Shown here: piece after piece, positions 1 through 64,000 of the stretch
Layout of the letters: every line of letters starts with the position of its first letter
How positions within the stretch are numbered: position 1 is the stretch's first letter
Assembly (NCBI GenBank): GCA_029263125.1
Contig: JAJCYD010000014.1
Coordinates: 124,001-188,000, forward strand
Source: Solirubrobacteraceae bacterium
Lineage (GTDB): Bacteria > Actinomycetota > Thermoleophilia > Solirubrobacterales > Solirubrobacteraceae
Direction: 5' to 3'
DNA length: 64,000 nucleotides
Program-made: the position numbers and the translations under genes
Notes under the pieces: generated by a model
What the model saw: only the letters and a program-made list of their open reading frames with translations
What the model was told of the DNA's origin: nothing
Databases searched by the model: none

Positions 1-6
1 CGAGCC

Positions 7-912
7 TCAGCCCGAGGTGAAGTCCAGGATCAGCTCGGCGGTCTCCAGCGGGACGTCGAGCTGGGGCGCGTGGCCAACGTCGTCGAGCTCCACCCAGTCC
101 GCCGTCGGCAGCCATTCGCCGCGGTAGCGCACGGCGCTCGCCGGTAGTGGCAGCAGCTCGTCGTTCATGCCCCAGACGATCCGCACCGGGCACCTCACCC
201 GCTCGGCATCCAGCTCATAGCCCTCGCGCAGCGCACAGTCGATCATCGCGGGCACATCGCAGGCCGCGACACCGCGCACCTGGTGAGCGAGCAGCTCCGC
301 CGGGATGTGCTCGAACGCGACGGTCTGCGGCCGGGTGACCCTGCGCCGCCCCTGGACCGTGGACACGAACGCGTCCGCCGAGAGCGCGGCACCTTGAAGC
401 CCCCGGTGCATCTCGGCTTGACGCTGCGCGATCGCCGGATAGAAGTCGCTCCCCGGATCCCAGCCGCCGGCGGGTGAAAGGGCGACGACCGTTCGGGCGC
501 GGTCGCGCGCGGCGAGCTGCAGGGCGACGAACCCACCGAGAGAGTTGCCGACGAGATGCGCGGTCTGAAAGCCCGCCTCGTCCATCGCGCGCTCCACGGC
601 GTCCACGAGGCCGGCCTGGCCTGTCGCCGCGTCGAACGCCGGGCCGCCGGCATGGCCTGCAAGCGTCAGCGCGAGCACGTCGTGGCGGCACTGTAGCGCC
701 GGAAGGACCAGCTCCCACGTCCTCCAGGTCTCCATGAACCCGTGCAGGCACACCATCGGCGGGCCGCTGCCGCCACGATGAGCGGCGGTGAACCCGGGTC
801 GGGCAAGCGGCGGTCGGGCTATCGGCGTGAGAGCACGACGACCGGGATCTCGCGCTCGGTCTGTGCCTGGTAGTCGTCGTAGCCGGGCCACATCTCGTTC
901 ATGGCCGCCCAC
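7..912 (-). CDS. alpha/beta hydrolase
   Basis: Soluble alpha/beta-hydrolase-fold enzyme; the substrate is unknown. The oxyanion-side motif CLHGF lies near residue 55, the nucleophile elbow GNSLGG near residue 123, an acid follows the strand VRIVWG, and the catalytic histidine is in DDVGHAP near the C terminus. The conserved stretch AHRGGSGPP before the first strand shows that the start must lie upstream of the ATG at 756. No ATG, GTG or TTG is available between that stretch and the end of the neighbouring gene, so the start must be ATG 912 or GTG 891. Either one overlaps the 3' end of the deazaflavin reductase gene by 70-95 bases, so the two are probably cotranscribed. Family assignment is firm; the start is not. 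Confidence 0.85.
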
Positions 913-1238
913 AGGCGCGCGCGCTCCTCACCCTCGGCGACGGTCGCCACGACGGGGATCTCGTCGGCCTGCACCTGGATCGTGATCTCGGGGTTGGCCC
1001 GCAGGTTCAGAAACCACGCGGGGTGATCCGCAGCCCCGCCCTTGGACGCGACGATCACCCAGCGTTCACCGTCGACACCGTGGATGAGGGGCGTCGTGCG
1101 CGGCTCACCGGACTTGCGCCCCGTCGTCGTCAGCAGCAGCACCGTGGCGCCGCGCCAGCGATAGCCCCGTGCGCCCGCCGTCTCGCGGTAGACGCGGACA
1201 TGCTCGGCTCCGAAGAGGTCGTCATCCGCTGCGGCCAC
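819..1238 (-). CDS. Ddn-type nitroreductase/deazaflavin-dependent oxidoreductase
   Basis: 139-residue member of the nitroreductase / F420-dependent split-barrel family (DUF385, Ddn-like). The core [18 protein letters not shown] followed by [11 protein letters not shown] and [12 protein letters not shown] is diagnostic. Such proteins bind the deazaflavin F420 and reduce or quench a variety of small molecules; the true substrate cannot be told. Translation starts at GTG 1238 with no Shine-Dalgarno, 7 bases after a TAGACT -10 element, so the mRNA is probably leaderless. It is divergent from selO and overlaps the downstream alpha/beta hydrolase gene. Confidence 0.88.
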
Positions 1239-1245
1239 GGTCGCG

Positions 1246-1251
1246 AGTCTA
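1246..1251 (-). promoter_or_regulatory. -10 element (TAGACT) of the reductase gene, leaderless type
   Basis: On the minus strand TAGACT lies 7 bases before the GTG at 1238. There is no purine-rich ribosome binding site, so transcription probably begins at or next to the start codon. Confidence 0.6.
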
Positions 1252-1294
1252 ACCGCCGCGACGCGACGGTCTCAAGCAGGCCGACGGCGCTCGT

Positions 1295-1300
1295 TAGCCT
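1295..1300 (+). promoter_or_regulatory. -10 element (TAGCCT) of selO
   Basis: TAGCCT ends 7 bases before the ATG at 1308. A GGAG sits between, but only 3 bases from the ATG, too close for an ordinary ribosome binding site. It pairs back-to-back with the minus-strand element at 1246-1251. Confidence 0.55.
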
Positions 1301-1307
1301 GGAGTGC

Positions 1308-2789
1308 ATGAGCATTGCCGCCAAGCCGCTGTTCGCCTTCGACAACTCCTTCGTCCGCGACCTGGAGGGCCTCTACGAGCCCTGGCAGGCGGCAGACGTG
1401 CCCGAACCCCGGCTGCTGGCGCTCAACGAGGATCTGACCGCCGAGCTGGGCGTCGATCCCGAGGCGCTTCGGACCCCCGAGGGTGTCGCAATGCTGGCGG
1501 GCAACGCCGCCCCCGACGGCGCCGCGACCGTGGCGCAGGCGTACTCCGGCCACCAGTTCGGTCATCTGTCACCGCGCCTGGGAGACGGGCGTGCGCTGCT
1601 GCTCGGCGAGGTGCACGACATCCACGGGCGCCGCCGCGACCTGCATCTGAAGGGCTCCGGCCGCACGCCCTTCGCGCGCGGCGGGGACGGCAAGGCGGCC
1701 GTCGGGCCGATGCTGCGCGAGTACGTGATCGGCGAGGCGATGCACGCGCTCGGGATCCCCACCACGCGGGCGCTGGCCGTCGTGGGCACCGGGGAGGACG
1801 TCATGCGCGAGACCCCGCTGCCCGGCGCCGTCCTCACCCGCGTGGCGGCGAGCCACATTCGCGTCGGCACCTTCCAGTACGCGGCGGCCACCGCCGACAT
1901 CGAGCTCGTTCGGCGCCTGGCCGATCACGCGATCGCGCGCCATCATCCCGAAGCGGCCGGCGCCGACGACCCCTATCTCGCCTTCCTGCAGGCCGTCGTC
2001 GACGCGCAGGCGACGCTGCTGGCCCGCTGGATGCTCGTCGGCTTCATCCACGGCGTCATGAATACCGACAACATGACGATCTCCGGCGAGACGATCGACT
2101 ACGGCCCCTGCGCGTTCATGGACGCCTTCGACCCCGACACGGTGTTCAGCTCGATCGATCACGGTGGCCGCTACGCGTACGCCAACCAGCCGGACATCGC
2201 GCTGTGGAACCTTGCCCGGCTCGCCGAGACCCTGCTGCCGCTGCTCGGCGCGCAGGAGGATCTCGCGTTGGAGGCCGCCACGGGCGTGCTGCGGTCCTTC
2301 CCCGACCGCTACCGGGCGACCTGGGACCGCGGGATGCAGGCCAAGCTCGGACTCGCCGACGGTGATCCGGGTGACGGGGAGCTGATCGGCGACCTGCTGG
2401 CGCTCATGCACGCCCAGCACACGGACTTCACCTCGGTGTTTCGTGCGCTGTCGCCCGCCGCGCATGGCGACGCGACAGGCGTCCGGGCCCTCTTTGACGA
2501 GCCCGCGGCCTTCGACGCGTGGGCTGAGCGCTGGCGGCAGCGGCTGTCATCTCAAGCCGCCGAGCCGGCCGAGATCGCACGGGCGATGGACCGAGTCAAC
2601 CCGGTCTACATCGCGCGAAACCACCTCGTCGAGGACGCTCTGGGCGCGGCGACCGCCGGCGACCTGGGCCCGGTGGAGGGGCTGCTCGACGTGCTCGCCA
2701 GCCCGTTTGACCAGCGGCTCGGCCTGGAGGCATACGCGGCTGCGGCGCCGCCGAGCTTCGGCGCCTACCAGACGTTCTGCGGAACCTGA
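1308..2789 (+). CDS. selO: SelO family protein adenylyltransferase
   Basis: 493-residue SelO/YdiU pseudokinase, which transfers AMP from ATP to hydroxyl side chains of target proteins (family knowledge). Visible motifs are the glycine-rich nucleotide loop [17 protein letters not shown], the region [21 protein letters not shown], and the metal-binding pair NTDN and DYGP in the catalytic core. Length fits the family. The ATG at 1308 was chosen because the protein begins there with the family-typical FDNSFVRDL segment; upstream in-frame codons run into the divergent promoter region. No C-terminal selenocysteine or Cys-x-x-Cys tail is seen; the protein ends TFCGT. Confidence 0.93.
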
Positions 2790-2814
2790 CGCGACAGACA
2801 TCTCCCTTTCGGCG

Positions 2815-3798
2815 CTACGGGCCACGCGTGAACGACGGGCGTCCGATCAGCTCGACGGTGCAGGAGCTCGGGGCCGCAAGCGAGCCGCGACAGATCAGCG
2901 GGCCTTCCTCCAAGGCGCGCTCGCGCCCGCCCTCAAGCGCCGACGAGGTGGCCAGCCCGAGTGCGCGACCCGCCCACGCCGAGGAGATCTCACGGGCGGT
3001 CCCCTGCGCGTAGACCAGCTTCGAACCGCGCAGGATGTACAGGACGACACGGTTTCCGCGGCCCGAGCCCGCGTTCGTGCGCACCCACATGAAGCCCGCC
3101 GGCGAGGACACGTAGCTGGGGCGCGTGACGTCGGCGTAGTTCGCGCCGCCCGACGTCGCCGTGTAGACGATGTGGTCGCGGCCGGTGCGCCGGTTGCGGA
3201 TGTGCACGCGCTTGCTGCCGTTGTCGCTGATCGGCCCGGGGCGCGTGTCGACGTAGGCGACGTGCTTGGGGCTGAGCTCGGCCATGACGATCGTGCTGCG
3301 CGCGACCAGCAGGTGGGTCCCGCGTGAGCGGCGGCTGGTGCGCCCCTCGCGGAGCTGGTCGCGCCCGCGCACGCGGCGGACGAAGGCGACGTCGCCGCGA
3401 TGGATCGTCGGATCGCGCTCGGCGTAGGGCTTCGATGTCAGCCCGGTGAGCCGCCGCTCGCGGCCGGATGCGACGTGGGTCATGTATACGTCGCCGTCGC
3501 GCGTGTAGACGGCGTAGGTCGAGCCGAGGCTGTTGGTGCCGAGGTCGACGTCGAACGGGCGCGTGCGCGAGCGGACGCCGACGGGCTCGGCCGCGCCGCC
3601 GTCGACGGACTTCACCAACGCGTAGCGGCCGCTGCGGGCATCCAGCCGCGACCAGACGACGGTCCCCTCCCAAGCAGCGACGCGGGTCGGCGCGAGCTCG
3701 CGGGCAAGCTGGGTCGGCGCGGCCTGCGCGCTGGTCGCGCACGAGAGCAGGACGGCGGTGGCGATCGCGATCTGAAGTGTGGGGCGCATGCTGGTCAT
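2815..3798 (-). CDS. secreted beta-propeller-like protein of unknown function
   Basis: About 327 residues with a clear signal peptide: MTSMRP, then a hydrophobic core (IAIATAVLLSCATS) and an AQA-type cleavage site. The mature part is rich in short beta strands with recurring S/T-x-A-V-Y/W and D-G-D-V patterns (AWEGTVVWSRLD, STYAVYTRDGDVYMTH, PKHVAYVDTR), as in TolB/WD40-like propellers, but repeat boundaries are not clean. The role is unknown. It is convergent with selO, with only 25 bases between them. The start was placed at the ATG giving the complete signal peptide; the ATG 9 bases further in is also possible. Confidence 0.7.
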   Translation of the reverse strand: MTSMRPTLQIAIATAVLLSCATSAQAAPTQLARELAPTRVAAWEGTVVWSRLDARSGRYALVKSVDGGAAEPVGVRSRTRPFDVDLGTNSLGSTYAVYTRDGDVYMTHVASGRERRLTGLTSKPYAERDPTIHRGDVAFVRRVRGRDQLREGRTSRRSRGTHLLVARSTIVMAELSPKHVAYVDTRPGPISDNGSKRVHIRNRRTGRDHIVYTATSGGANYADVTRPSYVSSPAGFMWVRTNAGSGRGNRVVLYILRGSKLVYAQGTAREISSAWAGRALGLATSSALEGGRERALEEGPLICRGSLAAPSSCTVELIGRPSFTRGP

Positions 3799-3935
3799 GC
3801 CACCACGATGGCTCGCACGCGCCATCCTGTCCACCCACCCCAGGTGCAGGGCCGCCACACCTGCTGTCCTGACTTTGGGTGCCAGGAGGACCACAGGGCA
3901 GGACAGCGCGGGCACGACGACCCGCCGCACGCCGA

Positions 3936-3941
3936 TAAGGT
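3936..3941 (+). promoter_or_regulatory. -10 element (TAAGGT) of thrC, leaderless type
   Basis: TAAGGT ends 9 bases before the thrC ATG at 3951, with no Shine-Dalgarno between. It would drive thrC-thrB. Confidence 0.55.
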
Positions 3942-3950
3942 GGCGCCCCG

Positions 3951-4970
3951 ATGCCCGGCCTCATGGAGCGCTATCGCGGACGCCTGCCGTTCGACGACGA
4001 CGATCCCGTCGTCAGCCTCGGCGAGGGCACGACGCCGCTCGTCCATGCGCCGCACATCTCTCAGCTCGTCGATGCCGACGTCTGGCTGAAGCTCGAGGGG
4101 CTCAACCCGACCGGCTCGTTCAAGGACCGCGGCATGACGTGTGCCGTCAGCGCCGCCGTGCGCGAGGGCGCCAAGGCGGTGATCTGCGCGTCGACGGGCA
4201 ACACCGCCGCGAGCGCCGCGGCCTACGCCGCGCGCGCCGGCATGACGTGCGCGGTGATCGTGCCCGAGGGCAAGATCGCGCAGGGCAAGCTCGCCCAGGC
4301 GCTGATGCACGGCGCGCGGGTGATTGCCTTGCGCGGCAACTTCGACCAGGCGCTGACGCTCGTGCGCGCGCTCGCAGACGACCACCCGATCGCGCTCGTC
4401 AACTCCGTCAACCGCTTTCGCCTCGAGGGCCAGAAGACCGGCGCCTTCGAGATCATGGAGTCGCTCGACGAGCTCGACGCGCTCGCGATCCCCGTCGGCA
4501 ACGCCGGCAACATCACCGCCTACTGGAAGGGCTTCGGCGAGCTGGGGGTCGCTCCGCGGCTGTTCGGCTTCCAGGCCGAGGGCGCGGCGCCGCTCGTGCT
4601 CGGCAAGAAGGTCGACCAGCCCGAGACGGTCGCCAGCGCGATCCGGATCGGCAACCCCGCGCGCTGGGAGGAGGCGATGGAGGCGATGACCGCCTCGCGT
4701 GGCGACATTCGCGCGGTCACCGACGACGAGATCCTCGCCGCCTACCGCCTGCTCGCCGGTCGCGAGGGCGTCTTCTGCGAGCCGGCGAGCGCGAGCTCGG
4801 TCGCCGGCCTGCTGCGCTACGGCGCGGGCGGCGCACGGCGCATCGCCTGCGTCCTGACCGGTCACGGGCTGAAGGATCCGGGGACGGCGCTCGATCAGGC
4901 GGGCGGCGTGATCGCCTGCGAGCCGTGTCTGTCGGCGGTCGAGGAGGCCGTCCTGGGCGGAGGCGACTGA
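3951..4970 (+). CDS. thrC: threonine synthase
   Basis: PLP-dependent fold-type II enzyme converting O-phosphohomoserine to threonine and phosphate in the cytoplasm. The PLP lysine is K58 in [10 protein letters not shown]; the phosphate-binding loop [14 protein letters not shown] and the glycine-rich GNAGN segment are present. At 339 residues it is the short actinobacterial/archaeal type rather than the long E. coli type. The stop TGA shares its last base with the ATG of thrB (TGATG), so the two are translationally coupled. No homoserine dehydrogenase gene is in the window. Confidence 0.96.
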
Positions 4971-5821
4971 TGGCGCGGGGATACGTCGTCCGGGTGCCGG
5001 CGTCCTCGGCGAACCTCGGCCCCGGCTTCGACGCGTTTGCGGCGGCACTGGCGCTGCACGTGGACGTGGAGGTCGTCGAGACGGGGCGCTTCGGCGTCGA
5101 GACCGGCCTGGACATCGCGCGTGACCGGCGCAATCTGTGTGTGCGCGGCTTCGCCAAGCTGCTGGCGCCCGACGGCTTCACGTTCCGCATCCGCTCGACG
5201 ATCCCGCTGTCGGGGGGACTGGGCTCCAGCGCGGCGGCGTACGTCGCGGGCCTGACGGCCGCCGCCGGCATCCTCGGACTCGGCCGGGACCTGCTCGCCG
5301 ACGCGATCGAGCTCGAGGGCCACCCCGACAACGTCGCCGCGGCGCTGTACGGCGGCTTCGTGGTGGTGCAGGGCGGCGAAAGCGTGGGCCTGGAGCCGCC
5401 GGCCGGCCTGGAGGCCGTGCTCGTCGTGCCCCATGCCGCGGTGCGCACGTCGGCGGCGCGCCGCGTGCTGCCCAAGAGCGTTCCGTTCGCCGACGCGACC
5501 GCCAACGTCGCCAGCGCCGCGCTGCTGACGCTCGGGCTGGCACGCTCGGACCTCGATCTCGTGGCCCGCGGGCTCGGCGATCGCCTGCATCAGCCCTATC
5601 GCGCGCACCTGTATCCGGCGTCGAGTGCGCTGCTGCAGCGCGCGGGCGAGCTGGGCGCACTGGGCGCGACGATCTCCGGCGCTGGCCCGACGGTGCTGTT
5701 CTGGACGCGATCCGAGGCGACCGAGACGGTCGTCGGCGCCCTGCTGCGCGAGGCCTCGGGCTGGGCGCGAGTCCTCCACGCGCCGTTTGAGCGCGACGGC
5801 GCTCGGGGTCGCTCGCTGTAG
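4970..5821 (+). CDS. thrB: homoserine kinase
   Basis: GHMP-family kinase that phosphorylates homoserine, supplying the substrate of ThrC. 283 residues: the N-terminal motif VPASSANLGPGFD, the ATP loop PLSGGLGSSAAAYVAG near residue 80, and the C-terminal GATISGAGPTV are all typical. It starts at the ATG overlapping the thrC stop. It is convergent with the L,D-transpeptidase gene, leaving only 10 bases between them and no room for a separate terminator. Confidence 0.95.
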   Translation: MARGYVVRVPASSANLGPGFDAFAAALALHVDVEVVETGRFGVETGLDIARDRRNLCVRGFAKLLAPDGFTFRIRSTIPLSGGLGSSAAAYVAGLTAAAGILGLGRDLLADAIELEGHPDNVAAALYGGFVVVQGGESVGLEPPAGLEAVLVVPHAAVRTSAARRVLPKSVPFADATANVASAALLTLGLARSDLDLVARGLGDRLHQPYRAHLYPASSALLQRAGELGALGATISGAGPTVLFWTRSEATETVVGALLREASGWARVLHAPFERDGARGRSL

Positions 5822-5831
5822 TTGCGCTGCC

Positions 5832-6590
5832 CTACGCCCGGACGCGCACCTGCACGCCGGGGCCGATGTGCTTCATCAGCCAGCGCATGGAGATGTCGCT
5901 CGCGCGCATGCAGCCGTAGCTCGCCGCGCTGCCGATCGACCCGGTGGCGCTCGTGCCGTGCAGCGCGATGCGGTCCCCGCCGCCCCATCCCTGCGGCAGG
6001 TTGGGCTGGCTCGCGGTCAACGCCAGCGCACAGCATCCGTACACGTTCGAGCCGGCGCCGATGCGCAGCGCGTCGGTGACGGCGAAGCGGCCCGTGGGCG
6101 TCGCGGTGTTCGCGCGCCCGACCGCGATCTTGAAGCGGAACACGACGCGGCCCTCGCGGCGGACGAGCACCCGGCGTGCGGACAGGTCGACGTCGAGGCG
6201 GTAGGCCATCTGCACGAGCTCGGCGCTGTCGGCGGGGATCCAGGCCGTGCGCGAGTTGGGCACGTGGTCTGACAGCACGCCGAGCCACTCGCCGCGCCGC
6301 TGCACCACGGCCAGCACGCGTGCGGACTCATAGTCGGTCGTCGTCCCGATCGCCCGCACGACGCGGCCGCCCGGGCTCGCGCGCAGCTGCGTGCGACGCA
6401 GCACGCGCGCCGCGAGGGTTCCGTCGGGGACGCGCGGCGCGGCCGGCACCCGCGGCTGGGGCGTCTGCCCGGCGGAGGTCGACGCGTCACCGCCCGGCGC
6501 GTCGTCCTCGCGCAGCAGCGCGAGCCCCGCGCCGGCTGCGACGAGCGTCAGCGCCAGCACGCAGGCGGCAAGCGTGCGCCTGCGGGTCAC
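5832..6590 (-). CDS. L,D-transpeptidase (YkuD domain), membrane anchored
   Basis: 252 residues. An N-terminal membrane anchor or signal (TLAACVLALTLVAAGAGLAL) is followed by a Pro/Ser-rich linker, a region that may be SH3-like (residues about 60-125), and a YkuD catalytic domain. The active-site signature is HGTSATGSIG, then SYGCMR, with the nucleophilic cysteine near residue 230. Such enzymes make 3-3 peptidoglycan cross-links outside the membrane. Its ATG overlaps the 3' end of parA by 4 bases, so it is translated from the parA transcript. Confidence 0.92.
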   Translation of the reverse strand: MTRRRTLAACVLALTLVAAGAGLALLREDDAPGGDASTSAGQTPQPRVPAAPRVPDGTLAARVLRRTQLRASPGGRVVRAIGTTTDYESARVLAVVQRRGEWLGVLSDHVPNSRTAWIPADSAELVQMAYRLDVDLSARRVLVRREGRVVFRFKIAVGRANTATPTGRFAVTDALRIGAGSNVYGCCALALTASQPNLPQGWGGGDRIALHGTSATGSIGSAASYGCMRASDISMRWLMKHIGPGVQVRVRA

Positions 6591-7381
6591 GATCCCTCGA
6601 CGAGCGACGCGGTCAGCTGCTGAAGGCGCGGGCGCAGCTCGGTCATCTTCAGGCGGGTGAGCAGCTCGTCGGCGACCGCGAGGTAGTCGGCGGCGAGGCC
6701 GGGCCGGTGGTCGAGGATCGAGACCGCGAGCTCGGCCGACTCGGCGTAGGCGATCGACTGGCGCACGGTCGTCTCGAAGAGCTTCTCGCCGATGTGCTCG
6801 CGCAGCGTCGCGAACGCCTCACGGCTGTGGCGGGTGCGCATGTCGGCGATGTTGAAGACGACGCCGAGCCAGCCCAGTTGCGGATTGAGGCCGTCGCGGG
6901 CCAGCTCGATGACCTCCAGTGCCTGCTCGACGCCCTGCAGGGCGAAGTACTGCGCCTCGGTCGTCAGCAGCGCGTGATCGGCCGCGACGAGCCCGTTGAC
7001 GGTCAGCAGCCCGAGCGAGGGCGGGCAGTCGACCAGCAGCAGGTCGTAGTCGTCGGCGATCGGCGCGAGCGCTCGCTTGAGGGTCAGCTCGCGACCCATC
7101 TTGCCGACCAGCGCGATCTCGGCCTCGGCGAGCGACAGGTTGGCGGGGATGATCCCGTCGTGCACGGCGGCCGTCGCGTCGACGCGACCGGCCAGCACGT
7201 CGGCGATCGTCGGCGAGGCGTCGGGATCGACGTCGAAATAGTCCGACAGGTTGCCCTGCGGGTCGAGGTCGATCGCGAGGACGTCGAGGCCGATGCGGCG
7301 AAAGACGTCGGCGAGCGTGCGTACCGTGGTGGTCTTGCCCGTTCCGCCCTTCTGCGAGAGGACTGCGATGGTGGCGCCCAA
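6587..7381 (-). CDS. ParA/Soj-family ATPase
   Basis: 264-residue deviant Walker ATPase used for chromosome, plasmid or protein-complex positioning. Deviant Walker A KGGTGKTTTVRTLAD lies near residue 11, the second switch IDLDPQGNLSDYF near residue 39, and Walker B DLLLVDCPPSLG near residue 113. No ParB gene lies beside it. The neighbours are an FHA protein and an L,D-transpeptidase, so it may position a cell-wall enzyme rather than a replicon; that is inference. The frame starts at TTG 7381, 8 bases after a TAGCAT -10 element that overlaps the FHA stop codon. Confidence 0.9.
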   Translation of the reverse strand: MGATIAVLSQKGGTGKTTTVRTLADVFRRIGLDVLAIDLDPQGNLSDYFDVDPDASPTIADVLAGRVDATAAVHDGIIPANLSLAEAEIALVGKMGRELTLKRALAPIADDYDLLLVDCPPSLGLLTVNGLVAADHALLTTEAQYFALQGVEQALEVIELARDGLNPQLGWLGVVFNIADMRTRHSREAFATLREHIGEKLFETTVRQSIAYAESAELAVSILDHRPGLAADYLAVADELLTRLKMTELRPRLQQLTASLVEGS

Positions 7382-7389
7382 GGGCGCTG

Positions 7390-7395
7390 ATGCTA
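7390..7395 (-). promoter_or_regulatory. -10 element (TAGCAT) before parA
   Basis: On the minus strand TAGCAT ends 8 bases before the TTG start of the ParA gene and includes the TAG stop of the FHA gene. It could give a leaderless transcript for parA and the L,D-transpeptidase separately from the FHA gene. Confidence 0.45.
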
Positions 7396-7965
7396 CCGGC
7401 CCTCGAGAGCGGAGGCGGACGTCTGCGCCTCGATCGGGGTGCGGTCGACGAAGCGCAGGCGGTAGCGCCCGATCACGACCTCGTCGCCGTCGCAGAGCAG
7501 CTGCGAGACGACACGCTCGCCGTTGATGAAGACGCCGTTGAGGCTGCGGTCGTCGAGCACGCGCAACCCGTCGTCCTCGGCGAGCAGCACGGCGTGGCGG
7601 CGTGAGACCGTCGGGTCCTCGAAGCGCAGCTCGGCGGTGAGGCTGCGGCCGATGCGCATCGAGTCTCCCGCGACGGGCACGGTGCGCACGGCGCCGGCGT
7701 CGTGGAAGATCAAAAAGCGGCCCGGCTCATCCAGGACATCGCGAGCGTCATCCAGCGCGGCGTCGGCACCGCCGACGCGGCTCTCGGGCATGACGCGCGT
7801 GAAGCGCGTCCCAGGGCTGAACAGCGACGCGCGCGTGAAGCTCGATCCCTCGCAGCCCGGGCAGGCCGGGAGGACGTCTGCGGATTGCATCGTGATGACG
7901 TGGCCGCAGATCTCGCACTGGAACGAGCCGGTCCCGGCCATGGTTCCCGTCATCAGCGACACCAT
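7393..7965 (-). CDS. zinc-ribbon plus FHA domain protein
   Basis: 190 residues. An N-terminal zinc ribbon (CEIC at 17-20 and CPGC at 35-38) is followed by a linker and a forkhead-associated domain (RIGRS, then SRRHAVLL, then NGVFINGE near the C terminus). FHA domains read phosphothreonine, so this is a likely target or adaptor of Ser/Thr kinase signalling. The ATG at 7965 is preceded by a good ribosome site (AAGGGAG) and is preferred over the upstream in-frame start at 8043. It is first in an apparent operon with parA and the L,D-transpeptidase gene. Confidence 0.88.
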   Translation of the reverse strand: MVSLMTGTMAGTGSFQCEICGHVITMQSADVLPACPGCEGSSFTRASLFSPGTRFTRVMPESRVGGADAALDDARDVLDEPGRFLIFHDAGAVRTVPVAGDSMRIGRSLTAELRFEDPTVSRRHAVLLAEDDGLRVLDDRSLNGVFINGERVVSQLLCDGDEVVIGRYRLRFVDRTPIEAQTSASALEGR

Positions 7966-8140
7966 CTTCACTCCCTTCACCAGCGTGTGCAGAAACGGCG
8001 CAGCGCTTCGCGTGGCTTGTGCTGATCTTAACAAGCGCGTCAAGGACGCTCGTTGGACGATCTGCCGAAATCGAGTCTCGGTCCACTACCCATGGTGCGC
8101 CGCGAGCTAAACGGCCCCTTAACCACACTCGACGTTCGTC

Positions 8141-8449
8141 GTGGCAGGACTGTCCGCCGCCGCGGCGAAGCTTCGCGTCGTGCCACGCGTTGCCACGGCC
8201 ATCGACGAGCAGGATCTCGAGCGCGCGCTGCTGCGAAAGAGCGTCGACACGCTGTTGGGCGACACGCATCGCTGCGTGGACTGCGGCCGCTCGCCGCTGA
8301 TCGGCGAGACGCTGTATCGCTTCGCGGCGTCGGAGGCCGTCTGCGAGCTGTGCAAGCCGCTGCGCGACGGCTCCCCGCAGGACAGCGAGCGCGTGCGCAA
8401 CAGTGAGTACGGTCATGCCGTCCGCGTCCACCGGCTCACGCCGAGCTAG
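8141..8449 (+). CDS. small protein with paired CxxC motifs, unknown function
   Basis: 102 residues from a GTG start. The first 45 residues look helical, then CVDC and CELC pairs about 34 residues apart form a plausible zinc site around a strand-rich GETLYRFAAS segment. I do not recognise the family. It lies 46 bases before an SRPBCC protein gene and is divergent from the FHA operon. The clear codon bias and the cysteine pairs argue that it is a real gene. Confidence 0.6.
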   Translation: MAGLSAAAAKLRVVPRVATAIDEQDLERALLRKSVDTLLGDTHRCVDCGRSPLIGETLYRFAASEAVCELCKPLRDGSPQDSERVRNSEYGHAVRVHRLTPS

Positions 8450-8480
8450 CCGGGGCCGCGCGCCGCGGGAGCGGGGCGGG

Positions 8481-8486
8481 TAGATT
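8481..8486 (+). promoter_or_regulatory. -10 element (TAGATT), leaderless type
   Basis: TAGATT ends 9 bases before the ATG at 8496, without a ribosome binding site between. Confidence 0.55.
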
Positions 8487-8495
8487 CCCGGTCTC

Positions 8496-9023
8496 ATGGA
8501 TCCCGTCACCCTGTCGACGACGATCGCTCGCCCGCGCGAGGAGGTCTTCGAGTACCTCGCCGACGTCGCAAACCACGCGGAGTTCACCGATCACTGCATG
8601 GTCGACTGGCACCTGACCCGTGAGGACTCCTACGGTGCCGGTGCCGGCGGGCGTTTCCGCACGAAGTCGCGCGTCGACCGCTTCTCCTATGGAGACATCA
8701 CGCTCACCGAGCTGAACGCGCCGTCGAGGATCCTGGCGACCGGCCGGGCGGGGCGCTTCAACCGCATCCGCACGCGCTCGGAGTGGACGCTGGAGAGCGA
8801 CGACCAGGGCCGGACGGTCGTGCGTTTCGAGACGCAATCGACGCCGGCGACGTTCGCCGACCGCCAGATGGAGAACCTGCTCGGGGTACGCCGCTCGGCG
8901 ACGCGCTGCCATCGTCGCGCGCTGGATCGGCTGCGCCACATCCTCGAAGCCGGCGAGCAACGTGGCACGCGGACGACGGTGTCCGGCGGGGCGCGCAAGC
9001 CCGCCAGCGGCTTCAGGCTGTAG
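8496..9023 (+). CDS. SRPBCC (START-like) family protein
   Basis: 175-residue polyketide-cyclase/dehydrase-type ligand-binding fold. It begins with the family pattern TTIARPREEVFEYLADVANH, followed by alternating strands and a long C-terminal helix rich in Arg (RRALDRLRHILEAGE). These proteins bind hydrophobic ligands; no specific ligand can be read from the sequence. The tail after residue 150 is basic and probably disordered. Confidence 0.85.
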   Translation: MDPVTLSTTIARPREEVFEYLADVANHAEFTDHCMVDWHLTREDSYGAGAGGRFRTKSRVDRFSYGDITLTELNAPSRILATGRAGRFNRIRTRSEWTLESDDQGRTVVRFETQSTPATFADRQMENLLGVRRSATRCHRRALDRLRHILEAGEQRGTRTTVSGGARKPASGFRL

Positions 9024-9037
9024 ATTTCGCGCCGCCC

Positions 9038-9613
9038 GTGACCGCCGCCCGCCGACTCTCCTGCATGCTCGCCGCCCTGCTCGTCTCCGGTGGCCTGTCG
9101 GCATGCGGCAAGCACCAGTCCACGGGACCGGTCAGGGTCGCCGAGACCGAGGGCATCTACCTCGACATCGGTGACCTGAAGTACCAGGTCCAGGTCTCGC
9201 GCCAGTTCAACCCGGCCGACGAGCAGGATCGGCCGTTTCTCATCGGGATCCCCGAGGACCAGCGCAAGCTGAAGCCCGAGGAGGTCTGGTTCGGCGTGCT
9301 GCTGCGCGTGCAGAACGAGACCGGCGAGGCGCTGCGCCCGGCAGCGGACATCCAGATCACCGACACGGTGGAGGAGCTCTTCAAGCCGCTGACGCTCGGC
9401 GAGGACAACGTCTTCGCCTACCGGCCCGACGACGAGATCCCTCCCAAGAGTGTCATGCCGCTGCCAGATTCGCCGGCCTTCGACTCGGCCTCGCGCGGAG
9501 CGCTCGTGCTCTTCAAGCTCACGCTGAGCGCGCTTAACAACCGGCCGCTGGAGCTCAAGATCGAAGGCCGCAGGGTCCCCCAGCAGACGGGCATCATCAA
9601 CCTCGACGTGTAG
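9038..9613 (+). CDS. lipoprotein of unknown function
   Basis: 191 residues from GTG 9038, giving a short basic N terminus (MTAARRL), a hydrophobic stretch and the lipobox LSAC with the lipidated cysteine near residue 21. The mature domain contains FGVLLRVQNETGEALRPA and FKPLTLGEDN and resembles DUF4352-like immunoglobulin-type extracellular domains, a weak resemblance only. It is convergent with the penicillin-binding protein gene, 22 bases away. Confidence 0.75.
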   Translation: MTAARRLSCMLAALLVSGGLSACGKHQSTGPVRVAETEGIYLDIGDLKYQVQVSRQFNPADEQDRPFLIGIPEDQRKLKPEEVWFGVLLRVQNETGEALRPAADIQITDTVEELFKPLTLGEDNVFAYRPDDEIPPKSVMPLPDSPAFDSASRGALVLFKLTLSALNNRPLELKIEGRRVPQQTGIINLDV

Positions 9614-9635
9614 GCGGGCGGGGGCGCCGGCCGGC

Positions 9636-11360
9636 TCAGCCGGTCGCCTTCAGCCCCGCGATCAGCACCTGCTTGGCGACCGGCGCGGCCGTGTCGCCGC
9701 CCTGGCCGTTCTCCACGAGCAGCACGCCGACGGCGACGCGCGGCTTGTCGGCCGGCGCGAACGCGGCAAACCAGGCGTCGGTGTCGGTCGGGTCGTCGGG
9801 CACGGGAGGCGGGCACTCGGTCTCCTGGGTCGGCGTGCATTCGGGCGTGGAGGTGTCCTTGAGCTCGGCCGTTCCCGTCTTGCCCGCGACGCGCACGCCG
9901 CTGATCGACGCCGCGCCGCCCGTACCGACCTTCACCACGGACTCCATGTAGGCGCGGACGGTGCTCGCCGTCGTCGGACGCAGGACCCTCGTGCGCTTGG
10001 TCGGCGCCCCCGCGCGCAGCGTGAGCTGCGTGCGCATGCCGCCGCCGGCGATCGTCGACGCGACCCAGCCCATCTGCAGCGCGGTGGCCTGCACGCGCCC
10101 CTGGCCGATCGCCGACGAGCCGACCGCGAGTCTGTCGCCGATCTCGCCGGCCTGCGGGATCTTGCTCGTCGCCGCGCCCGGGATGCCCGGATCCAGGTTG
10201 AAGCCGAAGGCCTCCGCCGTCTTGACCAGGCGCTCGGCCCCGAGCCGCACTCCCAGGGGCGCGAAGACGGAGTTGCAGGAGTGCGCGAAGGACAGGCGCA
10301 GGGACCCGCCGCAGGACTCGCCATCGGCGTTCTCGATCTCGACCCCTTCGATCGTCGTCCCGGTCTGCACCGGATAGGTGGAGTTGGGTCCGGCGAGGCG
10401 TGCTTCCAGCACCCCGGCGAGGGTGACGATCTTGAACGTGGAGCCCGGGGGCTGCAGGCCGGAGAACGCGACGCCGACGAGCGCGAGAATCTCGCCGGTC
10501 CGCGGCCGCAGGGCCGCGACCCCGCCGAACTGGTTGCCGAGCGCCTCGACGGCGGCTCGCTGCACCCGCGGATCGATCGTCGTGCGCACGGCCTTGGCCG
10601 GCCGCGGCTTGCTCGTCGCGAGCACGCGGTTGCCGGCGCGCAGGACGCCGCCGGGCCGCCCGGTCAGCGCCTCGTCGAAGACGCGCTCCAGGCCGCTGAC
10701 GCCGACCTTGGCGTCGGCGGGGACGCCCCGCTCGCCCAACCGCTCGGCGCGCTGGGGCGGTGCCACGTCCATGGAGCCGGAGATCGCCGACGCGACGGCT
10801 CCCAGCGGCGAGCCGCGGTCCTCGCCCCGCGCCAGGGGCGTGCCGTCGCGCGCCAGGATGTCCGCTCGCGGCGGTAGCCGCGTCGTGCGCTGCAGGCGCT
10901 CGCCGCGCCGCATGCCGGGGAAGGCCAGATGGGGCGCCCACGCGATGTGTGCCTCGTCGCCCTCGCCATCGAAGGGGAGGCGCATGGTCGCGCGCACCGT
11001 GCCGAAGATGCGCGTCGCGACGGTCATCGGGACGTCCACGACGCCGTCGCTCGGCTCGGCGACCGCACCCGGAGCGAACGTGACGGCGGTCGCCAGCATC
11101 GCCGCCTGGCGATGGTCGCTGGTGAACGCCTGCAGCGAACGTGCGCGACGGGCGGCGTCGGTGAGCTCGGCGTACATCGCCGGGTAGTCGTTGCGTGCGA
11201 GCGCGTCGACGAAGCGCTTGGCGCGCTGCTGCTCGGCCGGCGATCCGCCGGTGATGGCGAGTACCGTCACGAGCAGCATGACGAGTCCTGCCAGGCCTGC
11301 GAAGAGGATCAGTCGCCGCTGGGCAGGGGACATGTCCCGGAGTGGCGAAGCGACGACCAT
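9636..11360 (-). CDS. class B penicillin-binding protein with MecA_N-like domain
   Basis: About 574 residues. One N-terminal transmembrane helix (LILFAGLAGLVMLLVTVLAI) is followed by an NTF2-like MecA_N region (residues about 45-145), a dimerisation segment with the DGTPLARGE motif, and the transpeptidase domain. The catalytic motifs are S-T-F-K (in PPGSTFK), S-C-N (in FAHSCNSVF) and KTGT. It cross-links septal or lateral peptidoglycan outside the membrane. The start is uncertain between ATG 11360 and the ATG at 11333. It is divergent from the MarP-like protease gene, with 39 bases between starts. Confidence 0.92.
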   Translation of the reverse strand: MVVASPLRDMSPAQRRLILFAGLAGLVMLLVTVLAITGGSPAEQQRAKRFVDALARNDYPAMYAELTDAARRARSLQAFTSDHRQAAMLATAVTFAPGAVAEPSDGVVDVPMTVATRIFGTVRATMRLPFDGEGDEAHIAWAPHLAFPGMRRGERLQRTTRLPPRADILARDGTPLARGEDRGSPLGAVASAISGSMDVAPPQRAERLGERGVPADAKVGVSGLERVFDEALTGRPGGVLRAGNRVLATSKPRPAKAVRTTIDPRVQRAAVEALGNQFGGVAALRPRTGEILALVGVAFSGLQPPGSTFKIVTLAGVLEARLAGPNSTYPVQTGTTIEGVEIENADGESCGGSLRLSFAHSCNSVFAPLGVRLGAERLVKTAEAFGFNLDPGIPGAATSKIPQAGEIGDRLAVGSSAIGQGRVQATALQMGWVASTIAGGGMRTQLTLRAGAPTKRTRVLRPTTASTVRAYMESVVKVGTGGAASISGVRVAGKTGTAELKDTSTPECTPTQETECPPPVPDDPTDTDAWFAAFAPADKPRVAVGVLLVENGQGGDTAAPVAKQVLIAGLKATG

Positions 11361-11399
11361 GACCAAGAACTATGGCGATCGAGCGGACGAACTCCGAAC

Positions 11400-12545
11400 A
11401 TGAGCATCGTCGACGTCTTCATCATCGGATTCGCGATCGTCTTCGCGCTCGTCGGATTCGCGCGCGGCTTCGTCGTCGGGGCGCTCTCGCTGGCCGGGTT
11501 CGTCGCCGGCGCCTACCTCGGCACGCGCTTCGGGCCGCAGCTGCTCAAGGACGGCGGCAACTCCCCGTACGCGCCGCTGTTCGGGCTCTTCGGCGCGGTC
11601 ATCCTCGGCACGCTGGTGTCGGCCGGTGCGGAGGGCGTGGCGGGACGGATGCGCGCCGGGATTCGTGCGTCGCCGCTGGGTGCGCTGGACGGCCTGCTCG
11701 GCGGTGGCCTGGCGATCGCGCTGGCGTTGGGCTTCGCCTGGGTCGTCGGCGTGGTCATCGTGCAGACGCCCGGCGTCGGCAGCCTGCGATCGACCGTCCA
11801 GCGTTCGACGATCTTCGAGCGCCTCAACGACGCGCTGCCCTCCGACACGCTGCTCAAGGCGCTGGCGCGCTTCGATCCGTTCCCGCGCATCGACGGGCCG
11901 GAGGTCGACGTCGACGCGCCGCAGTCGAGGATCGCCCGTGACTCCGACGTCCAACGAGCGGGCGATTCGGTCCTGAAGATCCTCGTCAACGCCTGCGGGC
12001 GGCGCGTGTCGGGATCGGGTTGGGTGGCCGCGGACGGCGTCGTCGTCACCAACGCCCACGTCGTGGCCGGCGAGGACGCGACGGTGGTGCAGCGCCGCGA
12101 CGGAGGCGGCCGGCTCGACGCGACGCCGATCGCCTTCGACTCGCGCAACGACGTCGCGGTGCTGCGCGTTCGCGGTCTCGACGCTGCGGCGCTGCGCTTC
12201 TCGCGGGAGGTCAAGGTCACCGAACCCGGAGCCGTCGAGGGGTACCCGCTCAGCGGCCCGTTTCAGATTCGCCCGGCGCGCATCGGGCAGACGCGAAACG
12301 TGCTCTCGCAGGATGCCTACGGCCGCGGACCGGTGCGGCGGAAGATCACGGCGTTCCGCGGCAAGGTCCAGCCGGGCAACTCCGGTGGGCCGATCGTCGA
12401 CGCCGCCGGGCGGGTCTCCGGAACGGTCTTCGCCGAGGCGATCGGCGGCAAGACCCAGGGCGGCTATGCAGTGCCCAACGACATCGTGCGCGACGTGCTG
12501 CGCAGCGCCGGCGGGCCGGTCAAGACCGGACCCTGCGCGCGGTGA
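11400..12545 (+). CDS. MarP-like membrane serine protease (CvpA plus trypsin domain)
   Basis: 381 residues. A CvpA-type region with about four transmembrane helices (residues 1-125) is followed by a linker and a periplasmic chymotrypsin-fold protease. The catalytic triad is H220 (TNAH), D251 (RNDVAV) and S328 (GNSGGP). C199 and C379 flank the protease domain and match the redox-sensing disulfide described for mycobacterial MarP, which is needed for acid and oxidative resistance. The ATG at 11400 was chosen because it starts directly with the first membrane helix. Divergence from a PBP gene fits a cell-wall role. Confidence 0.92.
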   Translation: MSIVDVFIIGFAIVFALVGFARGFVVGALSLAGFVAGAYLGTRFGPQLLKDGGNSPYAPLFGLFGAVILGTLVSAGAEGVAGRMRAGIRASPLGALDGLLGGGLAIALALGFAWVVGVVIVQTPGVGSLRSTVQRSTIFERLNDALPSDTLLKALARFDPFPRIDGPEVDVDAPQSRIARDSDVQRAGDSVLKILVNACGRRVSGSGWVAADGVVVTNAHVVAGEDATVVQRRDGGGRLDATPIAFDSRNDVAVLRVRGLDAAALRFSREVKVTEPGAVEGYPLSGPFQIRPARIGQTRNVLSQDAYGRGPVRRKITAFRGKVQPGNSGGPIVDAAGRVSGTVFAEAIGGKTQGGYAVPNDIVRDVLRSAGGPVKTGPCAR

Positions 12546-12583
12546 GCCGGTCCGAGCCGGGGGTCAGCGGCCGAGGATGACGC

Positions 12584-12589
12584 TACCCT
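12584..12589 (+). promoter_or_regulatory. -10 element (TACCCT) of topB, near-leaderless
   Basis: TACCCT ends 10 bases before the GTG at 12600. The transcript would have at most a few untranslated bases and has no Shine-Dalgarno. Confidence 0.45.
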
Positions 12590-12599
12590 GCCGTGCCCG

Positions 12600-14837
12600 G
12601 TGCCCAAGACCCTCGTCATCGCAGAGAAGCCCTCCGTCGGTCGCGACCTCGCACGCGTGCTGCCCGGACCCTTCGCCAAGCAGGAGGGATTCCTCGAAGG
12701 ACCCGACCACGTCCTGACGTGGGCGGTCGGCCATCTCGTGCAGCTCGCCGAGCCCGACGAGTACGACGCGAAGTTCAAGAAGTGGCGCATGGCGGACCTG
12801 CCGATCGTGCCGCCGAAGTTCAAGCTCGTCGTCCGCGACGAGCGTTCCAAGAAGCAGATGTCGGTCGTGACCAAGCAGCTCGGCCGCGAGGACGTCGCCG
12901 AGGTCATCAACGCCTGCGACGCCGGCCGCGAGGGTGAGCTGATCTTCGCCTACCTCTTCGAGAAGGCCCGCTCCAAGAAGCCCGTCCAGCGTCTGTGGCT
13001 GTCCTCGATGACGAAGGCCGCGATGCAGCGCGCCTTCTCTGAGCTGCGTCCCGCCGCCGAGTTCGCCTCCCTGGAGGCCGCCGCGCGGTCGCGCTCGGAG
13101 TCCGACTGGATCGTCGGGATGAACGCCACGCGCGCAGCGACGATCCGCCTGCGCTCCTCCTTCGACGGCGCCGTCTCGCTGGGCCGCGTGCAGACGCCGA
13201 CGCTCGCGATCATCACGCGGCGCGAGGAGGAGATCCGCGCGTTCGTGCCCGAGGCCTACTGGCTCGTCGATGCGGTCTTCGCGGCGCCCGGCGATCGGAT
13301 CTACGAGGGCCGCTACCACGAGGGCGCAAAGCCGCGCCTGCCCAGCGCACAGGACGCCGACGCGGTCGTCGCCGCCGTCCGCGGCCAGACCGGCGAGATC
13401 ACCAAGCTCGAGACCAAGGAGCGCAAGGAGCGCGCTCCGATGCTCTATGACCTGACATCGCTGCAGCGCGAGGCCAACAACCGCTACGGCTTCACCGCCC
13501 GCCGCACGCTCGGGGCCGCGCAGCGCTGCTATGAGGAGCACAAGGTGCTCACCTATCCGCGAACCAACTCGCGCTACCTGACCAGCGACATGATCGCCGA
13601 GCTCAAGCCGATTGCCGGCCATGTCGGCGGCGCCGGCCGCGAGTACGAGAAGGCAGCGGTGTACGTGCAGGGCCTGGACGTGCTGCCGCTGGGGCGCGTC
13701 ATCGCCGACGACAAGGTCGGCGACCACCACGCGATCATCCCGACGAACTCGCCGCACGGCCTCGACAAGCTCTCCGACGACGACCGCCGCATCTACGACA
13801 TGGTCGCCCGTCGCTTCCTGGCGGTCTTTCATCCCGAGGCGGTGTTCGAGAACACGAAGGTCGAGACGACCGTCGCCGGGCACATCTTCCGTACGCGGGG
13901 CAAGGTCCTGCTCGTTGCCGGCTGGCGCGGCGTCTACGGGGAGCTCCCCGAGGGCGAGGGCGCATCCGACGAGGATGAGGGCCGCGATCAGCAGCTGCCC
14001 AAGCTCGAGCTAGCCGAGAGCGTCGATACTCGCGAGGTGAGCGCTGAAGAGAAGGAGACCAAGCCGCCGCGGCGCTACTCCGACGCCTCGCTGCTCGGCG
14101 CGATGGAGACCGCCGGCAAGCTCGTCGACGACGACGACATGCGCGAGGCGATGAAAGAGTCGGGCATCGGGACGCCGGCGACGCGCGCGTCGATCATCGA
14201 GCGCCTGATCGACGTCGGCTACGTCGAGCGCGACGCGCGGGCCCTCGTGGCCACCGAGAAGGGCCTGAACGTCATTCGCCTGCTCGGCGACCACCAGCTC
14301 ACGTCGCCGTCGCTGACGGGCGACTGGGAGCGGCGCCTGGGCATGATCGAGCGCGGCGAGGAGCCGCGGACGCGCTTCATGTCCGACATCAAGGGCTTCG
14401 CCGAGATGACGGTTGCCGACCTCGACGCCAAGCTCAAGGACGTGCGCATCCCGCGGGCGAACCTCGGGCCGTGTGCGGTCTGCGGCCACGACATCATCGA
14501 GAACCGCAAGGGCTACTCGTGCTGGTCGCGCGAAGATCCGGGCTGCGGCTTCGTGATCTGGAAGTCCAAGGCCGGCAAGACGCTGCCGATGGCGATCGCC
14601 AAGGAGCTGATCGCCACCGGGCGCACCGCCAAGCCGGTGACCGGCTTCAAGGGCCGCTCCGGGCGCTCGTTTCGCGCGCGGCTGGCGCTGGTCCAGAACG
14701 AGGAGGGCAAGTGGCGCGTGGAGTTCGACGAGCCATGGGCCAAGGAGGGCGAGAAGGTTGCGCCCGCCGGCGAGTCCGACGACGCCGCCGCGCCGACGAC
14801 GCCCGCCGAACGCGCCGCGGCCGAGGCTGCCGCGTAG
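12600..14837 (+). CDS. topB: type IA DNA topoisomerase (TopB/topoisomerase III-like)
   Basis: 745-residue enzyme that relaxes or decatenates DNA by single-strand passage. It has an N-terminal Toprim domain (VIAEKPSVGRDLA; NACDAGREGELIF with the acidic metal site), the gate domain with the active tyrosine in LTYPRTNSRYL, and a C-terminal zinc-ribbon-like segment (CAVCG, then CWSREDPGC). The final 30 residues are Ala/acid-rich. It starts at GTG. Topoisomerase III is more likely than TopA because of its length and the PSVGRDLA motif. Confidence 0.93.
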   Translation: MPKTLVIAEKPSVGRDLARVLPGPFAKQEGFLEGPDHVLTWAVGHLVQLAEPDEYDAKFKKWRMADLPIVPPKFKLVVRDERSKKQMSVVTKQLGREDVAEVINACDAGREGELIFAYLFEKARSKKPVQRLWLSSMTKAAMQRAFSELRPAAEFASLEAAARSRSESDWIVGMNATRAATIRLRSSFDGAVSLGRVQTPTLAIITRREEEIRAFVPEAYWLVDAVFAAPGDRIYEGRYHEGAKPRLPSAQDADAVVAAVRGQTGEITKLETKERKERAPMLYDLTSLQREANNRYGFTARRTLGAAQRCYEEHKVLTYPRTNSRYLTSDMIAELKPIAGHVGGAGREYEKAAVYVQGLDVLPLGRVIADDKVGDHHAIIPTNSPHGLDKLSDDDRRIYDMVARRFLAVFHPEAVFENTKVETTVAGHIFRTRGKVLLVAGWRGVYGELPEGEGASDEDEGRDQQLPKLELAESVDTREVSAEEKETKPPRRYSDASLLGAMETAGKLVDDDDMREAMKESGIGTPATRASIIERLIDVGYVERDARALVATEKGLNVIRLLGDHQLTSPSLTGDWERRLGMIERGEEPRTRFMSDIKGFAEMTVADLDAKLKDVRIPRANLGPCAVCGHDIIENRKGYSCWSREDPGCGFVIWKSKAGKTLPMAIAKELIATGRTAKPVTGFKGRSGRSFRARLALVQNEEGKWRVEFDEPWAKEGEKVAPAGESDDAAAPTTPAERAAAEAAA

Positions 14838-14847
14838 TTGAGACGCA

Positions 14848-15873
14848 GTGCTGTCGGAGGGTCGGCGGAGACGACGCCGGTCGGCGCGGGGGCCTGTAGG
14901 ACTGCTGCTCCTGCTGTTCGCCGGTGGGGCCGCCGCGATCGCGGTGTGGTTCGGGGTGCTGCGCGCCGACGGACCTGGGCGGCCGGTGGCCAGTGCCGGC
15001 GTGCAACGCCTCACGACGCCGGTCACCGAGCGTCCGCCACTGCAGGAGGCGGTTGGGCCGCTGCCCGAGCCTCCGGGCGCGGCGCGCGTGGATCTGTCGC
15101 GGTCGGCGCTGCTGGCTGATCTGAAGCTCGATCCCACGCCGGTCGCGGGTCTGGCATTCGACTTTGCCGACGGCCGCGTGCTGTGGCGCCGTGGCGCGAC
15201 GCGCGTGCGGCCGATCGCGAGCCTCACGAAGCTCATGACCGGGCTGCTCGCCGTCGAGCGGTTCGGGTCCGACAGCCGCGTGCGGCTGACGGCGGAGCCC
15301 GATCAGATCGGCGGGACGCACATGGGAGGTCTGCGCGCCGGGCGCAGCGTGCGGGCCGACGTGTTGCTGCAAGGCCTCATGATCACGTCAGGCAACGACG
15401 CCGCCGTCGCCCTGGCGGTCGCCGGCGCGGGGTCGGTGCACGCTTGGGTGAATCAGATGAACGCTCGTGCGCGGCTGCTGGGCCTGAAGTGCACGCACTT
15501 CGTCGATCCGCACGGCCTGGATCCACGCAACCGCTCCTGCCCGGCGGACATCGCCGCGCTGGCGATGCGCGCGATGGCCGAGCCGCGACTGGCGCGCATC
15601 GCCAAGCACCGCTTCGCGCGGGTGTGGCCGGGCTTTGGCAAGAAGATCACGCTGCGCACGACCAACCACCTGTTGCGCGAGCGCTACCCGGGCGCGATCG
15701 GACTGAAGACCGGCTTCACCAACCGCGCCGGCCATTGCCTGGTGGCGGTCATCGAACGCGGTGAGCGGCGGATCGGGATCGTGTTGTTCGGTTCGAAGAT
15801 CGACGCCTTCGCCGACGCACGCCGGATCGCGCGCGAGGCGGCGCGGGTGGGAGCGATCGACCCGGCGGCCTGA
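14848..15873 (+). CDS. serine-type D-Ala-D-Ala carboxypeptidase (peptidase S11)
   Basis: 341 residues. An Arg-rich N terminus and one membrane anchor ([18 protein letters not shown]) precede a Pro-rich linker and the S11 catalytic domain. The active motifs are SLTK (nucleophile), SGND and KTG in order. It trims the terminal D-Ala of peptidoglycan stem peptides outside the membrane. It lacks an obvious C-terminal amphipathic anchor, the N-terminal helix serving instead. The GTG start lies 10 bases after the topB stop, so cotranscription is likely. Confidence 0.92.
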
Positions 15874-15916
15874 CCCACCGAACGTGCTGCTGGGTCAGCG
15901 TCTGCGACGGGCCCTG

Positions 15917-16486
15917 ATGGGGACGGTGGTCGTCGTCCTGCGCGATGTCCGCCACAGCGGTTACACACGTTGGATGCTCCGTGAGATCTCAGACGGTGCG
16001 CTCGTCAGGCATGGTCGCCGCTGGCGCCTTGCGCTGGGCGAAGAGCTGTTGGGACCGTCGTGGTCGACACGGCGGATCCGCGCGCTTCAGCGCGCTCAAC
16101 TGGTTGAGCCCGTGGCCCTCGTGCGCCGTGGGCGGCACTGCATGTGGCTCTTCGAGGGACGCATCTACACGGTGCGCGACGACCTCGACGGGCGCGACGT
16201 GCTGGCGCTGATCCGTGAGCGCGAGCTTCGAGCCCGTCGCCGCCTGGAGCGCGCTCACGCCACGCTCACTGGCGACGACGGCCGGGGCCGCCGTCGCCAG
16301 CCGATCTCCCCGGAGGTCCGCAGAGCGGTCTTCGAACGCGACGGCGGGCGCTGCGTGGAGTGCGGCTCGGACTTCGACATCCAGTACGACCACGTCATTC
16401 CGTTCAGCCTCGGCGGCGCCGCCACGGTGCAGAACCTGCAGGTCCTGTGCGCGACCTGCAACAAGCGCAAAGGGGCGACGCCGTGA
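15917..16486 (+). CDS. HNH endonuclease
   Basis: 189 residues. The C-terminal HNH/McrA-type nuclease motif reads [12 protein letters not shown], then [11 protein letters not shown], then [11 protein letters not shown]; the CxxC pairs bind structural zinc and the DH histidine is catalytic. The N-terminal half (residues 1-110) is basic, could bind DNA, and is not assigned. Start ATG 15917 was taken because upstream in-frame sequence lies in the preceding gene's 3' end. Free-standing HNH genes of this type occur in defence, mobile and repair settings; nothing here tells which. Confidence 0.82.
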
Positions 16487-16553
16487 AGCGCACGGGGCCC
16501 CAGGTGGCGGCGTCTCAGCCGTTCCGGGCTGTCGCCCATGGTGGTCGTTGCGG

Positions 16554-16597
16554 ATGAGTAGCACCGGCTAGCACCGGTGCTAGCACCCGCTACTCAT
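16554..16597 (+). repeat. 44-bp imperfect palindrome with a perfect 18-bp core
   Basis: The core GCTAGCACCGGTGCTAGC (16567-16584) is a perfect palindrome. It is flanked, after a symmetric 4-base mismatch, by perfectly complementary 9-base arms ATGAGTAGC (16554-16562) and GCTACTCAT (16589-16597). TAGCACC also recurs as a direct repeat within it. It lies 68 bases after the HNH gene and 130 before the AddB-like gene. As RNA it would fold into a strong hairpin and could be a terminator, but there is no U tract. As DNA it could be a protein-binding or recombination site. Confidence 0.8.
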
Positions 16598-16726
16598 GCC
16601 AGAAGCGCACCTCCTCCTCGCAGGCGACACGGACAATCGCGTCGGATATCGAGCTGGCGACGATCCCGCGAGGGCTGTGGGAGCAGATGACGGCGGTTCG
16701 TCGGGGCCAGCCGCCACCATGACGGT

Positions 16727-19681
16727 GTGCCGCTGAAGCTCGTCACCGGTCCCGCCAACGCCGAGAAGGCTCGCGTGGTGCTGGATGCCTACAAGTCGGC
16801 GCTCAAGCGCGGGGAGGAGCCGATCCTGGTCGTGCCGACGTTCTCTGACGTGCGGCGCTACCGAGGCGAGCTGGCCGGCGACGGGATCGTGTTCGGCACG
16901 CGGGTCGTGCGCTTCGCGTGGTTGATGGAGGAGGTCGCGATGCGCGCGGGGATTCACGGCCGGCCGCTGTCGCCACTGGCGCGCGAGCGTGTCGCGGCGG
17001 CCGCGATCGCGTCGACCCCGCTGCATGCGCTGGGCGCGTCGGCGAGGACCCGGGGCTTCGCGACGGCGCTGCTACGGCTCGTCGACGAACTGCAGGAGCG
17101 GCGCGTCACCCCGCAGCGGCTGACGCAGGCGCTGCGAGCATGGGCCGCGGAGGACCCCGGCCGCCGGGCCTACGCCGACGAGATCGCCGGCTTGTACTCC
17201 GCCTATCGGCGCCGCCTCGATCGCCTCGGACGCCGCGACCCGCCGTTGCACAGCGCGGCCGCGCTGGACGTCGTCCGCGAGGACCCGTCAGCGTGGGGCT
17301 CGACGCCGGTCTTCTTCTACGGCTTCGACGACCTCACCGCGATGCAGCGCGATGGCGTCGAGACGCTCGCCGCGACCGGCGCGCAGATCACGCTGTCGCT
17401 GGCCTTCGAGCCGGGACGCATGGCCTTCGCGGGACGGGCGACGACGTTCGCAGAGCTCATGGGAGAGGGCGTCGAGCACGTCGAGCTCGCCGCGCGCGCC
17501 GAGCACTACGCGCCGGCCTCCCGCGCGGCGCTGCACCATCTCGAGCGCGAGCTGTTCGAGCTGCCCGACACCGGTCGCCTGTTCGAGCCTGACCCCGTGC
17601 AGGCGGGCGACGCGGTCACGCTCATGCAGGGCGGCGGCGAGCGCTCCGAGCTCGAGCTCGTCGCGGCGGAGGTCGCGCGCCTGATCGCCGAGGAGGGCTA
17701 TGAGCCCGAGGAGATCGCCGTCGTGCTGCGCGACCCGCGCCCGGTCGCGCCGCTGCTGGCAGAGGTCTTCGCGGCCGCGGGCGTGACGGTCGCGATCGAC
17801 CGGCGCACCGCGTTCGGCCACACCGCACTCGGGCGCGGTCTCGTCGCGCTGCTGCGCTGCGCGCTGCTGGACGCACGCTCCGACGATCTGCTGGCGTGGC
17901 TGCGCACGCCGGGCCTGCTGCGCGAGCCGCAGCTCGCGGACCGCCTCGAGGCCAGCGCTCGTCAGGCCCTGGCGCGCAGCGCCGACGCAGCCCGCGCGCT
18001 GTGGGAGGCCGAGCACTGGACCCTCGATGCGATCGACCGAGTGCGCCGTGCTCACGAGCGCGGGCCCGGCGAGCTGTTTGCCTGCCTCGCCGATGAGCTG
18101 GCCACCCTGTTCGCGGCACCCCGCAGGCGAGCGGCCGAGGTCCTGACCGGGCCGGCCGCGCAGGATGCCGAGGGGTTCTCCGCGGGCAGGCGCGCGCTGG
18201 ATGAGCTTCAGTCACTGGCCGGCGTCGACGCGTCGCTGGCGCCCTCGCCGGCCGAGCTGGCAGCGCTGCTGGAGGGGCTGGAGCTGCGCGACGGGACCGC
18301 CCGGGCCGCGGGCTGCGTCCAGGTCTCCTCGCCGCTGGCGCTGCGCGCTCGCCGCGTGCGAGCGCTGTTCGCGTGCGGGCTGCAGGAGGGGGTCTTTCCC
18401 GCGACGCCGGGCCCGGAGCCGTTCTTCGCCGACGCCGAGCGCGGCGCGATCGAGGCCGCATCCGGGTTGCGCCTGCGCCGCCGCGACGACCTCGGCGCCG
18501 AGCGCTACCTGTTCTATGCCACCGTCTCGCGTCCCGAGGAGCGCCTGTACCTCTGCTGGCATGAGGCCGGTGACGACGGCGAGCAGGCCGTGCCGTCGTT
18601 CTTTCTCTCCGACGTCTGCGACCTCTTCGGCCCGCAGCTGCGCGAGCGCCGGCGTACGCGCACGCTGGGTCAGGTGGGCTGGCCGCAGGGCTCCGCGCCG
18701 ACGGCGCGCGAGCTCCTGCGCGAGCAGGCCGCCGCCGGGCCGCGTCACCGCGAGGCCCCGATCGCCGCGCTGCGGGACCCGAGCCTCGTGACGGCGCTGC
18801 GCGAGCGCCCGACCTGGTCGGCCTCGGCGATCGAGGTGTGGGCCGGCTGCCCGGTGAAGTGGTTCGTCGAGCGCCGCCTGGATCCCGAGGGTCTCACGCC
18901 GGACCCCGAGCTCATGCTGCGCGGCCAGCTCGCCCACGCCGTGCTCGAGGCCACGCTGCGCGGCCTGCGCGAGCAGACCGGCAGCGCGCGCGTCGCGCCC
19001 GACGTGCTGCCCGCCGCACGCGAGCTCGCGACGGGGGCGCTGGAGCGGCTGCGCCGCGAGCCGCGGCTGCAGATGTCGCGCGACCCCAGCCGCCAGCGCG
19101 CGCTCGCACACCGGCTGCGCAGCGACCTGCTGCGCTATCTGGAGCATGCCGCCGTTGACGGCAGCATGCTGGAGCCCTCCATGTTCGAGGTCGTCTTCGG
19201 CGGCCGCGACAACGGCCACCCGCCGCTGCGGCTCGACGGCGACGTGCGGATCGGTGGGCGCATCGACCGCATCGACACCGGACCGGACGGCGAGGCGATC
19301 GTCTATGACTACAAGGGCCGCAACCCGCCGGACGCCGGGGGCTGGCGCCGCGACCGCAAGTACCAGATGGCGCTGTACCTGCGCTTCGCACGCGACGTGC
19401 TGGGGCTGCGGCCGGTGGGCGGCCTGTACCAGCCGATCGGCGGCCGGGACCCGCGCCCGCGGGGGGCGGTGCTGCGCGACGCCGACCCCGGCCTCGTCCT
19501 CGTCGCCAACGACCGCCGCGATCCCGACGAGATTGAGGAGCTGCTTGACGGCGTTATCGAGGACGTCCTGACCGCCGTCGGCGAGCTGCGCGCGGGCGCG
19601 CTGCAACCGCGCCCGCAGACCTGCGGCTACAACGGCACGGGCTGCGACTACCCCACGATCTGCCGATGCTCGGCGGCATGA
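16727..19681 (+). CDS. AddB-like helicase/nuclease subunit (RecB-family PD-(D/E)XK)
   Basis: 984-residue protein resembling AddB, the exonuclease partner in AddAB double-strand-break processing. The N-terminal nucleotide loop is degenerate (LVTGPANAEKAR in place of GKT), so ATP binding there is doubtful. The C terminus holds a PD-(D/E)XK nuclease (GGRIDRID, then VYDYKGR). Four cysteines fit the AddB iron-sulfur cluster: one in GCPVKWF and a C-terminal set CGYNGTGCDYPTICRC. It starts at GTG 16727. Its stop overlaps the ATG of the AddA-like gene by 4 bases, so the subunits are coupled. Confidence 0.85.
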   Translation: MPLKLVTGPANAEKARVVLDAYKSALKRGEEPILVVPTFSDVRRYRGELAGDGIVFGTRVVRFAWLMEEVAMRAGIHGRPLSPLARERVAAAAIASTPLHALGASARTRGFATALLRLVDELQERRVTPQRLTQALRAWAAEDPGRRAYADEIAGLYSAYRRRLDRLGRRDPPLHSAAALDVVREDPSAWGSTPVFFYGFDDLTAMQRDGVETLAATGAQITLSLAFEPGRMAFAGRATTFAELMGEGVEHVELAARAEHYAPASRAALHHLERELFELPDTGRLFEPDPVQAGDAVTLMQGGGERSELELVAAEVARLIAEEGYEPEEIAVVLRDPRPVAPLLAEVFAAAGVTVAIDRRTAFGHTALGRGLVALLRCALLDARSDDLLAWLRTPGLLREPQLADRLEASARQALARSADAARALWEAEHWTLDAIDRVRRAHERGPGELFACLADELATLFAAPRRRAAEVLTGPAAQDAEGFSAGRRALDELQSLAGVDASLAPSPAELAALLEGLELRDGTARAAGCVQVSSPLALRARRVRALFACGLQEGVFPATPGPEPFFADAERGAIEAASGLRLRRRDDLGAERYLFYATVSRPEERLYLCWHEAGDDGEQAVPSFFLSDVCDLFGPQLRERRRTRTLGQVGWPQGSAPTARELLREQAAAGPRHREAPIAALRDPSLVTALRERPTWSASAIEVWAGCPVKWFVERRLDPEGLTPDPELMLRGQLAHAVLEATLRGLREQTGSARVAPDVLPAARELATGALERLRREPRLQMSRDPSRQRALAHRLRSDLLRYLEHAAVDGSMLEPSMFEVVFGGRDNGHPPLRLDGDVRIGGRIDRIDTGPDGEAIVYDYKGRNPPDAGGWRRDRKYQMALYLRFARDVLGLRPVGGLYQPIGGRDPRPRGAVLRDADPGLVLVANDRRDPDEIEELLDGVIEDVLTAVGELRAGALQPRPQTCGYNGTGCDYPTICRCSAA

Positions 19682-22600
19682 GCGCGCTGATCGGGCCGGG
19701 CGGCCGGCCGTTCACCGACGAGCAGTCCGCCGCGATCCGCGCTCGCCAGGGCTCGCTGCTGCTGGAGGCCAACGCCGGCAGCGGCAAGACCTCGGTGCTC
19801 GTCGAGCGCTTCGTGCGCTCGGTGCTCGACGACGGCGTGCGCCCGCAACAGATCCTCGCGATCACGTTCACCGAGCGGGCCGCGGGCGAGCTGCGCGCGC
19901 GGGTGCGTTCGCGCTTCGTCGAGCTCAACCGCCGCGACGAGGCGCGCGAGACCGAGACCGCGTGGGTGTCGACGATCCACGGCTTCTGCGCGCGGGTCCT
20001 GCGCCAGCACCCGATCGCCGCGGGTCTGGATCCCGCCTTCACTGTGCTGGACGACGCGAGCACCCGGACGCTGCGCGACCAGGCTTGGGAGACCGCGCTC
20101 GCCGCGCTGCTGGACGGCGAGCACGGCGCCGCCGCGCTGGACCTCGTCGCCGCCTACGACACCGACCGCCTGCGAACGATGATCACGCGCGCCTACGAGG
20201 CGCTGCGCAGCGACGGCCAGACGCGACCGGTGCTGCCGCGGCCCCCGGTCGCGGGCGACCCGGCGGCGCTGCGTCACGCGCTGCAGGACGCTGCGGCGAG
20301 CGCGGCCGCCGAGCTCAGCCGGGCGGGGGAGGGCAAGCTCGTCGGCCGAGCGCTGGACAAGGCACGGCGCTGCGCGGACCTCCTGCGCGAGCAGCCGGGC
20401 GCGCCGACCGCCGCGCTGCTGGGCTCGCTGACCTTCGGCGCCGGCGCCAACGCGCTGAAGACCGACGCGTGCGCGCGCTACCTGTCGGTGCTGCGCGCTT
20501 ACGCGGACGCCGTCCGCGATCGCGCCGCGGCCGCGGCGATCGAGGTGCTCGACCTCCTGCTCGGCGGATACGCCGACGCCTTCGCCGCCGCCAAGCGCGA
20601 CCGCGCGGCGCTGGACTTCGACGATCTCGAGCTCTTCGCGCGCGACCTGCTGGCCGCCGAGCCCGCGCTGCGCCGCTCCTACGCCGAGCGCTTCGAGCGC
20701 GTGATGGTGGACGAGTTCCAGGACTCAAGCCCGCGCCAGCTGGCCCTCTTTCAGGCCATCGACCGCGACGACTTGTTCGTCGTGGGCGACGAGCAGCAGT
20801 CGATCTATGGCTTTCGCCATGCCGACGTGGGCGTCTTTCGGACCCGGCGCGAGACGCTGCGGTCCAGCGATCGAGTGGCCACCCTGGCGACGAACTTCCG
20901 CAGCCGTGGGCCGATCCTCGAGACGATCAACGCGGCGTTCGCACCCCGGCTGGGGCCGGACTTCGTCGTGTTGGCGGAGGGGCGAGCACCAGCGCCCGCG
21001 CCGGATGCTCCGCTCGTCGAGCTGCTGCTGACCGACACCGCCGGCTGGGAGGAGGGCGCCGACGGCGAGCAGCCCCCGGACCTGGGGGAGCTGCCCCGCG
21101 GCAAGGCCTGGCGCCACGCCGAGGCGCGGCTGCTGGCGCAGCGCGTTCGCGATCTCGTCGACGCGGGCGACGCCAGGCCCGAGGAGATCGTCGTGCTGCT
21201 GCGCGCGCTGAGCGACCTGCCGACCTTCGAGCGCGCGCTGGAGGACCAGGGTCTGCTGACGCTCTCGATCGGGGGTCGGGGCTACTGGGGCCGCCAGGTC
21301 GTCAGGGACCTGTGCTCGTGGCTGGCCGTGCTCGCCAACCCGCGCGACGAGACGGCGCTGTACGGCGTGCTCGCCTCGCCGCTGGTCGGCCTCTCCTCCG
21401 ACGCGCTCGCGCAGATCGCGCAATCAGGCCGCGGCAACGCCTGGCGTGCCATCGAGCGTGGCGACGAGGGGCTGTTGAAGCGCTTGCGCGAGGGGGATCG
21501 CGAGCCGCTGCGCGCGTTCGCTGCCGGCTTCGCGCGCGAGCGCGAGCTGGCGCCGCGCGTGGGCCTCGACGAGCTGCTGCGCCGCGTCGTCGACGCGACC
21601 GGCTATGACCTGCACGTCCTGTCGCTGTCGGGCGGGGCGCGCCGCCTGGCCAACGTCCACAAGCTGCAGCGCCTCGCGGCGGCATTCGAGCACGAGCACG
21701 GCCGCGACGTGCGTGGCCTTGCCGACCTCGCCGCGGCCGAGCTGGAGGCCGAGGCCCGCGAGACCGATGCTCCCGTGGAGCTCGGCGACGCCAAGGCGGT
21801 GCGCCTGATGTCGATCCATGCGGCGAAGGGGCTGGAGTTCGGCATCGTCTGCGTCGCTGACCTCGGCCGCCGGCGCCCGCTGGACGAGGATGACCTGCTC
21901 GTATCCGGCGACGAGGTCGGGTTGCGCCTCGTCGGCCTCGACGGCTCCAGCCAGACGGCGCTGGCCTACGAGTCGCTGCGAGCGCGCGCGCGGGAACGCT
22001 CGGCGCGTGAGGAGGAGCGCGTGCTGTACGTCGGGGTGACCCGCGCCTGCGAGCGGCTGATCCTCAGCGGCGGCGCGGACCCCGCCACGTGGCCGAAGGA
22101 GGGTCCCGGAGCGCCGCCGCTGTCGTGGCTGGGCCCGGCGCTGCTGGGCGGCGACCTCACGCGCCTGCCGACCGAGGCCGAGCCGATCCGCGACGTGCGC
22201 TGCGACGACGGTCTGCACACGGCCGGCGTGCGCTGCGTGCTCAACGCGCCGGCGACCATCGGACGGGTGCTGCGCGCCCGCTCGCTGGCCCCGGCCGGGG
22301 CCAGCCTCCCCACGGCCGGCGCGCAGCCCGCGCGCCAGCCGGCGCCCGAGACCGCCGGCCAGCCGCCCGTCGTCGGCTCGCTGTCCTACTCGTCGCTGGC
22401 GGCATGGGAGGCCTGCGGCTACCGCTTCTACCTCACGCGCGTGCTGGGCCTGCGCGAGGACGCGGCGATCGCCGGCGCGTCCGCGCATCGCGAGGACGGC
22501 GAGCCGACGCTCGATCCGCGGCTACGCGGCACGCTCGTTCACGCGCTGCTTGAGCAGCCCGGCCCCGCGGGGCCCCGTGTCGCCGGCGTCGCCGCCGCAC

Positions 22601-23175
22601 AGGGGGCCGACCTGACGGCCGCCGAGTCCGCCGACGTCGCTCGCCTCGCGGACGCGTTCGCGCGGTCGCCGCTGGCCGCGCGGCTGCGGCGTGCGCGCGC
22701 CGTGCATCGCGAGCACGACTTCAGCGTCGTGCTCGGCGACCGCTTGCTGACCGGCGTCGTCGACGTGCTCGCCACCGAGCGCGGCGACAGGCACCTGGTC
22801 ATCGACTACAAGAGCGACGCGCTGGCGCCCGGCGCCGACCTGCAGTCCCTCGTCGAGGAGCGCTACGACGTGCAGCGCCGGGTCTACGCGTTGGCGGCGC
22901 TGCGTGCCGGCGCAGCCGCCGTGGAGGTGGCGCACGCCTTCCTCGAACGCCCCGACGAGCCGGTGTCGGCGAGCTTCGACGCGGGCGACGCGGACCGCTT
23001 GGAGTCCGAGCTGCTCGCGCTCGCCGGGCCGATGCTCGCCGGCCACTATCCGGTGACCGCGCATCCGCACCGCGAGTTGTGCGAGCGCTGTCCGGGGCGC
23101 CGCGCGCTGTGCTCGCACCCGGAGGAGCTGACCCTGCGTGAGCGCCGCTACGGCGCGAGCGCGTCGCGCCCGTAG
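19678..23175 (+). CDS. AddA-like UvrD/REP helicase with C-terminal nuclease
   Basis: 1165-residue superfamily 1A helicase: Walker A ANAGSGKTSVL near residue 33, motif Ia ITFTERAAGELR, Walker B VMVDEFQD, motif III VGDEQQSIYGFR, motif V SIHAAKGLEF and motif VI YVGVTRACERL. The C-terminal region has GTLVHALL and VVDVLATE...VIDYKSD, a RecB-type nuclease. With the AddB-like protein it should resect DNA ends for RecA loading. The internal ATG at 19678 (ATGA overlap) is preferred over ATG 19666. Its last 28 bases overlap the convergent yihY gene. Confidence 0.9.
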   Translation: MSALIGPGGRPFTDEQSAAIRARQGSLLLEANAGSGKTSVLVERFVRSVLDDGVRPQQILAITFTERAAGELRARVRSRFVELNRRDEARETETAWVSTIHGFCARVLRQHPIAAGLDPAFTVLDDASTRTLRDQAWETALAALLDGEHGAAALDLVAAYDTDRLRTMITRAYEALRSDGQTRPVLPRPPVAGDPAALRHALQDAAASAAAELSRAGEGKLVGRALDKARRCADLLREQPGAPTAALLGSLTFGAGANALKTDACARYLSVLRAYADAVRDRAAAAAIEVLDLLLGGYADAFAAAKRDRAALDFDDLELFARDLLAAEPALRRSYAERFERVMVDEFQDSSPRQLALFQAIDRDDLFVVGDEQQSIYGFRHADVGVFRTRRETLRSSDRVATLATNFRSRGPILETINAAFAPRLGPDFVVLAEGRAPAPAPDAPLVELLLTDTAGWEEGADGEQPPDLGELPRGKAWRHAEARLLAQRVRDLVDAGDARPEEIVVLLRALSDLPTFERALEDQGLLTLSIGGRGYWGRQVVRDLCSWLAVLANPRDETALYGVLASPLVGLSSDALAQIAQSGRGNAWRAIERGDEGLLKRLREGDREPLRAFAAGFARERELAPRVGLDELLRRVVDATGYDLHVLSLSGGARRLANVHKLQRLAAAFEHEHGRDVRGLADLAAAELEAEARETDAPVELGDAKAVRLMSIHAAKGLEFGIVCVADLGRRRPLDEDDLLVSGDEVGLRLVGLDGSSQTALAYESLRARARERSAREEERVLYVGVTRACERLILSGGADPATWPKEGPGAPPLSWLGPALLGGDLTRLPTEAEPIRDVRCDDGLHTAGVRCVLNAPATIGRVLRARSLAPAGASLPTAGAQPARQPAPETAGQPPVVGSLSYSSLAAWEACGYRFYLTRVLGLREDAAIAGASAHREDGEPTLDPRLRGTLVHALLEQPGPAGPRVAGVAAAQGADLTAAESADVARLADAFARSPLAARLRRARAVHREHDFSVVLGDRLLTGVVDVLATERGDRHLVIDYKSDALAPGADLQSLVEERYDVQRRVYALAALRAGAAAVEVAHAFLERPDEPVSASFDAGDADRLESELLALAGPMLAGHYPVTAHPHRELCERCPGRRALCSHPEELTLRERRYGASASRP

Positions 23176-24095
23176 TCGCCCGGCCTGCGCTGTGCCTGCG
23201 GATCGCCGGGGGCAGCCGGCCACTCCGGCGGCTGCAGCGGAGTCGGCGCCGGGGGATCGGCACCGACGGGCTTGCGCTCGCGTTCGGTCTGGGCGTTGAG
23301 CTCGGCGCCGAACAGGAACGCGATGCTCGACAGGTACAGCCACAGCAGCAGGATGACGGCGCCCGCGAACGCCCCGTAGGTGGCTCCGTACTTGCCGAAG
23401 TTCGCGACGTACAAGAAGAACCCCGCCGATGCCAGCATCCAGATCAGCACTCCGGTGATCGCCCCGGGCGTGATCCAGCGCAGCCGTCGCGTCTGCGTGT
23501 CCGGAGCGAACGTGTAGGCGATCGCGTACATCCCCATCACCGCTCCGATCGCCACCAGCCAGCGAGCCGGCCGCCAGATCGCCGCCGCCGTGTCGCCGAG
23601 GCCGATCGTGCCGAAGACGTCGTTGGCGAGCTGGCCGCCCAGGAAGATCGACAGCAGCGCCACGAGCGCGAGCGCGATCACGACGATCGTCCACGCGATG
23701 TCGCTGAGCTTGCGCTTGACGAAGCTGCGCGATTCGCTTGCGCCGTAGACGACGTTCAGCGCCCTGCCCGCGCCGCCGAATGCGCCCGACGCGCCGAAGA
23801 GCGCGACGAGAATGCCGAGTGCCAGCGCGAAGCTGACCGCGCTGCCGGCGCCTTCGATCGTCGACGACAGCGAGGCGCGGATCGCGTCGGTGACCTCGGC
23901 CGGCGCGCCGCTCTCGCGGGCGTAGCGCACCGCGTCGGTGATCAGCGAGGCGTCGCCCAGCAGGCCGAGCAGCGAGACGCCGACCAGCAGCGCGGGGAAC
24001 AGCGACATCATCACGAAGTACGTCATCGCCGCCGCGTGATCGGTCATCTGGTCGGCCTGAAACTTCTTGAATGCGCGCTTGACCGTGCCGATCAT
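23148..24095 (-). CDS. YihY/virulence factor BrkB family membrane protein
   Basis: 315 residues with about six transmembrane helices. The opening AAAMTYFVMMSLFPALLVGV is the family hallmark, followed by the FGASGAFGGAGRALN loop and LLWLYLSSIAFLFGAELN at the end of the core. Function of the family is unsettled despite its old name as ribonuclease BN. The C-terminal 45 residues are Pro-rich and hydrophilic. The 3' end overlaps the AddA-like gene on the other strand by 28 bases. Confidence 0.9.
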   Translation of the reverse strand: MIGTVKRAFKKFQADQMTDHAAAMTYFVMMSLFPALLVGVSLLGLLGDASLITDAVRYARESGAPAEVTDAIRASLSSTIEGAGSAVSFALALGILVALFGASGAFGGAGRALNVVYGASESRSFVKRKLSDIAWTIVVIALALVALLSIFLGGQLANDVFGTIGLGDTAAAIWRPARWLVAIGAVMGMYAIAYTFAPDTQTRRLRWITPGAITGVLIWMLASAGFFLYVANFGKYGATYGAFAGAVILLLWLYLSSIAFLFGAELNAQTERERKPVGADPPAPTPLQPPEWPAAPGDPQAQRRPGDYGRDALAP

Positions 24096-24132
24096 CGATG
24101 CGGATATGCCCGCGGGGCCCGCAGTAAAACCC

Positions 24133-24747
24133 TCAACCGGTGTCTCCTGTGCCGGGAAGCAGCGCGTGACCGTCGCTGACCGCTCGCGCGATCTCGATGA
24201 CGCGACGGTTGGAGTTGCGAGCCTGGCTGCGCAGGAGCTCGAAGGCCCGGCGCTCGTCGACGCTGTGGCGTTCCATGAGGATCCCCTTGGCGCGTTCGAT
24301 CGCCCCGCGGCGCTCGAGCGCGCTCTCGAGCTGCTCGACCTGCTCGCTCAACCGCGCCGTCTCGGCATGGCGGCGCATGGCAACTTCGATCGCTCCCTCG
24401 ACCTCGTCGACGAAGGTCAGGCGGGCGAAGGCGTAGATCCCTCGCTCGGCCGCGTTGGACACGAAGCCGTGGTCGTGGCCGCCGACGAGCGCGATGATCG
24501 GACCGCGGGCGAATGAGCTCATCTCCTCGATGAGGTCGAGTGCGTGGTCGTCGTCGTGGTCGACCACGACGATCGAGAGGTCGGGATCCTCGCGCGCGAT
24601 CAGCTCGCCGGCCTCGGCCGCACTCGTCGCGCTTCCCATCACGGTGTGGCCGAGCTGCTGCAGCAGCTCATCGGTCTCCGCGAGCGTCGCCGCGTCTTCG
24701 TCCGCCGCGAGGATGCGGAGACCTTTGGCTGTCGTCCCGTCGGCCAT
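24133..24747 (-). CDS. ANTAR-domain response regulator
   Basis: 204 residues. The N-terminal receiver-like domain (LRILAADEDAATLAE, then IVVVDHDDDHALDL) is followed by a coiled coil (RLSEQVEQLESALERRGAIE) and an ANTAR domain (AIERAKGILMERHSVDERRAFELLR, residues about 145-195). ANTAR proteins bind paired hexaloop hairpins in nascent RNA and act as antiterminators when activated. The target RNA is not visible here. It is divergent from the SigB-type sigma gene, 215 bases away. Confidence 0.9.
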   Translation of the reverse strand: MADGTTAKGLRILAADEDAATLAETDELLQQLGHTVMGSATSAAEAGELIAREDPDLSIVVVDHDDDHALDLIEEMSSFARGPIIALVGGHDHGFVSNAAERGIYAFARLTFVDEVEGAIEVAMRRHAETARLSEQVEQLESALERRGAIERAKGILMERHSVDERRAFELLRSQARNSNRRVIEIARAVSDGHALLPGTGDTG

Positions 24748-24794
24748 GCCTGTCTGTGCAGCCCCTTCCGGACCAGTGCGTCACGTGGGTTGGG

Positions 24795-24800
24795 TATGAT
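24795..24800 (+). promoter_or_regulatory. candidate -10 element (TATGAT) upstream of the sigma gene
   Basis: TATGAT matches the housekeeping -10 consensus closely and stands out in GC-rich sequence. It would give a leader of roughly 85 bases before the leader ORF at 24892. No convincing -35 is seen 16-19 bases upstream. Confidence 0.35.
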
Positions 24801-24891
24801 GCCGCAAGCGCGGTCAAGTCTCCCGCCACGCGACGCCAGCGCCCCAGCCCTCCGGCGCGCCATTCGCATTCAGCAGGTTCGGAGGTTTGCC

Positions 24892-24972
24892 GTGGACGCT
24901 CACCTTAGAGGGCCGCATCCCGTCGATCGCCACGCTCGCCGCACTGCTTCGCCGGACATGCCGTGTCCGTGA
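24892..24972 (+). CDS. 26-codon leader ORF upstream of the sigma factor
   Basis: A GTG at 24892 is preceded by GGAGG (24881-24885), one of the best ribosome sites in the window. It opens a 26-codon frame rich in His, Arg and Pro (starts VDAHLRGPHP, ends PDMPCP) whose TGA at 24970-24972 overlaps the sigma ATG at 24972. This arrangement suggests translational coupling or attenuation. Coding status is inferred from the ribosome site and overlap; no homolog is known to me. Confidence 0.45.
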   Translation: MDAHLRGPHPVDRHARRTASPDMPCP

Positions 24973-25754
24973 TGACGGCGACCGACGACGCCGGTCGTGG
25001 AGCCGAGCGCTCGCGCGACGATCGCGCGCTGTTCGTGCGCTATCGCGAGGGAGACTCGCAGGCGCGCGAGGAGCTCGTCCAGCGCTTCCTGCCTCTGGCG
25101 CGCCAGCTCGCGCGCCGCTATCAGCGCGCCGGAGAGCCGTTCGACGACCTGCTTCAGGTGGCGTCGATGGGCCTCATCAAGGCGATCGACCGCTTCGATC
25201 CGGCGCGCGAGATCGCCTTCTCCTCCTACGCGGTGCCCACGATCCTCGGTGAGATCAAGCGCCACTTTCGCGACCGGACGTGGTCGGTGCGGGTGCCGCG
25301 TGACCTCCAGGAGCTCTCCCTGCGCGTCGATCGGGCCGTCGGCGAGCTGTCGGAGTCACTGCGCCGCCAGCCGTCGGTGACCGAGATCGCCGAGGCCGTG
25401 GGCTCCGACGACGAGCACGTCCTCGAGGCGCTGCAGGCCGGCGGCGCGTACCGCGCGATGTCCTTCGACGCCCCGCGCGGCAGCGCCGACGAGGAGACCG
25501 TCACGCTGGCGGACTCCGTCGGGATCGAGGAGGACGGATTCGATCGTGCGGAGGACCGCGCCACGCTCGCCCGGCTGCTGAGCACGGTGACCGAGCGCGA
25601 GCGTCACGTGCTGCGCATGCGCTTTGAGGAGGACATGACGCAGGCCGAGATCGGCAGCGTGATCGGCGTCAGCCAGATGCAGGTGTCGCGCGTGATCCGC
25701 CAGGCGCTGACGCGCCTGCGCGCGGCCGCGGACGGCGACCCGAGCTCCTCATAG
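24972..25754 (+). CDS. SigB/SigF-type RNA polymerase sigma factor (group 3)
   Basis: 260 residues. Region 2 is clear (DLLQVASMGLIKAIDRFDPAREIAFSSYA), followed by the stress-sigma signature VPTILGEIKRHFRD, region 3, and region 4 with the helix-turn-helix MTQAEIGSVIGVSQMQVSRV. This class directs general-stress or sporulation-type regulons and is held by an RsbW/SpoIIAB-type anti-sigma; such a gene lies at 31112-31564. The start was set at the ATG overlapping the leader-ORF stop; an in-frame GTG at 24963 is the alternative. A HAD gene follows 13 bases downstream. Confidence 0.93.
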   Translation: MTATDDAGRGAERSRDDRALFVRYREGDSQAREELVQRFLPLARQLARRYQRAGEPFDDLLQVASMGLIKAIDRFDPAREIAFSSYAVPTILGEIKRHFRDRTWSVRVPRDLQELSLRVDRAVGELSESLRRQPSVTEIAEAVGSDDEHVLEALQAGGAYRAMSFDAPRGSADEETVTLADSVGIEEDGFDRAEDRATLARLLSTVTERERHVLRMRFEEDMTQAEIGSVIGVSQMQVSRVIRQALTRLRAAADGDPSSS

Positions 25755-25767
25755 GGCCGCGCGACGA

Positions 25768-26424
25768 ATGACGCCACCGACCGCGCTGCTGGACATCGAC
25801 GGCACGCTCGTCGACTCCAACTACCAGCACGCCCTCGCGTGGTACCGGGCGTTTCGCCTGCACGCCATCACGATCCCGCTGTGGCGCTGCCATCGCGCGA
25901 TCGGGATGGGCGGCGATCAGCTCGTGAGCTTCCTCGCCGGCGAGCGCTTCGAGCGCCAGCACGGCGACGAGGTGCGGATGCAGGAGCACGCCCTGTACGC
26001 CCAGCTGATCACCGAGGTCCAGCCGTTGGAGGGCGCACGCGGCCTGATCGAGGATCTCAAGAGCCGCGGCGGCAGGGTCATCGCGGTGTCGTCGGCCAAG
26101 CCCGAGGACACCCAGCGCTACCTCGACCTCGTCGACGCCCGCGCGCTCGTGGACGGCTGGACGGACTTGGGGAGCGTCAGCGCCACCAAGCCGGCACCCG
26201 ATCTCGTCAAGGCGGCACTGAAGCTCGCCGGTGGCGGCCCGGCGGTGATGATCGGCGACTCGACCTGGGACTGCGAGGCCGCGCAGGCGGCGAAGGTGCG
26301 CACGATCGCCGTGCGCACCGGCGGCTTCGGCGTCGACGAGCTGCGCGAGGCCGGAGCGATCGCCGTCTTCGATTCGATCGGCGAGCTGCGTGAGCGCCTG
26401 GACGAGACCCCGTTCGCGACGTGA
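25768..26424 (+). CDS. HAD-superfamily hydrolase (phosphoglycolate phosphatase-like)
   Basis: 218 residues. Motif I LLDIDGTLVDSNYQH carries the nucleophile and acid/base aspartates, followed by an alpha-helical cap, motif II VSSAKPED, motif III lysine in SATKPAPD and motif IV GDSTWDCEAA. The cap type fits phosphoglycolate or beta-phosphoglucomutase-like enzymes. It starts 13 bases after the sigma gene and is probably cotranscribed. Confidence 0.9.
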   Translation: MTPPTALLDIDGTLVDSNYQHALAWYRAFRLHAITIPLWRCHRAIGMGGDQLVSFLAGERFERQHGDEVRMQEHALYAQLITEVQPLEGARGLIEDLKSRGGRVIAVSSAKPEDTQRYLDLVDARALVDGWTDLGSVSATKPAPDLVKAALKLAGGGPAVMIGDSTWDCEAAQAAKVRTIAVRTGGFGVDELREAGAIAVFDSIGELRERLDETPFAT

Positions 26425-26456
26425 GGCGACCGTCGCGGTCGGCCGATGTCGCGCCC

Positions 26457-27146
26457 TCAGGCGCGCCGGCGGTCGACGCGTGCGCTTGCCAGCAGTAGGA
26501 GCGCAAACAGCATCACGCAGGACGCATACGCGCTCAGCTCCGCCGCGGTGATCTCACCGTCTGGTGCGCGGTTCAGCGCATCGGCGGTGGCCATCGGGCC
26601 GCCGAGGTCGCCGAACGGCCGCGCCACCGCGATGAGCAGGAGCAGACCAGCGAGAACCGCCGCGGCGCCGCTGGCCGCACGAACGATGCGCGGTGGCGAG
26701 CACAGCACGCCCAACGCGCCACCGACGCACGCGCTCGTGACGTGCGCGATGAACGCGGCCAGGACGTCAGTGGTCCGGGCCGGCGGCTTGAACACCGGAT
26801 CGCTGACCAGGAGCCCCAGGACGAGCGGATAGGCCACGAAGACGATCGCCAGGCCGAGCGCGACGAGCACGACGAGCGCTGCCGTGACGCGGGCGCGCCC
26901 GACCAGGCCGCCGTGCGCGGCCGTCGCGATCTCGGCCTGAGAGGCTGGCTCGGACGCCAGGACCGCGACGACGAGCCACGCCGCGAGCCCTCCTGCGAAC
27001 AGCGTCGTCAGCGCCCAGCTGCCGCCGACCTCGTTGTACGACCCGCTAAAGGTTCCCACGACCGCGAAGAGCACCGCCGCGAGCGCCACCAGAGGAGCTC
27101 GCGTCCGTGCGGCGGTGAGGATCAGGTAGCGAACGCCGTCGATCAT
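26457..27146 (-). CDS. ABC transporter permease, ABC-2-like
   Basis: 229 residues with about six hydrophobic helices (LVALAAVLFAVVGTF, LVVLVALGLAIVFVAYPLVLG, AAAVLAGLLLLIAVA, CVMLFALLLLA). No strong family motif is seen; identification rests on topology and on its 4-base overlap with the ATP-binding subunit gene upstream. The pair forms a minimal two-gene exporter of unknown cargo. Confidence 0.7.
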   Translation of the reverse strand: MIDGVRYLILTAARTRAPLVALAAVLFAVVGTFSGSYNEVGGSWALTTLFAGGLAAWLVVAVLASEPASQAEIATAAHGGLVGRARVTAALVVLVALGLAIVFVAYPLVLGLLVSDPVFKPPARTTDVLAAFIAHVTSACVGGALGVLCSPPRIVRAASGAAAVLAGLLLLIAVARPFGDLGGPMATADALNRAPDGEITAAELSAYASCVMLFALLLLASARVDRRRA

Positions 27147-27916
27147 CGGCCGACGTCCTCGATGTGCCAGCCCGCCGCCAGCAGCTGACTGAGCACAGCG
27201 TCTCCGGCCGCCTCGTCCACCTCGTGCGTCACGCGCTCGCCCGTCGAGTTCGTCGCCGTGATCCGGACGAGCGCCGCAGCCCGCACCGGGCCTGACGCGA
27301 TGCAGCCTCCGCCGGTCAACGTCAAGCGGCGCGCCGCCGCGAGCCGTGAGCCGGCGGCGTCCGAATGGTCGGTGAAGATCACCGCTGCGCCTGCGCCGAC
27401 ACGTTCTGCGACGCGGCGCGCCAGCCAGTCGCGTCCGGCCGCGTCGAGCCCGGCGAATGGCTCGTCGAGCAGCAGCAACGGACACTCGCTGTGCAGTGCC
27501 TCCACGAGCGCGATGCGCTGAAGCATCCCCTTGCTCAACGCCGAGCTGCGCATGCCGAGCACGCCGATGTCCAGACCGCTCGCAATCACCGCCGATGACC
27601 ACGCGCAGGGCGCGCCGCCGCGCATCGCGTTCAGCCACTCCGCGGGGCGCAGCGACGAGGCCAGGACGACCTTCTCGGGCACATACGCGCATGGCGCGAC
27701 ACGGCTGACGCTGCCCGCCGCGGGATGGGCGATCCCGGCGAGGACGCGCAGGAGGCTGGTCTTGCCGCAACCGTTATCACCGAACAGGTAGGCCGTCTCG
27801 CCGGCGCGCATCGTCAGACAGACGTGGCTGAGAACGTGGCGACGCCCGCGGCGCACCGCGAGACCCTCACAGCTCAACAGCTCAGTCGTTGCCGGCTCGC
27901 GTGATGAGTTCACCAT
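27143..27916 (-). CDS. ABC transporter ATP-binding protein
   Basis: 257 residues. Walker A GDNGCGKTSLLRVLAG, Walker B LLLLDEPFAGLD and the switch histidine in FTDHSD are intact. The signature motif is unusual: ALSKGMLQRIAL, with KGM in place of GGQ, as in CcmA/YbhF-like small exporters. The start was set at ATG 27916; in-frame sequence upstream is not protein-like. A C-terminal extension (residues 200-257) may contact the permease. It overlaps the permease gene by 4 bases. Confidence 0.88.
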   Translation of the reverse strand: MVNSSREPATTELLSCEGLAVRRGRRHVLSHVCLTMRAGETAYLFGDNGCGKTSLLRVLAGIAHPAAGSVSRVAPCAYVPEKVVLASSLRPAEWLNAMRGGAPCAWSSAVIASGLDIGVLGMRSSALSKGMLQRIALVEALHSECPLLLLDEPFAGLDAAGRDWLARRVAERVGAGAAVIFTDHSDAAGSRLAAARRLTLTGGGCIASGPVRAAALVRITATNSTGERVTHEVDEAAGDAVLSQLLAAGWHIEDVGR

Positions 27917-27986
27917 GATCGCTCGAAGTCGGTGTATGCCGTCTGCGACACGGGTAACCCGTCCCGCCACCCGACGAAGGAGCAGT

Positions 27987-28190
27987 ATGGCCACCCTGAC
28001 GCCAGCGCCGCACCCCCTGCAGAAGGTGCCCAACCCCGGCGAGACGCCGGGGCCCGTCGTGCCCGGTCAGCCATCGATCCCCACGCCCGAGCCCGGCCCG
28101 CCGATCGCGCCCGAGCCGCCGACCGTGCCCGGGCCTGACCCCGACCGCGACGTGCCGATCGAGCCGCCGCCCGCGCCGCAGACCGAGTAG
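27987..28190 (+). CDS. 67-residue proline-rich protein
   Basis: A strong ribosome site (AAGGAG, 27977-27982) precedes ATG 27987. The product is 25/67 proline (for example PTPEPGPPIAPEPP and IEPPPAPQ), has no membrane segment or signal peptide, and must be disordered. It contains a PPP run, so EF-P would be needed for smooth translation. Function is unknown. It lies between the divergent ABC operon and the ku gene. Confidence 0.6.
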   Translation: MATLTPAPHPLQKVPNPGETPGPVVPGQPSIPTPEPGPPIAPEPPTVPGPDPDRDVPIEPPPAPQTE

Positions 28191-28247
28191 CTCGCCGCCG
28201 GCCGCCTGCAACCCGGCATTCGCGTGCAGGGAACGGCGCCGCCTGGG

Positions 28248-28253
28248 CATACT
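28248..28253 (+). promoter_or_regulatory. -10 element (CATACT) of ku, leaderless type
   Basis: CATACT ends 7 bases before the ATG at 28261 and no ribosome site intervenes. The first base departs from the TATACT consensus. Confidence 0.45.
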
Positions 28254-28260
28254 TGTACTC

Positions 28261-29199
28261 ATGGCCAGATCGATGTGGACCGGCGCGATCTCCTTCGGAT
28301 TGGTGACCGTCCCGGTGAAGCTCTACTCCGCGGTCTCGCGCAAGACCGTGCGCTTCCACCAGCTCAACGGCAAGACGGGGGTGCGCATCCAGCAGAAGCG
28401 CGTCGACCCGACGACCGGCGACGAGGTCGCATACGAGGACATCGTCAAGGGCTATGAGCTGACCCCCGACCGCTACGTCCTGATCGAGCCCGGCGAGCTC
28501 GAGGCCCTGGATCCGAAGAAGACGAAGTCGATCGAGATCGAGGACTTCGTCGCGCTGGACGAGATCGACCCGATCTACTTCGACCATCCCTACTACCTCG
28601 CGCCCGGCCCGGGCGGCGCCAAGCCCTACCGGCTGCTGCTGGATGCGATGCGCGAGACCGGCCGCGTGGCGATCGCGACCGTCGTCATCCGCTCCAAGCA
28701 GCAGCTCGTCGCGGTACGCCCGATCGGCGAGCACGTGTTGGGGATGGCAACGATGGTGTTTCCCGACGAGGTCATCGACCCCGCCACGATCGACGAGATC
28801 CCAGAGGGCGACGACGTCGAGGTGACCAAGCGCGAGCTGGCGATCGCCCGGCAGCTCGTCGAGTCCCTGGCGGCGGACTTCGAGCCCGACAAGTACCGCG
28901 ACACCTACCGCGATGACGTCCTGGCGCTCATCGAGCGCAAGGCCGCGGGCGAGCAGATCGCCGTGCAGCCCGCCGCCGACGAGGACGAGGCGCCCGTGCC
29001 CGACCTCATGTCCGCCCTGAAGGCGAGCCTCGACGCGGTGCGCGCACGCGACGACAACGGCGGGTCGTCGGCGAAGAAGGCGCCCAGGGGCGCCGCCTCC
29101 AACGGCTCAGGCGACGACGCGCCGGCCAAGAAGTCCTCCGCCAAGAAGGCCGCGTCGAAGACGCCGGCCGCCAAGAAGTCCGCCGCCTCCAAGAACTGA
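28261..29199 (+). CDS. ku: Ku protein, non-homologous end joining
   Basis: 312 residues. The bacterial Ku core begins MARSMWTGAISFGLVTVPVKLY and contains the beta-barrel region YLAPGPGGAKPYRLL and the KRELAIARQLVE segment. It forms a homodimeric ring on DNA ends and recruits LigD. The C-terminal 60 residues are a Lys/Ala/Ser-rich tail (AKKSSAKKAASK) of the kind that binds DNA and allows threading in some actinobacteria. No ligD is in the window; the next gene is a type IB topoisomerase. Confidence 0.95.
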   Translation: MARSMWTGAISFGLVTVPVKLYSAVSRKTVRFHQLNGKTGVRIQQKRVDPTTGDEVAYEDIVKGYELTPDRYVLIEPGELEALDPKKTKSIEIEDFVALDEIDPIYFDHPYYLAPGPGGAKPYRLLLDAMRETGRVAIATVVIRSKQQLVAVRPIGEHVLGMATMVFPDEVIDPATIDEIPEGDDVEVTKRELAIARQLVESLAADFEPDKYRDTYRDDVLALIERKAAGEQIAVQPAADEDEAPVPDLMSALKASLDAVRARDDNGGSSAKKAPRGAASNGSGDDAPAKKSSAKKAASKTPAAKKSAASKN

Positions 29200-29240
29200 C
29201 CTGTTAGCCGCAGGGCCCGCGGCGGGTAGACGACGGGGCC

Positions 29241-30296
29241 ATGGCCGTCCAGCCCGCAGCGCCCGAGCCGTCCGCCGCGCCGGTGGGCGTCGTGCGTCTG
29301 CGCCGCTCGGACCCGGCGGTGCCCGGCATCCGCCGGGTGCGTCACGGACGCGGATGTCGCTACATCGACGAGGAGGGCCGGCCGATCGCCGACGCCGGCG
29401 TCCTGCAGCGGATCGCCGAGCTCGTGATCCCGCCCGCCTGGGAGGACGTCTGGATCTGCCCCTACCCCGGCGGCCACATCCAGGCGACGGGTCTGGACGA
29501 GCGCGGGCGCAAGCAGTACCTCTATCACCCGCGCTGGCGCTCGCGGCGCGACCAGGAGAAGTTCGACGACATGGTCGCCTTCGCAGCGGCGCTGCCGACG
29601 CTGCGATCGGTCGTCGACGCGGACCTCGCCCGCGGCGACCTGTCGCGCGAGCACGTCCTGGCCTGCGCGACGCGCCTGCTGGAGCGCGGGTTCTTTCGCA
29701 TCGGATCAGAGGACTACGCCGTCACCAATGCAAGCTACGGCCTGGCCACGATGCGCAAGGAGCACGTTCGTGTCGACGGCGAACGGATCGACTTCGACTA
29801 CCCGGCGAAGTCCGCAAAGCGGCGCGTGCACGGCGTCGTGGACCCCGAGGTCGCGGCGGTGGTCACCCGCCTGAAGGCCCGCCGCTCGGGTGGCCCGGAG
29901 CTATTGGCGTTCAAGCGCGACCGCCGCTGGGTGGACATCCGCTCGCCCGACATCAACGAGTACCTCAAGGAGGCGTCGGGCCTGGACGTAAGCGCCAAGG
30001 ACTTCCGCACGTGGGGAGCGACCGTCCTGGCCGCCGTCGCGCTGGCGGTCATCGATCCGACGGTCACCTCGAGGACGGCACGCAAGCGGGCGATCCTGCG
30101 TGCGGTGCGCGAGGTGGCCCACTACCTCGGCAACACCCCCGCCGTGGCGCGCGCCTCCTACATCGACCCGCGCGTCTTCGACCGCTACCGCGACGGCGAG
30201 ACGATCCGCCACGCGCTCGGCGACATCGCCGACGACGCCGACATCACGGCGATCCAGGGGCCGGCGGAGGAGGCGGTGCTGGAGCTGCTGCGCTGA
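29241..30296 (+). CDS. DNA topoisomerase IB (poxvirus type)
   Basis: 351 residues. The N-terminal domain includes GCRYIDEEGRPI and IPPAWEDVWICPYPGGHIQATG; the catalytic domain has RKQYLYHP, the KSAKRR region and the active-site tyrosine in the C-terminal segment TPAVARASYIDPRV. It relaxes supercoils through a 3'-phosphotyrosyl link. It follows ku by 41 bases and is probably in the same transcription unit. Confidence 0.92.
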   Translation: MAVQPAAPEPSAAPVGVVRLRRSDPAVPGIRRVRHGRGCRYIDEEGRPIADAGVLQRIAELVIPPAWEDVWICPYPGGHIQATGLDERGRKQYLYHPRWRSRRDQEKFDDMVAFAAALPTLRSVVDADLARGDLSREHVLACATRLLERGFFRIGSEDYAVTNASYGLATMRKEHVRVDGERIDFDYPAKSAKRRVHGVVDPEVAAVVTRLKARRSGGPELLAFKRDRRWVDIRSPDINEYLKEASGLDVSAKDFRTWGATVLAAVALAVIDPTVTSRTARKRAILRAVREVAHYLGNTPAVARASYIDPRVFDRYRDGETIRHALGDIADDADITAIQGPAEEAVLELLR

Positions 30297-30320
30297 CCTC
30301 GTGCGCTGAGGCGGGCGCGC

Positions 30321-30686
30321 TCAGCCAGCGTTGGTGGGGGCGACCGCTTCGATGCCCTCGTCGCGGGAGGAGACGATCGTGAAGATCTGATCCAGGCCCG
30401 TGATCTCGAAGGTCTTGGCGATGTTCTCGTCGACGTTGACGATCGCCATCGCGCCGTCGCGCGAGCGCAGCCGCTTGACGGCGCCGATCAGCACGCCGAG
30501 CGCGGTGGAGTCCAGGAACGTCGTATCGCTGAGGTCGACGACGACGCGGATCCGCCCAGATTCGATGCACTCCGCGAGCATCTGCTTGAGCTCGGGAGCC
30601 GTGAAGAGGTCGACCTCACCACGCACATGGAGGACGTGCGTCGTGGCATCGATGGGGTGTTCGGTGACTGCGAACTCTGGGGCCAT
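30321..30686 (-). CDS. STAS-domain anti-sigma factor antagonist
   Basis: 121 residues of the RsbV/SpoIIAA type. The phosphorylatable serine is in DTTFLDSTALGVLIGA near residue 60. In the unphosphorylated state such proteins bind the RsbW-type kinase and free the sigma factor. It is the last gene of a three-gene operon with a degenerate GHKL protein and an RsbW-like kinase. Confidence 0.93.
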   Translation of the reverse strand: MAPEFAVTEHPIDATTHVLHVRGEVDLFTAPELKQMLAECIESGRIRVVVDLSDTTFLDSTALGVLIGAVKRLRSRDGAMAIVNVDENIAKTFEITGLDQIFTIVSSRDEGIEAVAPTNAG

Positions 30687-30710
30687 ATGGAACCTCGACT
30701 TCTCGGAAGG

Positions 30711-31115
30711 TTACCGCTGCGCGCCGAAGCCGAGCCGGATACGCAGATACTCGTCTTCGCCGCCGGCCGCGGGTTGTGGCTCAAGCTCGTCGGCCACCTG
30801 CTCGAGAACGTTGCCGATCCCTGGCAGCGCCGCCGATGCGATCAGAGCCCGTGCGCCGTCGGCTCGCAGCGGGCCGACCTGCAGCTCCACGGAGCCGGGC
30901 TCAGCGACGACGCGGACGTTCACCCGCGCATCCTCCGCGAACCCACCCGCCGTCGACGCGATCGCGTCGGCCACGAGCATAGCGTCGTCGAGGCGATCGA
31001 TAGGGCAGTCGGCCCGCGCCGCGAGGATGCCGACCACGCGCCCGAGGACGGGACCGGCGAGCGGACCGTCGGCCAGGCCGACGGATGCCTCGTTGAAGCG
31101 CGGGTCGAAGCTCAC
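30711..31115 (-). CDS. degenerate GHKL-ATPase-like protein of the partner-switch operon
   Basis: 134 residues. Its layout mimics an anti-sigma kinase (DDAMLVADAIASTAGG where the N box should be, VELQVGPL, then ALPGIGNVLEQVADEL), but the N-box asparagine and the glycine-rich ATP lid are missing, so it probably does not bind ATP. It overlaps the RsbW-like gene by 4 bases (ATGA) and precedes the STAS gene by 24 bases, so the three are made together. A structural or decoy role in the switch is inference. Confidence 0.6.
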   Translation of the reverse strand: MSFDPRFNEASVGLADGPLAGPVLGRVVGILAARADCPIDRLDDAMLVADAIASTAGGFAEDARVNVRVVAEPGSVELQVGPLRADGARALIASAALPGIGNVLEQVADELEPQPAAGGEDEYLRIRLGFGAQR

Positions 31116-31564
31116 GCGAGGTCGCTCGGCTCGTTGAGGCGGAAGGTCATGCGGACCTCGGTGTGCTCGATCTCGTCGGTGCCGAGCTCCAGCGATTCGG
31201 CGAGCGTCGCGATCAACGGCAGCCCGAGACCCAAGCCCGGCGAGTCCGGGCGCGGGCCGATCCCGTTGCCGCTGTCGCGGATGACGACCGTCAGGAGGTC
31301 GTCGTCGATGCTCGCGTCGACCTCAAGCGTGCCCTGCTCGCCGTCGTCGTAGGCGTGGATGACGACGTTCGTACAGGCTTCGCTGATGGCGAGCTTGATG
31401 TCCGCAAGCGTCTGCTCGTCGATGTTCCACACGTCGGCCAGGCCGCCCAGGGCATGACGGACGACCGCGACGTTCTCGGCGAACGCGGGCAGCTTGAGTT
31501 GCAGATCGGGCGTGACGTTCACCTCTTCGAGAAGCGGACCCGACGGGCCTGTGCGGACCGTCAT
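31112..31564 (-). CDS. RsbW-type anti-sigma factor (HATPase)
   Basis: 150 residues. GHKL ATPase with N box AISEACTNVVIHAY near residue 82, G1 box DSGNGIG and G2 box GLGLGLPLI. This class sequesters a group 3 sigma factor and phosphorylates the STAS antagonist. The likely client is the SigB-type factor at 24972-25754, about 5 kb away; that pairing is inference. Confidence 0.9.
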   Translation of the reverse strand: MTVRTGPSGPLLEEVNVTPDLQLKLPAFAENVAVVRHALGGLADVWNIDEQTLADIKLAISEACTNVVIHAYDDGEQGTLEVDASIDDDLLTVVIRDSGNGIGPRPDSPGLGLGLPLIATLAESLELGTDEIEHTEVRMTFRLNEPSDLA

Positions 31565-31737
31565 GTGGCGATGGTGCCCGCCGCGGTCGACTTCTAGTCA
31601 CGTCACGTTCGGGTGTCGACGGACGTTCGGGCCCTGCTCGCGGCACGCGTGGAGCGCCCGGCGTCGTCTGGTCCTCCGCTTCGGTACGGCCCTCGGCGGG
31701 CGGCGTCTGCGGCACCGTTTGGGCGCTTATCCACTGC

Positions 31738-31743
31738 TAACCT
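31738..31743 (+). promoter_or_regulatory. candidate -10 element (TAACCT) of gltBD
   Basis: TAACCT lies 49 bases before the gltB start and would give a leader of about 43 bases carrying the GGAGG ribosome site at 31781-31785. No clear -35 or riboswitch-like fold is seen. Confidence 0.3.
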
Positions 31744-31792
31744 TTCCACTTCCGCCTCAGTGCCACGCGCGCGCCCTCTTGGAGGCACTCCT

Positions 31793-34700
31793 ATGAGCAT
31801 CCGCACCATGCCGCCACAGGCCGACGGCCTCTATGACCCTCGCTACGAGCACGATGCGTGCGGCGTGGCGCTCGTCGCCCGCCTGGACAACGTCCCGGTC
31901 CACGAGGTCGTCGAGAAGGGGCTTCAGGCCGTCGAGAACCTCGAGCACCGCGGGGCGACCGGCGCCGACGCGCGCACGGGGGATGGCGCCGGAATGCTGC
32001 TGCAGATGCCGCACGCGTTCTTCCGCGCACACATGGACTTCGAGCTGCCAGACCCCGGCCGCTACGGCGTCGCGGTCTGCTTCTTGCCGCAGGATCCCGA
32101 GCGCCGCGCGAAGCTCGAGGCGCTGCTGGAGCTCAACGCGCGGATCGAGGGCCAGGTCGTGCTCGGCTGGCGCGACATCCCGGTCGACCTCGATCACGTC
32201 GGCGAGCATGCCGATGCGACGCGGCCGGTCATGCGCCAGCTGATCGTCGAGGCCGGCCCGGGCTTTGCCTCCGACCAGGACGCCTTCGAGCGCAAGCTCT
32301 ACGTCATCCGCCGCATCTGCGAGCTGGCGGCGGGGCCCGACCTCTACATCGCCTCCTTCTCCTCGCGCACGATCGTCTACAAGGGGATGCTCGTCCCCGA
32401 CCAGGTTCGCGGCTTCTTCCCCGACCTCACCGACGAGCGCATGCGCAGCGCGCTGGCGCTCGTGCACTCGCGCTTCTCGACGAACACCTTCCCGAGCTGG
32501 CCGCTGGCGCACCCCTATCGCGTGATCGCCCACAACGGCGAGATCAACACGCTGATGGGCAACGTCAACTGGATGCGCGCGCGCGAGTCCCAGCTGCAGT
32601 CCAAGCTCTTCGGCCTGGACATGCAGAAGATCATGCCGATAATCCCGCCGGGCAACTCCGACACGGCGACCTTCGACAACGTCCTCGAGCTGCTGATGCT
32701 CGCCGGCCGCACGCTGCCCCACGCGGTGATGATGATGATCCCCGAGGCCTACCGCGACCGCGACGACATCCCCGACCACCTCAAGGGGTTCTACGCGTTT
32801 CACTCGTGCGTCATGGAGCCGTGGGACGGCCCGGCCGCCGTGGCCTTCACGGACGGCTCGGTCGTCGGCGCGACGCTCGATCGCAACGGCCTGCGCCCCG
32901 GCCGCTGGGTCGAGACGCACGACGGGCTCGTCGTGCTCGGCTCCGAGGCCGGCCTGCTGCCGATCAAGACCGAGGAGATCAAGCGCCTCGGCCGCCTGCA
33001 GCCGGGCAAGCTCTTCCTCGTCGACCTCGAGCGCCATCGCATCGTCGAGGACGAGGAGGTCAAGCGCGAGGTCGCCACGCAGCGCCCCTACGGCGACTGG
33101 TTCGAGCAGAACACCGTCCACTTCGACGACCTCGCCGAGGCGCACGTCACGATGACCGGGCTGCAGCCGACCACGCTGCGCCAGCTGGCATTCGGCTACT
33201 CCCAGGAGGATCTGCGCGTCCTGATCGCGCCGATGGCCAAGACCGGCGCCGAGCCGATCGGCTCGATGGGCAACGACAACGCGCTCGCCGTCCTGTCCGA
33301 CCGCCGGCCGCCGCTGTTCAACTACTTCAAGCAGCTCTTCGCGCAGGTCACCAACCCGCCGATCGATCCGATCCGCGAGTCGATCGTCATGTCGCTGGCG
33401 ACCGGCATCGGCGGTGAGCGCAACCTGCTCACCGAGACGCCCGAGCACGCCCACAAGCTCATCCTCGACCAGCCGATCCTGCGAAACCACGAGCTCGAGA
33501 CGCTGCGCATCGTCCACGACGAGATCTTCCGCGCGCACACGCTGGACATCACGTGGCCGATCGCCGACGGCCCCGGCGCGATGCGCGCCACGCTGGCCAA
33601 GCTCTGCGACGACGCCCACGACGCGGTCGCCGACGGCGTCAGCGTGCTGATCCTCTCCGACCGCCAGGTCGGCCGCAAGCGCGCGCCGATCCCGTCGCTG
33701 CTGGCCGTCGCCGCCGTCCACGAGCACCTCGTGCGCGAGGGAACGCGCCTGCAGACCGGCCTCGTGCTGGAGTCCGGCGAGCCGCGCGAGGTCCACCACA
33801 TGGCCACGCTGATCGGCTACGGCTGCGGCGCGATCAACCCCTACCTGCTGCTCGACACCGTCGGTGACCTCGTCGCGGGCGGCCGCATCCCGGGCGTCGA
33901 CAACGTCGACATCGCCGAGCGCAACATCGTCAAGGCGATCGGCAAGGGCCTCTTGAAGACGATCTCCAAGATGGGGATCTCGACGATCCAGTCCTACTGC
34001 GGCGCGCAGATCTTCGAGGCCGTCGGCCTGGAGAAGGCGCTCATCGACCGCCACTTCACCGGTACCGCCTCGCGCATCGGCGGCATCGGCATCGACGTGC
34101 TCGCGCGCGAGACCCTCGATCGCCACGCCTCCGCCTACCCGGCCGACCACGAGGCGCTGCTGCCCGTCGGCGGCGTCTACGCCTGGCGGCGCGAGGGCGA
34201 GTACCACCAGTGGAACCCAGAGTCGATCGCGCTGCTGCAGCACTCGGTGCGCGCCAATGGCAACGGCGCGGAGAAGTACAAGGAGTACGCGGCGCTGATC
34301 AACGACGACGCCTCGCGACGCGCGACGCTGCGCGGGCTGATGACCTTCAAGACCGACGGCATCGAGCCGATCGACATCTCCGAGGTCGAGGAGGCCAAGG
34401 AGATCGTCAAGCGCTTCGCGACCGGCGCGATGTCGCTGGGCTCGATCTCGCGCGAGTCCCACGAGACGCTCGCGATCGCGATGAACCGCCTCGGCGGCAA
34501 GTCCAACACCGGCGAGGGCGGGGAGGACCCGGTCCGCTTCACCCCCGACGCCAACGGCGACCTGCGCCGCTCGGCGATCAAGCAGGTCGCGTCGGGGCGC
34601 TTCGGCGTCACGATCCACTACCTCGTCAACTCCGACCAGCTGCAGATCAAGATGGCCCAGGGCGCGAAGCCCGGCGAGGGCGGCCAGCTTCCCGGCCACA

Positions 34701-36346
34701 AGGTCGACGCGTACATCGGCGGCGTGCGCCACACGACGCCCGGCGTCGGGCTCATCTCCCCGCCACCGCACCACGACATCTACTCGATCGAGGATCTCAA
34801 GCAGCTCATCTACGACCTGCGCTGCGCGAACCCCAAGGGCCAGGTGTCGGTCAAGCTCGTCTCGGAGGTCGGGGTCGGCACGGTCGCCGCGGGCGTTGCG
34901 AAGGCCAACGCCGACCACGTCCTGATCGCCGGCCACGACGGTGGCACCGGCGCCTCGCCGCTGAGCTCGATCCAGTCGGCCGGCGTGCCGTGGGAGATCG
35001 GCCTCGCCGAGACCCAGCAGACGCTGCTGCTCAACGACCTGCGCTCGCGCATCGTCGTGCAGACCGACGGCCAGCTGAAGACCGGCCGCGATGCCGTGAT
35101 CGCGGCGATGCTCGGCGCCGACGAGATGGGCTTCTCGACCGCGCCGCTGATCGCGGCGGGCTGCATCATGATGCGCGCCTGCCACCTCAACACCTGCCCG
35201 GTCGGCATCGCCACGCAGGACCCCGAGCTGCGCAAGCGCTTCAAGGGCACGCCCGAGCACGTCGTCAACTTCTTCTTCTTCGTCGCCGAGGAGGTCCGCG
35301 AGATCATGGCCTCGCTGGGCATCCGCAGCATGGACGAGCTGATCGGCCGCAGTGACCTGCTGGAGGCCGACGACGCAATCGAGCACTGGAAGGCGCGCGG
35401 CGTGGACCTGTCGAACATCCTCAAGCAGGTCAAGGTGCCCGAGGGCGCGCCGCGCCATCGCATCCGCCCGCCCGATCCCGTGCTCGACGATGCGCTGGAC
35501 TGGGACCTGGTGGCGGCTTCGCGAGCGGCGATCGAGGACGGCGAGGCGGTCAGCATCGAGCGCGAGATTCGCAACGTCAACCGCTGCGTCGGCGGGATCC
35601 TGTCGAGCACGATCGCCGAGCGCCACGGCGCCGACGGCCTGCCCGCCGGCTCGATCGACGTGAAGTTCCGCGGCTCGGCCGGCCAGTCCTTCGGCGGCTG
35701 GCTTGCCCAGGGCGTGACGTTCGCCCTCCACGGCGACGCCAACGACTACACCTGCAAGGGCCTGTCGGGCGGGACCGTCGCGGTCATGCCGCCCGACGAT
35801 GCGACGTACGTCGCCGAGGAGAACGTCCTGATCGGTAACACCGTCCTGTATGGCGCGACGAGCGGCAAGGCGTTCTTCCGCGGCCTGGCCGGCGAGCGCT
35901 TCGCGGTGCGCAACTCGGGCGCCAGCGCGGTCATCGAGGGCGTCGGCGACCATGGCTGTGAATACATGACGGGCGGGCGCGTCGTCGTGCTCGGCGTCAC
36001 GGGGCGCAACTTCGCCGCCGGCATGAGCGGCGGCCTGGCCTTCGTCCTGGATGAGGAGGGCGCGTTCGGCGGGCGCGTGAACCCCGAGATGGCCGACCAG
36101 CTCGAGGAGCTCGACGAGGGCGACGAGATCGAGGTTCGCGCGCTGGTCACCGAGCACGTGCAGCGGACCGGCTCGCCGGTCGGCCAGCGGGTGCTGGACG
36201 ACTGGGATTCGCTGCGATCGCGGTTCGTGAAGATCTTCCCGGTGGACTACAAGCGCGTGCTCGCCGAGCGCGCGGCGGCCGAGGCCGCGGCGTCCAACGG
36301 CGCGTCGCCCAACGGCGCCACCGCGACCGCCAAGAAGGTCGTCTGA
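31793..36346 (+). CDS. gltB: glutamate synthase large subunit
   Basis: 1517 residues. Produces glutamate from 2-oxoglutarate and glutamine-derived ammonia. An N-terminal type II amidotransferase with a short propeptide precedes the nucleophilic cysteine in [10 protein letters not shown] (near residue 23). Central and FMN-binding domains follow ([35 protein letters not shown]), with the three iron-sulfur cysteines in [15 protein letters not shown] and a C-terminal GXGXG beta-helix domain ([16 protein letters not shown]). The ATG at 31793 has a GGAGG ribosome site. gltD follows after 3 bases. Confidence 0.97.
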
Positions 36347-36349
36347 GTC

Positions 36350-37879
36350 GTGGGCGAGCTCGGAGCATTTCTGAAGATCGAGCGCGTCGGCGTTCCCTAC
36401 CGCGATCCCTCCGAGCGCGCGAAGGATTTCGAGGAGTTCACGATCCGCCGGCCCGACGACGAGCTGTCGGCGCAGGGTGCCCGCTGCATGGAGTGCGGCG
36501 TGCCCTTCTGCCATAACGGCTGCCCGCTGGGCAACCTCATCCCCGACTGGAACGACCTCGTCTACCGCAACCGCTGGCACGACGCGATCATCCAGCTGCA
36601 CGCCACCAACAACTTCCCGGAGTTCACCGGCCGCCTGTGCCCGGCGCCGTGCGAGGCGGCGTGCGTGCTGGAGATCAACGAGGGCGACTCGGTCACGATC
36701 AAGCAGATCGAGAACTCGATCATCGACCGCGCGTGGGAGCAGGGCTGGGTCAAGCCACAGCCGCCCTCACACGAGACCGGCCGCCGCGTCGCGGTCGTCG
36801 GCTCGGGCCCGGCCGGGATGGCGGCCGCCCAGCAGCTGCGCCGCGCCGGCCACGCCGTGACGCTGTACGAGCGCGACGAGTCCGCCGGCGGGCTGTGTCG
36901 CTTCGGCGTGCCGGACTTCAAGATCGAGAAGCGCATCGTCCAGCGGCGCGTGGATCAGCTCTCCACCGAGGGCGTCATCGTGCGCTGCGGCGTGGACGTC
37001 GGGGTGGACATCTCCGCCGAGCAGCTGCGCGAGGACTTCGACGCCGTCGTGCTGGCGACCGGGTCGCGCACGCCGCGCGACCTGCCGGTGCCGGGGCGCG
37101 AGCTGGAGGGCGTGCACTTCGCGATGGAGTACCTGGCAGACCGCAACCGCTGGGTCGCGACGCAGACCGGGACGCCGACCGGCGTGCCGCCGCCGCCGGT
37201 GGCGGGCCTCACGGCGGAGGGCAAGCACGTCGTCGTCATCGGCGGCGGCGACACGGGCGCGGACTGCGTCGGCAACTCGCTGCGCCAGGGCGCCGCGTCG
37301 ATCACGCAGCTGGAGCTACTGCCCGAACCGCCGGTCCATCGTCCCGACGACCGCACGCCGTGGCCGCTGTGGCCGCAGAAGTTCCGCCTCAGCTACGCGA
37401 TGGAGGAGGCCAAGGAGGCCGACGTCGGCGAGCAGGACTTCTCGGTCGTCACGACGCACTTCGACGGCGACGCCGACGGCCACGTGCACACGTTGCACTA
37501 TGCGCAGGCTGACGCGAAGCCGCCGTTCAAGCCGGTCGAGGGCACCGAGGGCGAGATTCGAGCGGACCTCGTGCTGCTGGCGATGGGCTTCCTGCATCCC
37601 GAGCAGGACCTGCTCGACGCGCTGGGCGTCGAGAAGGACCCGCGCGGCAACGCCAAGGCGGTGCGCCCCTACACGACCTCCGTCGACGGCGTCTTCGCCG
37701 CCGGCGACGCGCGCCGCGGTCAGTCGCTGATCGTGTGGGCGATCAACGAGGGCCGCCAGTGCGCGCGGATGGTCGATCGCTACCTCGGCGAGCTGAATGC
37801 CGACATGCCGGCTGACGGCGATGCCGACGCGGGACCAGCCGGCCCGCCACAGCACGTCGGTCCCGGCGTTCCGGCGTAG
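36350..37879 (+). CDS. gltD: glutamate synthase small subunit
   Basis: 509 residues. FAD- and NADPH-binding subunit that feeds electrons to GltB. The N-terminal ferredoxin-like cysteines are CMECGVPFCHNGCPLGN and CPAPCEAAC; the FAD loop is VVGSGPAGMAAAQQLRRAG and the NADP loop VVIGGGDTGADC; the C terminus has VFAAGDARRGQSLIVWAINEGR. The GTG start 3 bases after the gltB stop means coupled translation. The last 25 residues are Pro/Gly-rich and not part of the domain. Confidence 0.96.
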   Translation: MGELGAFLKIERVGVPYRDPSERAKDFEEFTIRRPDDELSAQGARCMECGVPFCHNGCPLGNLIPDWNDLVYRNRWHDAIIQLHATNNFPEFTGRLCPAPCEAACVLEINEGDSVTIKQIENSIIDRAWEQGWVKPQPPSHETGRRVAVVGSGPAGMAAAQQLRRAGHAVTLYERDESAGGLCRFGVPDFKIEKRIVQRRVDQLSTEGVIVRCGVDVGVDISAEQLREDFDAVVLATGSRTPRDLPVPGRELEGVHFAMEYLADRNRWVATQTGTPTGVPPPPVAGLTAEGKHVVVIGGGDTGADCVGNSLRQGAASITQLELLPEPPVHRPDDRTPWPLWPQKFRLSYAMEEAKEADVGEQDFSVVTTHFDGDADGHVHTLHYAQADAKPPFKPVEGTEGEIRADLVLLAMGFLHPEQDLLDALGVEKDPRGNAKAVRPYTTSVDGVFAAGDARRGQSLIVWAINEGRQCARMVDRYLGELNADMPADGDADAGPAGPPQHVGPGVPA

Positions 37880-38335
37880 CCGATCGGCCTGCGGGTTTCC
37901 TGAGACTCAGGAGTCCGCGTTCGGTAGCCCCGTGCTCCCACTCGACGGCGCGAGCGAGTGCTTCGTCGGCCGTCAGCTTCCGGACGGTCGCGATACCATC
38001 GGCTGTCCTGCAACCGCCCCGAACGTGGTTGGGAAGTGCGCGTCGCGGGCGCCCTGATCGCCGGGGTGGGCGGGTTCTGCCTGCCTGTCATGCGGATCGC
38101 GTCAACCTGCGGTCGCGCCAGGTGACCGTGGGCGGTTTGCGCACGTCGGGCATGCCAAACCCGCCCAGCGCGGCCCGGTGAGCGTCGGCATCCGGGCCGC
38201 GCCTCATGGCAGGCCCCCCCACTGACCTCCGGAGCCGGTGCAGAGCGTCCCATCGCGACAGGATTTCGCCGGTGTCCCTCGCGGCGACGTGCCGTCGCGG
38301 CGTAGGCCGCCGGTGCCGGGGGTACAGTTCGAAAC
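37880..38335 (+). other. intergenic region after gltD
   Basis: About 456 bases without a convincing gene on either strand. It contains a perfect inverted repeat, TCCTGAGACTCAGGA (37898-37912), 18 bases after the gltD stop. This could be a weak terminator hairpin (6-bp stem, 3-base loop), but it has no U tract. The promoter of the next gene is at its right end. Nothing else is recognised. Confidence 0.5.
38323..38328 (+). promoter_or_regulatory. -10 element (TACAGT), leaderless type
   Basis: TACAGT ends 7 bases before the ATG at 38336, with no ribosome site between. Confidence 0.55.
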
Positions 38336-38617
38336 ATGGGCTTCCTCGGCTATCTCATCGCGCTGCTGATCGTTGGCCTCATCGTCGGTGCCTTAGCGCG
38401 GCTCGCGCTGCCGGGCAGAGATCCGATGTCGATCCCGCAGACGATCGCCGTTGGCATCGGCGGCTCGTTTCTCGCCGGGATCGCGGCGGAACTGCTCGTC
38501 GGCCGGCCTGCCGGCTTCCTGCTGTGCCTCATCTTCTCGGCCGGGATCGTGTACGTCATCCGCCGCTCACGGGGCGGCGGGCTGACGGACCCTGGCATGC
38601 CTCCGCTGGATCGCTGA
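38336..38617 (+). CDS. GlsB/YeaQ/YmgE family stress-response membrane protein
   Basis: 93 residues with three hydrophobic helices and the family pattern (LIVGLIVGALARLALPGRDP; GIGGSFLAGIAAELL; FLLCLIFSAGIVYVI). Also called transglycosylase-associated protein; commonly induced by general stress, function unproven. Only one base separates its stop from the GTG of the Spo0M-like gene, so the two are cotranscribed. Confidence 0.9.
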   Translation: MGFLGYLIALLIVGLIVGALARLALPGRDPMSIPQTIAVGIGGSFLAGIAAELLVGRPAGFLLCLIFSAGIVYVIRRSRGGGLTDPGMPPLDR

Positions 38618-38618
38618 A

Positions 38619-39503
38619 GTGGTCTGCGACACGGGCGACAACTCGATCTTGGTGACGCTGAGCGCTCACGAGTTTCTGCCCGGTGACTCGATCGACGTAA
38701 GCGTCGATATCGGCGGCGGTCCCAGTGACGAGAAGCTCCAGGCCGTTCGCGTCGAGCTTGGCTACGTCAACACGTACCGGCACCTACACCGAAGGGCGAA
38801 TGGACGCGGCTCCCACGAACGCGAGACCAGCGATACGGTCACCGTCGACACCAGGGAGCTGCCCGTCGAGCAGTCGGGCATCGGGATCGGCTCCAGGAGG
38901 TTCGAGGCCACCGTCACGCTGCCGCCCAGCGCCCCTCCCAGCCTGCTGGGGTACGTGCGGTGGCACGTGAAGGCGGTGCTGGACCGCCGCCGTGCGCTTG
39001 ACCGCGACGAGGCGGTGCCGATATCGGTGCTGGCCCCCGCCGGGGCCAATGCCGCCTGGGTGCAGGCTGAGCAGGTCAGCGAGGGCGACTGTGAGATGTC
39101 TCTTGCGATACCTGCCCACGTCGTTTGCGTCGGAGAGACGCTTTCCGGTGTGCTGCACCTCGATCCGAAGACGTCCTTCGACGTGCGAGCGATCCGCGTC
39201 GAGCTGGAGTGCCTGATCGAGCACCACGACAACATCGAGAAGACGCTCAGCGAGGAGGAGATCTCCGTGGCCGGCGCAACCGAGCTTAAGCCCGGCAGCC
39301 CGTTGGCGCTCCCGTTCGAGATCGCTCCGCCGGCGGATGGCGCACCCACATTGCGCGCCGCGCACAACAAGGTTCGCTGGCACCTCAAGGGAGTCTGTGA
39401 TCGCAAGCTGCACCGAGACGCGTCCGTGACGGCAGAGCTCGACGTCTACAACGCTCCGGCGGAGCGCGCACGCCGAACCGATCCAGCTCCCCCGCAGCCC
39501 TGA
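38619..39503 (+). CDS. arrestin-like / Spo0M-family protein
   Basis: 294 residues built of two beta-sandwich halves, as in sporulation-control protein Spo0M and arrestins. The half-domain pattern LSAHEFLPGDSIDVSVDIGG recurs as IPAHVVCVGETLSGVLHLDP, and each half ends in a VRWHVKAV / VRWHLKGV strand. Its exact role here is unknown; family members scaffold envelope or cytoskeletal partners. The start is a GTG coupled to the upstream membrane-protein gene. Confidence 0.75.
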   Translation: MVCDTGDNSILVTLSAHEFLPGDSIDVSVDIGGGPSDEKLQAVRVELGYVNTYRHLHRRANGRGSHERETSDTVTVDTRELPVEQSGIGIGSRRFEATVTLPPSAPPSLLGYVRWHVKAVLDRRRALDRDEAVPISVLAPAGANAAWVQAEQVSEGDCEMSLAIPAHVVCVGETLSGVLHLDPKTSFDVRAIRVELECLIEHHDNIEKTLSEEEISVAGATELKPGSPLALPFEIAPPADGAPTLRAAHNKVRWHLKGVCDRKLHRDASVTAELDVYNAPAERARRTDPAPPQP

Positions 39504-39550
39504 GACGAGGACGTGACCGCCCGCGCATGACACAGCGGCGCGCGATCTAG

Positions 39551-40008
39551 ATGAAGCTGGGGGAATCGTCTTCGCGGACGCAGCTGGCTGCCGCTGTCGC
39601 GATGCGCGAAGGGCTAGCGGGTGGCGCGGAGTTCCTGCTGGTGCGCACCAGCGATCGCGAACGATGGGCCTTTCCCAAGGGCCATCGCGACCGGGGGGAG
39701 ACGCTGGCGCTCACCACCGCTCGCGAGGCGTTGAGGAAGCCGGAGTCCGCGGCCGCGTCGAGCCCCAGCCGTTCGCTCACTATCGCTACGCCAGCGCCAA
39801 GGGCCGTGACGACCTGGTCGCCGCCTTTCGCCTTTCGGTCGAGCGCAAGGGCCTGGCGGCAGAGGCGCATCGCGATCCGGCGTGGTTGGGCTTCGAGGCC
39901 GCGCGCAGCCGTCTGGCCGCCGGTCGCGACAGCGGGGTCGGCGAGCAGATGGAGCGCGTGCTGCTGGCCGCGCAGGGGAGCACGAGCGTTGGCTTTGGCG
40001 TACCGTGA
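39551..40008 (+). pseudogene. Nudix hydrolase disrupted by a one-base frameshift
   Basis: The first frame (from ATG 39551) encodes a Nudix N terminus, FLLVRTSDRERWAFPKGH, and the first half of the Nudix box. The second half (VEEAGV) and the rest of the domain are in another frame, ending at 40008. Restoring one base near 39729 gives a perfect Nudix box, GHRDRGETLALTTARE then A-V-E-E-A-G-V, and a protein of about 153 residues. Both halves keep normal codon use, so the lesion is recent or a sequencing error. As written, the Nudix box is broken and the gene cannot make an active enzyme. Confidence 0.85.
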
Positions 40009-40047
40009 CGGGTGCGTCACGTTTGGCGCCGATCGCCACGTTCACCC

Positions 40048-41412
40048 ATGCCCGCCCTGCCCACAGTCGCGATCATCGGAGCCGGCTCGTCGGGGATCGC
40101 GGCCGCCAAGGCGCTGCATGAGCGCGGCATCGAAGTCGACTGCTTCGAGGCATCCGACCGCGTCGGCGGCAACTGGGTCTTTGACAACGCAAACGGCATG
40201 TCGGCCGCCTACCGCGACCTGCACATCAACACCTCCCGCGACCGCATGCAGTACTCGGATTTCCCGATGGGACGTGAGCTGCCGGACTTCCCCCACCACA
40301 CGCAGATCGCGGCGTACTTCGATGCCTACGTCGATCACTTCGGCTTCCGCGACCGGATCCGCTTCGAGACGGTGGTCAGGCGCGCCGAGCTGCGCGACAA
40401 CGCCCTCTGGGAGCTGACCGACCAGCACGACGTCACGCGCGCCTACGACATGCTGCTCGTCGCCAACGGCCATCACTGGGACCCGCGCTGGCCGGAGCCG
40501 GCCTTCCCCGGCTCGGACACCTTCGCGGGCACGCAGATCCACGCTCACGACTATCGCGACAACTCGTTCCTGGAGGGCAGGGACGTGGTCGTGCTGGGGA
40601 TGGGCAACAGCGCGATGGACATCGCCGTCGAGTCCAGTCAGGTCGCTCGCACGACACATCTCGCCGCCCGCCGCGGCGCCTGGATCATCCCCAAGTACCT
40701 CTTCGGCCGACCGACCGACCAGATCGTCACGAGCCACCGCACGCCGGTCTGGCTGGCGTCCTTCGTCTTCGAACGCGTCCTGCGCCTGCACACCGGCGCG
40801 CCCGAGCGCTTCGGCCTGCCCAAGCCCGACCATGCGCTGAGCGCGACGCATCCGACGATCTCCGGGCGCATTCTCGACCGCATCGCCCACGGCGCGATCT
40901 CGCCGCGAGCGAACATCGCGCGCCTCGGTCCCGACTGGGTGCAGTTCGCCGACGGCACGCGCACGCATGCCGACGTCGTCATCTACTGCACCGGCTACCG
41001 CATCAGCTTCCCCTTCTTCGACGAGCGCTTCTTCAGCGCGCCCGACAATCGCGTCGAGCTGTTTGAGCGCATCTTCGATCCACGACATCCCAACCTCGCG
41101 TTCATCGCGCTGCTGCAACCGCTGGGGGCGACGATGCCGCTCGCCGAGGCGCAGGGCCGGCTGCTGGCCGACTACCTGCGCGGGGAGTACGTGCTTCCCA
41201 CGCCCGAGCAGATGCGCGCCGCCATCCGTCGCGACGGCGTGGCGACGCGCAAGCGCTACGTCGCCTCGCCTCGCCACACGATCCAGGTCGATTTCGACCG
41301 CTACCGCCACGGGCTCCAACGCGAGCGCCGGCGTGGCGCCCAGCGCGCTCGCGACGCCGGGTTCGTGCTGCCCGTCACGGCTCGTGCGAGCGATGCGACG
41401 GTCGCCGCATGA
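40048..41412 (+). CDS. flavin-containing monooxygenase
   Basis: 454 residues. FAD loop AIIGAGSSGIAAAKAL at the N terminus, the FMO/BVMO fingerprint FAGTQIHAHDYRD near residue 165, and NADP loop VLGMGNSAMDIAV. It oxygenates a nucleophilic heteroatom or carbonyl in an unknown substrate. ATG 40048 is used because it begins the FAD strand. Its stop overlaps the TetR regulator start by 4 bases, implying autoregulation of the pair. Confidence 0.92.
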   Translation: MPALPTVAIIGAGSSGIAAAKALHERGIEVDCFEASDRVGGNWVFDNANGMSAAYRDLHINTSRDRMQYSDFPMGRELPDFPHHTQIAAYFDAYVDHFGFRDRIRFETVVRRAELRDNALWELTDQHDVTRAYDMLLVANGHHWDPRWPEPAFPGSDTFAGTQIHAHDYRDNSFLEGRDVVVLGMGNSAMDIAVESSQVARTTHLAARRGAWIIPKYLFGRPTDQIVTSHRTPVWLASFVFERVLRLHTGAPERFGLPKPDHALSATHPTISGRILDRIAHGAISPRANIARLGPDWVQFADGTRTHADVVIYCTGYRISFPFFDERFFSAPDNRVELFERIFDPRHPNLAFIALLQPLGATMPLAEAQGRLLADYLRGEYVLPTPEQMRAAIRRDGVATRKRYVASPRHTIQVDFDRYRHGLQRERRRGAQRARDAGFVLPVTARASDATVAA

Positions 41413-42026
41413 GCATCGCGGCCGATCCCGGCACCGGGCGGCGCGCCGCCGCGAAGGCCGCCAACCGCGCGGCCATCATCACAGCGGCGCGCGCCGTCTT
41501 CGCCGAGAGGGGCTACGGGGGCGCGAGCGTGCGCGACGTCGTGCGCCGCACCGACCTGGCCAGTGGCACGTTCTACAACTACTTCCCCGACAAGGAGTCG
41601 CTGTTTCGCGCGGTGCTGCAGGAGAGCGCGGTCGAGGTTCGCGCACGGGTGCAGGCGGCGCGCCGACAGGCGACGTCGCTGCAGGAGTTCGTCGCGGCGG
41701 GCTACCGTGAGTACTTCGGCTTCCTCGCGTCCGATCCGCAGGCCTTCGAGCTCATGCGCCGCAACAGCGGCACGATCCGCGCGATGTTCGACGAGCCGAT
41801 CTTCGGCGCGGGCGTCGAGGAGCTCGAAGCCGACCTGCGCGCCGCGATCGATGCCGGCATCGTGCCCGCGATCGACGCGGAGTACATGGCGGCGGCGATG
41901 GTCGGCGCGGCGCTCGAGGTGGGCGTGGCGATGGTCAAGCGCGACCCGCCCGACGTCGAGGGCGCGACGCGCCTGGCGGCCGGTCTCATGCTCGGCGGGA
42001 TCGAGCGCCTGGGGCGTCCCGACTGA
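41409..42026 (+). CDS. TetR-family transcriptional regulator
   Basis: 205 residues. An N-terminal helix-turn-helix (IITAARAVFAERGYGGASVRDV, then LASGTFYNYFPDKESLF) is followed by an all-helical ligand-binding domain. It is coupled to the monooxygenase gene by an ATGA overlap and so is the likely regulator of that gene; the ligand is unknown and no operator palindrome is obvious upstream of the monooxygenase. Confidence 0.92.
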   Translation: MSIAADPGTGRRAAAKAANRAAIITAARAVFAERGYGGASVRDVVRRTDLASGTFYNYFPDKESLFRAVLQESAVEVRARVQAARRQATSLQEFVAAGYREYFGFLASDPQAFELMRRNSGTIRAMFDEPIFGAGVEELEADLRAAIDAGIVPAIDAEYMAAAMVGAALEVGVAMVKRDPPDVEGATRLAAGLMLGGIERLGRPD

Positions 42027-42039
42027 TCCGATGTCCTCC

Positions 42040-42045
42040 TAGACT
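42040..42045 (+). promoter_or_regulatory. -10 element (TAGACT), leaderless type
   Basis: TAGACT ends 8 bases before the GTG at 42054. Confidence 0.55.
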
Positions 42046-42053
42046 GCGCCGTC

Positions 42054-43001
42054 GTGTCTCCGAGCTTCTGCCGCCACAATCGCTTCGTCGAGAACTGCCC
42101 GATCTGCCGGCAGCCCGCTCCCTCGCCAACCGCCCGCCGTCCTGCGGGCTCGCCGCGCGCGCCACGGTCCTCCTCGCCGTCCTCACGCGGTTCTCGCGGC
42201 GCGATGCGCGTGCGCAAGCTGACGCAGTCCGCCGACGACGGATACCGCAACGAGCTGGTCGCCGGCCTGAAGGCCTCGCAGGACGCGCGTCGCCTTGCCG
42301 CCGAGCTCGCGTTCGCGACGGCGCGGCTTGCCGAGCTGGCCGCCGATCCGCCCGGGATCTACGCGCAGATCGCCTCCGAGCCCGATCCCGAGGAGGCGCT
42401 GTGGCTGGCGTTTGTGACGACCTACGTGTCGCCGAGCGCCGGCGATGACCCCTTCGCGGCGATCGCCGCCGCACGCGTGCCGTGGGCCTCGGGAGAGCTG
42501 CCCGACCTCGACGTCGCGATGGGGATCCGCACATCGCACGACCAGTCCGACGGCGTCCGCACGGTGCTCGCCTATCGCGCATGGGCGCAGCGCGCCGGCG
42601 GCCAGCAGGCCGCGTTCGCCGGCGAGGACGCCTGGACGCCGCAGCGGCGCTTTGATCGGCTCTTCGAACGTCTCGCGGTCGGACGCTTCGGGCGACCCGG
42701 GCGCTACGAGCTGCTCGCGGTGCTCGGTCGGTTGGGCGTCGTCGACGTGCGACCGTCCTCGCTGCAGTTCGCCGACGACGCCACGACGGTCGCGGCCAAG
42801 CGGGTCTTCGGCATCGGCGACAGGATGCTGCTGGAACGACGGGCGCGCGATCTCGCCGATGCCGCCGACGTGCCGGTCGACGCGCTGGATCTCGCCCTGT
42901 TCAACTGGGCGGCGCCGGAGCTCGGCCGCACGACGATGGGCTCGCGCGCCGCGGCGGCGGAGGACGACGTCGCGGCGATCGAGGGCGTTCTGAGCGTCTG
43001 A
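42054..43001 (+). CDS. unknown protein with N-terminal C-x-H-x6-C-x2-C motif
   Basis: 315 residues. The N terminus (CRHNRFVENCPIC) is a compact zinc-binding pattern, followed by a 30-residue Ser/Pro/Arg-rich linker and a mostly helical domain from about residue 55. The last part (VFGIGDRMLLERRARDLADAADVPVDALDLALFNWA) has a G-I-G turn between helices, reminiscent of helix-hairpin-helix DNA glycosylase-like folds. That is only a guess. I do not recognise the family. Confidence 0.65.
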   Translation: MSPSFCRHNRFVENCPICRQPAPSPTARRPAGSPRAPRSSSPSSRGSRGAMRVRKLTQSADDGYRNELVAGLKASQDARRLAAELAFATARLAELAADPPGIYAQIASEPDPEEALWLAFVTTYVSPSAGDDPFAAIAAARVPWASGELPDLDVAMGIRTSHDQSDGVRTVLAYRAWAQRAGGQQAAFAGEDAWTPQRRFDRLFERLAVGRFGRPGRYELLAVLGRLGVVDVRPSSLQFADDATTVAAKRVFGIGDRMLLERRARDLADAADVPVDALDLALFNWAAPELGRTTMGSRAAAAEDDVAAIEGVLSV

Positions 43002-43076
43002 GCCCGTCGGACGCGTGTCGAGCGCGGGGCCGCGGCGCTCAACCTGCTCGGCGAGTCTGCCGATGTCACGAACTCA
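43002..43076 (+). other. in-frame sequence ahead of the FlgM-like ORF, no start codon
   Basis: The frame of the FlgM-like ORF stays open from the preceding gene's TGA to ATG 43077 and reads like protein (AAALNLLGESADVTNS), but it has no ATG, GTG or TTG. Either the domain has lost its 5' end or an unusual start is used. Confidence 0.3.
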
Positions 43077-43349
43077 ATGGAACCGCGTCTAGCCAGCATC
43101 AAGCGGCTCGTCTCGGACTCGACCTATCCGATCGACGAGGCTGTGATCGCCGAGGCGATCGTCGTGCGCTTGACCGCACGGTGGATGATCCCCGACCTGA
43201 GCTTTCGCCACCACCCCCCACCGCCGGAGGTGCGCTCCTTTCGCCCCCATCGCGGAGCACGGTCCTTTCGGCTGGAGCGTGCTCAGCGTCGGGGGGCGTC
43301 CGGCGGCGTGACCGCGGGGCCGAGTAGCGCTGGAGCGACGCTGCGCTGA
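43077..43349 (+). CDS. small ORF with FlgM-like segment
   Basis: 90 residues. The segment RLASIKRLVSDSTYPIDEAVIAEAI (in order R, I-K, Y-x-I-D, I-A) follows the sigma-28-binding C-terminal half of FlgM anti-sigma factors. The rest (VRSFRPHRGARSFRLER) is basic and may not be real protein. It lies directly upstream of a sigma-factor gene. It may be a fragment or a short anti-sigma protein. Evidence is limited to motif spacing. Confidence 0.35.
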   Translation: MEPRLASIKRLVSDSTYPIDEAVIAEAIVVRLTARWMIPDLSFRHHPPPPEVRSFRPHRGARSFRLERAQRRGASGGVTAGPSSAGATLR

Positions 43350-43476
43350 TCGCGTCCCCCGCGGAATCGTTCGCTCTTTGCGGGATTCGGGCTGGTAATG
43401 GGGGGCGAGGTTGCGCATAGGGTGCCCTACAGGGTGAAACGGCCGGCGGGCCGCGAACCGGGGGGCGGGCGACACG
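43350..43476 (+). other. non-coding gap before the sigma-fusion gene
   Basis: No gene is seen. There is no TANNNT element close to the GTG at 43477. The sequence GCCCTACAGGGTG contains a short dyad (CCCT/AGGG) that might mark a promoter or operator, but this is weak. Confidence 0.3.
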
Positions 43477-44769
43477 GTGGACGATCGCAGGGGCGGCGAG
43501 CAGCGCAGTGACGCGGCGGAGGACCTGATCCTGCGTACGATCGGTGCGCATGCGGACTCGCTGCTGCGGACGGCGCGGCGGCATTCGCTGTGTGCCGACG
43601 ATGCCCAGGACGCCTATCAGCGGGCGGTCGAGATCTTCATGGGGCATGCCCACCGGCTGGACGATGCTCGCGCGCCGGGCTGGTTGCACGTCGTCGTCAA
43701 GCGTGAGGCGCAGGCGATTCGCCGTGGGCGCCAGAAGTCCGTGTCCTCGTCGGACGTCGACCTGGACGGCCATGTGGCGCGCGGGCTGCAGTCGCCGGAG
43801 GAGCGGCTGCTGAGCTTTGACGTGATGAGCCGTTCGGCGGAGGCGCTCAAGCGCCTGAAGCCGCAGGAGCTGCGCGCGCTGTGGCTGCGAGCTGAGGGGC
43901 ACAGCTACAGCGAGATCGGGGCGATCACGGGCTGGAGCTACACGAAGGTCAATCGCTGCCTGACAGAGGGGCGGCGGGGCTTCATCCAGCGCTACAAGGG
44001 CATCGAGTCTGGTGCCGAATGCGATCGCTGGCAGCCGCTGCTGTCGGCGATCGTCGACGGTGAGGCCACCTCCGAGCAGCTGCACGACCTGCGCCCGCAC
44101 CTGCGCAACTGCCCCGCGTGCCGGGCGACGCTCAAGGCGCTGCGCGACAGCTCCACGCCGCTCGCGGCGCTGCTGCCCGCTGGGCTGCTCGCGCAGGACG
44201 CCGCGTCATCCGAGCAGCTGCCGCATCTGCTGCTGCGCCTGTATGAAAGTGTCGCCGGTGGTCTGCACGAGCGCGCGGTGCACTCGTTCACCAAGACCCA
44301 GGCGCTCGTCGAGGCATCGGCCGCGGGCAAGGTGGCCGCGGTCGCCGCATCGGCCGCGGCGGTGGCCGGCGGGGGCTACGCATCGGTCGAGCGGGCGATC
44401 GAGCGACCTGCCACAGCACAGCCGGCACGTTCGGCCGCCACGAACACCGCCACCGCCGGTCCGCAGCCGGCGCGCACGACGCCCGCCGCCGCGACGACCA
44501 CGCGAGGTGCTCCCACGACGACCGCCACGGCGCCCAGCCGCAACGTGTTTGCCCCCAAGCAGGCGTCGCGCAGCTCCGAGCCGGCGCCGGAGTTTCGCAG
44601 CCGCAGCACCTCCACACCCCCTGTCCGAGCTCAGTTCGCATCGGCCGCGTCCTCGGCGTCTACGTCCTCACCGCGGAAGGCGCCCGTGGCCGCGTCGTCG
44701 CGGCCCAAGCCGGCACCCGAGTTCCACGGTGCGACGGGCGTCGCGGCGCCCGAGTTCGGCGGTCCGTAG
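43477..44769 (+). CDS. ECF-type sigma factor fused to anti-sigma-like zinc finger and long tail
   Basis: 430 residues. Sigma region 2 spans about 15-85 and region 4 about 118-170 (ELRALWLRAEGHSYSEIGAITG helix-turn-helix). A zinc-finger anti-sigma motif of the H-x3-C-x2-C type follows (H208, C212, C215 in HLRNCPAC). Then come helices, an Ala-rich hydrophobic stretch near residues 284-306 that may cross the membrane, and a 120-residue Thr/Ala/Pro/Ser-rich tail with two PAPEF motifs ending PEFGGP. ECF families with fused zinc finger and membrane extension are known; this looks like one. It starts at GTG. Confidence 0.82.
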   Translation: MDDRRGGEQRSDAAEDLILRTIGAHADSLLRTARRHSLCADDAQDAYQRAVEIFMGHAHRLDDARAPGWLHVVVKREAQAIRRGRQKSVSSSDVDLDGHVARGLQSPEERLLSFDVMSRSAEALKRLKPQELRALWLRAEGHSYSEIGAITGWSYTKVNRCLTEGRRGFIQRYKGIESGAECDRWQPLLSAIVDGEATSEQLHDLRPHLRNCPACRATLKALRDSSTPLAALLPAGLLAQDAASSEQLPHLLLRLYESVAGGLHERAVHSFTKTQALVEASAAGKVAAVAASAAAVAGGGYASVERAIERPATAQPARSAATNTATAGPQPARTTPAAATTTRGAPTTTATAPSRNVFAPKQASRSSEPAPEFRSRSTSTPPVRAQFASAASSASTSSPRKAPVAASSRPKPAPEFHGATGVAAPEFGGP

Positions 44770-45211
44770 CGGCATTGTCGTACGTATGGCCTGCGACGCA
44801 CGACGATTGATCTCCCGGATGAGCTGCTCGCTGTCAACGACAAGCCGTTTCGTCTGCTTCCTGCCGATACCTGACCCAGCGAACCGGCGGTCGCAACGCG
44901 CGAATCGCGGCAGTCCATCTCGCAGGTCACGCGTGCATAAGTGACGGATCGACATCGCTTGATCCTCGATCCGGCGGTTATGCATCACCTGGATGCAGAA
45001 CTGCCGTATCGGCGGCTGGCATTGAACGAGACGTCAGTTGTGCACAGATCCGACGACCGTGACACGCGGGCGATGCACGCGACTCCTTCTCGACGATCGA
45101 GGCGTTCTCGCGAGACTGCTCGTGCTCGGGGGATTGAGCGCTCTGAAAAGCAGCGCGCGCTGGTCGTGTCGAGGGTCCGACCGGCGTGCGCACCGGGCGG
45201 ATAGCGGCTCG
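44770..45211 (+). other. intergenic region with possible antitoxin fragment
   Basis: About 440 bases between convergent genes, with no full-length gene. It contains the antitoxin-like fragment at 44776-44874. A short dyad TAGCGGCTCGCTA (45203-45215) overlaps the 3' end of the following minus-strand gene and could be a weak terminator. Confidence 0.4.
44776..44874 (+). pseudogene. possible VapB-type antitoxin N-terminal fragment
   Basis: Open frame reading LRRTTIDLPDELLAV, the start pattern of VapB/ribbon-helix-helix antitoxins (RTTIDLPDELL), then an unrelated-looking tail to a TGA at 44872. No PIN-domain toxin follows. Only about 12 residues match, so it may be chance or a remnant. Confidence 0.25.
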
Positions 45212-45931
45212 CTACAGGCCGGGAGAGGCGGGGGGAGTGGCCTCGAACGGGCTGAGGATCAGCAGACCCGCGATCCCGGACACCAGGCGCTGAAGATCGA
45301 CTTCGGACTCGGGCACGATGTACCAGGTGGCGCTCTGGTTCTCGCCGTCTTCGAGCACCGGTCCAAGCAGCTCGCCGGAGACGGAGATCAGCAGCGGCAG
45401 CGGGTAGCGCTCGGTCGTCCCACCGGGCCAGCGGTGTGAGTACTCGGTCCTGCGGCACTCGACCTTCCAGCCGTAGGCGAACTCGGGCTTGTGCAGCCAC
45501 GTCGAGTCGGTGACGGCCACGCTCTCGCGGGGCTCCTTGCCGCCGATCCGGCGCAGGAACTCCGCCGCGATCTCCTTCGCGGTGAGCGACGGTGGGAGCT
45601 GGCCGTCGAAGTTGCGCTCCTCCTCGCTGCGCGTCTGGTCGTTGCTGAGCGCGATCGCGCGATCCAGCCAATGCGTGGGAAGGTCCTGGCGCGGGGCGGT
45701 CAGCGCCTCGGAGATCGCGCGCCGGCCGCGCTCGGCCCGACAGGACTCACACGCCTGTCCACCCATCAGCCGAACGGCGCCCGCGAACTTGATCATCGCG
45801 TTCTCAGAGACGCCTGCCGGCGGCTCGGGTAGCTTCGTCGCGTGCTCGTCGCACAACAGCACATTGCACACCTGGCACTTCGCGACGGCCATGTAGCCGC
45901 AGCTGCACGTCCCCACGCTCCCGTTTCTCAT
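45212..45931 (-). CDS. unknown protein with N-terminal cysteine-rich zinc-binding region
   Basis: 239 residues. The N terminus has CSCG, CQVC, LLCDEHA and, after a helix, CESC, a B-box or double-zinc arrangement (about seven Cys and one His in 65 residues). The C-terminal half (from about residue 115) is a compact alpha/beta domain beginning LTAKEIAAEFLRRIG, rich in aromatic residues (YGWKVECRRTEYSHRW). The family is not recognised. The start at ATG 45931 is supported by a -10 element 6 bases upstream. Confidence 0.65.
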   Translation of the reverse strand: MRNGSVGTCSCGYMAVAKCQVCNVLLCDEHATKLPEPPAGVSENAMIKFAGAVRLMGGQACESCRAERGRRAISEALTAPRQDLPTHWLDRAIALSNDQTRSEEERNFDGQLPPSLTAKEIAAEFLRRIGGKEPRESVAVTDSTWLHKPEFAYGWKVECRRTEYSHRWPGGTTERYPLPLLISVSGELLGPVLEDGENQSATWYIVPESEVDLQRLVSGIAGLLILSPFEATPPASPGL

Positions 45932-45937
45932 GAGCGG

Positions 45938-45943
45938 AGTGTA
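45938..45943 (-). promoter_or_regulatory. -10 element (TACACT), leaderless type
   Basis: On the minus strand TACACT ends 6 bases before the ATG at 45931. Confidence 0.55.
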
Positions 45944-46226
45944 TGCGCGCGCGATGTCCGCCTGTCAAGGACCGACTGCTCATCCGGCGGGCTCACGGTC
46001 GCGCGGGCGCGGTCTTGCCGGATGTCAGCGGCCTCGCGGCGTTCGGGCTGCTCGGCCACGAGACAGGCATGCACGTGTGAGAGCAGCCGGCGAGCGGCGC
46101 CGGCTCCGGCGTCGCGCGGCAGGCCGCGATCGTCGTCTGCGCGCAGACCGGTGGCCCGCCGGCGCGGCGGGCGCCTGAGGACCGTGCTCGCCGACAACGT
46201 CGACCTCGTGGCGTGAGCGCCGGGCC

Positions 46227-46232
46227 TAGGAT
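46227..46232 (+). promoter_or_regulatory. -10 element (TAGGAT), leaderless type
   Basis: TAGGAT ends 8 bases before the GTG at 46241. Confidence 0.55.
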
Positions 46233-46240
46233 CCACGCAG

Positions 46241-47356
46241 GTGCACGCCGACGATCTGCTCACGCCGTGCTACGAGCACACGATCTCCCTGATCGGTCCG
46301 CAGGCCGTGTTCGACGCGCACACGCACATCGGCCTCAACGACCCCGACTCCTTCACGTGCACGGCCGACGAGCTGCTGGCGGGCCTCGAGACGATCGGAG
46401 CGCGAGCCGTGACGTTTCCGATGCACGAACCCGGCGGCTACCCGCCCGCCAACGACCATGTCATCGAGCGGGCGGCTGCGTCGGGCGGCCGGCTCGTCGC
46501 CTTCTGCCGGATCGATCCGCGCTCGGATGACCCGGCGGCCGAGGTCCGTCGCTGTCTCGACGCGGGCGCGCGGGGCATCAAGCTGCACCCGCGCGCGGAG
46601 CTGTTCGGCATGAACGAGCCGGGCGTGCGCGCGATCGTCGCCGAAGCCCACGAGCGGCGGCTTGCCGTCCTCGTTCACGCCGGGCGGGGCATCCCGGCGC
46701 TCGGGGAGCACGTGCTCGAGCTCGCCGAGCAGTTCCCGCGAGCGCGCTTCATCCTCGCGCACGCGGGCGTGTGCGATCTGGCGTGGCTGTGGCGGCGCGT
46801 GGGCGCGCTGGAGAACGTGTTCTTCGACACGGCGTGGTGGAGCGTGTCCGACCTCCTCGTGCTGTTCTCGCACGTCGCGCCGGGGCAGATCCTGCACGCG
46901 ACCGACATCCCCTTCGGCGCGCCGAAGCACGGGATCGTGCTGACCGTTCGCTGCGCCCTTCAGGCTGGCCTGTCGCCAGCGCAGATCTCAAGCGTCGCCG
47001 GCGCTCAGCTGCAACGCATCGTCGCCGGCGAGGATGTCCTCGACGTAGGCCCCGCGCCCGGGCCGGGCGCGCTGCGCGTCGACCCGCTGCTGGCACGCGT
47101 GAGCCACTACCTCATCAGCGCGATCGCGGCCGCGATCGCGGGGTCCGATTCGGAGGAGCACGTCGATCTGGCCCGCCTGGCGTGCGATGTCGGCGATGGC
47201 GCACCGCAGGCGCCGCTGTGCGATGCGATTCGCACATTGCTGGACTGCCGGAGGGACATGGACCCCGGTGTGACGCTGCAGGAGCGCATGGGCCCCGTGC
47301 ATCTGCTGGTGGCTGCCACGGCGCTCGCGTCGACGCCCGACGTGCCCGTCGGCTGA
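46241..47356 (+). CDS. amidohydrolase family protein (TIM-barrel, amidohydrolase 2-like)
   Basis: 371 residues. The metal-binding HxH is in FDAHTHIG near residue 28; further barrel residues are seen in GIKLHP, VLVHAG, FILAHAGVCDL and the late aspartate in HATDIPFG. Such enzymes hydrolyse or decarboxylate small substrates; the specificity is unknown. The C-terminal 100 residues after the barrel are a separate helical region. GTG start, leaderless. Confidence 0.85.
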   Translation: MHADDLLTPCYEHTISLIGPQAVFDAHTHIGLNDPDSFTCTADELLAGLETIGARAVTFPMHEPGGYPPANDHVIERAAASGGRLVAFCRIDPRSDDPAAEVRRCLDAGARGIKLHPRAELFGMNEPGVRAIVAEAHERRLAVLVHAGRGIPALGEHVLELAEQFPRARFILAHAGVCDLAWLWRRVGALENVFFDTAWWSVSDLLVLFSHVAPGQILHATDIPFGAPKHGIVLTVRCALQAGLSPAQISSVAGAQLQRIVAGEDVLDVGPAPGPGALRVDPLLARVSHYLISAIAAAIAGSDSEEHVDLARLACDVGDGAPQAPLCDAIRTLLDCRRDMDPGVTLQERMGPVHLLVAATALASTPDVPVG

Positions 47357-47454
47357 CGGCTGCGCATCGGTCGTCGATGGTGGTTTTCGCGCCTTCGTGG
47401 GGGTTCTGGGCGCCGCCGTTACGCACCGGCGACGTGATTTCCGCCGCGCCTCGA

Positions 47455-47460
47455 TAACCT
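47455..47460 (+). promoter_or_regulatory. -10 element (TAACCT), leaderless type
   Basis: TAACCT ends 8 bases before the GTG at 47469 and was used to choose that start. Confidence 0.5.
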
Positions 47461-47468
47461 GCTGGTCA

Positions 47469-48821
47469 GTGACTGGTGATTCGCTTGCCGAGACGACGGC
47501 CGAAGACCGCGGCCAGGCGACTCAGACTCCGGAAGAGGGTGCCCCGGAGTCCTCGAGCGCCGATGCCGCGCGGGCCGCTTCGGCTGACGCCCCCGACCCT
47601 CATGGGGGAAGCAACGGATCGTCGTCGTCCGCTCCCGAGCCGGAGCCCGTGAGCGAGGTCGCAAAGGCGCCCGCGCCGGACCCCGAGCCGGTCGCCCCAG
47701 CGGAGCCCGCCGGCGCCGCCGAGCCAGTTGCCGCAGCCGAGCCCGAGCCCGAGCCCGAGCCCGCAGCGACGGCCGCGTCGGAGCCTGCCGCCACCGCTGA
47801 GCCCGCAGCCAGCGAGCCGGCGCCCGCCGACAGCGAGTCGGCTCCCGCCGACAGCGAGCCGGCGCCCGCCGCCAGTGAGTCCGCGCCCGCCGCCACCGCG
47901 CCACCCACGATCGCTCCAGACGTCGAGCAGCCGGCGGTCGGACCGAAGATCCTCGGTATCGCCGAGCCGGTCAAGCCGCTGCCGACCGTCAAGGCCGCCG
48001 CTCCCGCACGCAAGCGCCGTCGCCGTCCGTCGGCGGCCGAGCGTCACCGCCGAGCGTTCTTCTCCGCCCTGACCGATCTTCGCCGCGGGGCCAGCGCGCC
48101 CAAGGCCGAGCCCGCTTCCACGGAGTCCGCAGCTGCGGACGACGAGGCCGGCACCATCGATCAGCCGGCCGAGGCCTCCGCCGAGGCCGCGCAGACCGAG
48201 CTCACCCAGACACCCTCGGCCGCGGCTCCTGAGGTCCAGACGCCGCAAGCCGACGCACCGCAGGCTGAGGCCGCGCCCGCTCCGGCGGCGCTCGCAGCCG
48301 AGCCGGCCGATCCTTCGCCATCCACGCCCGCGCGCGTGAACGCCGCCATCGAGCGCGTCGGCGGACCGGACGTCATCAAGGAGGCGCTGAAGCCCAAGCA
48401 GGACGAGAAGGGCCAGCCACTGAAGTGGGCCGCCGTCTGCGCGCAGTCGGCTGAAGGCCTCAAGCCCGGCGACCCGGTCTTCAATGCCTGGGTACGCCTT
48501 GCAGCGACGCCGGTGCGCGAGGTCAAGGGACAGCTTCCCCGCCCAGCCGAGCAGGAGCGCGGCGGGCGGCCGGGCGAAGGCGGCCGCCGCCCCGGCGGCC
48601 AGCGCCCGGGCGACCGAGGCGGACGGCCACGGCGCGATGACCGCCCGAGCCGGCAGGAGCTTGCGTCACACGCGCAGGACGGCACGCTTCGCAAGGGCAT
48701 TCGCATCATCACCGGGCACGACGAGGACCAGGAGCGCCGCGAACGCGAGCGCATCCGCAAGGAGCAGCGCGAGGCCAAGCGCCGCGCCGAGCGCGAGCGT
48801 CTCGCTCGACTCGGCTACTAG
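47469..48821 (+). CDS. low-complexity Glu/Pro/Ala-rich protein with basic C terminus
   Basis: 450 residues from GTG 47469. The first 170 residues are an acidic Pro/Ala/Glu/Ser-rich disordered region including PEPEPEP and four tandem seven-residue repeats (SEPAPAD type). A basic patch (ARKRRRRPSAAERHRRAFF) follows, then another acidic linker, a short folded-looking segment (RVNAAIERVGGPDVIKEAL, then WAAVCAQSAEGLKPGDPVF), an Arg/Gly-rich stretch (RPGEGGRRPGGQRPGD) and a charged C-terminal coiled coil. The RGG-like part suggests nucleic-acid binding; the role is unknown. Confidence 0.7.
   Translation: MTGDSLAETTAEDRGQATQTPEEGAPESSSADAARAASADAPDPHGGSNGSSSSAPEPEPVSEVAKAPAPDPEPVAPAEPAGAAEPVAAAEPEPEPEPAATAASEPAATAEPAASEPAPADSESAPADSEPAPAASESAPAATAPPTIAPDVEQPAVGPKILGIAEPVKPLPTVKAAAPARKRRRRPSAAERHRRAFFSALTDLRRGASAPKAEPASTESAAADDEAGTIDQPAEASAEAAQTELTQTPSAAAPEVQTPQADAPQAEAAPAPAALAAEPADPSPSTPARVNAAIERVGGPDVIKEALKPKQDEKGQPLKWAAVCAQSAEGLKPGDPVFNAWVRLAATPVREVKGQLPRPAEQERGGRPGEGGRRPGGQRPGDRGGRPRRDDRPSRQELASHAQDGTLRKGIRIITGHDEDQERRERERIRKEQREAKRRAERERLARLGY
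47811..47894 (+). repeat. four tandem 21-bp repeats
   Basis: Units starting at 47811, 47832, 47853 and 47874 encode SEPAPAD, SESAPAD, SEPAPAA and SESAPAA. They are in-frame and could vary in number between strains. Confidence 0.85.
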
Positions 48822-48842
48822 TCCGTAGCAGCCGCTTCGAAG

Positions 48843-49412
48843 ATGCCGGGCAAGCGGCGCAACCTCGAGATAAAGGCTCACGATCGGGACGCGTCTGCGA
48901 CGCTCGCCGCCGCGCTGCAGCTGGGGGCGGAGGATCAGGGCTGGCTGCACCAGCGCGACACGTACTTCCATGCCGTCCAGGGTCGCCTGAAGCTCCGGGA
49001 GGCGCCGCCGGAGCCCGCCGAGCTGATCGCTTACGCGCGCGCCGAGCTCGCCGGGCCGAAGGTCAGCCTGTACCGGATCGTGTCGGTCGCCGATCACGTC
49101 GCATTGATCGCCGCGCTGACGGACTCGCTCGGTGTGCGGGTCGTCGTCGAGAAGGCGCGGCGGCTGCTGCTGTGGCGCAATGTGCGCATTCACCTGGACC
49201 GCGTCGAGGGGCTCGGCGACTTCGTCGAGCTCGAGGCGGTCGCGGCGTCGCCGGGCGGCCTGGAGGTCGAGCGCGACCGCGTCGAGGAGCTGCGCGAGAC
49301 CCTCGGGATCGCCGACGAGGATCTCGTGGCGCACGGCTACGCCGATCTGCTCACACGTCGACGGTGGACGGCGGTCCACCGGCCTGACGCCCCGGGCCGA
49401 TCCGGCGCGTAA
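48843..49412 (+). CDS. CYTH-domain protein (class IV adenylate cyclase/thiamine triphosphatase-like)
   Basis: 189 residues. The N-terminal L-E-I-K in RRNLEIKAHD corresponds to the ExExK signature of CYTH enzymes; QRDTYFHAVQGRLKLRE, then VVVEKARRLLLWRNVRIHLDRVEGLGDFVELEAV, traces the triphosphate tunnel strands. Such proteins act on triphosphates or as class IV cyclases; which is not clear. It follows the low-complexity gene by 21 bases. Confidence 0.85.
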   Translation: MPGKRRNLEIKAHDRDASATLAAALQLGAEDQGWLHQRDTYFHAVQGRLKLREAPPEPAELIAYARAELAGPKVSLYRIVSVADHVALIAALTDSLGVRVVVEKARRLLLWRNVRIHLDRVEGLGDFVELEAVAASPGGLEVERDRVEELRETLGIADEDLVAHGYADLLTRRRWTAVHRPDAPGRSGA

Positions 49413-49415
49413 ACT
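49410..49415 (+). promoter_or_regulatory. -10 element (TAAACT), leaderless type
   Basis: TAAACT ends 8 bases before the ATG at 49424. A CTGACG at 49384-49389 might be a -35, but the 20-base spacing is long. Confidence 0.6.
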
Positions 49416-49423
49416 CGAGCGCC

Positions 49424-49801
49424 ATGCCGCGAGTGAAGGTCAGCATTCCCGACGTCCTCCTGCAGCGTGTCGCCGACGTGGCCGAGCAGGCCGGCAAGTC
49501 GATCGACGAACTCTACGTCGAGGCGATCAGCCGCTACATCGACGCGACCAAGGATGCGACCGTCGGCTCGTTGCGAAGCCGCAGCGGGATGCCGCTGGAC
49601 TCACCCAAGCTCTCGGTGCAGCTCCCCGAAGAGCTCTTCGAGCGCGCCGACAAGCTTGCCAAGCGCCTTGGCAAGAAGCGCGAGGTGCTCTATTCCGAAG
49701 CCCTGGCCAAGCACATGGCACACGTATCGAGGGCCGACAGCGCCCTGGACCAGGGCCACGATCTCCCCACCGGGGCCTGGAACGCCAAAGCCTCGGACTA
49801 G
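49424..49801 (+). CDS. protein with two tandem ribbon-helix-helix domains
   Basis: 125 residues. Two copies of a ribbon-helix-helix unit: RVKVSIPDVLLQRVADVAEQAGKS at the N terminus and KLSVQLPEELFERADKLAKRLGKK about 60 residues later, each with the strand-helix-turn-helix pattern and a following EAI/EAL helix. Usually such proteins dimerise through one copy; here a single chain could form the whole DNA-binding unit. No toxin gene is adjacent, so a regulator is more likely than an antitoxin. Confidence 0.8.
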   Translation: MPRVKVSIPDVLLQRVADVAEQAGKSIDELYVEAISRYIDATKDATVGSLRSRSGMPLDSPKLSVQLPEELFERADKLAKRLGKKREVLYSEALAKHMAHVSRADSALDQGHDLPTGAWNAKASD

Positions 49802-49813
49802 GTCAGCGCCGGC

Positions 49814-50758
49814 TCAGCGGTAGCCCGTCGGGTCGGGCGGCTGGCCGGCGTCCTGGACCTCGACCATGTAGCGCCAGCAGTCTGGCTGCGAGCCGTCGAT
49901 GTCCGTGAAGCCATACTCACGCGCGAGGCCGCCGGATGAGAAGGAGCCGCCGGTTCGCCGTTGCAGATCCGGGTCCGCGGCGAGGGCCGCGACGGCGCGG
50001 CCGACAAACCGCGGGGATTCGGAGATCGCGACGAAGTGCGGGCTGCCGGCGGTCGCCTCGTGCCAGGTGTCCTCGGTCACCTGGTAGGCATCAAGCATCA
50101 TCTCCGAGCGCATCCAGCCCGGCGTCAGCGCGACCGCGGCGCAGCCGTGCGCGGCGAGCTCCTCGCTCTGCGCGAACGCCAGCCGCAGCGCCGCCGTCTT
50201 GGCAAGGTCGTAGTACGCCGAGAGGCGGTAGTGCTCGGCGTTGTACTCGCGCGTGCCGTCGGTCATCTCCACGACCAGCCCGCCCGGACGGCGGATCAGC
50301 AGCTTCAACGCGAAGTGGCTGGTGATCAGGTGCGTGTCGATCGCCAGGCGCAGGATCCGCAACCCCTGCTGCAGGTCGTGCTCCCACACCGGCTTGTCCC
50401 AGGAGAAGAGCTTCTCGCCGCCCCAGATGTCGTTGACGAGCACGTCCAGGCGACCGTGGTCGGCGTCGATGCGTGCAACGAGCGCCTCGACCTGCGCGGG
50501 CTCGAGGTGATCGACCCGCACGGCGATCCCCTCGCCGCCGGCGGCATCGACGAGCTCGGCCGTCTCCTCGATGGTCTCCGGACGGTCGTACTCCGAGCGC
50601 CGCTGCCTCGTGGTGCGGCCGGTGCAGTACACCGTCGCCCCCGCCTCGCCGAGTGCGACCGCCGTGCCTCGGCCCGCGCCGCGCGTCGCCCCCGCGACGA
50701 GTGCGACACTGCCCGACAGCGTCCTCGATCTGGTCGTGTCTTCGTCGTTGATCGCCAT
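49814..50758 (-). CDS. SDR-family oxidoreductase
   Basis: 314 residues. The NAD(P) loop is a variant, VAGATRGAGRGTAVAL; the YxxxK catalytic pair is in SAYYDLAKTAAL, and VLVNDIWGGEK and LTPGWMRSEM flank it. Substrate unknown. The start is the second of two adjacent ATGs, overlapping the stop of the upstream gene by one base (TGATG), so it is the last gene of the exporter operon. Confidence 0.9.
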   Translation of the reverse strand: MAINDEDTTRSRTLSGSVALVAGATRGAGRGTAVALGEAGATVYCTGRTTRQRRSEYDRPETIEETAELVDAAGGEGIAVRVDHLEPAQVEALVARIDADHGRLDVLVNDIWGGEKLFSWDKPVWEHDLQQGLRILRLAIDTHLITSHFALKLLIRRPGGLVVEMTDGTREYNAEHYRLSAYYDLAKTAALRLAFAQSEELAAHGCAAVALTPGWMRSEMMLDAYQVTEDTWHEATAGSPHFVAISESPRFVGRAVAALAADPDLQRRTGGSFSSGGLAREYGFTDIDGSQPDCWRYMVEVQDAGQPPDPTGYR

Positions 50759-51237
50759 CATCGCTCCCGTCGTCCGCGGCGTCGCTTGCCCGGACGGTAG
50801 ACCGAAAGGATCGTGGCTGCCACGAGCGCGACGACGTTGCCTCCCGCGCCGAGGATGAGCACCGCCGCACCGTCGCCGGCGCCGTCCATCAACCGGTCGG
50901 CGTTGGGGCCGATCAGCAGTGCCCCCGAGAGGATCGTCGCGACGAGCAGGCCGAGCTTCGCGGTGATCCAGGGGTAGCGAAGCAGACCCCACCTGCCTCC
51001 GAGCGCGAGCGTCAGCCCGCTGAACAGCGCGGTGAAGCTCAGCGGGATGCCGAACGCCAGTCCCGAGGTCGACGCGAAGCGGTACGCCGATCGCGCCAGC
51101 TGCTCGTCATCGGTCGTCGAGCCGGTGATCGCGAGCAGCAGCACCGAGGCCGACGCGCCGAGCAGCGCCACCGAGGACATGATGTGCACGGTGAGCACGG
51201 CTCGGCGTGTTCGGGGGGCAAGCCGGCGGCGGGTCAT
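50758..51237 (-). CDS. small membrane protein, DUF2269-like
   Basis: 159 residues with four hydrophobic helices (AVLTVHIMSSVALLGASASVLLL, LSFTALFSGLTLALGG, WITAKLGLLVATILSGALLI, AVLILGAGGNVVALVAATIL). Looks like a DUF2269-type predicted integral membrane protein; function unknown. It overlaps the exporter permease gene by 4 bases and the SDR gene by one base. Confidence 0.75.
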   Translation of the reverse strand: MTRRRLAPRTRRAVLTVHIMSSVALLGASASVLLLAITGSTTDDEQLARSAYRFASTSGLAFGIPLSFTALFSGLTLALGGRWGLLRYPWITAKLGLLVATILSGALLIGPNADRLMDGAGDGAAVLILGAGGNVVALVAATILSVYRPGKRRRGRRER

Positions 51238-53771
51238 CGGGTTCGGATCGCGTCGAGGACGTCCTGACGGGCGGCGCCGCGAGCCGGCCGCAGGCTCGCG
51301 AGCACCCCGGCTGCGGCGCCCGCGACGAGCACGACGAGCAACTGCCCCACGGGCGGCGAGAAGGCGCTCAAGGAGGCATCGTCGGCACTGGATCGCACGA
51401 GGCCCCAGCCGAGGAAGACGCCGAGGGCGAGGCCCACGATCGTGCCCAGCACGGCGATGATCAGCGACTCGCCGCGGATCATCCTGCGAAGCTGCCGGCG
51501 GCTCGCACCGACGGCGCGCAGCAGCCCGAGCTCGCGAGTGCGTTCGTGGATCGACAGCGACAGGGTGTTGGCGATGCCCATGAGGGCGATGACGATCGCC
51601 AGCGCCAGCAGCACGTAGACGATGCCAAGCAGCGCGTCGATGCCGCCCGCCGAGGCCTCGATGTACTGCGCGCGCGTCTGGACGTCGGGGCTCGCGTCCG
51701 CGCGGGCTTCGCGGCGCACGGCGGCGACCGCGGCCTGCTCGCTCACGCCCTCGGCAACGGTCATGAAGACCACCGTGTCGAGGTCCTGGGCGCCGTGCGG
51801 CGCCCACGCGTCGCGGCTGATCAGCACGTCACCGGTGATCTCGTCGTTGTCGTAGACCACCGCGATGGTGAGGGTCTCGCGGGTCTCGTCGGCGAAGGTC
51901 AGCGGCACTCGCGAGCCTCTGCGCCAGCCATGCGCCTCGGCGAATGAGCCGGACACGGCGAGCTCGTCGTCGCCGAGGCCGCCGATCTCGCCGTCCCGGA
52001 CGTCGAGGTCGGCGATGCGGGCAAGCGCTGGCGGGTCGGCGATCGTCAGCTGCTCGCTGGAACCGGCGACGCGTGCGTCGCCCTGTCCGAGGCCGACCGC
52101 GCCTGCGATCTCCGGGAGCCGGCCCACGCGGGTCGCCAGCCGCGGGTTCAGCGCGCCCCCGCCGAAGCCGGGCGTGGTGATCGCCAGATCGCCGCCGAAC
52201 CCCCGCGCGGTGCTGTCCTGGATCGAGGACTTCAGCGAGCCGGCGAAGACGGTGAAGAGGCTGACGACCGCGACGCCGACCATCAGCGCGGCGGAGGTCG
52301 CGGCGGTGCGGCGAGGATTGCGCATCGCGTTGTCGCGCGCCAGCGCGCCGGCGATCCCGCCGATGCGTGCCAGCGGCATGCCCAGCAGCCGCGCCGTCGG
52401 GCGGGCGGTCAACGGTCCGCAAGCGATCACGCCGGCGAGCGTCAGGACGGCTCCGACGCTCGTGACCGCGCCACCGCCACCCCCAAGCGCTCCCAGGATC
52501 ACACAGAGCACGCCGATCGCGGCGGCGCTCGCCCCGCCGACGATCCGCGCCGGCGAGATCCCGTCCACCTCGGCGGCGCTGTCGCCCAGCGCGGCCATCG
52601 GCGCGACACGCGCCGCCCTGCGTGCCGGGCCGATGCCCGCCAGCGCGGTGATCAGGACCCCGACGGTGAGCGCCGTGATCACGGTGCTCGCCGAGAACAC
52701 GAGCCCACCGTCGGGCAGCGCTCCGCCGAACGCGCTGAACAGCGCCTTGAGCAGCGTCGAGATCCCGATCCCGCCGGCGAGCCCGGCGATCGACGCGACG
52801 GCGCCGACCAGCAGCGATTCGATCAGCGCCGATCGCAGGATCTGGCCTCGCGAGGCGCCGAGTGCTCGCATCAGCGCCGACTCCCTGGTGCGCTGGGCGG
52901 TCAGGATCGACAGCGTGTTGTAGATGCTGCACGCGCCCACCAGCAGCGCGATCGCCGAGAAGACGAGCAGGAACATCCGCAGCATTCCGAGGAACTCGTC
53001 GCTGATGTCCTGCGTGTTCTCCGCGGTCAGGTCGGCGCCGCTGATGGCCTGGGTCCCCGCGGGCAGCACCTCGTGCAGCGCCGCGACCAGCTCGCGCTGG
53101 GTGGTGCCGGGCTCGGCCTTGACGCGGACGCTCGTGATCGCTTCGGCGCTGCCGAGCACGAGACGCTGGGCCGCGGCGAGGCTGAGCGCCGCGTAGGTGG
53201 TCTGGCCCAGGCCGTCGGCGGAGGCGAACGTCGCGATGCCGACGATCCGAACGCGCGTCGGCGCCGGAGTCTGAAGCGTCGTCGTATCGCCGAGTCTCAG
53301 GTCGCCGGACGTCGCGGCGCCGCGGTTGACGACGACCTCGCCGCCGGCCACCGGTGCGCGACCCTCGACGAGGCGGTAGGCGTTGAGGTCGGGATCGTCG
53401 ATCCACGACGCCGCCAAGCGCGGCGGCCCGTTGCCGCCGATCGCCTCGCCGCCGGCGCCCAGCAACTGACCGTAGCCCTCGACGTACGGGGCGACGGAGG
53501 CGACGCCCTCGACGTCGCGGATCCGATCGACCGTCGCGGCGTCGATCGGGCCGCGCTGAAAGGAACCGTCACGTGTGATCTTCGTGGCGCTGCGCACGAC
53601 GGCGTCGGTGCCGGCATTGGCGTCGGCGAACAGCCCGTCGAAGTTGCGCTGCAGCGTCTGGCCGAGCACGAGCGCTCCCGACAGAAAGGACACGCCGATG
53701 AAGACGGCGAGGAACGTGCCCAGCAGGCGCCGCTTGCGCGCCCAGGTGCTGCGCAATGACAGGCGGGTCAT
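51234..53771 (-). CDS. FtsX-like ABC transporter permease
   Basis: 845 residues. One N-terminal helix ([22 protein letters not shown]), a large extracytoplasmic domain, a cluster of three helices, another N-terminal-like helix after about residue 480 ([19 protein letters not shown]), a second extracytoplasmic domain, and three C-terminal helices. This is the long, duplicated form of the MacB/FtsX permease. It likely moves a lipid, peptide or drug out of the membrane. It overlaps the ATPase gene by 4 bases. Confidence 0.92.
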
Positions 53772-54562
53772 CGGGCCACCTCCTCGTGGTCGCCGAGCGC
53801 CTTGAGGCGATCCAGGATACGGTCGGCGGTCGGGTCTGACAGCTCGTCGACGATGCGGCCGTCGGCGAGGAAGACGACGACATCGGCGTTGGACGCGGCG
53901 ACCGGGTCGTGGGTCACCATCACGATCGTCTGCTCCAGCTCGGCGACCGCCCGGCGCAGGAAGGCCAGGATCTCCACGCTCGCGCGGCTGTCGAGGTTGC
54001 CGGTCGGCTCGTCGGCGAAGATCAGCTGCGGCCGTGCGACGAGCGCCCGTGCGACCGCGACGCGCTGCTGCTGGCCGCCGGACAGCTCGTCGGGCCGGTG
54101 CGTCAGCCGATCGGCGATGCCGAGCGTGGCGACGATCTCGTCCATCCAGGCGCCGTCGGGCCGCTCGCCGGCCAGCGTCAACGGGAGCGCGATGTTCTCG
54201 CGTGCCGACAGCGTCGGCAGCAGGTTGATGGCTTGAAAGACGAAGCCGATCGACTCCCGACGCAGCAGCGTCAGCTCGCGGTCTGACAGCAGCGAGAGGT
54301 TCTGGCCGCCGACGCTGACGTCGCCCGCGGTCAGGCGGTCCAGCCCGGCGACGCAGTGCATCAGCGTGGACTTGCCCGACCCCGAGGGGCCCATGATCGC
54401 CGTGAAGCGGCCGCTGGGGAAGTCGATGCTGACGCCGTCCAGTGCGCGAACGGCGTTGTCTGTGTCGCCGTAGACCTTGACGGCGTCGCGTGCCGACGCT
54501 GCGATCGGAATCTCCGCGAGGACCGGGTATCCGGTGAGGGTGTTCTCGACGTGTTTGCTCAT
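53768..54562 (-). CDS. MacB/LolD-type ABC transporter ATP-binding protein
   Basis: 264 residues. Walker [19 protein letters not shown] loop [15 protein letters not shown], signature [16 protein letters not shown], Walker [14 protein letters not shown] and H loop VTHDP are all intact. ATP-binding partner of the FtsX-like permease. The ATG at 54562 has AAGGTG upstream and is preferred to a GTG three codons earlier. It is divergent from the histidine kinase gene, so the system is probably controlled by it. Confidence 0.94.
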
Positions 54563-54714
54563 GGTCGGCACCTTCGCCGCCGCAGCCGGCGGCGTCGTCG
54601 CCCGGAGCGGTGATCTGCTGCTCGTCTGCGAGATGGACCGGCGCGTCTGATCTCCCCCTCGGGGAGGAGGCCGCCATCCTCCCGGCGCATGACGCCAGCC
54701 CCGGGGGCGGGCGC

Positions 54715-54720
54715 TACGGT
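54715..54720 (+). promoter_or_regulatory. -10 element (TACGGT) of the kinase operon, leaderless type
   Basis: TACGGT ends 6 bases before the GTG at 54727. Confidence 0.5.
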
Positions 54721-54726
54721 GCCTGC

Positions 54727-56748
54727 GTGAGCGACCTCACCGCGCGTGTCATGCACTCACGCTGGCTCGACGTCGGGCTGGCGGCGACGCTGACGATCGC
54801 CGGCGAGATCGAGGTGCTGCTCGCCGACGCCGACGGCAGTCGCCTGGTCACCGCGCTGATCCTGCCGGTCGCGACGGTCAGCCTCGTGTCGCGGCGTCGC
54901 AGGCCGCTGCTGCCCGTGGCCGCGATCACGGTCGCGTTGCTCGCCCAAGCGGCGCTCGGCGGGGCGCTGTTCGGCCACATGGCGGCGCCGGTCGTCGCGC
55001 TCGTGATCGCGCTGTACACCGCCGGTCGCCACATCGCGTCCGCGAACGCCCTGGCCGCGGCCGCCGGAATGATCCTCGTGATCGTGACGACGCGCAACGT
55101 GTTCGATCCGGCGGTGCAGCGCCTCGCCGACGCCGTGCTGACGGGGATCTACGTGCCGCTTCCATTGATCGTCGGACGCTGGGTGCGCGGCCAGGTCGCG
55201 CTACAGGACGAGCTTGATCTGAAGATCGAGGAGCTCGACCGCGAGCGCCGGCGCAACGCCCGTCAGGCCGCCGAGGACGAGCGCGTGCGCATCGCATCCG
55301 ACCTACAGGAGGCGGTCGCCGGCGGGCTCGGGATGATCATCGAGGAGGCGCGGGAGCTGCCGGGCAGGCTGGCGGCCGGCGAGCGCCTGAGCGCTCGCGC
55401 GTCCTTTGCGAGCATCGCGGACGCCGCGCGCGACGCGCTGGGCGACGTGCGGCGCGTTCTCGGGATTCTGCGCCGCGAGGGCGAGGCGCCACCGCTCACC
55501 CCGCCCGCCGGCGCGAGCGTGCGGGTCTCCGCCGCCGTGGCGGCTGTCACGCGGGCCGATCACGCGCCGCCGGCGGATGCGGGCTCGGCGCCTCGCGCTC
55601 GCGGGCACGGCCGGCGGTGGGCATCGCCGCTGCGGGGTGGGGCGCCGCGCAGCGTCGACCAGGCGCTGGTCGCGGTCCTGCTGCTGGGCGCCGAGATCGA
55701 GCTGGCACTGCAGGTGCCCGGCGACCTGCGCCTGCTCGCGGCGCTGACTGCCGGGCTCGTCCTCGCGCCGCTGCTGTGGAGGCGGCGACTGCCGGTGTTC
55801 GTCATCGCCGCCGTGCTCGCGGCGGTCGCGGTTCAGAGCACGCTGCTGGGCTTGGCGTCCTTCCCAGGCTTCGACATCGCCGCGGTGGTCTGCGCGTCCT
55901 ATGCGCTGGGTGCCTACGCCGACCGCCGCCCGGCGATCGCGGGGCTGCTGCTCGGGGCGACCGGGGCCGCGGCGCACGCGCTCGTCTTCTATCCGTCAGG
56001 GGTCGTGCCGGCGCTGCTCGGCGGCGTCGGCCTGCCGTGGATCGTCGGCCGGATCGTTCGCGGACAGCGGCGGCTGACGAGCGAGGCGACGGAGAAGGCG
56101 CGGCGCGACGAGCATGCCCGCGAGCAGGAGGCGCGTGCCGCGACGACCGCCGAGCGCATGCGCATGGCGCGCGAGCTGCACGACGCCGTCGCACACAGCA
56201 TCAGCGTGATCGCGATCCAGGCCGCGGGCGCCGAGCCGCTCGTGGAGCGCGATCGCGAGCGCGCCGCGCAATGCGCGGTGCTGATCGAGCAGACCGCGCG
56301 CGAGGCGCTGGCCGAGCTCGGCCGCCTGCTGCACCCGCTGCGCCCCGACGCCGCTCCACAGCCGAGCCTCGCCCGCGTCGCGGCGCTCGCCGAGCGCGCA
56401 CGCGATGCCGGCGTGCACGTGAAGGTGCACGTGGAGGGCGCGCCGGTCGCGCTGCCCGCGGGGATCGATCTCGCCGCCTACCGGATCGTCCAGGAAGCGC
56501 TGACGAACACCTCCAAGCACGCCGGGAACGCGCGGGCGGACGTCACCGTGCGCTACGAGCGACGCGCGGTCGAGATCGAGATCGGCGACGACGGCCGCGG
56601 GCCCGACGGTCAGCCGATCGACGTCGGCGGCCATGGCATCGTCGGCATGCGCGAGCGCGTCGCCCTGTACGGCGGCACGCTCGACGTCGGCGGACGCCCG
56701 GGCGGTGGCTTTCGGGTCCATGCGCGACTGCCGATCGGTCGCCCATGA
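54727..56748 (+). CDS. tandem sensor histidine kinase with inactive first module
   Basis: 673 residues. Residues 1-255 form a first module: several transmembrane helices and a HisKA_3-type dimerisation helix in which the phosphoacceptor histidine is Gln (SDLQEAV, Q194); no ATPase domain follows. From about residue 310 a second, clearly related membrane region begins (GAEIELAL repeats GEIEVLL), then an intact HisKA_3 (ARELHDAVAHS, H485), an N box (RIVQEALTNTSKHAG) and G boxes (DDGRG, GHGIVGM). It is coupled by a 4-base overlap to its response regulator. Confidence 0.92.
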   Translation: MSDLTARVMHSRWLDVGLAATLTIAGEIEVLLADADGSRLVTALILPVATVSLVSRRRRPLLPVAAITVALLAQAALGGALFGHMAAPVVALVIALYTAGRHIASANALAAAAGMILVIVTTRNVFDPAVQRLADAVLTGIYVPLPLIVGRWVRGQVALQDELDLKIEELDRERRRNARQAAEDERVRIASDLQEAVAGGLGMIIEEARELPGRLAAGERLSARASFASIADAARDALGDVRRVLGILRREGEAPPLTPPAGASVRVSAAVAAVTRADHAPPADAGSAPRARGHGRRWASPLRGGAPRSVDQALVAVLLLGAEIELALQVPGDLRLLAALTAGLVLAPLLWRRRLPVFVIAAVLAAVAVQSTLLGLASFPGFDIAAVVCASYALGAYADRRPAIAGLLLGATGAAAHALVFYPSGVVPALLGGVGLPWIVGRIVRGQRRLTSEATEKARRDEHAREQEARAATTAERMRMARELHDAVAHSISVIAIQAAGAEPLVERDRERAAQCAVLIEQTAREALAELGRLLHPLRPDAAPQPSLARVAALAERARDAGVHVKVHVEGAPVALPAGIDLAAYRIVQEALTNTSKHAGNARADVTVRYERRAVEIEIGDDGRGPDGQPIDVGGHGIVGMRERVALYGGTLDVGGRPGGGFRVHARLPIGRP

Positions 56749-57413
56749 CCATCCGCGTCCTGATCGCCGACGACCAGTCGTTGATCCGCGCCGGTTTTCG
56801 GCTCGTCCTGGAGAACCATCCCGACATCGAGGTCGTGGGGGAGGCATCCAACGGCGACGAGGCAGTTTACGGCGCGGGGCGCCTGGAGCCCGACGTCGTG
56901 CTGATGGACATCCGCATGCCCGAGCTGGATGGCATCGCGGCCACCCGGCGGATCACCGCCCGATTCACGGCGCGCGTGCTTGTGCTGACGACCTACGACC
57001 TCGACGAGTACGTCTACGACGCGCTGCAGGCGGGTGCCAGCGGCTTCCTGCTGAAGGACACCCCGCCGGCACAGCTCGCCGACGGGATCCGGGCGGTGGC
57101 CGGCGGCGAGGCGCTGCTGGCCCCGTCGGTCACGCGCCGCCTGATCGAGGAGTTCGCACGAATCGGCTCGACCCAGCAGCGCGCCTCGGGGCCGGCGCTC
57201 GACGAGCTGACCCCGCGCGAGTTGGAGGTCCTCAAGCTCCTGGCGCGAGGCCTGACCAATGCCGAGATCGCCGACACGCTCGTGCTCGGCGCCACGACGA
57301 TCAAGACCCACGTCACCCATGTGCTGGGCAAGCTCGGCCTGCGCGACCGCGTGCAGGCCGTGGTGCTCGCCTATGAATGCGGGCTGGTCACACCCGGTCA
57401 AGGCTCCGAGTAG
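56745..57413 (+). CDS. NarL/LuxR-family response regulator
   Basis: 222 residues. Receiver domain with acidic pair DD at 9-10, phosphoacceptor D55 in VVLMDIRMPE and the LLKDTPP lysine; LuxR-type helix-turn-helix near residues 155-210 (LTPRELEVLKLLARGLTNAEIA, then TTIKTHVTHVLGKL). Partner of the preceding kinase. Likely activates or represses the divergent exporter operon. Confidence 0.95.
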   Translation: MTIRVLIADDQSLIRAGFRLVLENHPDIEVVGEASNGDEAVYGAGRLEPDVVLMDIRMPELDGIAATRRITARFTARVLVLTTYDLDEYVYDALQAGASGFLLKDTPPAQLADGIRAVAGGEALLAPSVTRRLIEEFARIGSTQQRASGPALDELTPRELEVLKLLARGLTNAEIADTLVLGATTIKTHVTHVLGKLGLRDRVQAVVLAYECGLVTPGQGSE

Positions 57414-57463
57414 ATCGCGGCGGCGCGGACTGCGGACCTTCGCGATGGGGGCCGCGGGCCGCG

Positions 57464-57739
57464 TCAGTCAGCTCTGCGAGCGAACGCGAGCGCCCCGCGC
57501 TTGGTCACGGTGAGCGGGACGGCCATCGCTTCAGCCGCCCGCAGCGCGAGATCCGGGGCGACGCCCTTGCCGACATCGAGGACCGGCAGAGCGTCCTGTT
57601 TGACCACATGGCGCGCGACGAGGTCGTGGATGTCGCCGCTGACGCCGTACCGGCCCAGCGTACGGCGCGCAAGACGAAACCGCTCTGGATCTTCGTCGTA
57701 GTCGGGCGGCACCGCACGCAATCGCTGGTCCTCTGCCAC
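57464..57739 (-). pseudogene. truncated SAM-methyltransferase-like gene
   Basis: About 91 residues from a GTG with a good ribosome site (GGAAGG upstream). The N terminus (DYDEDPERFRLARRTLGRYG) and the motif-I strand ALPVLDVGKG look like a class I methyltransferase, but the glycine loop is damaged (GKG) and the frame ends about 35 residues later, without the rest of the Rossmann fold. Probably a decayed gene. Confidence 0.45.
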
Positions 57740-58131
57740 GCGACCTTCCCCTACGTGTTGTCCCGCGCCGGGCGAGCTCGTCGGCGAGTTCCGTCTCCAG
57801 CCCCTGAAAACCACGCTGCGCGCCACGCGAAGCACTCTGCTCCCTCGCGGGCGGCCATCAAAGGAATGCGACCGCGAGCGCACCGCGCGAGTGGCAGGAT
57901 CTCGGCCTGAACGTCACGATCGATCTCCTCGGCGGGGAGCGACGAGATGGCCGCGGCGACGCACCAGATCGATCTTGGCGCTCACCGGCGTAGCGGCAGC
58001 CCTCGCCGCTGCGGGCTACCGCGCCCGTTGCTGAAGTCCGCCGACGCAGACGATGAGTTCGTTCGGGACACCGAACCGATGGGCTGAAGTCGGTAGGCGT
58101 GCCGTCGCTGGATCAATCCGGGGATGGGCGG
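57740..58131 (+). other. gene-poor region between methyltransferase remnant and MFS gene
   Basis: About 390 bases without a convincing gene. One frame briefly reads NVTIDLLGG, like the start of proline dehydrogenases, but it is too short to call. The promoter of the MFS gene lies at the right end. Confidence 0.4.
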
Positions 58132-58137
58132 TACTGT
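58132..58137 (+). promoter_or_regulatory. -10 element (TACTGT) before the MFS gene
   Basis: TACTGT ends 8 bases before an ATG at 58146 that is in frame with the MFS gene, matching the leaderless pattern and marking that ATG as the original start. Confidence 0.45.
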
Positions 58138-58145
58138 GCGCGAGC

Positions 58146-59351
58146 ATGTTCCGCCCTCCTCGTTGATCTGAATCGCGCTCTCGGGCCGCCCGGCGACTCG
58201 CCCGGCGAGCCGTCATCTGGTCCGCGCTCGCGGACGGCATCCCGCTGTATCCGCTGTATGCGCTGCTGTTCGCCGACAGCGGGCTCTCCGACGCCCAGAT
58301 CTCCGCTCTGTTCGCGCTGTGGGGCACCGTCGCCGTCATCGCCGAGATCCCATCGGGGGTGCTCGCCGATCGTTTCTCCCGGCGCTGGGCGGTCGCATCC
58401 GCGGGCGTGCTGCAGGCCGCCGGCTACGCGCTATGGATCCTGCTGCCGGGCTTCGCCGGGTTCGCGGCCGGCTTCGTGCTGTGGGGTATTGGGGGCTCCT
58501 TCGCATCGGGCGCCTTCCAGGCGCTCGTCTACGACGGGCTGCGGGCCGCGGGGGAGGAGGATCGCTTCGCGGCCGTGATCGGTCGCTGCGAGGCAGCGGG
58601 CCTCGCCGTCCAGGTTCCCGTCGCGGGCGCGGCCAGCGCGCTGTTCGCCGTCGGCGGCTACTACACGCTGGCGGGCGGGGTCTCGGTCGCGGTGTGCCTC
58701 GCGGCTGCGGGCCTGGCGGCCACGCTGCCCGATCATCGCGCCGCGACGCCGCAGCACGACGCCGGCGCCGGCTATCTCGCGACGCTGCACTGCGGCCTGC
58801 GCGAGATCGCGGTCACGCCGCGCGTCCGGGCGGCGGTCCTGCTCGTCGCGGCGCTCTACGGATCTGAGGCGCTGGAGGAGTACTTCGGCCTGCTCGCCGC
58901 CGATTGGGGCGTCGCGACGAGCGTCATCCCGCTCGCCCTGCTGGCGATCCCGCTCGCGGGGGCGGCCGGCGCGCTCTGCGGTGGGCGGGCCCGCCGCCTC
59001 GGCCCGCTCGGCTTGACGCTCTTGCTCACGATGGCCGCGGCGGCGCTCGGCGCGGCAGCGATGCTCGCGCGCCCCGAGGGACTCGTCGGGGTGGCCGTGT
59101 TCTACGGCCTGTGGCGCGTTGCCCTCGTCATCGCCGACGTGCGCCTGCAAGCGGCGATCACGGGCCCGTCGCGCGCGACGATCTCCTCGGTCGCCGGACT
59201 CGGCGCCGAAGTCGTCGGCATCGCGATGTTCGGTGCATGGGCGGCGGGCGGCCTCACGCTCGCCGTCGTGCTGGCGTTCGCCGCCGCGCTGCTGTTGCCG
59301 CTGAGATTGGCCCGCGGGGAAGCCGCGGCCGTGCACGCCCGAGGTTCCTGA
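58146..59351 (+). CDS. MFS transporter, N terminus interrupted by an in-frame TGA
   Basis: The major facilitator fold is open from 58167 to 59351 (about 395 residues): WSALADGIPLYPLYALLFADSG, then IAEIPSGVLADRFSRRW (the loop 2-3 motif), with about eleven helices overall. No ATG, GTG or TTG precedes the first helix within this frame. The only good start, ATG 58146 with a -10 element, is separated from it by TGA at 58164-58166 (codon 7). GTG 58359 would remove two helices. Nonsense mutation, base error or stop readthrough are all possible. Confidence 0.7.
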
Positions 59352-59411
59352 TTGCGTTGTTAGCCTGGGGACCGGATCTTCCCTTACGGCGTTCAGAGGA
59401 GGCTGCTGCTG

Positions 59412-60029
59412 ATGGGCTGGTACTGCGAGCACGTCCTGCCCAGGCTCCTGGACCACGCGATGGACACCGAGCAGACCCGTGCGATCAGGGCACGGGTGAC
59501 GCGTGGCCTCGCGGGCGAGGTCGTCGAGGTTGGCTTCGGCACGGGACACAACCTGACCCAGCTTCCGTCGGTCGTGACCCGCCTGCTTGTGGTGGAGCCG
59601 TCGCAGTCGAGCATGCGTCGAGCGGACTCGCGGATCGCCGCCACAGCCGTTCCGGTCGAGGTCGTGGGGTCAGACGCGCAACGGCTGGCACTGCCCGATG
59701 CCTCCGTGGACGCGGCGCTGTGCACCTGGAGCCTGTGCACGATCCCGGACCCGGTCGCGGCGGTCCGTGAGGTCCGCCGGGTGCTGCGCCCCGAGGGACA
59801 GCTGCACTTCGTCGAGCACGGAGTGGCGCCCGACGAGAAGGTCCGCCGCCGGCAGGCGCGGATGAACCCGCTTCAGCGGCGTCTGGCCGGGGGCTGCACC
59901 CTGGACCTCGACATCCCCGCGCTGCTGCGCCTCGGCGGCATGACCATCACGCAGCTTCAGACCTACTACGGGGACGGTGCGCCGAAGGTCCTCGCCGCGA
60001 TGTACGAGGGCAGAGCGGTTGCTGCCTGA
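59412..60029 (+). CDS. class I SAM-dependent methyltransferase
   Basis: 205 residues. Motif I VVEVGFGTGHNL, motif II LLVVEPS, VEVVGSDAQRLALPDASVDAALCTWSLC, and the post-fold HFVEHG segment match UbiE/METTL7-like methyltransferases. The N-terminal GWYCEHVLPRLLDHAM is typical of the group. The substrate is unknown. ATG 59412 has GGAGG (59398-59402) upstream. Confidence 0.92.
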   Translation: MGWYCEHVLPRLLDHAMDTEQTRAIRARVTRGLAGEVVEVGFGTGHNLTQLPSVVTRLLVVEPSQSSMRRADSRIAATAVPVEVVGSDAQRLALPDASVDAALCTWSLCTIPDPVAAVREVRRVLRPEGQLHFVEHGVAPDEKVRRRQARMNPLQRRLAGGCTLDLDIPALLRLGGMTITQLQTYYGDGAPKVLAAMYEGRAVAA

Positions 60030-60032
60030 GCG

Positions 60033-60554
60033 TCACGGCCATTCGAGCGTAGCGGCGACTTCGGCGGGTCCGAGTGCGATCAGCCCACTTCGCACCACAG
60101 GCTCGTACTCGCCGTCGCCCAGCGCAAGCCAGGTGACCGTTCGTGATTCCGGGTCGACGATGAGCACCTCGTCGACACCGTGGGCGCCATAGAACGGGAG
60201 CTTCTGCCAGGTCTCGTCGCCGGGCGACAGGATCTCCACGACGATCGCTGCCGTCGGGAGCCACACTCCGGCCGCTCCCGGCCGGTGCAGGCCGCCGTCC
60301 GGCACCCGGAAGTCATGTTCGGACTCGCCGAGGTTGAACTCGTGCATCGCCAGCAGCAGCCCACTGTCACGCGCCGGCGCGCCCAGCAGGAACGTCAGCT
60401 GCGTCGCGATCCGCGCGTGCTCCAAGCTCGGGGCGGGAATCATGTGGCGGACACCCTGCCAGACCTCGTCGAGGCGCTCGATGCCAGCGACGCGGCGACG
60501 TTCCAGCAGAGCCGCGAGCTCCGGCGGAGGGGTCCCGAGCACCAGCGTTGCCAT
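60033..60554 (-). CDS. Uma2-family (DUF820) putative restriction-type nuclease
   Basis: 173 residues with the PD-(D/E)XK core of Uma2 proteins: FRVPDGGLHRP, then IVVEILSPGDETWQKLPFYG, then VDEVLIVDPESRTVTWL. Family members are predicted nucleases of unknown target, often scattered in many copies. The second of two adjacent ATGs (60554) is used, because a TACGCT -10 element ends 6 bases before it. The gene ends 4 bases from the convergent methyltransferase gene. Confidence 0.88.
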   Translation of the reverse strand: MATLVLGTPPPELAALLERRRVAGIERLDEVWQGVRHMIPAPSLEHARIATQLTFLLGAPARDSGLLLAMHEFNLGESEHDFRVPDGGLHRPGAAGVWLPTAAIVVEILSPGDETWQKLPFYGAHGVDEVLIVDPESRTVTWLALGDGEYEPVVRSGLIALGPAEVAATLEWP

Positions 60555-60560
60555 CATCGA

Positions 60561-60566
60561 AGCGTA
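60561..60566 (-). promoter_or_regulatory. -10 element (TACGCT) of the Uma2 gene, leaderless type
   Basis: On the minus strand TACGCT ends 6 bases before the ATG at 60554. Confidence 0.5.
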
Positions 60567-60685
60567 CCGGGTCGGTGGTTGGCCGCCGCGCGTCCCGCTT
60601 GATGTCGATCGGCTGGTCCGCTCGTCGTTTCGAGCGCTCACGCGCCAGCGAGATTAGCGACGCACATTTCGTAAGTTGGGTTGGC

Positions 60686-60691
60686 TATGGT
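60686..60691 (+). promoter_or_regulatory. candidate -10 element (TATGGT) of lon
   Basis: TATGGT lies 25 bases before ATG 60717, giving a short leader that carries an AAAGGA ribosome site. A dyad GTTGTGCGTGCAAC follows it directly. No HspR (HAIR) or ClgR site is recognisable. Confidence 0.35.
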
Positions 60692-60716
60692 TGTGCGTGC
60701 AACGAAAGGAACCCGC

Positions 60717-63005
60717 ATGCCCAAGCTGTTGCTCGTCCCCCTAGACGACACCGTCGTCTTCCCAACGATGGACCTCAATCTCCCGCTGGACGTCTCCAGC
60801 GAGGAGCGTGTGCTGCTCGTTCCGCGTCATGAGGGCGAGTACGCGAAGGTCGGCACGATTGCCAAGGTGACCGGCACGATCCGCCTTCCCGGCGGCGCCG
60901 TCGGCGTCTCGCTGGAGAGCCTGCATCGCGGCGCGATCGTCGGCTCCGCCGATGCCGGACCGGCCGGGCTTCGCGCTGATGTCGAAGAGCACCCCGACGA
61001 CAAGCCCGTCGACAAGCGCACCCGCGAGCTCGAACGCGAGTACCGCGCGGTCGTCGAGGAGATCCTCGAGGAGCGTGGCGCCGACGAGCGCGTCGGGGCA
61101 TTCCTGCGTTCGGTTGTCGATCCCGGTCCGCTGGCCGACACCGCCGGCTACAGCCCGGACCTCACCATCGAACAGAAGATCCGCGTCCTCGAGACGCTCG
61201 ACGTCACCGAGCGCCTGGAGATGGCGCTGGGCTATCAGCGCGAGCGGCTGACCGAGCTGCAGGTGCGCCGTCGCATCCGCGACGACGTCGAGTCCGGCGC
61301 CCAGAAGCAGCAGCGCGAGTACTTCCTGCGCCAGCAGATGGACTCGATTCGCAAGGAGCTTGGCGAGGACCAGGGCTCGGTCACCGAGGAGTACCGCACG
61401 AAGATCGCCGACGCCGGCATGCCCGACGAGGTCCGCGAGCAGGCCGAGCGCGAGCTCGACCGCCTCGAGCGCGCGGGCGACCAGAGCGGCGAGTCCTCGA
61501 TGATCCGCACGTACCTGGACTGGCTGATCGCGGTGCCGTGGAGCACGACGTCCGAAGAGGTCCTCGACCCGATCCACGCCCGTGAGGTGCTCGACGCCGA
61601 CCACGCCGGCCTGGAGGACGTCAAGGACCGCATCACCGAGTACATCGCGGTCCGCAAGCTGCGCCAGGAACGCGGCGTCGAGATGGACCGCAAGGCTGGG
61701 GCCATCCTCACGCTGATCGGGCCTCCTGGCACCGGCAAGACGTCGATCGGCGAGTCGATCGCCCGGGCGACTGGACGCGAGTTCGTGCGCATGTCGCTTG
61801 GCGGCGTGCGCGACGAGGCGGAGATCCGTGGCCACCGCCGCACGTACATCGGCGCCCTGCCGGGACGGCTCGTCCGTGCCCTGCGCGACGCCGAGACGAT
61901 GAACCCGGTGATCATGCTCGACGAGGTCGACAAGGTCGGCGCGGACTGGCGCGGCGATCCGTCGGCGGCGCTGCTGGAGGTCCTGGACCCCGCGCAGAAC
62001 CACGCCTTCCGCGACCACTACCTCGACGTCGAGATCGATCTCAGCCAGGTGCTGTTCATCGCCACGGCGAACGTCGCCGAGACGATCCCGGGGCCGCTGC
62101 TTGATCGCATGGAGGTCATCCGCTTCGACGGCTACACCGTGGCCGAGAAGACGGCGATCGCCCGTGATTACCTGTGGCCGCGCCAGCGCGAGCGCAACGG
62201 CCTGCGCGAGGACGAGGTCTCAGCCGACGACGAGACGCTGAAGCTCGTCGTCGCCGAGTACACCCACGAGGCGGGCGTGCGACAGCTCGAACGTGAGCTG
62301 GGGACGCTGCTGCGCAAGGTCGCGACGAAGATCGCGTCCGATGCCGTGCAGGCGCCGGTGACCGTCGACGTGGAGGTCGTGCGCGACGCGCTCGGCCGTC
62401 AGAAGGTCTTCCAGGAGGCGGCGGCGCGCACGGCGGTGCCGGGCGTGTCCACGGGCCTCGCGGTGACCGGCGTCGGCGGCGACGTGCTGTTCGTCGAGGC
62501 CAACTCGATGAAGGGCAAGCACGGCCTGACCCTGACCGGCCAGCTCGGCGACGTCATGAAGGAGTCCGCGCGGATCGCGCTCACCTACGTGCGCGCCCAC
62601 GCGGCCGATCTCGGCATCGACGAGGACGCCTTCGACGAGCGCGAGTTCCACGTGCACGTGCCCGCGGGCGCGATCCCGAAGGACGGGCCGAGCGCCGGCG
62701 TGGCGATGACGACGGCGCTGACGTCGCTGCTGACCGGGCGGCCGGTGCGCCACACGGTCGGCATGACCGGTGAGGTGACGCTGCAGGGTCGGGTGCTGCC
62801 GATCGGCGGGCTGAAGCAGAAGGTGCTCGCCGCCCACGCCGCCGGCCTGACCGACGTCATCCTGCCCGAGCGAAACCGCGCCGACCTGGACGACGTGCCC
62901 GATGACGTGCGCGAGGCGATGTCGTTCCATCCGGTCATGACGATCGGCGAGGCGCTCGACGTCGCGCTGGAGCCGGCGCGAGTGGAGCCGCTGCCCACGA
63001 CGTAG
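60717..63005 (+). CDS. lon: Lon protease, ATP-dependent
   Basis: 762 residues. The N-terminal LON substrate-binding domain starts MPKLLLVPLDDTVVFP; a coiled coil (YFLRQQMDSIRKELGED) leads to the AAA+ module (Walker A GPPGTGKTSIGE, Walker B VIMLDEVDKVG, sensor IATANVAETIP) and the protease domain with catalytic serine in KDGPSAGVAM and lysine in GGLKQKVLAAHAAG. It degrades misfolded and regulatory proteins in the cytoplasm. The ATG at 60717 has the ribosome site; an earlier in-frame ATG at 60681 is less likely. Confidence 0.96.
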   Translation: MPKLLLVPLDDTVVFPTMDLNLPLDVSSEERVLLVPRHEGEYAKVGTIAKVTGTIRLPGGAVGVSLESLHRGAIVGSADAGPAGLRADVEEHPDDKPVDKRTRELEREYRAVVEEILEERGADERVGAFLRSVVDPGPLADTAGYSPDLTIEQKIRVLETLDVTERLEMALGYQRERLTELQVRRRIRDDVESGAQKQQREYFLRQQMDSIRKELGEDQGSVTEEYRTKIADAGMPDEVREQAERELDRLERAGDQSGESSMIRTYLDWLIAVPWSTTSEEVLDPIHAREVLDADHAGLEDVKDRITEYIAVRKLRQERGVEMDRKAGAILTLIGPPGTGKTSIGESIARATGREFVRMSLGGVRDEAEIRGHRRTYIGALPGRLVRALRDAETMNPVIMLDEVDKVGADWRGDPSAALLEVLDPAQNHAFRDHYLDVEIDLSQVLFIATANVAETIPGPLLDRMEVIRFDGYTVAEKTAIARDYLWPRQRERNGLREDEVSADDETLKLVVAEYTHEAGVRQLERELGTLLRKVATKIASDAVQAPVTVDVEVVRDALGRQKVFQEAAARTAVPGVSTGLAVTGVGGDVLFVEANSMKGKHGLTLTGQLGDVMKESARIALTYVRAHAADLGIDEDAFDEREFHVHVPAGAIPKDGPSAGVAMTTALTSLLTGRPVRHTVGMTGEVTLQGRVLPIGGLKQKVLAAHAAGLTDVILPERNRADLDDVPDDVREAMSFHPVMTIGEALDVALEPARVEPLPTT

Positions 63006-63026
63006 ACAAGCTCCCACCAACACGCG

Positions 63027-63058
63027 GGCGGTGGCCGCTTCCCCCGGCCGCCACCGCC
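63027..63058 (+). terminator. GC-rich hairpin after lon
   Basis: GGCGGTGG (63027-63034) pairs with CCACCGCC (63051-63058), a perfect 8-bp stem, 21 bases after the lon stop. No U tract follows, as is common in actinobacteria. Confidence 0.45.
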
Positions 63059-63078
63059 GCGTCGTGCGCGCCGCACGG

Positions 63079-63112
63079 CGGGCGGAGACCTTCCTCCCTG
63101 TGTCTCCGCCCG
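63079..63112 (+). terminator. strong hairpin terminator after lon
   Basis: CGGGCGGAGAC (63079-63089) pairs perfectly with GTCTCCGCCCG (63102-63112) around a 12-base loop, giving an 11-bp stem. Likely an intrinsic terminator without a U tract. Confidence 0.6.
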
Positions 63113-63473
63113 TCGGTGCGGTGGCGTTACACCCGGCCGATTGCTCGAGTCAGATCCGCCAGTTCCTCGACCTTGTCCCGCAGGCGCCTCAGCAGCGATC
63201 CTCGATCGGAGGGACGCCATCAGCGGATCGTACGTCGGTGGTCGAGGGACGTGTGGCGGTGCGCCGCCAAGAGGTGCCCCTAGCGCGCGAGATGCGGCAG
63301 TCCCTCCCGCGGGGTCACGCACGGGGTTCGACGACCTCGGGGCGCGGGCGATGGACGTTCGGTTTGCGCGAGAAGCAGCGCTGGCGCAGGACAGTCGGCG
63401 CCAGGTCAGCTCGGCGAACACCTGGCGCATCGGCTGAGGGTCTCGCGATCGCGCGCGAGCCGGCATGAAGCGT

Positions 63474-63479
63474 GATACT
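63474..63479 (+). promoter_or_regulatory. -10 element (GATACT), leaderless type
   Basis: GATACT ends 6 bases before the ATG at 63486 and differs from TATACT at the first base. Confidence 0.45.
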
Positions 63480-63485
63480 CGTGAG

Positions 63486-64000
63486 ATGGACGGCGAGTCT
63501 GAGGCCGACCTTCTCGCGGAGGGCTGGCGCGCTCTGGACAACGCGCAGTGGGAGGCCGCGCGCGTGGCATTCGGTGCGTCTCTCGCCGAGGTCGAGACCC
63601 CGGATGCGCTGGAAGGCCTGGGCTTGGCATTGTGGTTCTTGGGCGCCGTGACCGACGGAATCGCCGCGCGCGAGCGGGCGTTCGAGGGCTACGCGCGCGA
63701 GCGGCGCTGCGACGACGCCGCGCGGATCGCGGTGTGGGTGTCCCACCAGCACCTCACCTCCGGCCGCGCCTCGGCCGCGCGCGGCTGGCTGGCGCGCGCC
63801 GAGCGCGCCGTCGAGGGGAGCGGCCCCTGTTCGGGGCAGGGCTGGGTCGCCGTCGAGCGTGCGCGCCACGCCGCTGGCGTGGAGGAGTGCGTCGCGCACG
63901 CGACGCGGGCGATGGCCATCGCTCGCGACCACGGCGACGCCGATCTTGAGGTCTTCGCGCTGAGCCTGCTCGGACGGGCCGAGGTCGACGCCGGGCGCAA
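63486..64000 (+). CDS. TPR-type regulator, 5' part (cut by window end)
   Basis: Open frame from ATG 63486 to the window edge, about 171 residues seen. It begins ADLLAEGWRALDNAQWEAARVAFGASL and continues with helical pairs (ALEGLGLALWFLGAVTDGIAARERAFEGY; VWVSHQHLTSGRASAARGWLARAERAV), the tetratricopeptide-like N-terminal region often found ahead of a LuxR helix-turn-helix. The DNA-binding end is not in the window, so the class is inferred. Confidence 0.75.
   Translation, partial: MDGESEADLLAEGWRALDNAQWEAARVAFGASLAEVETPDALEGLGLALWFLGAVTDGIAARERAFEGYARERRCDDAARIAVWVSHQHLTSGRASAARGWLARAERAVEGSGPCSGQGWVAVERARHAAGVEECVAHATRAMAIARDHGDADLEVFALSLLGRAEVDAGR

What the first reader, a model, noticed from the sequence alone, without database searches (positions are those of the whole stretch)
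43477..44769. Sigma factor fused to zinc-finger anti-sigma motif, possible membrane helix and Pro/Thr tail
One chain holds sigma regions 2 and 4, an H-x3-C-x2-C anti-sigma motif, an Ala-rich hydrophobic stretch and a long low-complexity tail ending in repeated PAPEF/PEF motifs. If the hydrophobic stretch crosses the membrane, the sigma factor is tethered and would need release by proteolysis or a conformational signal sensed by the tail.
Basis: partly seen in the sequence, partly recalled or inferred. Interest (0 to 1): 0.6.

Follow-up and report, generated by a model that had tools for sequence, protein, structure and literature searches.

The report
Membrane-tethered sigma factor with shared tail tag
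This soil-bacterium gene encodes a transcription switch that appears to be locked to the cell membrane by its own built-in inhibitor, and its tail ends in a short conserved peptide that a second small membrane protein of the same bacteria also carries, which suggests that both tails are recognised by the same unknown partner.

Summary
Window 43477-44769 (+) encodes 430 aa: ECF-type sigma regions 2 and 4, a zinc anti-sigma domain (C182, H208, C212, C215 invariant in 30 homologues), an Ala/Val-rich uncharged helix (aa 286-304), and a Pro/Ala/Thr/Ser tail with three (P)APEF motifs, the last ending the chain (APEFGGP*). The architecture resembles known fused sigma/anti-sigma proteins (ECF48/52/53, IutY). 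The gene is near-core in Solirubrobacterales (53 of 63 good genomes). The new result is the tail. Its linker is unalignable, but the last residues carry E[F/M/L][G/A/S] in 66 of 84 homologues (1.4 expected). A second, unrelated, small single-span membrane protein, encoded opposite rpsF-ssb in the same genomes, ends in the same motif in every complete copy. In the window's 3.75 Mb genome the APEFG-coding pattern occurs only in these two proteins' C-termini. Where the small protein is missing at that locus, the sigma motif is usually lost or altered. I infer a tethered, self-inhibited sigma whose C-terminal tag is read outside the membrane by a receptor, perhaps a site-1 protease, shared with the small protein. 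Reader unknown; topology inferred. Separately, serine-integrase elements interrupt this gene at one codon run (TKVN) in five genomes.

The parts
43477..44769 (+). Whole gene: sigma factor fused to zinc anti-sigma domain, hydrophobic helix and tagged tail (430 aa, GTG start, stop included)
43543..43731 (+). Sigma region 2 (aa 23-85)
   Evidence: Pfam PF04542 E 7.5e-6; AlphaFold2 helices 6-36, 40-60, 66-88 at high confidence
43840..43974 (+). Sigma region 4 (aa 122-166) with the recognition helix GWSYTKVNRCLTEGR
   Evidence: Pfam PF08281 E 1.5e-5; conserved columns
43942..43953 (+). TKVN codons: the site where mobile elements interrupt orthologues in other genomes; intact here
44020..44124 (+). 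Zinc anti-sigma (zf-HC2) domain, aa 182-216, ligands C182, H208, C212, C215
   Evidence: Pfam PF13490 E 2.3e-8; ligands invariant in 30 homologues
44332..44388 (+). Uncharged Ala/Val-rich helix (aa 286-304), probable membrane span
   Evidence: same position in homologues; helix 284-307 in the model, low confidence
44389..44766 (+). Low-complexity Ala/Pro/Thr/Ser tail (aa 305-430)
44581..44595 (+). Internal tag copy PAPEF
44710..44724 (+). Internal tag copy PAPEF
44746..44766 (+). C-terminal tag APEFGGP; outside this gene the APEFG-coding pattern occurs in this genome only in the small rpsF-divergent protein

Best explanation
The gene encodes a membrane-tethered ECF-type sigma factor that carries its own zinc anti-sigma domain directly after region 4. 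That domain is expected to hold sigma regions 2 and 4 in an inactive state; the helix at aa 286-304 anchors the protein with its N-terminus in the cytoplasm; and the tail lies outside the membrane as a flexible spacer that presents a C-terminal peptide tag, E-F-[G/A]-[P/F], to an extracytoplasmic reader. The same tag ends a second, unrelated single-span membrane protein encoded divergently from rpsF-ssb-rpsR-rplI. The likeliest scheme is that one receptor, possibly a site-1 protease with a peptide-binding domain as in AlgW/MucE/MucA, binds both tails: the small protein modulates or competes for it, and cleavage of the sigma tail leads to intramembrane proteolysis and release of active sigma. 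Shown: the domain architecture, near-core conservation, invariant zinc ligands, the conserved tag, its sharing with the small protein, and co-occurrence. Inferred: topology, self-inhibition, a common reader, proteolytic release.
For: Domains; invariant zinc ligands; AlphaFold2 gives confident sigma2, sigma4 and ZAS helices, and the nearest solved chains include ECF sigmas bound to anti-sigmas: SigK with the cytosolic domain of its anti-sigma (TMt 0.54), SigW-RsiW, sigmaE-RseA. Conservation: 53 of 63 good order genomes, mostly single copy, and family f5 of another order. Tag: 66 of 84 sigma tails against 1.4 expected in shuffles; background ORFs 5 of about 761 after removing three sigma-type proteins. 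Own genome: APEFG pattern three times, twice in the small protein and once in the sigma C-terminus. Small protein: every complete copy ends in E/Q-F within about 14 residues, with a clear span (17-mer mean 2.19) and N-flank charge +2.4 against about 0 after it, that is N-in/C-out. Paired losses: sigma tag against small protein, Fisher p = 2.5e-4 in 42 genomes; five sigma-less genomes also lack the small protein at the rpsF locus. In f5, EFGP-stop occurs in the sigma in eight genomes, with one other true hit among them.
Against: The window's hydrophobic stretch scores 1.52, below the usual 1.6, and its modelled helix is low-confidence. The window tail is net basic (+9), and many family tails hold Lys/Arg-rich stretches, which is unusual for an exported segment. 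No reader has been identified. The paired test is not corrected for phylogeny (two or three independent losses), and absence was judged only at the rpsF locus. Two f4 genomes keep the small protein while the sigma copy examined lacks the tag, and a few genomes without a detected orthologous sigma (G045, G053, G075) keep the small protein, two of them with a more divergent tagged zinc-finger sigma. Variant forms of the tag do not track each other closely between the two proteins.
Confidence: 0.48

Rival explanations
1. The tag is a homotypic or scaffold-binding motif: the sigma and the small protein co-assemble, or both dock on an envelope structure, so that the sigma is sequestered at a place and released by changes in that assembly, without proteolysis.
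For: The tag is shared by unrelated single-span proteins and by further single-span proteins beside type IV secretion genes in two families.
Against: Nothing yet separates it from the protease model; known fused sigma/anti-sigma proteins are thought to be released by proteolysis (PMC8999054).
Confidence: 0.25
2. The hydrophobic helix is not a membrane span: the protein is soluble, the helix packs with the anti-sigma part, and the tag is a cytoplasmic recognition peptide (for example a degron or an adaptor site).
For: Borderline hydrophobicity (1.52) and low model confidence; basic tails in many homologues.
Against: The uncharged 16-36 residue segment sits at the same place in the homologues with a positive N-flank; the co-tagged small protein has a clear membrane span with its tail predicted outside.
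Confidence: 0.18
3. The tail is neutral low-complexity drift in a high-GC genome and the PEF repeats are incidental.
For: The linker between helix and tag cannot be aligned and is Ala/Pro/Ser/Gly-rich.
Against: 66 of 84 C-termini against 1.4 expected; 139 of 177 Phe in the tails follow E/D/Q; EFGP-stop in the sigma of eight f5 genomes with almost no other hit; own-genome uniqueness of APEFG.
Confidence: 0.02

Closest known systems
ECF52 sigma factors (SCO4117 of Streptomyces coelicolor; PMC5826349)
   Same: One chain with ECF sigma, zinc finger, membrane region and proline-rich C-terminal extension; found in Actinobacteria.
   Different: ECF52 ends in a carbohydrate-binding domain after the proline-rich region; here there is no such domain, only a 126-residue tail with a short C-terminal tag that a second membrane protein shares.
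ECF48 and ECF53 groups (described in PMC8999054)
   Same: C-terminal fusions with a zinc-finger domain and one or two transmembrane helices in Actinobacteria.
   Different: Group models were not available here; no shared C-terminal tag is described in the passages read.
IutY of Pseudomonas putida (ECF243; PMC8999054)
   Same: Sigma and membrane-bound anti-sigma in one chain; released by Prc and RseP cleavage.
   Different: A TonB-dependent cell-surface signalling system for a siderophore; another anti-sigma type and another envelope.
MucE/AlgW/MucA-AlgU of Pseudomonas (PMC8545111)
   Same: An envelope protein's C-terminal peptide is read by the PDZ domain of a protease that starts release of an ECF sigma; a working analogy for the small tagged protein.
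   Different: There the anti-sigma is a separate protein and the sigma does not carry the signal; no AlgW-like reader has been identified here.

Membership tests
ECF-type sigma-70 factors with fused zinc anti-sigma domain | Sigma regions 2 and 4 without region 3 | tested here: met
   Pfam matches (region 4 slightly under the curated cut-off) and the predicted structure with ECF sigmas as nearest folds
ECF-type sigma-70 factors with fused zinc anti-sigma domain | H-x3-C-x2-C zinc anti-sigma motif with upstream Cys | tested here: met
   zf-HC2 E 2.3e-8; C182, H208, C212, C215 invariant in 30 homologues
ECF-type sigma-70 factors with fused zinc anti-sigma domain | Transmembrane helix after the anti-sigma domain | tested here: inconclusive
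   Conserved uncharged helix, mean hydrophobicity 1.52 here and 1.67 in the family, positive N-flank; no experiment
ECF52 | Carbohydrate-binding domain after the proline-rich region | tested here: not met
   No Pfam match beyond sigma, zf-HC2 and weak helix-turn-helix or DUF models; the tail is 126 aa of low complexity
ECF52 / ECF48 / ECF53 | Placement in the group by its sigma-domain model | not testable with these tools
   Group HMMs are not among the libraries; the classification paper (NAR gkaa1229) is not held
IutY-type (ECF243) | Processing by Prc and RseP on a siderophore signal | not testable with these tools
   Needs an experiment

The most novel reading that the evidence does not exclude
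E-F-[G/A]-[P/F] is an undescribed C-terminal recognition tag of single-span envelope proteins in Thermoleophilia, read by one dedicated extracytoplasmic receptor; a near-core membrane-tethered sigma factor and the small rpsF-divergent protein are its two constant clients, and type IV secretion loci encode further tagged proteins, including a sigma factor, that may exploit the same reader.
Probability: 0.38. Interest if true: 0.8.

Novelty: new variant of a known kind. Interest (0 to 1): 0.62.

Why it matters
Fused, membrane-tethered sigma factors have been predicted from bioinformatics, but their signals are mostly unknown. Here the tail reduces to a short tag that is specific in the genome and shared with one small membrane protein, so the search for the signal receiver becomes a pull-down with a short peptide. 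The gene is near-core in an order for which I found no ECF literature, so it probably controls something general about the envelope. The repeated interruption of the same gene by different serine-integrase elements is a second testable point.

Tried and rejected
Close relatives by peptide patterns from the window protein alone in genome contigs: none; the alignment query worked. Plasmid collection: no match. Conserved neighbourhood as a clue to function: only shared locally (glutamate synthase, FMO, TetR) and not across genera. Promoter comparison for autoregulation: a dyad TTGCG-N18-GGGG in 19 of 100 sigma upstreams exceeds shuffles but probably reflects close relatives; the generic ECF motif GGAAC-CGT is not enriched. 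Homologues ending at aa 166-169 (G042, G048, G054, G057, G086, G098, G101) were first taken for interrupted genes and then judged to be natural short forms without the zinc domain. Tight variant-by-variant matching of the tag between the sigma and the small protein was looked for and not seen. Two genome-search runs failed on the server.

Full report
WHAT IS THERE. The ORF at 43477-44769 (+) is open for 430 aa. Pfam finds sigma region 2 (E 7.5e-6, aa 23-85), sigma region 4 (E 1.5e-5, aa 122-166, marginally under its curated cut-off) and a zf-HC2 domain (E 2.3e-8, aa 182-216). NCBIfam gives the ECF superfamily model below cut-off and weak anti-sigma matches to the same segment. After the zinc domain come about 70 helical residues, an uncharged Ala/Val-rich stretch (aa 286-304) and a 126-residue tail of Ala, Pro, Thr and Ser with PAPEF twice and APEFGGP at the very end.

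CONSERVATION. In the window's family 32 of 41 genomes, and in the order 53 of 63 good genomes, hold a relative, mostly as a single copy. Named relatives are Solirubrobacter, Conexibacter, Paraconexibacter, Patulibacter, Svornostia and Thermoleophilaceae MAGs. In the class, the gene is also in family f5, outside the order, and essentially absent from f6-f9 (two weak matches in f7). In an alignment of 30 homologues the four zinc ligands C182, H208, C212 and C215 are invariant. AlphaFold2 (mean pLDDT 80) gives confident sigma2, sigma4 and ZAS helices, with region 4 running directly into the ZAS domain; the helix 284-307 is low-confidence. Nearest solved chains are ECF sigmas, among them complexes with anti-sigma domains.

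MEMBRANE HELIX. The uncharged segment has a mean length of 21 in 71 homologues, mean 19-mer hydrophobicity 1.67 (window 1.52) and net charge +1.1 before and +0.1 after it; 14 further homologues escaped the pattern but hold a similar hydrophobic stretch. This favours a span with N-in/C-out but does not prove it.

THE TAIL TAG. The linker is unalignable, yet the C-terminus is not free: EFGP, EFAP, EFGFE, QFGFE, and in one lineage EMGLE/ELGLE. E[FML][GAS] lies in the last 16 residues of 66 of 84 full-length homologues; shuffling the last 110 residues gives a mean of 1.4 and a maximum of 6 in 1000 rounds. Of 177 Phe in these tails 139 follow E, D or Q. Among 764 background ORFs, eight have [EQ]F[GAST] in the last 12 residues, and three of those are sigma-type proteins. 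In family f5 the codons for EFGP-stop are found in the sigma of eight genomes, with no match to the reversed control pattern; the only two other hits are a TGG read-through and a third carrier described below.

A SECOND TAGGED PROTEIN. An EFGFE pattern search over 61 genomes gave about 50 hits, several times the reversed control. The C-terminal ones fell in the sigma and in a second protein: a short N-terminus with R-[IV]-R-W-G-N, one membrane span, a Pro/Arg-rich tail and the tag. It lies divergent to rpsF-ssb-rpsR-rplI. The window's genome has it (contig C8, about 69,770-70,290, ending APEFGSGRVTAPEFGSR), and the APEFG-coding pattern occurs three times in that genome: twice in this protein and once at the sigma's C-terminus. 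I examined the rpsF locus of about 70 genomes. Every copy with a complete C-terminus ends in E/Q-F within about 14 residues. Its span is clear (17-mer mean 2.19) and its flanks predict C-out, which indirectly places the sigma tail outside too.

PAIRED LOSSES. Over 42 genomes with a complete sigma C-terminus and a readable rpsF locus, sigma tag against small protein gives 31/1 and 4/6 (Fisher p = 2.5e-4). One of the four, G019, is a frame problem: its in-frame tail ends EFGFE. The small protein is missing in genus g44, where the sigma tails lost the tag, in g14, where the motif changed to E[LM]GLE or was lost, and in five genomes that lack the sigma. Three genomes without a detected orthologue keep the small protein; two of them have a more divergent zinc-finger sigma that ends in EFGP. 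The p-value ignores phylogeny; there are two or three independent events. Absence was judged at the rpsF locus only.

MECHANISM. The scheme in Best explanation follows from this anatomy. The analogy for a small envelope protein whose C-terminal peptide is read by a protease that frees an ECF sigma is MucE/AlgW (PMC8545111, abstract). The analogy for a single-chain sigma/anti-sigma freed by proteolysis is IutY, and ECF48/52/53 are predicted to work so (PMC8999054; SCO4117, PMC5826349). No reader protein was found.

INTERRUPTED ORTHOLOGUES. In G008 (8,970 bp) and G010 (18,492 bp) both halves of the gene lie on one contig with an element between them; in G018 (same genus as the window), G099 and G081 the N-half runs into an element. 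In all five the break is at the TKVN codons (aa 156-159; shared core about ACnAAGGTnAA), and a large serine recombinase lies at the junction. The three recombinases compared directly are 26-38% identical to one another, so the site has been used repeatedly. In G008 and G010 the core codons are in the same phase in both halves. G002 and G013 have breaks at a second place (VVK codons, aa 73-74). The window copy is intact. This resembles skin/sigK and other gene-intervening elements (PMC5025042, PMC5595907), but whether excision is regulated is unknown.

VERDICT. The architecture is a new variant of a known kind. The shared, genome-specific C-terminal tag is, as far as I could find, undescribed.

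Noticed in passing
L034 2598-11662; L035 654-19240; L038 7858-9366; L071 478-2409; L076 353-2425: Mobile elements with large serine recombinases interrupt orthologues of this sigma gene at the same TKVN codons in five genomes; the recombinases are diverse.
   Followed up: partly
L192 about 3270-3790 (+) (G000:C8 about 69,770-70,290): Small single-span membrane protein divergent from rpsF-ssb-rpsR-rplI with the same C-terminal tag as the sigma.
   Followed up: yes
L306 1504-2250 (-) in G054; L348 about 700-1510 (+) in G125: Further single-span proteins with acidic N-parts ending REFGP/LEFGP, both beside type IV secretion genes.
   Followed up: partly
L349 13329-14801 (-): A sigma factor without zinc finger, with a hydrophobic helix and a tail ending EFGQP, inside a type IV secretion locus.
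   Followed up: partly
L037 1030-1215 and 10686-10940; L041 6151-6330: A second break position in orthologues, at the VVK codons (aa 73-74), in G002 and at contig ends of G013.
   Followed up: no
window 42054-43001 (+): Upstream neighbour with a Cys/His start (CRHNRFVENCPIC) matches aGPT-Pplase3 (E 1.9e-13) and ADDT (9.2e-8), DNA thymine-modification families (my knowledge: mostly of phages); relatives lie upstream of the sigma in four other loci.
   Followed up: no
L039 4980-14336: In G036, of the window's genus, the sigma N-half (to aa 141) is followed by genes for E1/E2/JAB-like and patatin-like proteins, a possible defence cluster; no C-half was found.
   Followed up: no
L002 (G000:C11) and L003 (G000:C33): Two more sigma proteins of the window's genome with a hydrophobic helix and a Pro-rich tail; neither carries the tag.
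   Followed up: no
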